Shown here piece by piece: positions 1 to 41,868 of a DNA stretch of 41,868 nt. The DNA is from Rubrivivax sp. (GTDB lineage: Bacteria > Pseudomonadota > Gammaproteobacteria > Burkholderiales > Burkholderiaceae): positions 1 through 41,868 of the forward strand of contig JAEUOZ010000056.1 of NCBI GenBank assembly GCA_016790225.1, given 5' to 3'. Both the position numbers and the translations under genes were made by a program. The first letter of the stretch is position 1. Each line of letters opens with the position of its first letter. The notes under the pieces are model-generated. The model made no database searches, had not been told where the DNA came from, and saw only the letters and a list, made by a program, of their open reading frames with translations.

Positions 1-644
1 CTGGCCGCCCGAGCTGCTGCCCTGGCCGCCGGGCAGCTGCACGCTGTGCGTGGCGTCAAAGACCACCGGCGCGCCGGTTTCGCGCAGGATGGCCAGGCTG
101 CGCATGTCGGAGACGAGGTTGTTGTAGCCGAAGCTCGCGCCGCGCTCGCAGGCCATGAAGCTGTCTTCGGGCAGGCCCGTTTCACGGGCCGCATCGCGCG
201 CCTTCTGGATGACATGCTTCATGTCGTGCGGCGCCAGGAACTGGCCCTTCTTGATGTTCACCGGCTTGCCGCTTTGCGCCACGGCGCGGATGAAATCGGT
301 CTGGCGGCACAGGAAGGCCGGCGTCTGCAGCACATCGACCACCGCAGCCACGTCGGCGATCTGCGCTTCGTCGTGCACGTCGGTCAGCAGCGGCAGCTTG
401 AGCTCGCGCTTCACCTTGGCCAGGATTTCAAGCCCGCGCTCCAGGCCCGGCCCGCGGAAGGAGCTGCCGCTGGAGCGGTTGGCCTTGTCGAAGCTGCTCT
501 TGAAGATGAAGGGAATACCCAGCGCCGAGGTGATCTCCTTCAGGCGACCGGCCACGTCCATCTGCAGCTGCTCGCTCTCCACCACGCAGGGGCCGGAGAT
601 CAGGAAGAACGGTCGATCCAGGCCGACCTCGAAGCCGCAGAGTT

Positions 645-648
<4 letters not shown>
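1..648 (-). CDS. kdsA: 3-deoxy-8-phosphooctulonate synthase (KDO-8-P synthase), 3' end outside window
   Basis: Condenses phosphoenolpyruvate with arabinose-5-phosphate to give KDO-8-phosphate, the first committed step toward the KDO of lipopolysaccharide; cytoplasmic. The 216 visible codons begin MKLCGF and carry the family stretches [41 protein letters not shown] and [14 protein letters not shown]. The enzyme is usually about 280 residues, so roughly 65 C-terminal residues lie beyond base 1. The start at 648 matches the known N-terminus. It has no good Shine-Dalgarno sequence and shares an ATGA overlap with a 25-codon ORF that itself overlaps the pyrG stop. pyrG and kdsA are therefore probably one transcript. 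Identity is certain; only the translation-initiation detail is inferred. Confidence 0.96.
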
Positions 649-2688
<2,040 letters not shown>

Positions 2689-3684
2689 ATGAACCGCAGC
2701 TTCACGCGCCGCCAACTGCTGGGCCGGCTCGCCGCCGGCAGCGCCGGCAGTCTGCTGGCCTGGCCCCTGGCCGGCTTCGCGCAGCCGGCCTTTCCCAGCA
2801 AGACCCTGCGCATCGTCGTGGCCTTTCCGCCAGGCGGGCTGACGGATGCGTATGCGCGCATGTATGCCGAGCAGTTGAACGCGGCCTTCAACACCACGGC
2901 GCTGGTCGAGAACAAGCCCGGCGCGGGCGCGATCCTGGGCATCGATGCGGTGGCCAAGGCCGCACCCGATGGCCACACGCTGCTGATGACCACCTCCGGC
3001 ACGGTGTGGCAGAACCGCGTGCTCTACAGCCGCCTGCCCTACAACCTGGACAAGGACCTCACGCCGATCGCCGTCTTCCCTTCCGGCCCGCTGGTGGTGG
3101 GGGTGACCGAGAAGGTGCCCGCGCGCAACATGCGCGAGTTCATCGCCTGGGCGCGGCAGAACCCCTGCTCGATGGGCACCTACGCGCCGGGCTCGATTCC
3201 GCACATGGTGGCCGATCAGCTGAACCGCAACGAGGGCACGAAGATGCAGGCGGTGCACTACCGCGGAGAGAGCCCGATGTGGATCGATCTGGCGTCAGGC
3301 CAGATCCAGATCGCCGTGGGCAGCTACCAGTCCTTCGCCACGGTGCAGACGCGCGGTGTGCGGCCGATCGGCGTGACCGGCAGCTACCGCAGCCCGCGCC
3401 TGCCCGATGTCCCGACCGTGATGGAGCAGGGCATTGCCGGCCGCCTGTTCGAGATGGAAGGCGGCCTGCCGCTGATGGCCCCGGCCGGCACGCCCGAGGC
3501 GGTGCTGCAGGCGCTCTCCCGCGTGGTGGTGCAGGGCGCGGAAAGCGAGCGGGCCGCCAAGCTGCGCGATCAGTTTGCGATACCCAACAAGCCAAAGAAC
3601 CTGGCCGCCACCCGCGCCGACTGGGACCGTGATGTACCGGTGTGGATCAAGCTCGCGGTCGATCTGGGAGTGAAGCTGGATTGA
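2689..3684 (+). CDS. Bug-family tripartite tricarboxylate transporter substrate-binding protein
   Basis: A 331-residue periplasmic binding protein of the Bug/TctC family, very expanded in Burkholderiales, that captures small carboxylates or related compounds for tripartite tricarboxylate transporters. The N-terminus has a twin-arginine-like signal (FTRRQLLG, then a hydrophobic stretch ending near GFAQPA). The family opening follows: LRIVVAFPPGGLTDAYAR, then VENKPGAGAILG, and DGHTLLMTTSGT. An AAGGAGA ribosome binding site supports the ATG at 2689. No TctA/TctB membrane partners lie nearby, as is common for these orphan proteins, so the ligand cannot be predicted. It is convergent with the next gene, 26 bases away. 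Confidence 0.92.
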   Translation: MNRSFTRRQLLGRLAAGSAGSLLAWPLAGFAQPAFPSKTLRIVVAFPPGGLTDAYARMYAEQLNAAFNTTALVENKPGAGAILGIDAVAKAAPDGHTLLMTTSGTVWQNRVLYSRLPYNLDKDLTPIAVFPSGPLVVGVTEKVPARNMREFIAWARQNPCSMGTYAPGSIPHMVADQLNRNEGTKMQAVHYRGESPMWIDLASGQIQIAVGSYQSFATVQTRGVRPIGVTGSYRSPRLPDVPTVMEQGIAGRLFEMEGGLPLMAPAGTPEAVLQALSRVVVQGAESERAAKLRDQFAIPNKPKNLAATRADWDRDVPVWIKLAVDLGVKLD

Positions 3685-3710
3685 GGGGAAGTGTCGGCAG
3701 ACCCGTCCGC

Positions 3711-4850
3711 TCAGACCATCGCCGGGCCGTCTGACGGCGCGGCCGGGGGCTGGTCGGCGCCAGCCGCCGCCGCTGCCGTGGCCTGGAAGCGCCAGACGCC
3801 GTCCTCCGCCCGCCAGGCCTTGACCTCGCCGCGGCGCATCAGGTGGTTGAGGTGGGCCACGGTCTCGCCGGTGGCCAGGCCCAGCAGTTCGCTGCGCGCA
3901 TCGATGCTGCGCGCGAACAGCGCGCCGAAACAATCGATCACCCGCCTCGGCTCGCCCAGGCGCTGCAGCAGCCGCGCCAGGCCCTTGGCATGACCCTGGG
4001 CCAGGCGGTCCAGCCGCGCATGCAGGCCGCGGAAGGGCTCGCCATGGGCGGGCAGCACCAGCAGGCTGTCCGGCAGTTCGGCGCGCAGGCGTTGCAGCGA
4101 AGCCAGCCACTCGCCCAGCGGATCGGCATCCGGTTCTGTCGGGTGAACGGAAACGTTGGATGAGATGCGCGGCAGCACCTGATCGCCCGAGATCATCACG
4201 CCCAGCTCATCGCACACCAGGCAGGCGTGTTCGGGCGAGTGCCCGCGGCCCACGATCACGCGCCAGCCGTGTGAGCCGATCGTGAGGCGGTCGCCGTCGA
4301 CGATGCGTCGCAGGCTGTCGGGCAGCGCGTGGATGTACTTGCCGAAGCCGCCGAAGCGTGCGCGGTAAGCGTCCAGCGCCTCTTCCGTCCAGCCGCAGCC
4401 GCGGTAGAAGCGGATGGCGTCCTCGGGCGCCTCGCGCCCCGTATCCGCCGTCAGCACGCGGCACAGCAGGAACTCTTCACGCGTCATCCACAGCCGGGCG
4501 CTGAACTTGCGCGTCAGCCATCCGGCCATGCCCATGTGATCGGGGTGCATGTGCGTGGCGATCACGCGCGTCACCGGCCGAGATTGCAGCGCGCCGTCTT
4601 CGGCCAGCAGGGCGCGCCAGGCGGTCAGCACCTCCGGGGTCTGCGTGCCGGTATCCACGATGGCCCAGCCGTCGCCATCGTCGATCGCCCACAGGTTGAT
4701 GTGGTTCAGCGAGAAGGGCAGTGGCATGCGCAGCCACACCAGCCCCGGCAGGATCTCGCGCGCGCCGCCGGGCGGCGGCGGCTCGCCGCAGGGGTAGCTC
4801 AGGGCAGGCGGTTCGGCGGGGCTGTCGGTATCGGTGGCCACGGGGTACAT
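3711..4850 (-). CDS. metallo-beta-lactamase-fold hydrolase
   Basis: A 379-residue protein of the metallo-beta-lactamase superfamily, glyoxalase II/LACTB2-like group. The zinc motif THMHPDHMG is at residues 99-107 (His100, His102, Asp104, His105). Further metal-ligand regions are GRGHSPEHACLV and PAHGEPFRG. The last 60 or so residues (LNHLMRRGEVKAWRAEDGVWRFQ) look like the small winged-helix C-terminal domain of LACTB2-type hydrolases. No signal peptide, so cytoplasmic. The substrate is unknown; thioester or acyl-CoA-type esters are typical for this group in Burkholderiales, but the sequence does not decide it. It stands alone, convergent with the Bug gene and divergent from dusA. Confidence 0.9.
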   Translation of the reverse strand: MYPVATDTDSPAEPPALSYPCGEPPPPGGAREILPGLVWLRMPLPFSLNHINLWAIDDGDGWAIVDTGTQTPEVLTAWRALLAEDGALQSRPVTRVIATHMHPDHMGMAGWLTRKFSARLWMTREEFLLCRVLTADTGREAPEDAIRFYRGCGWTEEALDAYRARFGGFGKYIHALPDSLRRIVDGDRLTIGSHGWRVIVGRGHSPEHACLVCDELGVMISGDQVLPRISSNVSVHPTEPDADPLGEWLASLQRLRAELPDSLLVLPAHGEPFRGLHARLDRLAQGHAKGLARLLQRLGEPRRVIDCFGALFARSIDARSELLGLATGETVAHLNHLMRRGEVKAWRAEDGVWRFQATAAAAAGADQPPAAPSDGPAMV

Positions 4851-5005
4851 CTTCCGGTAAGGCCGCGGCAGCGGCCCGGGTGCCTCGCACTCTACGGCCG
4901 AATGCGGCCGCGCCTTGTCGGTTGCGGGACATGGCCTGCCGGGCGGGCCGCGACCAGCTGCGTGAGGCCCGGTCCCGCGGCTGAACCGGTAGAGTGCGGC
5001 CCCGC

Positions 5006-6010
5006 ATGCCCGATACCCTCGCCGTCGCTTCTCGACCCTGGCGCCTGTCCGTCGCCCCGATGATGGACTGGACCGATCGCCACTGCCGCTTCTTCCATCG
5101 CCTGATCACGCGCCAGACGCGGCTGTATACGGAGATGGTGACCACCGGCGCGCTGCTGCATGGCGACCTGCCCCGACACCTGGATTTCGATGCGGCGGAG
5201 CATCCGGTGGCCTTGCAGCTGGGCGGCAGCGAGCCCGAGGATCTGGCCGCCTGCGCGCGGCTGGCCCAGCGCTGGGGCTATGACGAGCTCAACCTGAACT
5301 GCGGCTGCCCGAGCGAGCGTGTGCAGCGTGGCGCTTTCGGGGCCTGCCTGATGGCCGAGGCCGGCCTGGTGGCGGACGGCGTGGCCGCCATGCGCGAGGC
5401 CTGCACCTTGCCGGTGACGGTGAAGCACCGCATCGGCATCGACCGTGTCGAGAGCTACGCCTTCGTGCGCGATTTTGTGGGCACGGTCTGGCAGCGCGGC
5501 GGCTGCGAGGTCTTCATCGTTCACGCCCGCAACGCGTGGCTGCAGGGCCTCAGCCCCAAGCAGAACCGCGAGATCCCGCCGCTGCGCCCTGAACTCGTGC
5601 ACCGGCTGAAGCGGGACTTTCCTCAGCTGACGATCATCATCAACGGCGGCCTGGCCGACGATGCGGCCATCGAAGCGCAGTTGCAGGCGGTGGACGGCGT
5701 GATGATCGGCCGCCACGCCTACCACGAGCCCTGGTCGATGGCTGCTTGGGATCAGCGCTTCTTCGGCGCGCATGAGCCGCCGGCGGCCTCGCGCCAGGCG
5801 GTCGAGGAGGCGATGGTGGCCTACATGGAGCGCGAGGCAGCCGCCCGCGGCACCCCTTGGGCGCACATCGCGCGCCACATGCTCGGCTTGTACAACGGCC
5901 AGCCGGGGGCGCGGCGCTGGCGTCAGGTGTGGAGTGACCACCGGCTGAAGGCCCTGCCGCCGCGGGAGGTGTGGCAGCAGGCCACGGGGCGCTTGCAGGT
6001 GGCGGCCTGA
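5006..6010 (+). CDS. dusA: tRNA-dihydrouridine(20/20a) synthase DusA
   Basis: FMN- and NADPH-dependent reduction of uridines 20 and 20a in the D-loop of tRNAs. The 334-residue product has the DusA signature RLSVAPMMDWTDRHCRFFHR at the FMN-binding barrel start, YTEMVTTGALLHGD next, and the catalytic cysteine motif NLNCGCPSERV (Cys101). The MMDWTDRHCR form distinguishes DusA from DusB and DusC. I chose the ATG at 5006; an in-frame GTG at 4994 would add four residues. Neither start has a strong ribosome binding site. The gene is convergent with the Sco-type gene, 17 bases away. Confidence 0.95.
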   Translation: MPDTLAVASRPWRLSVAPMMDWTDRHCRFFHRLITRQTRLYTEMVTTGALLHGDLPRHLDFDAAEHPVALQLGGSEPEDLAACARLAQRWGYDELNLNCGCPSERVQRGAFGACLMAEAGLVADGVAAMREACTLPVTVKHRIGIDRVESYAFVRDFVGTVWQRGGCEVFIVHARNAWLQGLSPKQNREIPPLRPELVHRLKRDFPQLTIIINGGLADDAAIEAQLQAVDGVMIGRHAYHEPWSMAAWDQRFFGAHEPPAASRQAVEEAMVAYMEREAAARGTPWAHIARHMLGLYNGQPGARRWRQVWSDHRLKALPPREVWQQATGRLQVAA

Positions 6011-6027
6011 GCGCTGCCTCGGGGGCA

Positions 6028-6645
6028 TCAGCCCAGGCGCGCCAGCTCGCCCAGGGCCTTGACGATGGACGTCGCACTGGCCAGCTCCGCCATGCGGTAG
6101 GCCAGGCGTCCTTGGCGGTCGAAGAGATAGACCTGCGGCGTGTGCCCATCGGCGCCCTTGCCGGGCGTGGGGCGGCTGGCCAGGAAGTCCGGCAGGCGCT
6201 CGGCCAGCGCCAGGGGTGGCACGGCAGCCAGCCACTGCTCCCCGGCATGGAAGCGCTGCCGCCAGGCCGCAAGGGCCCTGGCATCGTCACCAAGGGGATC
6301 GATGCTGACCGACAGCAGCTGCACGGCCGGCAGCCGGGCCTCGGCCAGCCGCTGCTGCAGGCCGGCAAAGACGGCACCCTGGATCGGGCAGGTGCTGCTG
6401 CATCCGGTGAACATCAGCTGCAAGGCCGTCAGCCGACCGCGCAAGAGATGTTCCAGACGCGTGGGGCGACCATCATGCAGCGTCAGCGGCAGGCCTGGCG
6501 CGGTGGGGCGAGGGTCCACCGGGCCCAGCAGCCCGTGGCCCGTGGTCTGCGCGCCCAGCAGCATCGGCCAGCCGCAGACGGCGGCGCCGCCGCTCAGCCC
6601 GCGCAGCAGATGACGTCGGGTGAAGCTGTGCATCGGGGTCGTCAT
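6028..6645 (-). CDS. SCO1/SenC-family copper protein
   Basis: A 205-residue thioredoxin-fold protein of the Sco family, which binds copper through two cysteines and one histidine and passes it to copper enzymes, classically CuA of cytochrome oxidase. The copper motif is GCSSTCP (Cys82, Cys86). The distal His is probably His168 in ADGHTPQVYLFD. An N-terminal twin-arginine-like signal (FTRRHLLRG plus a hydrophobic run) predicts export. The ATG overlaps the stop of the cytochrome c gene (ATGA), so the two are translationally coupled. Upstream on the same strand is the giant radical copper oxidase/peroxidase gene, which suggests that this Sco protein loads copper there. That link is inferred from position only. 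Confidence 0.9.
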   Translation of the reverse strand: MTTPMHSFTRRHLLRGLSGGAAVCGWPMLLGAQTTGHGLLGPVDPRPTAPGLPLTLHDGRPTRLEHLLRGRLTALQLMFTGCSSTCPIQGAVFAGLQQRLAEARLPAVQLLSVSIDPLGDDARALAAWRQRFHAGEQWLAAVPPLALAERLPDFLASRPTPGKGADGHTPQVYLFDRQGRLAYRMAELASATSIVKALGELARLG

Positions 6646-7073
6646 CGCTGCAACAGGTAAGACCACAGCGCGCGGCAGTCCTGCGCGGGGATTTCGTAGC
6701 GTGGCATCTCGCGAGGCAGCAGCACCCAGGCCGGGTCGACGCCGTCGCGCAGCAGCCGGCAGAAGCTTGCCTCGTCATAGTGCGAGGGCGGCCCGCCGCG
6801 GCGGGCCTGCGGCTGCAGCAGCGATCGCGCAGACAGGGCCGGGGCTATCGCGCTGCTGCCTTCATGGCAATTGATGCAGCGCGCCGCATGCGCCGGCAGC
6901 GCCTCGTCGTGTCCGCGCAGCTGGGCTGGCAGCGCGCGTTGGCCGTCGTACAGCGCGCGGCCGAGGGCGGCGTCTTCTGCGCTCATCGCAAACGCCAGGG
7001 CTCCCCCGCAAAGCGCCATGATCACGCCGCCCAGCAACAGCCGGTTGGGGGCAGAACGCAGCGTGAGGCTCAT
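6642..7073 (-). CDS. mono-haem c-type cytochrome
   Basis: A 143-residue exported class I-like cytochrome c. A signal peptide or anchor covers about residues 9-30, the haem-binding motif CINCH is at 66-70, and Met123 (PREMPRY) is the likely sixth ligand. I chose the start at 7073, which puts the hydrophobic segment at the N-terminus and is preceded by a GGAAG. The frame stays open to a GTG at 7220 that overlaps the stop of the upstream giant gene (GTGA). That longer form would place 49 Arg-rich residues before the signal and is less likely. The gene sits between the copper oxidase/peroxidase fusion and the Sco gene and is the obvious candidate electron donor for the fused di-haem domain (inference). 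Confidence 0.9.
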   Translation of the reverse strand: MSLTLRSAPNRLLLGGVIMALCGGALAFAMSAEDAALGRALYDGQRALPAQLRGHDEALPAHAARCINCHEGSSAIAPALSARSLLQPQARRGGPPSHYDEASFCRLLRDGVDPAWVLLPREMPRYEIPAQDCRALWSYLLQR

Positions 7074-7216
7074 CCGGCCCGCTTCCGTGCCGCGCATGCC
7101 GGGGTTCGCACCGCGGCGCAGAGCCTGGGCGCGGCGACCCACACTGAAGGTCCTTGCGCGCAGGCCTTCGCCCGGTGACGTGCTGCGGTCTCGAAGCATT
7201 GGCAGCCCGCTTGCGT

Positions 7217-10200
7217 TCACGGCAAGTACAAGGAGCCAGCCGGAATGGCACGGTACTCACTCGTGCCTGGCGGCAACCACAGCAGGCGCGCCATGGCGCC
7301 GCCGCCTTGCTCGAAGTACTCCATCGTCACCGTCACCCGCTGCCCGGCGGTCAGTGACACGGCCGTGCTGATGTTGGTGGTTGGCGCATGCACCGTCCAG
7401 TTGTTCACCAGTTGCTGCCCGTTGACCCACAAGCGCACCCCGTCGTCGCTGACGGTGGCGAAGCGGTAGCTTCCTGTGGTGGGCACCAGCAGCGTGCCGG
7501 TCCAGCGCACCGAGAAGTTGTCGGCTGTCACGCCCGGGCCTGGCGCGCCGTTGCCCCAATCGAAGTCCACCGCTTCGCTGCGGGTGAGTACCGCTGCGCC
7601 CGACAGCGTCGTGTTGCCGAAATACTGAGCGCGCAAGCCGGCACCGGCCGTGCTGGTGGCGGGGTAGAGCTGTGCCGCGGGGATCGGCAGGGCTGCGCTG
7701 GCACCGGGTGGGATCCAGTTCAGCCGGGCCACCGCGCCGACGCCGCGTTCGTAGTACTCCATGACGATGCTGACCCGCTGGCCTGCCGCCAGCGTCAGCG
7801 CGGCGCTGGTGTCGGCGGCGGGCGCGTGGTCGGTCCAGTTGTTGATCAGCAGCGCGCCGTTGACGTAGAGCCGCACGCCGTCGTCGCTGATGGTCTGGAA
7901 GCGGTAGCTGCCTGCCACCGTGGCCTGGACCTCGCCGTCCCAGCGCACGCTGAAGTTGTCGGCGGGCACACCGGTGGCCGGTGCACCGGTGCCCCAATCG
8001 AAGTTGATGGCCTCGGTGCGGGTCAGTACGGCATTGCCCGACAGCGACAGATTGGCAAAGTAGCGCCCGCGCAGGCCTGTGCCGCTGCCCGTGACCCCTC
8101 CCGCGGGCACCGCGGGCTCCTCGCGCCCGATCTGGCGCACGAAGGCAAGGACGTTGCCCAGTTCGGTGGCGCTCAAGGTCAAGCCGCTGTGCGCGCCGAT
8201 GGCGGCTTCCAGCGTGGCGGCCGAGCCGTCGTGCAGGTAGGGCGCCGTGGCCCAGGCATCGCGCAGCGTGGGCGTATCGATGCCTGTCAGGGCCGCCCCC
8301 AGGCGGCTGCCGCTGCCGGGCTTGAGCGTACCGATGTTGCGCAGGACGTTGCTGGCGCTGTCGCTGTAGTCGGTGCCGCCGTGGCAGCTCGCGCAGCTGT
8401 TGGCAAACACCGTGCGGCCAGCCGTGGCGGCGGCCGTGAGGGTGCCGTCGGCCTGACGCCAGGGCGTGGCGGCAAAGGCATTGAGCGAGCCCACGTAGGC
8501 GGCCAGAGCATCCAGATCGGCGCTGATGCCGCTCTTGCGGTCACCCAGCGGCTGGCTGCGTGTGCCGGTGTTGAACTGGGCATCGCTCATCAGTCCCGTC
8601 CCCTGTGCCAGTCTGCGGATCTGGCCTTCGAAGTCCTGCACCTCGTCGAAGTTGGCACTCCAGTGCAGGCGGCCCTGGGCGCCAGCGCGCCCTTGCAGGC
8701 TGATCGTGTTGCGCAGGCCTTCGCCGAAGCCGGTGAAGTCCCACACGCGGCCATCGTGGCCGCCGTCGTTGTGGCAGGCGGCGCAGCTGATGTAGGCATC
8801 GCGGCTCAGGCGCGGATCGCGGGCATCGTAGAAGAACTGCTTGCCGCGCAAGACCGCGGCGCTCAGGCGCTCGGTAGCGACCGAGGCCATGCTGGTCTGC
8901 AGTGGCAGGCTGCTCTCGCCGAAGCGCAGCAGGCGCGTCAGGTCATGTACGCCCACGGTGCGGTCCATGAAGTTCTGCACGTACAGGGTCAGCCCGTCGG
9001 CGGAGACCGCCAGGCCTTGCGGGGCACGGCCCACGTCCACGCGGAAGAGCTCGCGCTTGCCGATGGCGTCCACCACGGCCACATGCCGGCTGGCCTCCAG
9101 CGCCACGAACAGGTAGTTGCCGCCCGGGTGGAAGACCGCCGAGCTGGCGATGCCGGAGTTGTCGTGGTCGATGCGAGCGGCCAGGTCCTCGGCCTGTGTC
9201 GCAAGGTCGATGCGCGAGGAGATGGCCCGCAGCGTGTTCTGGAAGTCCAGGTCCAGCCCGTCGCGCAGCTTGCCGCGCTGGATGTTGTCCTGCTTGCTGG
9301 GCACCCAGGCGCTGCGCCCGTCAGGCGCGATGACCGGCGCGCCCAGGTAGTTGGGGATGCCGCGGCCTTGCACGGTGTTGTCGGCCTTCTCGCTGTGCTG
9401 CAGCACGATGGTGCGCTGCAGGGCCAGCGTGGCGGCGTCCAGTACCAGCAGCTCGGCGCCGCGCGTGGCACTGGGCTGCACGGTGGCCGTGCCTTCGCCC
9501 GGCAGCGGCGGCGTCACGAAGCGCGACACCAGCAGCTGCGATCCTGCGGCGTTGAGTGCGAGGTGCCGCGGGTTCGGACCCACGCTCACCGCCGTGCCCG
9601 GCGTTCCGTTGGCTGCCACGCGCACGACAGCGCCCGAGGCCTCCAGCGTCACATGGGCCGTGCCATCCGTGCCGATGACGATGCCGTAGGGCTGCGAGGC
9701 GCGCGGCAGGCTGACGGTCTGTGCGAGCGCCAGTGTGGCGGCATTGAGGATGCTCAGCGTGGCACTGCCCTTGTTGGCCACCCAGACGCGCCCGTCCGGC
9801 GCGAGGGCCAGCGTGCGCGGCGCACTGCCCACGGCAATCTCGGCCACGCGCTGGCGAGTCGCACTGTCGAAGACGCTGACCGAATCGTTGTCGGGGTTGA
9901 CGGCCCAGATGCGTGCAGAGGTGCCATTGCGAGGCTCCACGAGCACGGGCGTCGACGAGCGGCCGCCCAGGCCCTTGGTGCCTTCCACCGCCTGCCAGAA
10001 ACTGCGGGTGCTGACGCGGCCATCCGCCGTGCGCGCGGCCACGGTCACCAGGTACAGACCCGGCGCCGCGTAGACATGGCTCACGGTGTTGCTGGTGGAC
10101 CAGCCGCTGGTGCTGCCGTCACCGAAGGTCCACTGGTAGCTGTAGCTGCCGGCCAGGCTGGTCTCGGCGCTGTAGCTGGCCGTGCCACCGCTGGCGATGG

Positions 10201-13198
10201 GTGCCGCCAGCACCGGCTGGATCTGCGGCAGGGCGGATGTCACCGTCCAGGGAAACTGCATCGCGGCACTGCCGCCGCGGCTGTCGTCCACCGTGATGGT
10301 GACATTGAAGCTGCCGGCCGCGCTGGGGGCGCCGCTGATCACGCCGGTGCCCGGGGCGATCGACAGGCCCGCGGGCAGGCCGGCAGCGCGCCAGGTGAGG
10401 AGGTCGCCATCGGGATCGTTGGCGCTCAGGCTCAGGCTGGCACTGACACCCTGCTCGGTGGTCTGCGGCGAGGGTGTCACCACGCTGGGCGGCCGGTTGA
10501 CGGCGGGCTGTCCATGCACCTGCACCTCGGCCAGGTGGAGGAAGTTGGTGCCGGCCAGCTGCACGCGCACATAACGTCCCCGTGCATTGGCGGTGCTGAT
10601 CAGCGTGTTGCGGGGAGCGATGCCCGAGTACTGGCTGCGCCAGACCGTGGCGTCGGCCAGCAGCTGGGCCAGGCTGCGGCCCTGCATCGGCGTATCGGAG
10701 ACCAGCAGGTAGAAATTGGACAGACGTTCGCCGCAGCAGTCGGTGCGGTTCCACAGGCGCACGGCGTTCAGCGCGTGGCTGCTGCCCAGGTCCACTTCCC
10801 ACCAGGCGTTGGCCTCGCTGTTGGTGTGCGCAACGGAGCCCGCGGCCCAGTTGCCATCGACGTTTCCATCCACGGCTCGCGCAGCGGGGCCGCCAAACGG
10901 GTCCGACGACTGGCTGGCCGCCTTGCCCAGCGCCAGGTTGTTGAACCAGACCGTCTTCTCGGTCTTGTCCACACCCAGATCGGCCAGGTTGCCGCTGGCC
11001 ACCGGGTTGCCCCAGTTGACGCCGTCGCTGCTGCGGTAGACGTTGAAGCGGGCGATCATGCCGTTGTTGCTGACGTCCTGGCGGGGCAGCACGCGCAGCC
11101 CCGTCACATCGGTGGCGATGCCCAGGTTGATGGTGAAGCTGTGCGGATGTGCCGGGTTGGCGGCCTGCCACTGGGTGTGCCAGATGGTGGCCGGGTTGCC
11201 GTCGATCGCATTCGCGGCGGCGCCGTTCTCACCGGTGACCTCCTGGCTGCTGGCCGAGACCTGCCACGCGCTGCGCGCGAGCGGCTGGCCATCGACGCCG
11301 ACCAGATTGATCTCGGCGGCGGAGGTCCAGGGATTGCCGGCCACCTCGGACAGGGCTTCCAGGCGCACGAAGCGCGTCTGGCCCGGCTGCTGCACGGTCC
11401 AGCGGAAGTCCGTGCTCGTGGTCACGCCGGCCACCGTGGCGCGCACGGTGACGCGCGAGGTGCCCGCGCTGCTGGGTGTGCCGCTGATGCGGCCCGTGCT
11501 GGCATCGATGGCCAGGCCGCTGGGCAGGCCGCTGGCAGAGAAGCTGGGCGCCGCTGCGCCAGGCGCGGTGAATGCCGGCTGCAAGGCCACGCTGGCACCG
11601 GTGGTGGAGGCCTGGTCATTGATCGCGTTCCACTGCACCGAACCATCCAGGGCGATGCGCACGATGCGTGCCACCGAAGGCGTGCCGTCGGCATTCATCG
11701 CAAACAGCATCCAGTCGCCCGGCAGGGCCCAGCCGGGGTTGGTGGGCACGTCCACGCTGTAGCTGTTGGTGCCTGCGCTGCGGAAGCTCAGTGACAGGCG
11801 GCGCTGGTCGTTGTTGACGGTATGCGTGGTGGAGGACAGGCGCACCATCGCGAAGCTGCTGACAGCGCTGTCGGTGCTGACGGTCATGCTCTGGCCGTAG
11901 CGCACGCTGGCAGGCGCAGCAGTGATCACCGGGCGCGTGGCGGGCGTGCCATCGGGTTTGATCAGGTAGTGCGGCGTGAGGATCTGCAGATCCGGGTGGT
12001 TGGCGGCGCAGCCGGCACCGCACAGGCCGCCACCGGCCGAGAGCACGCGCCCGTCGGGCAGCAGGATGGCCACGCTGTGGTAATTGCGCGGCACGCTGAT
12101 GGGCGGCAGCGGCGAGAAGGTCTCGCTGACCGGGTCGAAGAGCTCCGGCACCAGCACCGAGTTGTTGTCGGAGAAGCCGACTGCGAAGGTCTGGCCGCCG
12201 ACGATCACGACCTGTCCGTTGGGCAGCACCACGCTGTTGTGGAAGGCGCGCCGGTAGGCCATCGGCGCGAGCTTGCGCACGGTGACGCCGTTGTTGATGT
12301 CGATGACGTAGCTGTTGTTGTTGGCGTTGACGCTGTCGTAGCCCGGACCGCCGCCGGTCTTCAGGATCTTGCCGGTGTCGTACATCACCGTGTTGCCGCT
12401 GACGCTGAACTCGTCGTCGCCGCGTGGGCCCGCGCTGACCACCGAGCCATTGCCCTCGGTGCTGATCCAGTGCATGTTCACGCCAGGGCCGGCATGGAAG
12501 ACCTTGCCGTTGCCCGCCGGCAGCAGCATGAAGTGGCTGTCCATGCCGAAGTTGCGCGTGTTGTCCACCGAGAGCATCGGGTCGATGGGGATGCCGGTCT
12601 TGCGCTGCCAGCCGCCGGTGGCTGTCCAGACCTCGCCGTTCTTGTTGCCGACGCCGCCGCTCCAGGAGCCGCCGAGCGTGAGCACCGAGCCGTCCTTGAG
12701 CAGGGTGTTGGCCTGGTAGCCGCGCGCTATGCTCATGGCCGGCCCGATGGTCCAGGCTCCGTTGGCGGGGTTGAAGAGGCTGGTGCGCGTGGAACTGATG
12801 CCGCCGTTGACCAGCAAGCGACCATCGGCCAGGTTGGTGGTGCCCGGGCAGAACATGTTGTGGCCGGTTTCCGTGACAGACCGCTCGGTGACGGTACCGT
12901 TGGCGGGGTCAAACGTCGCAAAGTAGGTGCGTCCCGTGGTGCCGCCGAAGCTGAATTTCTCCTCGGCCGACCACAGCAGCACCTTGCCGTCGGGCAGGTT
13001 GGCCATCGCTGCCGGTACCAGGGGCAAGGAACCAGCCGGTGACCAGCGCGCGCCGGATGGTGCGATCACGGCCAGTGGGCGCTGGCGCGCCTCGGCGGGT
13101 GCAGCCGTTGAGGTGGCATCGCCGCCGCCGCCGCAGGCGGCCAGCAGGGCGGCGGTCAGCAGGGTGACGGAACAGGCAAGCAGGCGCGGGCGGATCAT
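7217..13198 (-). CDS. giant lipoprotein: galactose-oxidase-like radical copper oxidase fused to a di-haem peroxidase-like domain
   Basis: One open frame of 1993 codons. Residues 1-22 are a lipoprotein signal (lipobox LLAAC, Cys22). Residues 50-425 are a Kelch propeller and 425-515 the galactose-oxidase C-terminal Ig-like domain. The radical-copper residues align with the fungal enzyme: Cys117 (NMFCPG), Tyr161 (ARGYQ), Trp179 (GGSWSGG), Tyr373-His374 (RNYHS) and His459 (THTVNNDQRR). Then follow: Ig-like (525-603), two discoidin/F5-8C modules (605-752, 753-897), Ig-like (903-988), PKD (990-1072), a YVTN-type beta-propeller (1080-1425), a di-haem peroxidase/MauG-like domain with CAACH (1472-1476), CASCH (1602-1606) and TAPYLHDGS, and two PA14 domains (1705-1845, 1853-1993). 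The oxidase makes peroxide; the haem domain may consume it. Starts at 13204 (ATG) or 13228 (GTG) are also possible. Function is inferred from motifs. Confidence 0.9.
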   Translation of the reverse strand: MIRPRLLACSVTLLTAALLAACGGGGDATSTAAPAEARQRPLAVIAPSGARWSPAGSLPLVPAAMANLPDGKVLLWSAEEKFSFGGTTGRTYFATFDPANGTVTERSVTETGHNMFCPGTTNLADGRLLVNGGISSTRTSLFNPANGAWTIGPAMSIARGYQANTLLKDGSVLTLGGSWSGGVGNKNGEVWTATGGWQRKTGIPIDPMLSVDNTRNFGMDSHFMLLPAGNGKVFHAGPGVNMHWISTEGNGSVVSAGPRGDDEFSVSGNTVMYDTGKILKTGGGPGYDSVNANNNSYVIDINNGVTVRKLAPMAYRRAFHNSVVLPNGQVVIVGGQTFAVGFSDNNSVLVPELFDPVSETFSPLPPISVPRNYHSVAILLPDGRVLSAGGGLCGAGCAANHPDLQILTPHYLIKPDGTPATRPVITAAPASVRYGQSMTVSTDSAVSSFAMVRLSSTTHTVNNDQRRLSLSFRSAGTNSYSVDVPTNPGWALPGDWMLFAMNADGTPSVARIVRIALDGSVQWNAINDQASTTGASVALQPAFTAPGAAAPSFSASGLPSGLAIDASTGRISGTPSSAGTSRVTVRATVAGVTTSTDFRWTVQQPGQTRFVRLEALSEVAGNPWTSAAEINLVGVDGQPLARSAWQVSASSQEVTGENGAAANAIDGNPATIWHTQWQAANPAHPHSFTINLGIATDVTGLRVLPRQDVSNNGMIARFNVYRSSDGVNWGNPVASGNLADLGVDKTEKTVWFNNLALGKAASQSSDPFGGPAARAVDGNVDGNWAAGSVAHTNSEANAWWEVDLGSSHALNAVRLWNRTDCCGERLSNFYLLVSDTPMQGRSLAQLLADATVWRSQYSGIAPRNTLISTANARGRYVRVQLAGTNFLHLAEVQVHGQPAVNRPPSVVTPSPQTTEQGVSASLSLSANDPDGDLLTWRAAGLPAGLSIAPGTGVISGAPSAAGSFNVTITVDDSRGGSAAMQFPWTVTSALPQIQPVLAAPIASGGTASYSAETSLAGSYSYQWTFGDGSTSGWSTSNTVSHVYAAPGLYLVTVAARTADGRVSTRSFWQAVEGTKGLGGRSSTPVLVEPRNGTSARIWAVNPDNDSVSVFDSATRQRVAEIAVGSAPRTLALAPDGRVWVANKGSATLSILNAATLALAQTVSLPRASQPYGIVIGTDGTAHVTLEASGAVVRVAANGTPGTAVSVGPNPRHLALNAAGSQLLVSRFVTPPLPGEGTATVQPSATRGAELLVLDAATLALQRTIVLQHSEKADNTVQGRGIPNYLGAPVIAPDGRSAWVPSKQDNIQRGKLRDGLDLDFQNTLRAISSRIDLATQAEDLAARIDHDNSGIASSAVFHPGGNYLFVALEASRHVAVVDAIGKRELFRVDVGRAPQGLAVSADGLTLYVQNFMDRTVGVHDLTRLLRFGESSLPLQTSMASVATERLSAAVLRGKQFFYDARDPRLSRDAYISCAACHNDGGHDGRVWDFTGFGEGLRNTISLQGRAGAQGRLHWSANFDEVQDFEGQIRRLAQGTGLMSDAQFNTGTRSQPLGDRKSGISADLDALAAYVGSLNAFAATPWRQADGTLTAAATAGRTVFANSCASCHGGTDYSDSASNVLRNIGTLKPGSGSRLGAALTGIDTPTLRDAWATAPYLHDGSAATLEAAIGAHSGLTLSATELGNVLAFVRQIGREEPAVPAGGVTGSGTGLRGRYFANLSLSGNAVLTRTEAINFDWGTGAPATGVPADNFSVRWDGEVQATVAGSYRFQTISDDGVRLYVNGALLINNWTDHAPAADTSAALTLAAGQRVSIVMEYYERGVGAVARLNWIPPGASAALPIPAAQLYPATSTAGAGLRAQYFGNTTLSGAAVLTRSEAVDFDWGNGAPGPGVTADNFSVRWTGTLLVPTTGSYRFATVSDDGVRLWVNGQQLVNNWTVHAPTTNISTAVSLTAGQRVTVTMEYFEQGGGAMARLLWLPPGTSEYRAIPAGSLYLP

Positions 13199-13432
13199 CG
13201 GCATCACCAGGCAAAGGCAAGGCCACACCGGGGCGGAACGGCCGCGCCGAAGGCTCGTGCAAGGGGGATGCGTGGATGCTAGGCAGCCGGGCGCGGCACA
13301 GGGGGCAGGCGGCGGCCCGGGATCACGGGGCCACCCGCCAGTTGCGGGCGCGCAGCTGAGGGGCGCCCGGCGGCCATGAGCTCAAGACCGTGGCCGATGC
13401 GCGCTTGGAACCCGGCGCCGCGGCCGGGTGGT

Positions 13433-15103
13433 TCACATGCCGGCGTAATTCGGCCCGCCGCCGCCTTCCGGCGTCACCCAGACGATGTTCTGCGTGGGGT
13501 CCTTGATGTCGCAGGTCTTGCAGTGCACGCAGTTCTGCGCGTTGATGACCAGGCGGTCCTGGCCGTCGGTGTTGACGAACTCGTAGACACCGGCGGGGCA
13601 GTAGCGGCTTTCGGGGCCGGCGTAGCGCGACAGGTTGATGGCCACCGGCACGCTGCTGTCCTTGAGCGTCAGGTGCGCGGGCTGGTTTTCCTCGTGGTTG
13701 GTGTTGCTGATGAAGACCGAGCTTAGACGGTCGAAGCTCAGCTTGCCATCGGGCTTGGGATAGCGGATCGGCTCGCACTGGCTGGCGGCATGCATGCGGG
13801 CGTGGTCCGCCCCGTGGCGGTGGATCGTCCACGGCGGGCTCTTGATGCCCAGTTTGGGCAGCAGCCATTGCTCGATGCCCGTCATCAGCATGCCGACGGT
13901 GTTGCCCTTCTTGAACCACTGCTTGAAGTTGCGCGACTGGTTCAGCTCCGTCCACAGCCAGCTCTGGCGGAAGGCATCCGGGTAGGCCTGCAGTTCGTCA
14001 TGGCTGCGGCCGGCGGCGATGGCGGCCGCTGCGGCTTCGGCGGCCAGCATGCCGGTCTTGATGGCAGCGTGGCTGCCCTTGATGCGGGCGGCGTTCAAGG
14101 TGCCTGCGTCACAGCCCACCAGCGCGCCGCCGGGAAACACCAGCTTGGGCAGGCTCAGCAGCCCGCCGGCCGTGATGGCCCGGGCGCCGTAGCCGATGCG
14201 CTTGCCACCTTCGATGTGGGTGCGGATCGCCGGGTGCATCTTCCAGCGCTGCATCTCCTCGAAGGGGCTGAGCCAGGGGTTCTGGTAGTCCAGGCCCACC
14301 ACATAGCCCAGCGTGACGCGGTTGCCCTCCAGGTGGTAGAGGAAGCCGCCGCCGTAGGTGTTTTCGTCGACCGGCCAGCCGGCGGTGTGCACGACCAGGC
14401 CCGGGTGCGCCTGGGCCGCCGGCACCTCCCAGAGTTCCTTGACGCCGATGGCATAACTCTGGGGGTCACGGTCGGCATCCAGCCCGAAGCGTGCGATCAG
14501 CTGCTTGCCCAGGTGCCCGCGCGAGCCTTCGGCGAAGATCGTGTACTTCGCTGTCAGCTCCATGCCCAGCTGGAAGCCGTCGTGCGGCTGCCCGTCCTTG
14601 CCGATGCCCTGGTTGCCGGTGGCCACGCCCCGCACCTGCCCCTCTTCGGTGTACAGCACTTCCGCGGCCGTGAAGCCCGGAAAGATCTCCACGCCCAGTG
14701 CCTCGGCCTGCTCGCCCAGCCAGCGGGCCACGGCGCCGAGGCTGATCACATAGTTTCCGTGGTTGTGGAAGCAGCCCGGGATCAGCGCCTGGGGCACGGC
14801 CTGGTGGCCTTCGGCGTCCAGCATCAGCACCTGATCGGCGCTCACGGGCTGGTTCAGCGGCGCGCCGCGTTCCTTCCAGTCGGGCAGCAGCTCGGTCAGC
14901 GCGATGGGGTCCATCACGGCGCCGCTGAGGATGTGCGCACCCGGCTCGGACCCCTTCTCCAGCACCAGCACGGACAGCGCCGCGTCCAGCTGCTTCAGCC
15001 GGATGGCGGCGCTCAGACCGGCGGGACCGCCGCCGACGATGACCACGTCGTAGTCCATGGCCTCGCGCGGGCCGTAGGTGGCCAGGATGTCCTGGGGTGT
15101 CAT
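13433..15103 (-). CDS. electron-transfer flavoprotein:ubiquinone oxidoreductase
   Basis: Passes electrons from reduced ETF, fed by acyl-CoA and other dehydrogenases, to ubiquinone at the inner membrane. The 556-residue protein has the FAD-binding [15 protein letters not shown] near residues 24-38, the family stretches [18 protein letters not shown] and [20 protein letters not shown], and a C-terminal 4Fe-4S domain with YCPAGVYEF and [21 protein letters not shown] ribosome binding site seven bases before the ATG at 15103 decides the start over the longer open frame. No etfAB genes are in the window. The next gene upstream on the same strand is another flavoprotein dehydrogenase. Confidence 0.96.
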
Positions 15104-15283
15104 GTCGGGATCTCCTCGGGCACGGCGCAGCAGGCGCCGGCGAATGCGGGTCTTGTGCGCGGATTCTAGGGATCTGGCCTTCGCGTTGCCTCCTGGCACT
15201 CTAGAGCGCGGCGCCCAAAGCCGGCTGGCGGGCTGGCAGCACGGATACGCCCGGCACCGTCATTCCCGCCACAGAAAAGCCCG

Positions 15284-16414
15284 CTACTGCAGCGGCAGCT
15301 CCAGGGCCCGCATCACTTCTTCGGCCAGTGCCATCGAGGAGGTCAGGCCGGGGGACTCGATGCCGAACAGGTGCACCAGCCCTTCGCAGCCATGATCGCG
15401 CGGGCCGCTCAGCTGGAAGTCCGCCGCAGGCTGCCCCGGGCCGCTGAGCTTGGGGCGCACCCCGGTGTAGGCCGGCTGCAGCGAGCCCGCCGGCAGCTGC
15501 GGCCAGTAGCGGCGGATATCGGCTTCGAAGTTGGCAGCGCGTGTGCTGTCCACCGCGTAGTCCAGATCGGCTTCGCGCGTGCCCTCCGGCAACCACTGCA
15601 CATCCGGGCCAAAGCGCGCCTGGCCGCCCAGATCCAGCGTCAGGTGCACGCCAAGACCGCCGTCCACCGGCACGGGGTAGATCAGGTGCGAAAACGGCGA
15701 GCGCCCGGCCAGCGAGAAATAGTGCCCCTTGGCGACAAACTGGCGCGGAATTGCCTGGGCCGGGAAGCCGTCGATCGCAGCCGCCACCGATTGCGCGGCC
15801 AGCCCGCCGCAATTGACGATCAGGCGTGCCGCCATCTCGAAGGGCTCTTCGCCGGCCGTGCGCAGCACCCAGCGCCCGCTTTCGCGCCGTGCGCCCGCAA
15901 AAGGGCTCTTCAGCGCCAGCATGGCGCCATGCTCCTCAGCCTGGCCCAGCAGCGCGGTCATCAGGCCGTGGCTGTCGACGATGCCGGTGCGCGGCGAATG
16001 CAGAGCGCCCACGCAGTGCAGCGCCGGCTCCAGGGCGAGCGCTTCATCGCGGCTGATCAGGCGCAGGTCCTCCACGCCGTTGACCTGGCCGCGCTGCAGG
16101 AGGTTCTGCAGCTTGGGCAGCTCGGCCGGCGTGGTGGCCACCACCAGCTTGCCGCAGACCTGGTGCGCGATGCCGCGCTCGGCGCAATAGGCCATCAGGC
16201 GGTGGCGGCCACGCACGCACAGCCGCGCCTTGAGGCTGCCGGCGTCGTAGTAGTGGCCGGCGTGGATCACTTCGCTGTTGCGCGAGGACACGCCGCTGCC
16301 GATGGCCGACTCGCGCTCCACGATCACCACCTCCAGGCCATTCAAGGCCAAGGCCCGCGCCACGGCCAGGCCCACCACGCCCGCACCCACCACCACCGCG
16401 TCGATCTGATCCAT
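15284..16414 (-). CDS. L-2-hydroxyglutarate dehydrogenase-like FAD oxidoreductase
   Basis: A 376-residue DAO-family flavoprotein. The N-terminal dinucleotide-binding motif is VVVGAGVVGLAVARALAL, followed by SSRNSEVIHAGHYYDAGSLKARLCVRG, typical of the LhgO/L2HGDH group. YTGVRPKL and FGIESPGLTSSMALA near the end are also group hallmarks. Such enzymes oxidise L-2-hydroxyglutarate or similar 2-hydroxy acids and can hand electrons to quinone or to ETF. The nearby ETF:quinone oxidoreductase gene fits that, but the exact substrate is not provable here. The start at 16414 (MDQIDA) sits just before the FAD motif. The gene is divergent from the SDR gene. Confidence 0.88.
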   Translation of the reverse strand: MDQIDAVVVGAGVVGLAVARALALNGLEVVIVERESAIGSGVSSRNSEVIHAGHYYDAGSLKARLCVRGRHRLMAYCAERGIAHQVCGKLVVATTPAELPKLQNLLQRGQVNGVEDLRLISRDEALALEPALHCVGALHSPRTGIVDSHGLMTALLGQAEEHGAMLALKSPFAGARRESGRWVLRTAGEEPFEMAARLIVNCGGLAAQSVAAAIDGFPAQAIPRQFVAKGHYFSLAGRSPFSHLIYPVPVDGGLGVHLTLDLGGQARFGPDVQWLPEGTREADLDYAVDSTRAANFEADIRRYWPQLPAGSLQPAYTGVRPKLSGPGQPAADFQLSGPRDHGCEGLVHLFGIESPGLTSSMALAEEVMRALELPLQ

Positions 16415-16539
16415 GCGGCGGCATTGTGCCGGCCGGTCCGCCCGGCCCCGGCTGCGTCGGCCCCCAAGGTCTTGGGAGCGCCCGAAGCCGCGTGGAGCCC
16501 GTGCTATCTTCCCGCGCTGTGTGTTGACCAACGGAGGGC

Positions 16540-17325
16540 GTGGTGGCCTACGAGATCGATCTGTCCGGGCGCGTGGCGCTCGTCACCGGGGCCTCCAGCG
16601 GCTTGGGCGCGCAGTTTGCGCGCGTGCTGTGCCGCTCCGGCGCCGGCGTCGTGCTGGCCGCGCGACGCCTGGAGCGCCTGAAGGACCTGCGCGCCGAACT
16701 CGAAGCCGAAGGCGGCGATGCGCATGTGGTGGAGCTGGACGTCACGGACGTGGACAGCATCAAGGCGGCCGTCGCGCATGCCGAGACCGAGATGGGCACG
16801 ATCGACATCCTGGTCAACAACTCCGGGGTCAGCACGACGCAGAAGCTGGTGGACGTCAAGCCCGACGACTACGACTTCATGATGAACACCAACACGCGCG
16901 GCGCCTTCTTCGTCGCGCAGGAGGTGGGGCGCCGCATGATCGCGCGCAGCCGCGGCGCAGCTCCCGGCACCTTCACCGGCGGACGCATCGTCAACGTGGC
17001 CTCGATTGCCGGGCTGCGCGTGCTGTCGCAGATCGGCGTCTATGCGATGAGCAAGGCCGCGGTCGTGCACATGACCAAGGCCATGGCACTGGAGTGGGGC
17101 CGCTTCGGCATCAACGTCAATGCCCTGTGCCCGGGCTATGTCGATACCGAGATCAACCACCACCACTGGCAGACCGAAGCCGGGCAGAAGCTGGTGCAGA
17201 TGCTGCCGCGCAAGCGCGTGGGCCAGCCGCGCGATCTGGATGCCGTGCTGATGATGCTGTGCGCCAACGAGAGCCACTTCGTCAACGGCGCCGTCATCGC
17301 CGCGGACGATGGCTTCGGCGTCTGA
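16540..17325 (+). CDS. short-chain dehydrogenase/reductase (SDR)
   Basis: A classical NAD(P)-dependent SDR of 261 residues: cofactor motif TGASSGLG (residues 16-23), NNSG (93-96) and the catalytic Ser155, Tyr168, Lys172 set in NVASIAG and VYAMSKAA. The Gly-rich opening and LDVTD resemble 3-oxoacyl-ACP/3-hydroxyacyl-CoA type SDRs, but the substrate is not determined. Two GTG codons in tandem (16540, 16543) follow a GGAGGG at 16533-16538; the second has the better spacing. The gene leads a probable operon with yceH 21 bases downstream and a thioesterase. Confidence 0.92.
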   Translation: MVAYEIDLSGRVALVTGASSGLGAQFARVLCRSGAGVVLAARRLERLKDLRAELEAEGGDAHVVELDVTDVDSIKAAVAHAETEMGTIDILVNNSGVSTTQKLVDVKPDDYDFMMNTNTRGAFFVAQEVGRRMIARSRGAAPGTFTGGRIVNVASIAGLRVLSQIGVYAMSKAAVVHMTKAMALEWGRFGINVNALCPGYVDTEINHHHWQTEAGQKLVQMLPRKRVGQPRDLDAVLMMLCANESHFVNGAVIAADDGFGV

Positions 17326-17346
17326 GACCGGCTGACGCTTGAACGC

Positions 17347-18012
17347 ATGAGACACCTGAGCCCGCTCGAAGCGCGCGTGCTGGGCGTGCTGGTCGAGAAG
17401 CAGCACACCGTCCCTGACACCTACCCGCTGTCGTTGAATGCGCTGGTGGCGGGCTGCAACCAGAAGACGGCGCGCGTGCCGGTGATCGAGGCCACGGATG
17501 CCGAGGTGCTGGGCGCCGTCGAAGGCCTGAAGAGCCTGAGCCTGGTGTTTGAAGGCAGCGGCAGCCGCGTGGTGAAGTTCGAGCACAACATGGGGCGCGT
17601 GATGGGCCTGCCTTCGCAGGCGGTGGCGCTGCTGACGGTGCTGATGCTGCGCGGGCCGCAGACTTCGGCCGAGCTGCGGCTGAACTGCGAGCGCCTGCAC
17701 CGCTTCGCCGACATCTCCTCGGTGGAAGGCTTTCTGGAGGAGCTGGCCGGCAAGGATCCCGCCCGTGTGGTGAAGCTGCTGCGTGCGCCCGGCGAGCGCG
17801 AATCCCGCTGGGCGCAGCTGCTGTGTGGCGATGTGGCGCTGCCCGCGGCGACGGCCGGCGTGGCGGCACTGGCCGATCTGAGCGCCGGCATCCCGGCTGC
17901 CGAACTGTCGGCCCTGAAGGCCGAGCAGGCGCGCCTGGCGCAGGAGGTGGATGCGCTGAAGGCCCTGGTGCAGCGCATGGCGCGCGAGCTGGGCATGGAC
18001 GGCGGCGCATGA
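17347..18012 (+). CDS. YceH-family protein (DUF480)
   Basis: A 221-residue member of the conserved YceH/DUF480 family, made of two winged-helix-like domains, with no established biochemical function. It begins HLSPLEARVLGVLVEKQHTVPDTYPLSLNAL and continues with GCNQKTAR, the family hallmarks, then VMLRGPQTSAELRL-type second-domain sequence. The C-terminal 40 residues (ALKAEQARLAQEVDALKALVQRM) form a likely coiled coil, usual for the family. No signal peptide. It is co-directional with the SDR and its stop overlaps the next start (ATGA). Confidence 0.93.
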   Translation: MRHLSPLEARVLGVLVEKQHTVPDTYPLSLNALVAGCNQKTARVPVIEATDAEVLGAVEGLKSLSLVFEGSGSRVVKFEHNMGRVMGLPSQAVALLTVLMLRGPQTSAELRLNCERLHRFADISSVEGFLEELAGKDPARVVKLLRAPGERESRWAQLLCGDVALPAATAGVAALADLSAGIPAAELSALKAEQARLAQEVDALKALVQRMARELGMDGGA

Positions 18013-18431
18013 GATTCACCGTACCGCAGCACAAGCGGCTGACGCACGAAATGATCATCCCCATCCGCTGGGGCGACATGGACATGATGGGCCACGTCAA
18101 CAACACGGTCTATTTCCGCTACATGGAAGTGGCGCGCCTGGAGTGGCTCTACCGCATCGGCGGGCCGCCGGATCCGCAAGGCTGCGGCACCGTGATCGTG
18201 AATGCCTTCTGCAACTTCATCCGGCAACTGGAGTTTCCCGGCGACGTGCTCGCGCGGCACTATGTGGCCAACCCGGGCCGCAGCAGCTTCGACACCTTCA
18301 TCACGCTGGAACGCACCGACGAGCCAGGCGTGCTCTATGCCGAAGGCGGCAGCACCTCGGTCTGGACCGACTTCCAGGCGCAGAAGTCCGTGCCGATGCC
18401 GGACTGGCTGCGGGCCCTGGTGAGTTCCTGA
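18009..18431 (+). CDS. hotdog-fold acyl-CoA thioesterase (4HBT family)
   Basis: A 140-residue 4-hydroxybenzoyl-CoA thioesterase/YbgC-like protein. The motif IRWGDMDMMGHVNNTVYFRY contains the Asp typical of this catalytic group, and LEWLYRIG and FIRQLEFPGDVL follow. It probably hydrolyses a short or medium acyl-CoA; the substrate is unknown. The ATG overlaps the yceH stop (ATGA). The 3' end lies in a small tandem duplication of GAGTTCCT at 18422-18437, which contains the stop codon. Confidence 0.92.
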   Translation: MRFTVPQHKRLTHEMIIPIRWGDMDMMGHVNNTVYFRYMEVARLEWLYRIGGPPDPQGCGTVIVNAFCNFIRQLEFPGDVLARHYVANPGRSSFDTFITLERTDEPGVLYAEGGSTSVWTDFQAQKSVPMPDWLRALVSS

Positions 18432-18470
18432 GTTCCTGAGACGCCAAACCCGGCGGCCCGCGCAGGCTGA

Positions 18471-19007
18471 TCAGCGCGACAGCAGCTTGTTCACCAGTTC
18501 GGGCGTGGTCGCGGCCTCGGTCTTGCGCATCAGCCGGGCGCGGTAGACATCCACGGTGCGCGGGCTGATGCCCAGGCGCTTGCCGATCATCTTGCTCGTC
18601 AGCCCTTCGATCAGCAGCGCGGCGATCTCGCGTTCACGGCCGGTGAACTCGACCTTCAGCACGCGGCGCGAAGAGAGATCCTCGAACGCCCAGATGCCGG
18701 CCGCGTGGGGCTGCAGCGGGTCGAGCGAGCGGCCGCTGACGTGACACCAGAAGAGCTCGCCGTTCATGCGCTTCATGACGCGGTCATCGGCGTAGCGGCC
18801 GTCCTGATCCAGCTGCGCGACGATGCGCTCGCCGGTGCGCTCGAACTCGTCGGCCGAGGGGTACAGCACGGCAAAGGAACGGCCGACGAGTTCGTCCTGC
18901 TGCGCGCGGAACATGCTCAGCAGCTGGCGGTTGCAATCGACGATCAGACGCTGGCGCGACAGCACCAGCCCGATGGGCGCCTGCTCGAACGCGGTGCGGT
19001 AGTCGAT
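18471..19007 (-). CDS. PAS-LuxR transcriptional regulator, apparent ATC start
   Basis: A one-component regulator: an N-terminal PAS sensor domain (about residues 1-110; DYRTAFEQAPIGLVLS, DELVGRSFAVLYPS, MNGELFWCHVSGR) and a C-terminal LuxR/NarL helix-turn-helix (FTGREREIAALLIEGLTSKMIGKRLGISPRTVDVYRARL). The PAS sequence clearly begins upstream of the first usable canonical start (GTG at 18965), but no ATG, GTG or TTG occurs between there and an upstream in-frame stop. An ATC codon at 19007-19005 takes the position where I expect relatives to start (Met-Asp-Tyr) and has GGAG six bases before it. I therefore annotate 178 residues from ATC; the conservative call is 18471-18965. It lies 19 bases downstream of a thioesterase gene. 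Its targets are unknown, but the CoA-transferase operon is a candidate. Confidence 0.85.
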   Translation of the reverse strand: MDYRTAFEQAPIGLVLSRQRLIVDCNRQLLSMFRAQQDELVGRSFAVLYPSADEFERTGERIVAQLDQDGRYADDRVMKRMNGELFWCHVSGRSLDPLQPHAAGIWAFEDLSSRRVLKVEFTGREREIAALLIEGLTSKMIGKRLGISPRTVDVYRARLMRKTEAATTPELVNKLLSR

Positions 19008-19026
19008 GCTGCTCTCCGCGTTGGCG

Positions 19027-19443
19027 TTACAGGAAGGCGTAGGTGGTGGTGGCCTGGGCCGCGAGCTTGCCGTCCGGCAGCGTGATGTCGATGCTGCCGA
19101 AGGCCAGGGTCTTGCCGCGCCGCAGCACGGTGCAGCTCAGCGTCAACTCGGGGGTGTCAGCCGGCACCGGGCGCAGGAAGCTGCAGTTCAGCTGCACGGT
19201 GGTCATGGGCTTGAAACCGCCCAGCACCGCGCTCAAGGCCAGGACCATCGCCGTATCGGCGGCGGCCAGCAAGGATTGCCCGCAGACCACGCCGCCGCCG
19301 TGAACCAGCGCCGGCGTGACAGGCAGGCTGATCGTCACGCGATCGCCCTCGTGGCCGGTCACCCGCAGCTGCAGCGCCTTCACGTAGGGTGCTGCCACCT
19401 GGTCCAGTTGGGCCTGCACCAGGGCCACGCTGTCTGCGCTCAT
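19027..19443 (-). CDS. PaaI-type hotdog thioesterase
   Basis: A 138-residue PaaI/hotdog-fold thioesterase, with the family pattern HGGGVVCGQSLLAAADTAMV followed by TTVQLNCSFLRPVP. These enzymes hydrolyse acyl- or aryl-acyl-CoA esters in the cytoplasm. The AAGGAGA ribosome binding site six bases before the ATG at 19443 decides the start against a longer open frame. The PAS-LuxR gene follows closely on the same strand and the CoA-transferase pair is divergent, so the region is probably devoted to acyl-CoA catabolism (inference). Confidence 0.9.
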   Translation of the reverse strand: MSADSVALVQAQLDQVAAPYVKALQLRVTGHEGDRVTISLPVTPALVHGGGVVCGQSLLAAADTAMVLALSAVLGGFKPMTTVQLNCSFLRPVPADTPELTLSCTVLRRGKTLAFGSIDITLPDGKLAAQATTTYAFL

Positions 19444-19602
19444 GGTTGTTCTCCTTGTCTGCCAGGCGCGCGGCGCCCTGGGTGCGTGCCGGCCCACCTC
19501 TGCCGACCGCCCGCGCGTTGCGCCCCGCCCCAGCGGGCCAAGCTGTCATCAACGCGGCGCGATGTTCCCGCGGAACAGACCCCGCGTGCCCCTGGGGCTT
19601 GT

Positions 19603-19641
19603 CTTAATTGATTCTACGTAACGACTACGTAATGCATTAAG
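19603..19641. promoter_or_regulatory. operator-like nested repeats upstream of the CoA-transferase genes
   Basis: In an unusually AT-rich stretch, CTTAAT (19603-19608) and its inverse ATTAAG (19636-19641) enclose two copies of the self-complementary TACGTA (19615-19620, 19626-19631) with nearly the same centre. The symmetry and the position 56-94 bases before the ATG suggest a dimeric-regulator binding site in the promoter. The regulator is unknown; the divergent PAS-LuxR gene is one candidate. Confidence 0.45.
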
Positions 19642-19696
19642 CAGTACGCTTCGCGCCCAGCCGGAACTGCAACGCCGGCACAAGGAGCTTTTCCCG

Positions 19697-20407
19697 ATGA
19701 ACAAGATCTACCCCAGCGCCTCCGCTGCGCTCGCGGGCATCGTGCGCGACAACCAGCTGCTGGCTGTCGGCGGCTTTGGCTTGTGCGGCATCCCCGAGGC
19801 GCTGATCGGCGCGCTGCGCGACACTGGCGCCAAGGGCCTGACCGTCATTTCCAACAACGCCGGCGTGGATGGTTTCGGCTTGGGCCAGCTGCTGGAAACG
19901 CGGCAGATCCGCAAGATGATTTCCAGCTACGTGGGCGAAAACAAGGAGTTCGAGCGCCAGTTCCTGGCCGGCGAACTCGAACTCGAATTCACTCCGCAGG
20001 GCACCCTGGCGGAGAAGCTGCGCGCCGGCGGCGCCGGCATCCCGGCGTTCTTCACGCGCACCGGTGTCGGCACGATGGTGGCCGAAGGCAAGGAAACGCG
20101 CGATTTCGACGGCCACACCTACGTGATGGAGCGCGCGCTGCAGCCGGAGGTCTCTCTGGGCAAGGCCTGGAAGGCCGACAAGAGCGGCAACCTCATCTTC
20201 CGGCGCACGGCACGCAACTTCAACCCGGCCGTGATCATGGCGGGCAAGCTCAGCGTGGTGGAGGTCGAGGAGATCGTGGAGACCGGCAGCTTCGACCCCG
20301 ATGCGATCCACCTGCCCGGCATCTATGTGCACCGGCTGGTGGTGAACGCCAGCCCCGAGAAGCGCATCGAAAAGCGCACCACGCAACAGAACCCGAAGGG
20401 AGCCTGA
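19697..20407 (+). CDS. scoA: 3-oxoacid CoA-transferase subunit A
   Basis: The alpha subunit of succinyl-CoA:3-ketoacid CoA-transferase, which moves CoA from succinyl-CoA to acetoacetate for ketone-body or short-chain oxo-acid use. The 236 residues include the CoA-binding region [19 protein letters not shown], then [31 protein letters not shown] and [10 protein letters not shown]. An AAGGAG ribosome binding site precedes the ATG. The beta-subunit gene starts one base after the stop, as expected for a heteromeric enzyme. Confidence 0.95.
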
Positions 20408-20408
20408 C

Positions 20409-21047
<639 letters not shown>

Positions 21048-21086
21048 GGCCTTGGGGCTTGTCCGGCCCGGCCGGCGGCCCCGCCC

Positions 21087-22496
21087 TCAGCGGATATAGC
21101 CCCAGGCCTTGAGCCGCTGCTGCGAATAGCTGGCGGCGTCGCCCGTGGCGCCCATGCGCAGGAACTGCGCGAAGTGCTCGGCCGCGGGGCGCTGCTGGCC
21201 CATGGCCTCGTAGGCCGTGCCTTTCAGGAAGACGGTGCCGGGGTCTCCGGGCAGCAGGCGGTCGAAGGCATTGAGATCGGCCAGCGCGCCGCCCGGATCG
21301 CGCAGCGCGAGCTTCAAGGTGGCGCCCAGCTTCACCGCCTGCGCTTCCTGCGGATAGATGTCCCGCGCGGCCTGGGCATAGCGCCGTGCTTCCGGCAGCC
21401 GGCCCATGGCCTGCTGGGTCTGCGCCATGCGCAGGTTGGCGGCGTAGTCGCCGGGTGTCATGCGGATGGCGTTGGCCAGATGGCGCTCGGCTTCGGTCCA
21501 CTGCTTGCGTGACATCGCCGTCTCGCCGGCCTGGCAGGCTGCGATCGTGGGCTGGATGCGACGCAGCGAGCTGATGCTGTCCATGTAGCGCTCGCGTCCT
21601 GCCGGGCGGCCGGTGGTGTCGGCATAGGTGGTTTCTGCCTGTCGTGCGGCGTTGTCGCGACGCTCCTGGCTCAGCGGATGCGACGAGAACATGGTCTCCA
21701 GCACGCCCGGCTTGGCGCGCTCTTCGGTCAGCAGCATCTCGTGAAGCTGGGTCATGCCCTGCGCCGGATAACCGGCAGCGACCATGTAGCGCTGGCCCAG
21801 CGCATCGGCTTCGCGCTCGTTGTCGCGCGAGTAGCGGGCCAGCAGCGCGCTGGCGCCGATCTGCGCGCCGATCCCCACCAGCGGGCTCCAGCGGTTGTCT
21901 CCCATCGCCACCGCCACGGCTGTGAGGGCCAGGGTGGCGAACAGGGCCTGACCCTGGCGCTGCGTGGTGTGCCGCGCGTTGACGTGGCCCATCTCATGGC
22001 CCAGCAGGGCGGCGAGCTGGGCCTCGTCCTTCATGTCCACCATGATGCCGCGCGTGATGCCCATGCTGCCGGCCGGAAAGGTATACGCATTCACGTAGTT
22101 GGCGTTGAGCACGCGCGCCGTGTAGGGCATGTCCTTGCGGTGGGCATGGGGCTGCATGCGCTGCAGCACACCGGCCACGTAGCCGTTCACTGCCGGATCC
22201 TGCACGGCGCCCAGATCGGCCGAGAACTGATGCGGCGCGTGCTGCTGATCGGCCGCCCGCTCCGCGGCCGGCGACATGCCTTCGGGGATCATCTTGCCGG
22301 TCACGGGGGAGACGGCGCAGCCGGAGGCGCCCAGGCCCGAAGTGGCCGCCGCAAAGAGCCACAGCGAGTCGCGCCGCGTCAGGCGGCCGCGCGCCAGGCG
22401 CCCGGAAAGATCGGGCAAGCGCGCGCGGGCGGTGTCGGCCGCATCAGGTGCCGAGCGGCTGGCGGGGAAGGGGGCCTGGAGCGTCTTTCGGGACAT
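21087..22496 (-). CDS. M48 family zinc metalloprotease with TPR C-terminus (BepA-like)
   Basis: A 469-residue exported protease. The N-terminus carries twin arginines (LTRRDS) and a hydrophobic stretch ending in a possible lipobox with Cys60 (LGASGC), so it may be a Tat-exported lipoprotein. The catalytic motif HEMGH is at 167-171 and the Glu ligand region NEREAD near 226-231. The C-terminal 140 residues are tetratricopeptide-like (AERHLANAIRMTPGDYAANLR and following). This layout matches BepA/YfgC, which degrades or helps assemble outer-membrane proteins in the periplasm. The start at 22496 has a GAGG ribosome binding site; a longer frame overlaps the pyrD stop. It follows pyrD by 56 bases. 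Confidence 0.93.
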   Translation of the reverse strand: MSRKTLQAPFPASRSAPDAADTARARLPDLSGRLARGRLTRRDSLWLFAAATSGLGASGCAVSPVTGKMIPEGMSPAAERAADQQHAPHQFSADLGAVQDPAVNGYVAGVLQRMQPHAHRKDMPYTARVLNANYVNAYTFPAGSMGITRGIMVDMKDEAQLAALLGHEMGHVNARHTTQRQGQALFATLALTAVAVAMGDNRWSPLVGIGAQIGASALLARYSRDNEREADALGQRYMVAAGYPAQGMTQLHEMLLTEERAKPGVLETMFSSHPLSQERRDNAARQAETTYADTTGRPAGRERYMDSISSLRRIQPTIAACQAGETAMSRKQWTEAERHLANAIRMTPGDYAANLRMAQTQQAMGRLPEARRYAQAARDIYPQEAQAVKLGATLKLALRDPGGALADLNAFDRLLPGDPGTVFLKGTAYEAMGQQRPAAEHFAQFLRMGATGDAASYSQQRLKAWGYIR

Positions 22497-22552
22497 GGAA
22501 ACCTCTTCAAGGTCGGGCGCCGCCTGAAGCATCGGCGCGCGGCGCCCCGCCG

Positions 22553-23602
22553 TCAACTGGCGGGTTGAGCCTGGAGTGCCAAGGCCGCTTCGCGCACCAG
22601 CGCCGGCCCGCGGTAGATCAGGCCGGTGTAGATCTGCACGAGATCCGCGCCGGCCTCGATCTTGCCGAGTGCCTGCGCGCCCGACATCACGCCACCCACG
22701 CCGATGATGGGCACATCCGGCCCGAGCGCGGCGCGCAACAGGCGGATCACGGCGTTGCTGGCTTCATACACCGGCTGGCCGCTCAGGCCACCCGTTTCCT
22801 GGGCATGCGGCAGGCCCGCCACGGCCTCGCGGGCGATGGTGGTGTTGGTGGCGATCACGCCGTCGATGCCATTGCGGCTGACGGTGGCGGCGATCACCCG
22901 CACCTGAGCGGCATCCAGATCCGGCGCGATCTTCAGGAACAGCGGCACCGTGCGGCGGTGCTGGCGCTGCAGCTCCGCGCGGCGCTGCTGCAATGCGCCC
23001 AGCAGGGCGTCCAGCGCCTCATCGCTCTGCAGCGAACGCAGGTTCTGGGTGTTGGGGCTGCTGATGTTGACCGTCACGTAATCGGCATGCGGATAGACGC
23101 CGGACAGGCCCAGCAGGTAATCGTCGGCCGCGCGCTCGATCGGCGTGGCCGCGTTCTTGCCGATGTTCAGGCCCAGGATGCCGCCGCCCGCGCGAAAGCT
23201 GCGCGCGCGCTGGACGTTGGACAGGAAGGCGTCCAGCCCATCGTTGTTGAAGCCCAGGCGGTTGATCAGGGCCTGCGCATCGGGCAGCCGGAACATGCGC
23301 GGCTTGGGGTTGCCCGGCTGGGCCTTGGGCGTGACCGTGCCGACCTCGATGAAGCCGAATCCCATGGCGCCCAGGCCATCGATGCAGCGGCCGTTCTTGT
23401 CCAGCCCGGCCGCCAGGCCCACGCGGTTGGGAAAGCGCAGGCCGGCCAGCTGGACCGGATCGGCCACGCGGGCCTGCTGCCAGGCGCACTGCAGCGGGGT
23501 GTTCTGCAGTCGGGCCAGAGCCTCCAGCGTGAGATCGTGGGCCTGTTCCGGGTCAAGACCGAACAGGAAAGGGCGCGTCAGCGCATAGGGGACGAGGGCC
23601 AT
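22553..23602 (-). CDS. pyrD: dihydroorotate dehydrogenase (quinone), class 2
   Basis: Oxidises dihydroorotate to orotate with FMN and ubiquinone at the inner membrane, the fourth step of pyrimidine synthesis. The 349 residues have the class 2 N-terminal helix region ([21 protein letters not shown]), then [40 protein letters not shown] and GVGGVMSG. The Ser of TVNISSPNT is the class 2 catalytic base. The start at 23602 is the family N-terminus. It is divergent from rpiA with 59 bases between the starts, which must hold both promoters. Confidence 0.97.
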
Positions 23603-23661
23603 AATGAGCCGATTGTCCCAAAGCCCTCGGCGCGCCTGGCCGAGCAGACCGCGCACCCTCG

Positions 23662-24369
23662 ATGAACAGCACGCCACCCGCAGCCAAGCCCAGCCCCACG
23701 CCGATCCTGCTGTCGCAGGATGAACTCAAGGCCGCGGTCGGGCGCGCGGCCGTGGCGCATGTGCAGGCAGGCAGCGTCGTCGGCGTGGGCACGGGTTCCA
23801 CCGTGAACTGCTTCATCGATGCGCTGGCCGCGAGCGGGCTGCCGCTGGCGGGCGCGGTGTCCAGCTCGCAAGCCAGCTCCCAGCGCCTGCAAAGCCACGG
23901 CATCCCGGTGATCGAGGCCAGCCAGGTGCAGCGTCTGGGCGTCTATGTCGACGGCGCCGACGAGATCGACGGCCGCGGCTGCATGATCAAGGGCGGTGGC
24001 GCGGCGCTCACGCGCGAGAAGATCGTGGCCGATCTGGCCGAGCGCTTCATCTGCATCGCCGATCAGAGCAAGCGTGTGGCGGTGCTGGGCCGATTTCCGC
24101 TGCCCGTGGAGGTGATCCCGATGGCCGTGGCCCAGATCACGCGCCGCTTTCAGGCGATGGGCGGGCAGGCTCGGCTGCGCCCGGGCGTGCTGACCGACAA
24201 CGGCCTGCCGATCCTGGACGTGCTGGGCCTGCAGATCGACGACCCGCCCGGGCTGGAAGCCGAGATCAACCAGTGGCCCGGGGTGGTGACGGTGGGCATC
24301 TTCGCGCGCCACCGTGCCCATCTCTGCCTGCTGGGCACGCCCCAGGGCGTGCAGACCCTTCACTACTGA
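23662..24369 (+). CDS. rpiA: ribose-5-phosphate isomerase A
   Basis: Interconverts ribose-5-phosphate and ribulose-5-phosphate in the pentose phosphate pathway. The 235 residues carry [17 protein letters not shown] (phosphate site), [24 protein letters not shown] (catalytic region) and [11 protein letters not shown]. An N-terminal extension of about 15 residues, rich in Pro and Ala, precedes the usual start LSQDELK. It is divergent from pyrD. Confidence 0.96.
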
Positions 24370-24413
24370 TCCGCGCAGACGACTGCCGTTCGCCCAACTT
24401 CCAAAGGACCGCC

Positions 24414-24611
24414 GTGGCCAAACCGAACTACGCCTACGAGAAGCGCCAGCGCGAACTCGCCAAGAAGCAGAAGAAGGAAGAGAAGGCGCGCGAGAAGGCC
24501 GGGCGCAAGACGCAGCCCGAGCCCGGCGATGGCTCCGGCCCGCCGCAGGACAACGACGCCACGGACGCCGGCGGTGGCTCGGGTGACGGGGGCGGTGGTG
24601 GCGGTGACTGA
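24414..24611 (+). CDS. 65-residue Lys-rich/Gly-rich conserved small protein
   Basis: A short ORF starting at GTG 24414 behind a good ribosome binding site (AAAGGA at 24402-24407). The N-terminal half (AKPNYAYEKRQRELAKKQKKE) is a strongly basic predicted helix. The C-terminal half is acidic and glycine-rich, with runs of Gly and Asp. The opening KPNYAYEKRQRELAKK is one I associate with small hypothetical proteins in Burkholderiales. No function is known to me. It follows rpiA by 44 bases and is convergent with mnmC. Confidence 0.8.
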   Translation: MAKPNYAYEKRQRELAKKQKKEEKAREKAGRKTQPEPGDGSGPPQDNDATDAGGGSGDGGGGGGD

Positions 24612-24630
24612 ACCGGGCCGGTAAGGAGTC

Positions 24631-26559
24631 CTAGGGCGAGCGTCGCGCCTCGCGCACCAGCGCGCGCGCCGGATCCACGGCGTCCAGCAGATCGCTTTCC
24701 AGCGGCATCGGTGCGCCGGTGATCCAGCTGGCGACGATCTCAGCGGCCAAAGGTGCCCAGGTCAGCCCGCGTGAGGCCAGGCCCAGCACCGCGTAGGCGC
24801 CTGGCAGTCGCGGCACGTAGCGGCACTGATCCAGCCGCGTTCCCGGCGGCAGCTGGCTGGCGTGCAACGGCAGCGCGCCGATGAGCGGCAGGCGATCGGC
24901 CGCGACGGCCCGGAAACCCACGCGACCTTCGGTCGGGCCGGCCGGCTCGAAGGCGCGGCCCAGCAGCGAGGCCAGGCGTGCCCGGTTGTGCCCGTGATCC
25001 TGCGCCCGCTCTGCGGGGTCGTCTTCATCCGCCTGGGACGTCGCGCCGAAGAGCCAGCGGCCATCCTCCAGCTGCAGCACATAGCCATGTCCGGCCAGCG
25101 GCCGCTTGAGCGACCAGCCCGGCGCCGGCCTGGCGCAACTGACCTGACCGCGAACGCGGGCCAGCGCGGGCAGCGCCGCTTCGGCTTGTGGCCCCATGGG
25201 CGGCAGCTCGGCCGCGCCGACCGCCAGCACCACCACGGGCGCGCTGGCCAGACAGCGGCCTTGTTCGTCCCAGGCCTGCCATTCCTCGCCCATTCTCAAG
25301 ATGCGAGCGGTGCGCGCACCGCCCTGGAACACGATGCCCGGAGCGGCAAGCCAATGGCGGCACAGCGGGCCAGGCGCGATCCAGCCACCGCCCGCATAGA
25401 GCCAGGCAGGCCCCGGCAGGGGCAGGCCCGCTGCGTCGGCGGCCTCCGTGGATGTCAAGAGTTTGACGTACGCTTCAGGCCCCGCAGGCACCGCCGTCGC
25501 CGGACGCAGGCGCAGCAGGCCTTGCGCCCGGCCGGCAACCCGGCCTGCTTCGATCAAGGCGCGGTAGCGGGCGGCGGCCAGCAGGGCCGCGGCGCGCGTG
25601 AAGCGCGCGTGCGGGCCGTCGTCTGCGTGCTCGGTGCCGTGGAACAAGCCCGCGGCGTTGCCGGACGCTTCCTGCGCCGGCGCGGCGTGGCGGTCCAGCA
25701 CCGTACAGCGCCAGCCCTGGCGCGCCAGGGCATCGGCCACGGCGGCGCCGGCCAGGCCCGCGCCGATGATGAGGGCGTGGCGTGACGCCTCGCTCGTGTC
25801 GAGCAGCGCCTCGGCCGCGGCCGGTCTGCGCGAAGGGGGCCGCCGTGGCACGAAGGCCGGTGCGTAACGCGCCTGGCATTGCTGCCGCTTGCCGCCGCTG
25901 CCGGCCACCCGTTCGACCTCGAAGCCGGCGCTGCGCAGGCCCTCGCGCACCTCGCGCGCCACGCTCCAGGTCGCCGCGGTGGCATCGGGCGCCGCCCTTC
26001 GGCCCAAGGCGGCCATCACCGGTCTCGACCACATCGCCGGGTTGCACGCGGGTGCAAAGCCATCCAGGTAGAAGGCATCGGCCTGCAGTTCCAGGGCTGG
26101 CAGGAGGCGGGTCACCTCGCCCAGGGCCAGCAGCAGGCGCACGCGGCCGCCTTCCAGATCGATCAGGTGCACGCCGGGCGTCAAGGGCGGCCAGGCCGCC
26201 AGCAGCTGCTCCGCCAGGGCCGACAGCGGCGAGCCCTGCTGCGCGCGTGCCAGATCGTCTGCCGAGGGCGGGTGCTTCTCGATCGCCACGTGGACCAACT
26301 GCCCGGGCCGCTGGGGGTCATCGCGCCAGGCCTGCCAGGTGGCGAGGAAATTGTTGCCCAGGCCGAAGCCGGTCTCCAGGATCACGAAGCGCCTTCGTCC
26401 GCGCCAGCGCGAGGGCAGGCCGTTGCCCGCCAGGAAGACCTGGCGAGCTTGATCCAGTGCGCCTGAACGTGGGTGGTAGATATCGCCGAACAACTCGGAG
26501 CGCGGCGGACCGTCGGCTTCGAAGACCAGCCGGGCCGGGACGATGGGCTCGGTCTTCAC
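24631..26559 (-). CDS. mnmC: bifunctional tRNA mnm5s2U biosynthesis protein MnmC
   Basis: Completes 5-methylaminomethyl-2-thiouridine at tRNA wobble position 34. The C-terminal FAD domain oxidatively removes the carboxymethyl group and the N-terminal SAM-dependent methyltransferase adds the methyl. The 642 residues show PRSELFGDIYHPRSGALDQA, then ILETGFGLGNNFLATW (SAM site) and FYLDGFAPACNPAMWS in domain 1 (about 1-250), and IIGAGLAGAAVADALARQGW (FAD site) in domain 2 (about 265-640), ending with VLGLASRGLTWAPLAAEI. The ATG overlaps the stop of the upstream gene (ATGA). Confidence 0.96.
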   Translation of the reverse strand: MKTEPIVPARLVFEADGPPRSELFGDIYHPRSGALDQARQVFLAGNGLPSRWRGRRRFVILETGFGLGNNFLATWQAWRDDPQRPGQLVHVAIEKHPPSADDLARAQQGSPLSALAEQLLAAWPPLTPGVHLIDLEGGRVRLLLALGEVTRLLPALELQADAFYLDGFAPACNPAMWSRPVMAALGRRAAPDATAATWSVAREVREGLRSAGFEVERVAGSGGKRQQCQARYAPAFVPRRPPSRRPAAAEALLDTSEASRHALIIGAGLAGAAVADALARQGWRCTVLDRHAAPAQEASGNAAGLFHGTEHADDGPHARFTRAAALLAAARYRALIEAGRVAGRAQGLLRLRPATAVPAGPEAYVKLLTSTEAADAAGLPLPGPAWLYAGGGWIAPGPLCRHWLAAPGIVFQGGARTARILRMGEEWQAWDEQGRCLASAPVVVLAVGAAELPPMGPQAEAALPALARVRGQVSCARPAPGWSLKRPLAGHGYVLQLEDGRWLFGATSQADEDDPAERAQDHGHNRARLASLLGRAFEPAGPTEGRVGFRAVAADRLPLIGALPLHASQLPPGTRLDQCRYVPRLPGAYAVLGLASRGLTWAPLAAEIVASWITGAPMPLESDLLDAVDPARALVREARRSP

Positions 26560-27536
26560 CCGCCGCGCTCGGCCCCAGCCGGGCCGGCGGGCTGCGCCCG
26601 GCCGGAGAGCCAGGCCAGCAAGGCCGGGCGAACCTCGCGCAGGCCGCGGTAGCTGATCACCTCATCGCTCATGGAGGCGAGGGCGTCGTGCACCTGACGC
26701 GCGCGCTGCGCATCGGCCAGCGCCTCACGCAGCGGCGTGACGGCAATGCGGATGGTGAAGACCGCGTGCCCGGGCAGCGCAGGCAGCGGAATGAAGGACT
26801 GGCGTTCCGTGCGCCACCAGGCCAGGCCGGACAAGGCTTCGGGATCGGCGGCACCGGCAAAGCGCTGCGGATCGACACGATCCGGATGGGCGTGCAGCCG
26901 GGGATGGCCGGTGATGGTCCAGACAAAACGCTCCCAGCGTTCGCCCGAGGTGACCAGACGCATCAGCGAATCCGAGGCCGCCAGCAGCAGGCGGTTGTCG
27001 GCCACCGGGGCATGCACGGCGGCGAAGTGGCGGCCGATCTTCTCTTCCGGTGCCCAGTGGGATGGCAGGGCCACGGCCAGCCAGGGGATGCTGGCATCGG
27101 CGCCCCGCACCAGCGCCAGATCGTCTTCGAAGGCCAGCGCAAGCAGGCCCGCCAGGCGCCAGCGGGGGGGCAATCCCGCCAGGCATCGGCCCACCTCGTC
27201 GCCCTGGCCGAAGCGGCCGGGCTGCAAGGTCTGGATCTCAGCTTGAGGGCCGATGCAAACGCCCAGGGCCGTGGCGGATCGGCCGTCCCACTGCAGGGTC
27301 TGCGGATGCTCGGTGGCTGCGTGGGCGAGCAAGGCGTGCAAGGCGGCGGTCTCATCGAAGCCGCCGTGCACCAGCAGGGCCTGAGGCCAGAACCGCGACA
27401 GCACCGCCAGCTTTTCGCGCTGGTGGCGCGAGCCCGGTGCTGCCGGTGTGAGATGGGGTACGCCGTCCGCCAGGCGCCGCAGCCCCGGCTGCATGCGAAA
27501 GGGCGCCTGCACGGCGGCATCAAAATCGAAGCTCAT
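26556..27536 (-). CDS. DUF3445 / haem-dependent oxidative N-demethylase-like protein
   Basis: A 326-residue protein that I assign to the DUF3445 family, whose characterised member is the haem-binding alpha subunit of a dimethylamine-oxidising N-demethylase. The supporting stretches are SIPWLAVALPSHWAPEEKIG, HAPVADNRLL, ERFVWTITGHPRLHAHPDR, RTERQSFIPLP and VFTIRIAVTPL. No signal peptide. The biological substrate of stand-alone members is not established. I chose the ATG at 27536; a GTG at 27551 is also possible and neither has a clear ribosome binding site. Its stop overlaps the mnmC start, so the two are coupled. Confidence 0.78.
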   Translation of the reverse strand: MSFDFDAAVQAPFRMQPGLRRLADGVPHLTPAAPGSRHQREKLAVLSRFWPQALLVHGGFDETAALHALLAHAATEHPQTLQWDGRSATALGVCIGPQAEIQTLQPGRFGQGDEVGRCLAGLPPRWRLAGLLALAFEDDLALVRGADASIPWLAVALPSHWAPEEKIGRHFAAVHAPVADNRLLLAASDSLMRLVTSGERWERFVWTITGHPRLHAHPDRVDPQRFAGAADPEALSGLAWWRTERQSFIPLPALPGHAVFTIRIAVTPLREALADAQRARQVHDALASMSDEVISYRGLREVRPALLAWLSGRAQPAGPAGAERGG

Positions 27537-27606
27537 GGCGCGATCATGCACAAATCGGGCCGCCAGAGACGATCAGGGCACTGGCGTGCCCTGAGTCACC
27601 GGTGAA

Positions 27607-28161
27607 TCAGACGCGCTTGCGGTATTCGTGCGTGCGGGTGTCGATTTCGACGCGGTCGCCGTTTTCCACGAAGATCGGCACGCTGATCTCGAAGCCCGTG
27701 CCCTTGAGCTTGGCCGGCTTCAGCACCTTGCCGGAGGTATCGCCCTTGACGGCGGGATCGGTCTCGATTTCGCGCACCACGGTGGTCGGCAGTTCCACGC
27801 TGATCGCCTTGCCGTCATAGAAGGTCACTTCGACCTGCATGCCGTCTTCCAGGTACTGGATGGCATCGCCCATGTTCTCGGCTTCCACCTCGTACTGGTT
27901 GTACTCGGTGTCCATGAACACGTACATCGGATCGGCGAAGTACGAATACGTGCACTCGCGCTTGTCCAGGATGATCTGGTCCATCTTGTCGTCGGCCTTG
28001 AAGACCACTTCGGCACCGCCGCCGTTGAGCAGGTTCTTCATCTTCATGCGCACCGTGGCGGCGCCGCGGCCGCCGCGGCTGTACTCGGTCTTGAGGACGA
28101 CCATCGGGTCCTTGCCCTGCATGATGACGTTGCCGGCGCGGATTTCTTGAGCGAGTTTCAT
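27607..28161 (-). CDS. efp: translation elongation factor P
   Basis: Relieves ribosome stalling at polyproline stretches. The normal 184-residue length starts [16 protein letters not shown]. The tip loop [11 protein letters not shown] places Arg at position 32, where the lysylated type has Lys. This is the form rhamnosylated by EarP, whose gene lies immediately upstream on the same strand. The C-terminal OB domain ends [20 protein letters not shown]. The start at 28161 is set by the conserved N-terminus; upstream codons in the open frame have no family match. Confidence 0.97.
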
Positions 28162-28288
28162 GGGCTGTGGCCTGGACTTCAGGCTTCCGGTGAAGGGGCG
28201 CGCGGCCTCGTGTGGGGGTGGGCCTGGCCTGTGGGGCGGCAAGGCGCGGCGCGCAAAGCCCGCGATTCTAGCTTTTGGACGGGCAGTT

Positions 28289-29374
28289 TCAGGCTGAATG
28301 GCTGTTCACGAAGCCCTGCAGCCGGGTGACCAGATCGGCCTGGGCGCCCAGTCGCTGCTGCAGCCGGGCGGCCTGGGCTTGCCAGGCCGTCTCTTCGGGC
28401 AGGCGAAGCGCGGCGCGTGGCGAATGGCCGTGCAGGCCGTTGTACTGCCGGTAGACCTTGCCCAGGGGCGCCGCCAGCGCGGCATCCTGCGTATCGGCCA
28501 GCGCCGTCTTCAGCCAGGCCTCGAGCTTGACCGATCGCACCTCAGGCTCCTGCGGATACAGCTGCCACAGCAGCGGCGCGCCGGCCCAGATCGCCCGCAC
28601 CAGCGAGTCCTCGCCGCGCACGAGGTTCAGGTCGCTGCTCCACAGTGCCTGGTCGAATTCCGGCTGCGTCAGCCAGGGCAGGCTGTCAAAGCGCAGCAGC
28701 CGGGGCAAGCGGGGCGCGAGATCGTGCACCTGCTTCTGGGCCGGGCCGGGTGTCAGCAGCAGCAGCGTGGGCCGATCCGCCAGCGCAAACAGCAGCGATT
28801 CGAGCGCCGGGTTGGTGTAGCAGAAGACCAGCACCACGCGCTCCTGCGCCAGCAGGCGGATGCCCTGGCGGCCCAGCCAGGCTTCGCGATCGAAGGCGCC
28901 GCGGGCCTGCAGCAGGCCGGTCTCGCGCAGCAGCCCGCCGGTGTGCAAACTGAAGCCGGGATAGAAGAACCACTTCGGCAGGCCGTTGCGCTGCGGCGAG
29001 GGCAGGGCATGGCTGCGCTCGACGAAGTCTTCCGCGCTCAGGTACTCCAGGTTCAGCCAGACGGGCGGCAGGCGACGCTCGGCCATCGCCTGCACGAAGC
29101 CGGCCGGCAGCTCGCAGCCGAAGGTCTCGATGACCACGTCGCCCGGCTCGGGCCAGATCGCCTGCGTGTCCTGTGCGGGCCAGGCATGCACCTCCACGCC
29201 CGGCGCGCCATGCGGCGCCATGAAGTTCAGCGGTGCGCGGTCATCCACCCAGAGGCGCACACGCTCGCCGCGGGCCGCCAGATCGCAGGCCAGGCGCCAG
29301 CTCACGCCCACGTCACCCAGGTTGTCCACCAGCCGGCAGAACAGATCCCAGGTGCGTGCTGTGCTTGGCGCCAT
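28289..29374 (-). CDS. earP: EF-P arginine rhamnosyltransferase EarP
   Basis: Transfers rhamnose from dTDP-rhamnose to Arg32 of EF-P, activating it. The 361 residues start with the family opening [22 protein letters not shown], where conserved Asp residues sit in the catalytic region. [48 protein letters not shown] and [18 protein letters not shown] are further conserved blocks; the Glu of GEDS is in the nucleotide-sugar site. efp lies 127 bases downstream on the same strand, giving a complete modification pair. The gene is divergent from uvrC with 35 bases between the starts. Confidence 0.96.
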
Positions 29375-29409
29375 CGCCCGATTATGGACAGCTGTAACAA
29401 TGCGCTTCG

Positions 29410-31383
29410 ATGAGCAAGCGGCAAGACAGCGCACCCGACGGGGCCGAAGCAGCAGGCGCAGACGAGGCGCGCGCCCGGCTGCTGGCCGAGGTGGCGCGCC
29501 TGCCGGGCCTGCCTGGCGTCTACCGCTACTTCGATGCCCAGGACCAGCTGCTCTATGTGGGCAAGGCGCGCCACCTGAAGAAGCGCGTGAGCAGCTATTT
29601 CCAGAAGGATCACGACGGCACGCGCATCGGCTCCATGGTGTCGCGCATCGTGCGGCTGGAGACCACCGTGGTGCGCACGGAAGCCGAAGCCTTGCTGCTG
29701 GAAAACAACCTCATCAAGACGCTGAACCCCCGGTTCAACATCCTCTTTCGCGACGACAAGAGCTACCCGTACCTGCGGCTGGTCACGCACCCGTTCCCGC
29801 GCGTGGCCTACTACCGCGGTGCCGTGGACCGCAAGCACCGCTACTTCGGGCCGTACCCGGGGGCCTGGGCCGTGAAGGAGACCATCCTGCTGATCCAGAA
29901 GGTCTTCCGCCTGCGCACCTGCGAGGACACGGTCTACGCGCACCGCACGCGGCCCTGCCTGCTGTATCAGATCCAGCGCTGCTCGGGCCCCTGCGTGGGC
30001 TTCGTGGCCGCGGCAGACTACGCCCGTGATGTCAAGGATGCAGAGGCCTTTCTGCTGGGCGACACCGAGCAGGTTCTGGCCGATCTGCAGCAGCGCATGA
30101 TGGCGCACGCCGAGGTGCTGGAGTTCGAGAAGGCGGCGCAGCTGCGCAATCGCATCTCGGCCCTGTCGCGCGTGCTGCACCAGCAGTCGGTGGATGTCAG
30201 CAGCCTCACGGCGGCCGATCGCGACGTGGACGTGCTGGCGGCCAAGGTGCAGGGTGGGCGCGCCTGCGTCAACCTGGCGATGGTGCGCGGCGGTCGCCAC
30301 CTGGGCGACCGTGCCTACTTTCCGCGCCATGTGGAAGATGCCACCACCTGGGATGCGGCGCTGGCCGAGCCGCGGGCCGCTGACCGTTCACCCGAGCAGC
30401 AGGTGCTGGAGGCCTTCATCGTGCAGCACTACGTGGGCCAGCCCGTGCCGCCGGCGCTGCTGGTCAGCCACGAGGTGGATGCGGCCCTGATCGAGGCCGT
30501 CGGCCAGGCGGCCGGGCTGAAGGTGCGCGCCCAGCACCAGCCGCGCGAGCAGCGGCGCATCTGGCTGGACATGGCGATCAAGGGCGCCGAGATCGCGCTG
30601 GCGCGCCTGCTGAGCGAAGAAGGCTCGCAGCGCCAGCGCACCCGGGCCCTGGTCGAAGCGCTGGACATCGAGGTGGCGGATCTGGACGGCTTTCGCGTGG
30701 AGTGCTTCGACATCAGCCACACGGCCGGAGAGGCCACGCAGGCCTCCTGCGTGGTGTATGAGAACCACGCGATGCGCAACGACCAGTACCGTCGCTACAA
30801 CATCGACGGCATCACCGGTGGCGATGATTACGCGGCGATGCGCCAGGTGCTGACGCGGCGCTATGCCAAGCTGGCGCAGGCGCTGGCCGAGGCGACGCGC
30901 GAGGGCATCGAGCCCGCTGCCGATGCCCGCCAGCGGCTCCCCGATCTGGTGCTGGTGGATGGCGGCAAGGGCCAGGTGGCGATGGCGCGCGAGGTCTTCG
31001 AGGAGCTGGGCCTCGATCTCGGGCTCATTGCCGGCGTCGAAAAAGGCGAGGGACGCAAGGTGGGCCTGGAGGAACTGGTTTTTGCCGACGGGCGCGAGAA
31101 GGTGCATCTCGGGCATGATTCGGCTGCGCTGATGCTGGTGGCGCAGATCCGGGACGAAGCGCACCGGTTCGCGATCACCGGCATGCGTGCCCGGCGTGCG
31201 AGCGTGCGCACCGGGGGCAGCCGCCTGGAAGAGATTCCCGGCGTCGGCCCCAAGAAGCGCGCTCGCCTGCTGCAACGGTTTGGGGGCGTCCGCGGAGTCG
31301 CGGGCGCCAGTGTTGAAGAGCTGGCCGGTGTCGAAGGCATTTCGCACGAGCTGGCCGAGGAGATCTACCGTGCCCTGCACTGA
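29410..31383 (+). CDS. uvrC: excinuclease ABC subunit C
   Basis: The nuclease of UvrABC nucleotide excision repair, incising on both sides of a DNA lesion. At 657 residues it is slightly longer than the usual 610. The N-terminal GIY-YIG domain shows [11 protein letters not shown] and [18 protein letters not shown] (residues 33-65). The UVR motif is [17 protein letters not shown], the RNase H-like C-terminal nuclease carries [16 protein letters not shown] and [11 protein letters not shown], and tandem helix-hairpin-helix motifs end the protein ([19 protein letters not shown]). Its 3' end contains the ribosome binding site and start of the next gene. Confidence 0.97.
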
Positions 31384-32032
31384 TCCACATGGCGGCGAGC
31401 TCAGGCCCTTGGCCGCAGCCGCCTGCGCGCCGGCCAGCGAGGTGGCCGCCGTCCTGCAACCCCTGGCCGGCAAAACGGCCAACGATCGACGTTGGTTGCT
31501 GGGCCGCACCGCCGGGCTCGGGCTGAGTGGCCTGGCGGGCCTGGCCGGGCTGGCTGCGCTGGGCGGCTGCGCCACGCGCAAGCCTGCGCCGCCGCCTCCG
31601 CCCCGCGCGCCGATGCCCTCTGCGGTGCCCCCGCCGCCGGTAGCCCAGCGGCCGCTACCGCCCCCGGCTGCCGCACCCGCGCCGCCGCCGCCCATCACCC
31701 GCGAAGCCAGAAACTGGACCGAGTACCGCACGCTGGCCGCGCGGCGCCTGGTGCAGGCCAATCCGGACATGACCTACATGGGCACGCCACCCGAGCCGCT
31801 GCTGGCGATCCCGATCCTGGAGATCGAGCTCTATGTGGACGGCAGCATCCAGAACATCCGCGTGCAGCGTCAGCCCCGTCAGGCGGTGGACACGGTGCAG
31901 CTGGCGATCAACGCCGTGCGGCGCGCGGCGCCCTTTCCGCCGGTCGGGCATCTGCCCAGGCCCTGGCGTTTCACCGAAGTCTTCCTCTTCGACGACCAGC
32001 GGCGTTTCAAGCCCCGCACGCTGGACGTCTGA
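31370..32032 (+). CDS. TonB C-terminal-domain (energy-transducer-like) predicted Tat lipoprotein
   Basis: A 220-residue protein starting at GTG 31370, inside the uvrC 3' end, with GAGGAGA at 31357-31363. Residues 40-41 are twin arginines (NDRRWLLG), followed by a hydrophobic run ([16 protein letters not shown]) and a possible lipobox Cys67. A proline-rich linker of about 35 residues leads to a C-terminal domain ([39 protein letters not shown]) that resembles the TonB C-terminal domain. The protein is probably anchored and periplasmic. TonB itself is anchored by an N-terminal membrane helix, so a lipid-anchored version is unusual. A 40-residue leader before the Tat motif is also odd, and a shorter start is possible. 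No exbBD or receptor genes are nearby. Confidence 0.75.
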
Positions 32033-32068
32033 GCGCCGAGCCCGAGAGCCCTTCTGGACAATGCCGCG

Positions 32069-32635
32069 ATGTTCCTGACCCTGCCGACCCTGCTGACCTG
32101 GGCACGCATCGTGGCCATCCCGCTGATCGTGGGGACGTTCTACCTGCCGCTGGATGCGGACCAGCGCAACCTGCTCGCCACCGTGCTCTTCGTGGCCGTG
32201 GCCTTCACCGATTGGCTGGATGGCTGGCTGGCGCGCAAGCTCAACCAGACCTCGGCCTTCGGTGCCTTCCTGGATCCGGTGGCCGACAAGTTCCTCATCT
32301 GCGCGGCGTTGCTGATCCTGCTGCAGCTCGATCGCATCAACGCCTTCGTGGCCTTCGTGATCATCGGCCGCGAGATCGCCATCTCGGCGCTGCGCGAATG
32401 GATGGCGCAGATCGGCGCCTCGCGCAGCGTGGCGGTGCACATGCTGGGCAAGGTGAAGACGGCTGTGCAGATGGTGGCGATACCCTTCCTGCTGTTTGAT
32501 GGGCCGCTCTTTCGCGTCATCGACACGCGCGTCTGGGGCACGGTGCTGATCTACGCCGCGGCTGTGCTGACCATCTGGTCGATGATCTACTACCTGCGCA
32601 AGGCCCTGCCCGAGATCCGCGCCAAGGTCAAATGA
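32069..32635 (+). CDS. pgsA: CDP-diacylglycerol--glycerol-3-phosphate 3-phosphatidyltransferase
   Basis: Makes phosphatidylglycerol phosphate from CDP-diacylglycerol and glycerol-3-phosphate in the inner membrane. The 188 residues hold several membrane helices and the full CDP-alcohol phosphotransferase motif in TDWLDGWLARKLNQ and FGAFLDPVADK: Asp48, Asp51, Gly52, Ala55, Arg56, Gly65, Asp69, Asp73. The N-terminus LTLPTLLTWARIVAIPLIV is typical of PgsA. Linkage to uvrC is common in proteobacteria. The stop overlaps the next gene (ATGA). Confidence 0.96.
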   Translation: MFLTLPTLLTWARIVAIPLIVGTFYLPLDADQRNLLATVLFVAVAFTDWLDGWLARKLNQTSAFGAFLDPVADKFLICAALLILLQLDRINAFVAFVIIGREIAISALREWMAQIGASRSVAVHMLGKVKTAVQMVAIPFLLFDGPLFRVIDTRVWGTVLIYAAAVLTIWSMIYYLRKALPEIRAKVK

Positions 32636-33546
32636 CCGCGCCGGGCGGCACGCCGCCTGCCGCGCAGGCGGACTGGACACGCGCCGCGCCCGCGCTGTTC
32701 GTGCTCATTTGGAGCACCGGCTTCGTGGTGGCCAAGTTCGGCATGCCGCATGCGCCGCCGTTCAGCTTTCTCTGCTGGCGCTTTGCCTTGTCGATCCTGG
32801 CCTTTGTGGTGTGGATGCACTGGTCGGGCGCCCGCTGGCCGCAGGACCGGCGGCAGTGGCTGCACCTGGCCGTCGTGGGCCTGCTGATGCAGACCGGCTA
32901 TCTGGGTGGGGTCTGGGCGGCGGTGAAGGCCGGCATGTCGGCGGGCATGGCGGCGCTGATCGTCGGTCTGCAGCCGCTGTTGACCGCGCTGTGGATGGCG
33001 CGCAGCGGGGCCGCTTCAGGCCCGGCCATCGGCGGCCGGCAATGGCTGGGCCTGGCGCTGGGTCTGGCGGGGCTGGTGATGGTGGTGTGGCGCAAGCTGG
33101 GCGTGGGCGAGGCCAGTGCCGCCACGCTGGCGATGGCGGTGACGGCGTTGCTGTGCATCACCGCCGGCACGCTGTACCAGAAGCGTTTCGTTCAGCCGGG
33201 CGACGTGCGCGGCGCGACCGCGGTGCAGATGGTGGCCGCCCTCGTGACCACGCTGCCGCTGGCCTTGCTGGAAAGCGAACCCATGCGCTGGAATGCGGCC
33301 CTGATCGGTGCCATGGCCTGGTCGGTGCTGGCGCTGTCGCTGGGGGCCAGTTCGCTGCTGGTGCTGCTGATCCAGCGCGGCGCGGCCACGCGCGTGGCGA
33401 GCCTGATGTACCTCGTGCCGCCGTGCACGGCGGTGCTGGCCTGGCTGCTCTTCGGGGAATCGCTGACGCCGCTGGTGCTGGCTGGCATGGCCTTGTCGGC
33501 GCTCGGCGTGGCCCTCGTGGTGCGCCAGCCCGCGGCACGCGCCTGA
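32632..33546 (+). CDS. EamA/DMT-family transporter
   Basis: A 304-residue integral membrane protein with about ten hydrophobic segments in two repeats of the EamA (RhaT/DMT) fold. It opens ALFVLIWSTGFVVAKFGMP and contains WRFALSILAFVVW, GMAALIVGLQPLLTALW and MYLVPPCTAVLAWLLFGESL, the usual helix 3-4 and 9-10 signatures. Members export amino acids or metabolites; the substrate is not deducible. The ATG overlaps the pgsA stop. Confidence 0.93.
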   Translation: MTAPGGTPPAAQADWTRAAPALFVLIWSTGFVVAKFGMPHAPPFSFLCWRFALSILAFVVWMHWSGARWPQDRRQWLHLAVVGLLMQTGYLGGVWAAVKAGMSAGMAALIVGLQPLLTALWMARSGAASGPAIGGRQWLGLALGLAGLVMVVWRKLGVGEASAATLAMAVTALLCITAGTLYQKRFVQPGDVRGATAVQMVAALVTTLPLALLESEPMRWNAALIGAMAWSVLALSLGASSLLVLLIQRGAATRVASLMYLVPPCTAVLAWLLFGESLTPLVLAGMALSALGVALVVRQPAARA

Positions 33547-33744
33547 GCCGCGGTGATCGGCTCCGTCGGGCCCGCGGCCGACAGCCCGGACCGGGTCTTT
33601 CCCTCTGCGGAGCAGCCGGGTGAACGGGCATAGAATGCCGCCTCTGCGCGGAAGCCGGGGTCCAGACGTTGGGGTCTGTTTTCGCAGCAGCCCAAGAGCG
33701 GAAACTGAGAATCCGAGACACCTTTTCTGTAGAGGGGGCCCTTC

Positions 33745-34017
33745 GTGAACAAGTCTGAACTCATCGAGCACATTGCCAAGCAGGCAGACATCTCCAAGGC
33801 CGCCGCCTCGCGCGCCCTGGAGGCGGTGATTGCCGGTGTGCGCACCACCTTGAAGAAGAACGGCAGCGTGTCCATCGTGGGCTTCGGCACCTTTGCGGTC
33901 ACCAAGCGCGCGGCGCGCACCGGCCGCAATCCGCGCACCGGTGGCACGATCAAGATCAAGGCGGCCAAGGTGCCCAAGTTCCGCCCGGGCAAGGCCTTGA
34001 AGGATGCCCTGAACTGA
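33745..34017 (+). CDS. hupB: HU-family DNA-binding protein
   Basis: A 90-residue nucleoid protein that bends and packs DNA. It starts at GTG 33745 ([20 protein letters not shown]) with a GAGGGGG ribosome binding site at 33732-33738. It contains the HU signature [21 protein letters not shown] with the DNA-contacting arm, and [20 protein letters not shown] at the end. The upstream gap holds a TAGAAT (33631-33636) that could be a -10 box. HU, tRNA-Val and ppiD in a row is a familiar betaproteobacterial order. Confidence 0.97.
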
Positions 34018-34054
34018 AGGCTGCGCGGGCCGGTTGGGGCCCGTCCGGCACCCT

Positions 34055-34130
34055 GGGTGCTTAGCTCAGCTGGCAGAGCGGCGCCCTTACAAGGCGTAGG
34101 TCGGCGGTTCGATCCCGTCAGCACCCACCA
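34055..34130 (+). tRNA. tRNA-Val (anticodon UAC)
   Basis: Acceptor arms GGGTGCT and AGCACCC pair perfectly. The D-arm TAGCTCAGCTGGCAGAG, the anticodon stem CGCC/GGCG with loop CTTACAA (anticodon TAC) and the T-loop GGTTCGATCC are all normal. The 3' CCA (34128-34130) is encoded. The tRNA lies between HU and ppiD. Confidence 0.97.
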
Positions 34131-34142
34131 GATGATGAGAAC

Positions 34143-34174
34143 AAGGCGAACGCAGGTTCGCCTTTGTCGTTTTG
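34143..34174 (+). terminator. Rho-independent-type terminator after tRNA-Val
   Basis: A perfect 9-base-pair stem, AAGGCGAAC (34143-34151) with GTTCGCCTT (34156-34164), closes a four-base loop GCAG and is followed by a T-rich TGTCGTTTT. It begins 12 bases after the tRNA end and probably ends the HU/tRNA-Val transcript before ppiD. Confidence 0.8.
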
Positions 34175-34241
34175 TGCCGAACCGGGAACCCCGACGGGCG
34201 GCAGGCAACCAAGGCTGCGAGGCCGTACTTCATCGCACTTC

Positions 34242-36137
34242 ATGTTTGACTTCTTCCGCACGCATACCCGCTGGGTCCTGGGCTTCGTGGTGCTGCTCAT
34301 CATCCCGTCGTTCGTCTTCTTCGGCGTGGAGGGCTATACGCAGTTCCGCGAGGCGGGCAATCGCAAGGTGGCCGAGGTCGAAGGCCAGGCGATCACGCAG
34401 GCCGAGTGGGATGCGGCGCACCAGCGCAACATCGATCGGCTGCGCCGCCAGATGCCCAACATCGACGTGAAGCTGCTCGATACGCCCGAGGCCCGCAAGG
34501 AGACGCTGGAAGGCATGATGCGCGAGCGTGTGCTGATGGCCGCAGCGCAGAAGCAGCATCTCTTCCCGACCGATCAGCGCCTGCAGCGTCTGTTCCTGAG
34601 CGACCCGCAGTTCGCGCCCTTGCGCAACGCCGACGGCTCGGTCAACAAGGACATCCTGGCCGCGCAGGGCATGAGTTCCGAGATGTTCGCGCAACAGCTG
34701 CGCACGGATATCGGCGTGCGCCAGGTGCTGGCCGGCATCGCAGCCACCGCGACGGCACCCAAGGCATCGGTGGATGCCGCGGTGCAGGCCGTGATGCAGC
34801 GGCGGGAAGTGCAGGCCCGGCTCTTCGGGGCCAAGGAGTTCGAGGCCAAGGTCAACCCGAGCGAGGCGGACATCGAGGCCTACTACAAGGCCAACGAAGG
34901 CCCCTTCAGATTGCCTGAGCAGGCCGAGGTGGAATACGTGCTGCTGGATCTCGAGGGCTTGAAGAAGTCCCTCAGCGTGTCGGAAGACGAGCTGCGCAAG
35001 TACTACGCCGAGAACGCCAGCCGCTACACCGCGGCCGAAGAGCGCCGTGCCAGCCACATCCTGATCAAGGCCGACAAGGCCGCCCCGGCGCCTGAGAAGC
35101 AGAAGGCCAAGGCGCGTGCCGAAGAGTTGCTGGCCCAGCTGCGCAAGGCCCCGGCCAGCTTTGCCGACGTGGCACGCAAGAACTCCGAGGACGTGGGCTC
35201 GGCCGAGCGCGGCGGCGATCTGGACTTCTTCGGCCGCGGCGCCATGGTCAAGCCCTTCGAGGATGCGGTCTTCGGCATGAAGCCCGGCGAGATCAGCCCG
35301 GTGATCGAATCCGACTTCGGCTACCACGTCATTCGCCTGGATGCGGTGCGCGGCGGCGAGAAGAAGCCCTTCGAGGCCGTTCGTGCGGAGATCGACAGTG
35401 AGGTCAAGCGTCAGCTGGCACAGCGCCGCTACGCTGAGGCGGCCGAGCAGTTCACCAATACGGTCTACGAGCAGGCCGACAGCCTGCAGCCGGTGGTCGA
35501 CAAGCTCAAGCTGGACAAGCGCACGGCGACGGTGCTTCGCAACCCGGTGCCGGGGGCCGCGGGCCCGATGAGCAACCCCAAGCTGCTGGAAGCCCTGTTC
35601 AGCACCGATTCGATCACCAACAAGCGCAATACCGACGCTGTCGACCTGGGCAACAGCCAGCTGGTGTCCGCCCGCATCGTGAAGCACCAGCCAGCCCGCC
35701 TGCCGCCCATCGCGGACGTGCGCGACAAGGTGCGCCAGGCCGTGGTCCGCAAGCAGGCCGCCGAGATGGCGCGCAAGGAGGGTGAAGCCCTGCTGGCCTC
35801 GATCACGCAGAAGCCAGGAACCCCGCTGGGTGGTGTGCAGGTGGTTTCCCGCTCCGCGGGTGGCCTGCCCCCCGAAGTGATCGATGCCGTGCTGAGGATG
35901 GACGCCGACAAGCTGCCCGCGCCCGTGGGCGTCAGTCTGGGCGAGCAGGGCTACTGGGTGGGGCTGGTCCAGAAAGTGTTGCCGGCTGACCCCGAAGCGC
36001 TGGCTAACCCGGCCATCCCGCAACAGTTCGCCCGAGCCTGGGCGGCGGCCGAAAGCGAGGCCTACTACCTGGCGCTCAAGAAACGCCACAAGGCCGAATT
36101 GAAGGCGCCCGAGGCCGCCGCGTCGGCAGCCCGCTGA
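34242..36137 (+). CDS. ppiD: SurA_N/PpiC-type periplasmic peptidyl-prolyl isomerase PpiD
   Basis: An inner-membrane-anchored chaperone that helps fold newly exported proteins at the Sec exit. The 631 residues open with MFDFFRTHTRWVLGF and a single membrane helix (about 11-35). An N-terminal SurA-like chaperone region follows. A parvulin/rotamase domain lies around residues 265-365 (RRASHILIKADKAAP, FADVARKNSEDVGSAERGGDLDFFGRGAMVKPFEDAVF, SDFGYHVIRLDAV), and a long C-terminal helical region ends the protein. The start at 34242 is set by the family N-terminus; there is no strong ribosome binding site. Confidence 0.95.
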   Translation: MFDFFRTHTRWVLGFVVLLIIPSFVFFGVEGYTQFREAGNRKVAEVEGQAITQAEWDAAHQRNIDRLRRQMPNIDVKLLDTPEARKETLEGMMRERVLMAAAQKQHLFPTDQRLQRLFLSDPQFAPLRNADGSVNKDILAAQGMSSEMFAQQLRTDIGVRQVLAGIAATATAPKASVDAAVQAVMQRREVQARLFGAKEFEAKVNPSEADIEAYYKANEGPFRLPEQAEVEYVLLDLEGLKKSLSVSEDELRKYYAENASRYTAAEERRASHILIKADKAAPAPEKQKAKARAEELLAQLRKAPASFADVARKNSEDVGSAERGGDLDFFGRGAMVKPFEDAVFGMKPGEISPVIESDFGYHVIRLDAVRGGEKKPFEAVRAEIDSEVKRQLAQRRYAEAAEQFTNTVYEQADSLQPVVDKLKLDKRTATVLRNPVPGAAGPMSNPKLLEALFSTDSITNKRNTDAVDLGNSQLVSARIVKHQPARLPPIADVRDKVRQAVVRKQAAEMARKEGEALLASITQKPGTPLGGVQVVSRSAGGLPPEVIDAVLRMDADKLPAPVGVSLGEQGYWVGLVQKVLPADPEALANPAIPQQFARAWAAAESEAYYLALKKRHKAELKAPEAAASAAR

Positions 36138-36171
36138 GGGCCCGCAGCCGACGGCGGCCGCGCCGCCAGCC

Positions 36172-36177
36172 TATAAT
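36172..36177 (+). promoter_or_regulatory. -10 box of the tRNA-His promoter
   Basis: TATAAT, a perfect sigma-70 -10 hexamer, lies 13 bases before the mature 5' end of tRNA-His, so transcription would start a few bases ahead of the tRNA. A -35 match in the GC-rich DNA upstream is weak. Confidence 0.6.
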
Positions 36178-36190
36178 CTGCGGCTCTACG

Positions 36191-36266
36191 GTGGCTGTAG
36201 CTCAGTTGGTAGAGTCCCAGATTGTGATTCTGGTCGTCGTGGGTTCGAGTCCCATCAGCCACCCCA
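36191..36266 (+). tRNA. tRNA-His (anticodon GUG)
   Basis: Acceptor arms GTGGCTG and CAGCCAC pair perfectly. The D-arm is TAGCTCAGTTGGTAGAG, the anticodon stem CCAGA/TCTGG encloses loop TTGTGAT (anticodon GTG), and the T-loop is GGTTCGAGTCC. The discriminator is C, and G36190 provides the extra G-1 that pairs with it, the histidine identity pair. CCA is encoded (36264-36266). Confidence 0.97.
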
Positions 36267-36290
36267 GGTAACACCGGGCACAGCCCTTTC

Positions 36291-36329
36291 AGCGGCCCCC
36301 CATCGCAAGGTGAGGGGCCGTTGTCGTTT
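36291..36329 (+). terminator. terminator hairpin downstream of tRNA-His
   Basis: A long GC-rich stem (GCGGCCCC pairing with GGGGCCGT, one mismatch, then CATC/GGTG) capped by a GCAA tetraloop, followed by TTGTCGTTT. It starts 25 bases after the tRNA and marks the end of that transcript. From here to the PIN toxin gene at 36478 I see no gene. Confidence 0.75.
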
Positions 36330-36477
36330 GAGGCGCGATTCGAGGCGGATGATCTGGGTTGTCGGCGAAGTCGTCGCGTCGAAACGGCGGCATCGTCATG
36401 GGGCCTTCAACATCAGCGGTAGGTCTCTCGGCGTGCGCCTGGCGGCAGCCCAGCACTCGAAACAGGCTGCGGGCGTC

Positions 36478-36909
36478 TCACGAGACCAGCCTGGTCCACG
36501 GGTCGATCAACCCAACCTTGCAGTTCCGGAAGTCGTCGGTGTTCCGGGTGGCCAGTCGGGCGCCAGCCCGCCTCGCGATGGCCGCGATCTGCGCGTCGAA
36601 CTGGGAGATGGGCCGACCGATCTCCCGTCGCCCACTGATGATCTCGACATAGGCATCGACCGCTGCCGAGTCGAAGGGCAGGATCCTGCCGGCAAAGTCC
36701 TCGGAGAACATCGCCACGAGCGCCGTCTCCAGGGCCTTGCGTCGCTTTCCGGCTGGCAGCAGCCGGGCGCCGAGCATCATTTCCGCTTGCGTGACGGCGC
36801 TGACAAACAGGCTTTCGGGCGGCTGCTCGGCGAACCAAGCCAGCACGGAAGGCGCCGGCTGGCTTCTGAGAAGTTCGGACAGCACGTTCGTGTCCAGCAG
36901 CGTGCTCAT
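36478..36909 (-). CDS. FitB-like PIN-domain ribonuclease toxin
   Basis: A 143-residue VapC/FitB-type toxin predicted to cleave RNA using Mg2+. The acidic active-site residues are present: Asp6 (LLDTNVLSEL), Glu43 (VTQAEMMLG), Asp105 (QFDAQIAAIA) and Asp125 (TRNTDDF). LPAGKRRKALETAL lies between. The ATG overlaps the antitoxin stop (ATGA), the usual antitoxin-first order. The whole open frame is intact, so the module may be active. Confidence 0.92.
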   Translation of the reverse strand: MSTLLDTNVLSELLRSQPAPSVLAWFAEQPPESLFVSAVTQAEMMLGARLLPAGKRRKALETALVAMFSEDFAGRILPFDSAAVDAYVEIISGRREIGRPISQFDAQIAAIARRAGARLATRNTDDFRNCKVGLIDPWTRLVS

Positions 36910-37205
36910 CGACGAACCGCTCCAGGCTTGCGGACCTTGGGGCGTTGTGCGGGTGGCGAGTCCTCGAACCCCGGTGGCTCGTTCGGCGGTTCACGGGGCT
37001 CGAGGGCGAGTTGAATGTCGCCCAATGCGGCGAAGCGGGAGCGGATCCTGCTGCCCAGATCTTCGGTCGGCGCAACGTTCTCCTGAAGCGCGGCGCGCAG
37101 GATCTGGCGCGCCTCCTCTTCCATGGATCGATTGCGGGCCGCGGCACGCAGTCTCAGGCGGCTCTTAAGCGGATCCTCCAGGTTGCGAATCGTGAGCGTT
37201 CCCAC
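36906..37205 (-). CDS. FitA-like ribbon-helix-helix antitoxin
   Basis: A 99-residue antitoxin that binds the PIN toxin and the operon's own promoter. The ribbon-helix-helix region is GTLTIRNLEDPLKSRLRLRA followed by ARNRSMEEEARQIL. The C-terminal 50 residues, rich in Pro and Arg, are longer than in typical FitA and presumably include the toxin-neutralising part. I chose the GTG at 37205, immediately before the beta-strand; the frame is open further upstream but without family-like sequence. Tandem 9-base repeats lie just upstream. Confidence 0.85.
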   Translation of the reverse strand: MGTLTIRNLEDPLKSRLRLRAAARNRSMEEEARQILRAALQENVAPTEDLGSRIRSRFAALGDIQLALEPREPPNEPPGFEDSPPAQRPKVRKPGAVRR

Positions 37206-37230
37206 AGGGATTTCTGTTGCTGGCGAAGAC

Positions 37231-37257
37231 AGCAATGATAGCAATGACAGCACTCGA
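37231..37257. repeat. tandem 9-base repeats upstream of the FitA-like antitoxin
   Basis: AGCAATGAT, AGCAATGAC and the partial AGCACTCGA follow one another directly, 26-52 bases before the antitoxin start. Direct repeats in a toxin-antitoxin promoter may be antitoxin-binding sites, but no inverted symmetry is visible, so this is only a candidate operator. Confidence 0.4.
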
Positions 37258-37319
37258 TCAGTCGGGGGCAAGGCGCGAGGTGGTCCATTGCATGCCGGCT
37301 TGAGGCGGCCGTCGACGTT

Positions 37320-37605
37320 GCCGGTTCGACGCATGGCGTGCCGCTGGCGAGCGCCTGGCAGACGCTGGTCGGCCTGGAGGCGGGCGCGCTGAGCGATCTG
37401 GAATTCAACCGGGTGGCCCAGGTGCTGGCCGTGCTGGGGCTGGATCTCGATCCGCCCCAGCCGGACGGCGCGCGCCCGGAAGCGGGGCCTGTGGATAGCG
37501 GCGAAGAACGCCAGCGTGAGCTACGTCCAAGAGGTACCGCCCGGCACGCTCGGCCACGCGCTGGTGAGCGGCAGCGAGCCGAGGGGCTACGCGGCCCAGT
37601 CTGTG
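37320..37605 (+). pseudogene. frameshifted, truncated HipB-like XRE antitoxin remnant
   Basis: From about 37320 one frame reads GVPLASAWQTLVGLEAGALS and EFNRVAQVLAVLGLDL, the second half of a HipB/XRE helix-turn-helix. Past about 37460 the coding signal moves to the +1 frame: RKRGLWIAAKNASVSYVQEV, then GTLGHALVSGSEP. As I recall, these two segments are continuous in intact relatives. The helix-turn-helix N-terminus and the C-terminus are both missing. No HipA toxin is present. I therefore read it as a decayed gene; the rest of 37206-37714 holds only the flanking promoters. Confidence 0.6.
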
Positions 37606-37678
37606 CCATCTGGCGACGGAGATGCTGTTCCCGCGAGCGTGGTGCGGTGGTTGGCTCAACGCAGCTGTTCACAGACAT

Positions 37679-37695
37679 GTATGCTATTGTCATAC
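37679..37695 (+). promoter_or_regulatory. inverted repeat operator upstream of the DUF1778/GNAT operon
   Basis: GTATG (37679-37683) and CATAC (37691-37695) form an inverted repeat with a 7-base AT-rich centre, 20-36 bases before the DUF1778 ATG. This is where antitoxin-toxin complexes of this type bind to autorepress. The same stretch probably contains the promoter. Confidence 0.5.
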
Positions 37696-37714
37696 GCCTC
37701 TTGGGAGAGTCCTC

Positions 37715-37987
37715 ATGCCATCCGCATCCGCCGCTGTTCTGAGTGTTCGCGTCAGTGCCGGCGAACGTGCCTTGTTGGAGGCCGCGGCCGAACAAGCCAG
37801 TACCAGTCTCAGTGACTTCGTGAGGCGGCGCGCTCTCGAAGCCGCCGAGACCGATCTGCTCAATCGCCGCATCGTGACGATCGCGGCGAAGGACTGGGCC
37901 CGGTTCGAGGCCTGGGCCAGTGCGCCTGCGAGAGCAGTCCCGGCGCTTCGAAAGCTTTCCAAGACTCGCCCGGTCTGGCAGAAGTGA
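37715..37987 (+). CDS. DUF1778-family antitoxin (TacA-like)
   Basis: A 90-residue antitoxin. The N-terminal ribbon-helix-helix is AAVLSVRVSAGERALLEAAA followed by TSLSDFVRRRALEAAE. The C-terminal tail (NRRIVTIAAKDWARFEAWAS) would wrap around the GNAT toxin. A GGGAGAG ribosome binding site supports the ATG at 37715. The stop overlaps the toxin's GTG start (GTGA). Family systems neutralise toxins that acetylate aminoacyl-tRNA. Confidence 0.92.
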   Translation: MPSASAAVLSVRVSAGERALLEAAAEQASTSLSDFVRRRALEAAETDLLNRRIVTIAAKDWARFEAWASAPARAVPALRKLSKTRPVWQK

Positions 37988-38529
37988 GTTCAGACACGAC
38001 TGCCGCCTTCACGCCGCCGCGACCTCTGGCGGCCGATGACGACACCGCGGCGTTCGATTGCGGGCGCGACGCATTGAACCACTGGTTCCGCCGCCACGCC
38101 TGGCGCAACCAGGAACTGGGAGTCTCGCGGACGACCGTGATCTGCGATGCGAAAGCTGGAGGCATCGTCGGCTACGTGAGTCTGTCGACGGCGCAGGTCG
38201 AGCGAGCCTGGTTGCCCAAGGCGCAGCAGCGCAATCGACCCGACCCGTTGCCAGCCATCCTGCTGGGCCAGTTGGCGGTCGACTTGCGGTGGCAAGGGCA
38301 GGGCATTGCGCGATCGCTCATGTTCTATGCGCTGACCACCGCCGTGCGCCTGTCCGACCAGGTCGGTTGCTTCTGCGTGCTGACGCATCCGCTGGATGAC
38401 GATGTCCGGGCGCTCCATGCGGCGTTCGGATTCGAGGACCTTCCGTTCGATCCTGGACGCAGCATGGCGGTTCGGATCGCCGATCTGGTCCGCAGCGGCT
38501 TTGGGGCAGCCGCGCTGCTGCGGCGCTGA
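37984..38529 (+). CDS. GNAT-family acetyltransferase toxin (TacT-like)
   Basis: A 181-residue Gcn5-type acetyltransferase, in its family predicted to acetylate the amino group of charged tRNA and stop translation. Visible are FDCGRDALNHWFRRHAWRNQ, SRTTVICD, GIVGYVSLSTAQVERAWLPK, LPAILLGQLAVDLRWQGQGIA (acetyl-CoA loop around Gln104-Ala109) and AAFGFEDLP. By eye the catalytic Tyr of TacT (FYxxxGF) aligns with His145 (LHAAFGF), so activity may be altered or lost. It starts at GTG 37984, coupled to the DUF1778 gene. Confidence 0.9.
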   Translation: MSSDTTAAFTPPRPLAADDDTAAFDCGRDALNHWFRRHAWRNQELGVSRTTVICDAKAGGIVGYVSLSTAQVERAWLPKAQQRNRPDPLPAILLGQLAVDLRWQGQGIARSLMFYALTTAVRLSDQVGCFCVLTHPLDDDVRALHAAFGFEDLPFDPGRSMAVRIADLVRSGFGAAALLRR

Positions 38530-38563
38530 GGGGCCGGGCATCCCGCGACGCGCGGGTCGCGGT

Positions 38564-39856
38564 TCAAGGCGCCACCGTCCCCCGGCACTCCCCCAGCCCG
38601 ATGCGCGCCCGGCCGGGCGCCTCGCACCAGGCGCGCAGCACCACCGTGTCGCCGTCCTGCAGGAAGCTGCGCTGCTCGCCGTTGTCCAGCGTCACCGGCT
38701 CGCGGCCACCGCGCGTCAGCTCGAGCAGGCAGCCTTGTTCGCCGGTGCCGGGGCCCGACTGCGTGCCGGTGCCGAACAGGTCGCCCGGGCGCATCGCGCA
38801 GCCGCCTTCGGTGTGGTGCGCGAGCATCTGCGCCACCGACCAGTAGCCGTGGCGGAAGCTGCTGCGCGAGAGTACGAACTCGCGCGCGCCGCCGGCTGCG
38901 GTGAGCAGCGAGGCCTGCAGCTGGATGTCGTAGCCCTGGCGGCCGGCCGACTCCGGCGGCTGCAGGTGGGGCAGTGTCGGCGGGTCGGAGGCATCGCGGG
39001 GCAGCGCGCAGCGGTACGGCTCCAGCGCGTCGAACGTGACGATCCACGGCGACACCGAGGTCAGGAAGTTCTTCGCGAGGAACGGGCCCAGCGGCATCGA
39101 TTCCCAGGCCTGCACGTCGCGCGCCGACCAGTCGTTCAGCAGGCACAGTCCGAACAGGTGCTCACCGGCCACGGCGATGTCGATCGGCTCGCCGCGGCGG
39201 TTGCCCGGCCCGACCCACACGCCCAGCTCCAGCTCGTAGTCCAGCCGGCGCGTAGGTGCGAAGGCCGGCACCTCCGCGCCCGGCGCGCGCGACTGCCCCT
39301 GCGGGCGGCGCACCGTCGCGCCGCTGACCTCCACGGTGGAGGCTCGCCCGTGGTAGGCGATCGGCAGCCAGCGGAAGTTCGGCAGCGGCGGCGCTTCGGG
39401 GTTGAAGATGCGCCCTGCGTTGAGCATGTGGTGCCACGAGGTGAAGAAGTCGGTGTAGTCGCCGATGCGCGCAGGCAGCGCGTGCTCGGCCTGCGCCTGC
39501 GGCACCAGGCACTCGCGCAGCCGCGCTGCCTCGGGCGCGCCGGCGCGCAGCACGCGCTGCAGTTCCGCGCGCAGCGCCCGCCAGGCCGGCCGGCCGAGTG
39601 CCATCAGCCCGTTGAGGTGGTCGCATCGCGCGGCCGCCAGCGTCGTCTCGACCTGCGCCCCGAACACGCCGGCCGACGACGCCAGCACGAGGTCGAGGAT
39701 CTGGTCGCCGATCGCCACGCCGCCGCGGAACGCATGGCCCGAGCCGGCGCGGCGGAACACGCCGAACGGCAGGTTCTGGATCGGGAAGTCGCAGCCTGGC
39801 GACTGGGCGCTGTCCACCCAGCTGCGCAGCGCTGGGTCGTGCGTGGCGTCGATCAT
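38564..39856 (-). CDS. fahA: fumarylacetoacetase
   Basis: Hydrolyses fumarylacetoacetate to fumarate and acetoacetate, the last step of tyrosine/homogentisate degradation. The 430 residues match the family length. N-terminal: FPIQNLPFGVFRR and RIGDYTDFFTSWHHMLNAGRIF. Catalytic and metal region: PIAYHGRASTVEVSG, LDYELELGVWVG, LFGLCLLNDWSARDVQAWE and PLGPFLAKNFLTSVSPWIV. The ATG overlaps the stop of the upstream TetR gene (ATGA), so it is translated as part of that operon. No hmgA or maiA is in the window. Confidence 0.95.
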   Translation of the reverse strand: MIDATHDPALRSWVDSAQSPGCDFPIQNLPFGVFRRAGSGHAFRGGVAIGDQILDLVLASSAGVFGAQVETTLAAARCDHLNGLMALGRPAWRALRAELQRVLRAGAPEAARLRECLVPQAQAEHALPARIGDYTDFFTSWHHMLNAGRIFNPEAPPLPNFRWLPIAYHGRASTVEVSGATVRRPQGQSRAPGAEVPAFAPTRRLDYELELGVWVGPGNRRGEPIDIAVAGEHLFGLCLLNDWSARDVQAWESMPLGPFLAKNFLTSVSPWIVTFDALEPYRCALPRDASDPPTLPHLQPPESAGRQGYDIQLQASLLTAAGGAREFVLSRSSFRHGYWSVAQMLAHHTEGGCAMRPGDLFGTGTQSGPGTGEQGCLLELTRGGREPVTLDNGEQRSFLQDGDTVVLRAWCEAPGRARIGLGECRGTVAP

Positions 39857-40608
39857 CGTGGGGCCTTGCGGGGAGCAGGATCGGAAGGGGGGCCGTGCAG
39901 CACAGCGCGGAAGCCCGCGACGATGAAGCGCACGAGCAGCGCGGCGGCGGCCGGATCGGCGCTGCGGTTCTCGCCGCCCGACAGGCGCTCGACGCGCTGG
40001 TCGGTCAGGTGGTGCAGCAGCGCACCGAGCATGAACTGGTAGCACCAGGCCACGCCCCCGCGCGTGGCGCCGGGGGCGCAGGTCATCAGCGCGTCGATGA
40101 AGGCATGCGCCATCGGGTCGAAGAACTGGCGCTGGGCACGGTCGGCCTCGGGCGTGGGCGCGGCGAGGTCGCGCGCGGCCATCAGCGCCCAGTACTGGCC
40201 TTCCGGGTGGCCGTGCATCGCCACCACCGGCATCACGAAGGCCTCGACGACGCGATCGAGCCTGCGCGACAGGTCGGCGACGTCGCAGGCGGCGCGCAGC
40301 CCGTCGAGCCGCGTGGCGACGAGGCCGCCCCACGACTCGAAGATCGCGTGGTACAGCTCGTGCTTCGCGCCGTAGTAGTAGCCCACCAGCGCAAGCGGTA
40401 CGCCGGCCTCGGCGGCGATGTCGCGGATCGACACCGCGTGGTAGCCGCGCTGGGCGAACAGCTTCTCCGCGGCGAGCAGGATGTTCAGCCGCCGGTCGGG
40501 CTGCGCCTCGCGGCGGGCCGGCATGCGGCGCGCGGGCAGCGGCGCAGGCGCGACCGAGGCGGCGACGGGGCCGTGCGGCGGCGGCGGCGTGGCGGCGCGG
40601 GCGGGCAT
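39853..40608 (-). CDS. TetR/AcrR-family transcriptional regulator
   Basis: A 251-residue regulator with a long Pro/Ala/Arg-rich N-terminal extension of about 38 residues. The helix-turn-helix follows (NILLAAEKLFAQRGYHAVSI, RDIAAEAGVPLALVGYYYG, KHELYHAIF, about residues 42-90), then a ligand-binding domain (FFDPMAHAFIDALMTCAPG). It sits four bases after the binding-protein gene and overlaps the fumarylacetoacetase start, so it is inside the operon and probably controls it in response to a pathway compound (inference). The extension could be shortened by using an internal Met at residue 29. Confidence 0.92.
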   Translation of the reverse strand: MPARAATPPPPHGPVAASVAPAPLPARRMPARREAQPDRRLNILLAAEKLFAQRGYHAVSIRDIAAEAGVPLALVGYYYGAKHELYHAIFESWGGLVATRLDGLRAACDVADLSRRLDRVVEAFVMPVVAMHGHPEGQYWALMAARDLAAPTPEADRAQRQFFDPMAHAFIDALMTCAPGATRGGVAWCYQFMLGALLHHLTDQRVERLSGGENRSADPAAAALLVRFIVAGFRAVLHGPPSDPAPRKAPR

Positions 40609-40612
40609 GTCG

Positions 40613-41584
40613 CTAGCGGAAGATCAGCCGGGCCGGATCGATCGCCGTGCGCAGCATGTCCTGGCGGCGCATCTCGTCGATCCACCACGTGAGCTGCGCC
40701 GGCGTCAGCACCGCATCGGAGGGCGTGATGTTCATGGCCGCCAGCACCGGCGGCGGCACGCGCACGTACTTGCCGATGTGCGCGCGTGCGGCCTCGGTGT
40801 TGGCGCGCGTGTACGCCGCACCCTCGGCGATGGCCTCCGCGAACGCCTTCGCGGTGGCGGCGTTCTTCTGCGCCCACTCGCGCGTGGCCATGTACACGCC
40901 GAAGGTCTGCCCCGGCGGCACGCCGCGGCCGAAGGGCAGCAGCAGGCGGCCGACGCCACCGCGGATGATGTTGTCCTTCAGCGGCCCGGCGCTGATCACG
41001 GCATCCACCGAGCCGCCGCGCAGCAGGTCGCCCATCTGCGGCAGCGGCGCCTCGATGAACGTGACCTGCCTGTGGTCGACGCCGTTGTCGAGCATCCAGC
41101 GGCGCAGCAGCACGTGCAGCAGCGCGTTGAGCCCCGGCACGCCGACGCGCTTGCCGGCCAGTTCGCGGGCGTCCTTGATCGGGCTGTCGGCCCGCACCAG
41201 CAGCGCCGACTCGCCGTCGTCGGGCGGGCTCACCGCGGCGTTGGCCAGCGCCACCACGTCCAGGCCGCCGTCCACGGCCTGCAGCATCACCGACGGCGTC
41301 GGCGCGCCCACCTGCACCGAGCCCGACATCACCGCCGACGGGATCGTCGAACTCGACGGCAGCAGCACCAGCGAGACATCGAGCCCGCGCTTGGCGAAGG
41401 AGCCTTCCTCCTTCGCCACGAAGGCCGACGCGAACACCGCCACCGGCGTGTAGCCGAGCTTGATCGCGGTCTGCGCGCGGGCCGGCGCGACAGGGGCGGC
41501 GAGCAGCGCCGCCGTCGCGCAGGCCGCCAGCTGCCGGCGCGTCAGCGCGGCGCGCAGGCCCGGCGGTCTGGGTTCGATCGTCAT
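40613..41584 (-). CDS. NMT1/THI5-like ABC transporter substrate-binding protein
   Basis: A 323-residue periplasmic binding protein of the NMT1/SsuA-like group. A twin-arginine-like signal (LTRRQLAAC followed by a hydrophobic stretch ending PARAQ) leads to IKLGYTPVAVFASAFVAKEE, then FAKRGLDVSLVLLPSS and AGKRVGVPGLNALLHVLLRR. Such proteins bind sulfonates, nitrate, pyrimidines or aromatic compounds; the ligand is open, but the aromatic-degradation neighbours suggest an aromatic or related acid. GAGGAGA seven bases before the ATG at 41584 fixes the start. The permease and ATPase are not in the window. Confidence 0.9.
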   Translation of the reverse strand: MTIEPRPPGLRAALTRRQLAACATAALLAAPVAPARAQTAIKLGYTPVAVFASAFVAKEEGSFAKRGLDVSLVLLPSSSTIPSAVMSGSVQVGAPTPSVMLQAVDGGLDVVALANAAVSPPDDGESALLVRADSPIKDARELAGKRVGVPGLNALLHVLLRRWMLDNGVDHRQVTFIEAPLPQMGDLLRGGSVDAVISAGPLKDNIIRGGVGRLLLPFGRGVPPGQTFGVYMATREWAQKNAATAKAFAEAIAEGAAYTRANTEAARAHIGKYVRVPPPVLAAMNITPSDAVLTPAQLTWWIDEMRRQDMLRTAIDPARLIFR

Positions 41585-41613
41585 CGTGGTGTCTCCTCGG
41601 TGGGTTGGTCTGG

Positions 41614-41868
41614 TCAGGCGAACAGCCTGTCGTCGAAAATCGCCACCGCGCGCGTCCAGCCCGCCGAGGCGCCGCGGATCTTGTGCGGGAAGCAGCTGAC
41701 GTAGAAGCCGTGCGGCGGCAGCGCCTCGAGGTTGTGCAGCTTCTCGATGTGGCAGTAGCCGATGTCGCGCCCGGCCTTGTGGCCTTCCCAGATCAGGGTC
41801 GCGTCCTTCGACTCGGTGTACTTCCTGGCCGTGTGCACGAACGGCGCGTCCCAGCTCCACGCGTCGGT
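41614..41868 (-). CDS. cyclase-family (kynurenine-formamidase-like) hydrolase, 5' end outside window
   Basis: The last 84 codons of a gene that enters from beyond base 41868. The visible sequence TDAWSWDAPFVHTARKYTES, then CHIEKLHNLEALPPHGFYV, CFPHKIRGASAGWTRAVAIFDD fits the C-terminal part of the cyclase/kynurenine formamidase-like family, where the Glu-containing EKLHNLEALP segment and the Arg-Ala-Val ending are typical. Metal-dependent hydrolysis of a formamide or a ring-opening reaction is the usual chemistry. It leads the visible operon, 29 bases ahead of the binding-protein gene. Confidence 0.75.
   Translation of the reverse strand, partial: TDAWSWDAPFVHTARKYTESKDATLIWEGHKAGRDIGYCHIEKLHNLEALPPHGFYVSCFPHKIRGASAGWTRAVAIFDDRLFA

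Follow-up and report, generated by a model that had tools for sequence, protein, structure and literature searches.

Introduction

Horseradish peroxidase serves as an activator of copper radical oxidases only in vitro, and to our knowledge the natural activation of most of these enzymes is still open. A study of a fungal AlcOx-peroxidase tandem describes peroxidase activation as necessary for the full in vitro activity of copper radical oxidases, and the fungal peroxidase as activating its paired oxidase by one-electron oxidation (PMC9770985). When copper is scarce, maturation of the Streptomyces copper radical oxidase GlxA is reported to require both Sco and a haem peroxidase, DtpA (PMC4736821). 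Clusters of mtoX (methanethiol oxidase), SCO1 and mauG, as well as SCO1-MauG fusions, are recorded in a third report (PMC5739008), and hydrazine-synthase-beta-gamma-like proteins are described as prevalent in environmental bacteria (PMC12758564).

Here we analyzed a fusion gene in a stretch of 41,868 nucleotides of Rubrivivax sp. DNA (the window). As in the GlxA system, a copper radical oxidase is paired with a SCO chaperone and a haem partner; however, the GlxA partner is the separate DyP peroxidase DtpA, whereas in the fusion one polypeptide contains both the oxidase and a dihaem module of c type. The fungal tandem likewise pairs a copper radical oxidase with a haem peroxidase, but consists of two genes and a class II peroxidase, while the fusion is one chain with an unrelated dihaem fold. 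The mtoX-SCO1/senC-mauG cluster also brings together genes for a copper enzyme that forms peroxide, for SCO1 and for a dihaem protein resembling MauG, although its copper enzyme is SBP56 and its dihaem partner is free or fused to SCO1, not to the oxidase.

Results

An earlier note on this DNA had claimed that a galactose-oxidase-like domain with a complete active site and a di-haem peroxidase-like domain share one intact frame encoding a surface lipoprotein. The frame was open throughout, both halves were matched by Pfam, and a lipobox motif was present. The gene and the features of its oxidase half and binding domains are as follows, conservation being given for aligned rows picked by similarity to the whole fusion protein.

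7217..13198, minus strand: fusion gene, 1993 aa from the Met used in the earlier note, frame intact
13133..13198, minus strand: lipoprotein-type signal peptide, sequence motif LAAC (lipobox), ending at Cys22
11645..13051, minus strand: galactose-oxidase-like (AA5) Kelch propeller plus E-set, residues 50-518 (PF09118, Kelch_6)
12848..12850, minus strand: Cys117, thioether partner (C in 190/190 aligned rows of the relatives listed)
12716..12718, minus strand: Tyr161, cross-linked radical Tyr (Y in 190/190 aligned rows of the relatives listed)
12662..12664, minus strand: Trp179, stacking Trp (W in 148/164 aligned rows of the relatives listed)
12077..12082, minus strand: Tyr373-His374, copper ligands (191/191 each, aligned rows of the relatives listed)
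11822..11824, minus strand: His459, copper ligand (192/192 aligned rows of the relatives listed)
10943..11263, minus strand: F5/8 type C (discoidin) domain 1 (Pfam PF00754)
10562..10879, minus strand: F5/8 type C domain 2, NedA-like (Pfam PF22633)
10238..10492, minus strand: He_PIG Ig-like domain, the better of two stretches (Pfam PF05345)
10001..10204, minus strand: PKD domain (Pfam PF00801)
7229..8089, minus strand: tandem PA14 domains (Pfam PF07691, 190.6 bits, two stretches)

The frame can be extended to a GTG at 13228 (7217..13228, minus strand, 2003 aa). The PA14 region matched PDB 6qe7 at 176.6 bits. The two F5/8C, two He_PIG, PKD and two PA14 domains were not named in the earlier note, which also missed the YncE/YVTN-like propeller described below.

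The oxidase half matched the GO-like E-set (PF09118) at 84 bits in Pfam, the bacterial galactose oxidase of Pseudoarthrobacter siccitolerans (9g43) at 571 bits by phmmer against the PDB, and PDB 1gof at 480 bits. A Kelch propeller with a GO-like E-set domain, a Cys-Tyr pair, an axial Tyr and two His copper ligands, as in AA5 enzymes, were all found. The six residues of the claimed active site (Cys117, Tyr161, Trp179, Tyr373, His374 and His459) were each in place, in roles that we take mostly from galactose-oxidase residue numbering; the Trp179 position was not kept in divergent fused relatives. The model of one fused relative, L032, aligned with galactose oxidases and other AA5 enzymes at TMt 0.59-0.83. 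Galactose oxidases 9g43 and 1gof share with the fusion the Kelch and E-set domains, the six active-site residues and a discoidin-type domain in the same protein; unlike them, the fusion has its discoidin domains after the oxidase and adds a propeller-dihaem module and PA14 domains. The oxidase half should release hydrogen peroxide. The sequence supports the presence, in one lipoprotein-type chain, of a complete copper-radical-oxidase active site and a haem-binding domain of the MauG/CCP superfamily.

The second half comprises the following features.

8915..9946, minus strand: YVTN beta-propeller, residues 1085-1428 (YncE/YVTN-like propeller matches)
8084..8926, minus strand: dihaem MauG/CCP-superfamily domain, residues 1425-1705 (CCP_MauG 36 bits, cut-off 25.6)
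8771..8785, minus strand: first haem motif CAACH, 1472-1476 (C, C and H each 200/200 among the relatives listed)
8660..8665, minus strand: His1512-Trp1513 (199/199 each among the relatives listed)
8381..8395, minus strand: second haem motif CASCH, 1602-1606 (199/199 among the relatives listed)
8189..8191, minus strand: His1670, at the axial-Met position of classical peroxidases (His in 199/199 among the relatives listed)

Propeller and dihaem domain were predicted as one unit (pTM 0.93). Among PDB sequences, the dihaem domain scored highest with hydrazine synthase gamma (78.7 bits), followed by two bacterial cytochrome c peroxidases (75.7 and 70.4 bits); narrowly, the propeller-dihaem unit was closest to the beta and gamma subunits of hydrazine synthase. 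Foldseek and VIA searches with the propeller-dihaem model listed propellers, and the dihaem chains missing from those lists are no evidence.

As in canonical cytochrome c peroxidases, two CxxCH motifs lie in a CCP_MauG domain, and TAPYLHDGS occupies residues 1651-1659 (Met = 1), in agreement with the earlier note. A methionine at the axial position is the second-haem ligand of classical cytochrome c peroxidases, and a distal histidine of the first haem is a feature of the resting canonical enzyme. In the alignment His1670 stands opposite Met in 3o5c and 1iqc, and the pairwise alignment with 1zzh, weak at that place, has no distal histidine of the first haem. With an invariant His in place of the axial Met, the dihaem part is, on alignment, not a classical peroxidase, and its second haem is predicted to be bis-His. 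In alignments to two dihaem peroxidases, Trp1513 falls on the Trp of their WDGR motif, the inter-haem Trp that is described as common to peroxidases and MauG (PMC12758564). The earlier designation of the domain as MauG/cytochrome c peroxidase-like stands for the superfamily, the two CxxCH motifs and PYxHDG, and is modified in that the haem part is a propeller-dihaem unit, narrowly closest to hydrazine synthase beta/gamma, that lacks the axial Met.

Hydrazine synthase beta-gamma and the fused homologues known from environmental bacteria (PMC12758564, PMC12607021) share the order of propeller then dihaem domain and, in the model and alignment, the axial His at the second haem. Unlike hydrazine synthase, the fusion keeps the inter-haem Trp, scores only 56.5 bits against the beta-gamma fusion family NF052342 (NCBIfam, cut-off 1250), and has no recognised alpha subunit in the two genes downstream. 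MauG and the bacterial cytochrome c peroxidases share the two CxxCH motifs, PYxHDG and the inter-haem Trp; the peroxidases differ in having Met where the fusion has His, and MauG differs in its neighbours, which are mau genes rather than SCO1 and a cytochrome. In MauG itself, a Tyr is the sixth ligand of the second haem. No mau-type gene was found among 25 frames scanned with Pfam, reaching to 23.7 kb.

Both halves were present, in the same order, in 195 of 201 related sequences, of which 120 were database matches (listed of 2590 and including the window's own protein) and 81 were locus frames, two sets that may overlap so that the same protein possibly counts twice. Five of the remaining six were frame pieces or frames ended by a contig, and the sixth was P0102 (1309 aa). 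With 195 of 201 sequences carrying both halves in one order, the fusion is more than chance. The copper and haem ligands were invariant together wherever aligned among the relatives listed. Binding domains were variable or missing while the module was unchanged, and relative P0020 carried Ricin-type domains. No characterised protein with this architecture was found in the titles and abstract openings searched, as the earlier note had supposed. The architecture is widespread rather than unique.

Across relatives, the two halves were joined by linkers of 112 to 1535 residues. The AF2 model of L032 (1200 residues) had good domains (pLDDT 88.0) but an overall pTM of only 0.63. These variable linkers, the pTM and the separate, distant genes of other genomes leave facing copper and haem sites, a structural arrangement raised in the earlier note, unsupported as a requirement, and a fixed copper-haem geometry was set aside. 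The oxidase half was much more diverged than the module, with median identities of 35.6% and 58.0% (2628 pairs), a pattern that would fit a single kind of module working with a range of oxidases. Swapping of the module between oxidase subfamilies is not claimed: identities were suggestive and quick trees differed, but a single origin was not rejected by AU tests (p = 0.056 for group C and 0.439 for group A).

Directly downstream of the fusion gene lie a probable cytochrome c and then a SCO1 homologue, neither of which was addressed in the earlier note.

6642..7073, minus strand: probable exported monohaem cytochrome c, 143 aa, one CINCH (Pfam 16 bits, cut-off 27)
6028..6645, minus strand: SCO1/SenC copper chaperone, CSSTCP (PF02630, 42.5 bits, cut-off 22.8)

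The SCO1 start overlaps the cytochrome stop (ATGA), and the SCO1 product has both the CxxxC motif (CSSTC) and the SCO1-SenC domain. A SCO1 homologue adjoined fusion relatives at 50 of the 79 loci kept (of 390 relatives), in 47 cases within 700 bp, the other three having broken or over-long frames; apart from these, the roughly 1.1 Mb of flanking DNA gave no SCO1 match above 50 bits. Of the 29 loci without a SCO1 match, eight have no more than 200 bp of sequence beyond the gene on at least one side, and the profile, built from the matches of the window protein, may miss divergent SCO1. A cytochrome homologue was present at 30 of the same 79 loci and was not found at 49, some of them truncated. 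Cassettes of SCO1, oxidase and cytochrome c with no module within the 13 kb examined occurred at five plasmid loci. No SCO1 or cytochrome neighbour was found at 10 distant oxidase loci of four standalone-module genomes or at 10 further oxidase loci.

Among 74 genomes, 15 had both oxidase and module, one the module only, one the oxidase only and 57 neither; 15 of the 17 with either gene had both, eight as separate, distant genes. These eight carry one standalone module per two to three standalone oxidases, as expected of a maturase or activator. In a second phylum the corresponding counts were 36, 5, 2 and 25. The co-occurrence statistics (Fisher) ignore kinship, treating as independent genomes that are not, and the two families (those of G307 and G748) were selected precisely for having members with these genes. 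In the order sample, whose genomes overlap the 74, no module was found in 11 of 19 oxidase-bearing genomes; as in the phylum sample, three to four candidates were scored per genome, so misses are possible. Together with the cassettes that have no module nearby, this count indicates that oxidases of this kind do not all require one. The module was present in 2 of 299 genomes phylum-wide, one being the centre genome G001, and in one of three in a genus search.

Four genomes had the module following a propeller of LVIVD type, and in these the search gave no oxidase of this kind. The possibility that these fusions contain a methanethiol-oxidase-like copper protein was rejected, as Pfam identified LVIVD, not SBP56, in L103, L106 and L107. 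The N-terminus of L103 gave only PKD-like matches in the PDB; six such N-termini (L103-L107 and L114) were mutually alike, and none matched the oxidase profile.

Discussion

The domains, ligands, gene neighbours, conservation and genomic pairing are read directly from the sequence, and the occurrence of relatives in many bacteria suggests that the two halves work as a pair. We propose, with a probability of about 0.4, that the haem partner consumes the peroxide made by the oxidase and in doing so activates or matures the copper site. What we infer is the formation of peroxide, the substrate, the activation step and the way in which electrons flow. In this model, SCO1 would load copper into the oxidase and the Cys117-Tyr161 cofactor would form. 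The oxidase would then oxidise a primary alcohol and release hydrogen peroxide; the alcohol probably belongs to a glycan or another polymer to which the F5/8C and PA14 domains bind. The YVTN-dihaem module would react with this peroxide, removing it at the same time, and would take electrons from the copper site, either maturing it or re-oxidising its inactive state, reduced by one electron, to give the active Cu(II)-Tyr radical; it would also draw electrons from the neighbouring cytochrome c.

This activation model is favoured by the invariant copper and haem ligands, the adjacent SCO1, the co-occurrence of oxidase and module, the presence of one module per several oxidases and the greater divergence of the oxidase half and, by analogy, by the GlxA/Sco/DtpA, fungal oxidase-peroxidase and mtoX-SCO1-mauG precedents. 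Against it stand the cassettes with no module nearby and the 11 of 19 oxidase genomes in which none was found, the oxidase loci without a SCO1 or cytochrome neighbour, and the four LVIVD-module genomes without an oxidase; the linker range and the pTM of L032 argue against a fixed copper-haem electron path. Tentatively, and at somewhat lower confidence than activation within the fusion, the YVTN-dihaem module may be a haem activase that serves copper radical oxidases of Gram-negative bacteria in general and is dedicated to this task, maturing or re-activating the Cu(II)-Tyr-radical site with peroxide from the oxidase, in cis if fused and in trans if separate, where one module would serve two or three oxidases.

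Scavenging alone is a strong rival to activation, and somewhat less probable. The module would reduce the oxidase's peroxide to water via cytochrome c electrons, with no role at the copper site, and so protect the enzyme and the cell surface. The adjacent probable cytochrome c and the CCP-superfamily fold and motifs are consistent with disposal, which works equally in cis or in trans, and DtpA is also proposed to remove the peroxide of GlxA (PMC4736821). However, where the aligned peroxidases 3o5c and 1iqc have the axial Met, the module, like hydrazine synthase gamma, has a His, and this His is invariant; cytochrome c also sits beside oxidases with no nearby module and was not found at 49 of 79 related loci, some of them truncated; and ordinary periplasmic peroxidases could presumably clear diffusing peroxide.

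It is quite improbable that the module uses the peroxide to oxidise a bound substrate or the released aldehyde, making the fusion a two-step oxidative enzyme on a polymer. Relatives of MauG and RoxA, the families that the module matches, do oxidise macromolecules, and the F5/8C and PA14 domains, or the Ricin-type domains of P0020, are of carbohydrate- or polymer-binding type; yet these domains come and go beside an unchanged module, and standalone modules exist. Nor do we give much credence to other haem chemistry, in which the module would reduce or sense a different small molecule, or relay copper-site electrons to cytochrome c and so turn the oxidase into a dehydrogenase. Hydrazine synthase beta and gamma are, narrowly, the top solved relatives of both parts, and the predicted bis-His haem resembles that of gamma-II, for which electron uptake close to a site for cytochrome c is described (PMC12607021). 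Nevertheless, the module keeps the inter-haem Trp of peroxidases and MauG, a position described as His in hydrazine synthase (PMC12758564), and its NCBIfam score is far beneath the family cut-off. Incidental pairing of two independent enzymes by domain shuffling in large surface lipoproteins would suit the beads-on-string build, the low pTM of L032 and the oxidase-only and module-only genomes, but is very improbable given the order and ligands kept in 195 relatives and the phyletic pairing, separate genes included.

In the titles and abstract openings searched, the hydrazine-synthase-beta-gamma-like haem family is not linked to copper radical oxidases, and the fusion gives these proteins a functional context. 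A widespread fusion family, with its chaperone and cytochrome neighbours and its co-occurrence across genomes, makes the question of natural activation directly testable, and may yield self-activating biocatalysts. If the module is indeed an activase, it would be the physiological counterpart of horseradish peroxidase, which only imitates such an activator in vitro.

An oxidase and a dihaem module in one frame

The gene bore out the claim of the earlier note that a copper radical oxidase and a dihaem peroxidase-like domain share a single unbroken frame, and the six oxidase active-site residues named there were all found in the protein. The gene and its surroundings are as follows.

4994-6010 (+), dihydrouridine synthase, flanking gene
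6028-6645, SCO1/SenC copper chaperone with CSSTCP, its ATG overlapped by the stop of the cytochrome gene
6642-7073, putative monohaem cytochrome, the next gene after the fusion; its product is short, with one CINCH motif and an apolar N-terminus that resembles a signal sequence
7217-13198 (-), fusion gene, single intact frame of 1993 codons (2003 if the GTG at 13228 is the start)
13433-15199 (-), ETF-ubiquinone oxidoreductase, flanking gene
15284-16531 (-), DAO-type FAD oxidoreductase, flanking gene

The three flanking genes look unrelated to the fusion system. The N-terminus of the fusion protein has the sequence features of a lipoprotein-type signal peptide, whose last residues are LAAC. As detected by Pfam and NCBIfam, the oxidase half consists of a Kelch/galactose-oxidase propeller and an E-set domain, and the haem part (the module) of a YVTN propeller and a CCP_MauG dihaem domain, with Ig-like He_PIG, two F5/8C, PKD and two PA14 domains in addition. 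In the PDB, a bacterial galactose oxidase (9g43) matched at 571 bits and that of Fusarium at 480 bits. On the opposite strand, 7388-11794 (+) is open for 1468 codons; this frame most probably arises mechanically from the high GC content, which reaches 89% at third codon positions of the fusion gene.

Recurrence of the fusion

A search of 5.8 billion proteins (7993 scored) with the fusion protein returned 2590 matches at E <= 1e-10, and many among the 120 listed share its Pfam set. Searching genome contigs confirmed 390 relatives, and 79 loci were kept, mainly from Burkholderiales and also from Verrucomicrobia, Methylophilaceae, Leucothrix, Methylobrevis and others. Within a set of 201 sequences drawn from the listed protein matches and the contig loci, all 201 had the dihaem domain and 195 the oxidase, in the order oxidase, YVTN, dihaem in 195/195. 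Median pairwise identity among 73 fused proteins (2628 pairs) was 35.6% for oxidase halves versus 58.0% for modules, with the module the more conserved half in 2301 pairs. The oxidase-domain and module trees differ in places, but in AU tests a single origin of the fusion was not rejected.

Two fusion-type genes lie in tandem on one contig (L036:3-7227), whose end cuts the first frame. Three other relatives (P0040, P0042, P0106) come from Variovorax rhizosphaerae contigs of identical length.

Each part of the protein is of a known kind. A bacterial AA5 oxidase has reportedly been found fused to an inactive CE3 domain. The earlier note knew of no characterised protein of the present architecture. 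Among the titles and abstract openings listed by searches of open-licence PMC papers, in some cases a small share of the matches, none dealt with a fusion of galactose oxidase and dihaem domain, and none described this combination, the genes beside it or the pairing across genomes. The words 'fused', 'fusion' and 'galactose' are absent from the main text of the BthA superfamily paper (PMC6405878).

Neighbouring chaperone and cytochrome

The cytochrome gave a weak Pfam match (16 bits, under the cut-off), and profiles for the neighbour search were built from the window's own SCO1 and cytochrome proteins. SCO1 was present at 50/79 related loci; 30 of these 50, and no other locus of the 79, also had the cytochrome. 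SCO1 and the fusion gene shared a strand at 49 of the 50 loci and lay within 700 bp of each other at 47, the other three distances being distorted by broken or over-long frames. Across some 1.1 Mb of flanks, no SCO1 match above 50 bits was seen apart from the fusion gene. Oxidase group B (10 loci in Verrucomicrobia and Leucothrix, some with short flanks) had no SCO1 match. The same three genes, annotated as a discoidin protein, a hypothetical protein and a SCO family protein, occur on a plasmid of the sequenced isolate Comamonadaceae OTU4NAUVB1.

Plasmids of Cupriavidus, Paraburkholderia, Caballeronia and Burkholderia (all Burkholderiaceae) carry five loci, L081-L085 (13 kb each), that encode SCO1, a galactose oxidase and a monohaem cytochrome c, with SCO1 and the cytochrome on the strand opposite the oxidase at L081. 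The propeller-dihaem module was absent from the 13 kb fetched at each, and by tblastn the best place on each plasmid aligned with no more than the oxidase part, 23-24% of the fusion. The chaperone and cytochrome thus accompany the oxidase, and the module is an extra part of the fused lineages. L081 also holds a partial second oxidase-like frame, and annotated Paraburkholderia and Caballeronia plasmid oxidases bear Ricin domains.

Pairing of oxidase and module across genomes

In a sample of the order (399 genomes, 3-4 candidates scored in each), the module was found in 12 genomes, a copper radical oxidase of this type in 19 and both in 8. In four of these eight (G017, G150, G307, G336) the two are separate genes on different contigs or more than 1 Mb apart: each genome has a single module as a lipoprotein of its own, besides two or three oxidases that likewise stand alone. 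Two families were selected for having a member with the genes. The family of G307 (74 genomes) had the module in 16, the oxidase in 16 and both in 15, as separate genes only in 8 of the 15; a Verrucomicrobia family (68 genomes) had 41, 38 and 36, respectively, where 34 of the 36 have at least one pair within a single open frame and G789 and G803 have the pair on different contigs. One-sided Fisher tests, ignoring kinship, gave p = 2e-9 for the order, 1e-13 for the G307 family, which overlaps the order sample, and 1e-11 for the Verrucomicrobia family. Removing genomes taken as fused from the order sample gave p = 9e-5, kinship again ignored and G376, whose two matches lie at the ends of separate contigs, counted as fused.

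Within the 3-4 candidates per genome, the module was not found in 11 of the 19 oxidase genomes of the order sample, nor the oxidase in four module genomes (G030, G160, G258, G358); these genomes count against a link between the two. No SCO1 or cytochrome neighbours were seen at 20 oxidase loci of oxidase-bearing genomes, 10 of them in the four genomes with standalone modules.

The module also occurs in other settings. Six genes of G030, G160, G258 and G358 (L103-L107, L114) carry it behind an LVIVD-type propeller, with Asp at the position of Gln1526 in 5/5 looked at. Standalone YVTN-dihaem proteins (L135-L142, L144; frames of 714-913 aa) lie far from the two or three galactose oxidases of their genomes; in G418 (L138) the module was present and no oxidase was found. 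A distant standalone relative on an Anoxybacillus plasmid (L087:4767-6812) keeps both CxxCH motifs, the Trp and the final His, and lacks His1512.

Proposed role of the haem module

Copper radical oxidases convert alcohol and O2 to aldehyde and H2O2, require a Tyr radical and are activated in vitro by peroxidase; a fungal oxidase has a partner peroxidase that takes one electron from its inactive copper site (PMC9770985). At low copper, the oxidase GlxA of Streptomyces needs both an SCO chaperone and DtpA, a haem peroxidase, in order to mature and form its Tyr-Cys cross-link; proposed roles of DtpA are to change the copper redox state and to remove peroxide (PMC4736821). In mtoX clusters, genes for SCO1 and a MauG-like protein accompany that of a different peroxide-forming copper enzyme (PMC5739008). 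The genes described here make up this same triad, with the haem partner built into the oxidase chain.

Because of this likeness, we favour a reading in which the module would activate or mature the copper site while removing peroxide, and place it ahead of all rivals at a probability of about 0.4. Peroxide removal by itself, one of the roles proposed for DtpA, is somewhat less likely and a strong rival. Substrate oxidation driven by the module with peroxide is improbable, and another haem chemistry slightly more so. Coincidental pairing, to which the genomes with one partner point, is very improbable.

Electrons are unlikely to follow a fixed path between copper and haem, because the linker between the halves ranges from 112 to 1535 residues across relatives, the model of a fused relative has a pTM of 0.63 (pLDDT 88, domains otherwise modelled well), and oxidase and module are separate genes in some genomes. 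A haem module that acts as a tethered or docking partner fits better than a fixed path.
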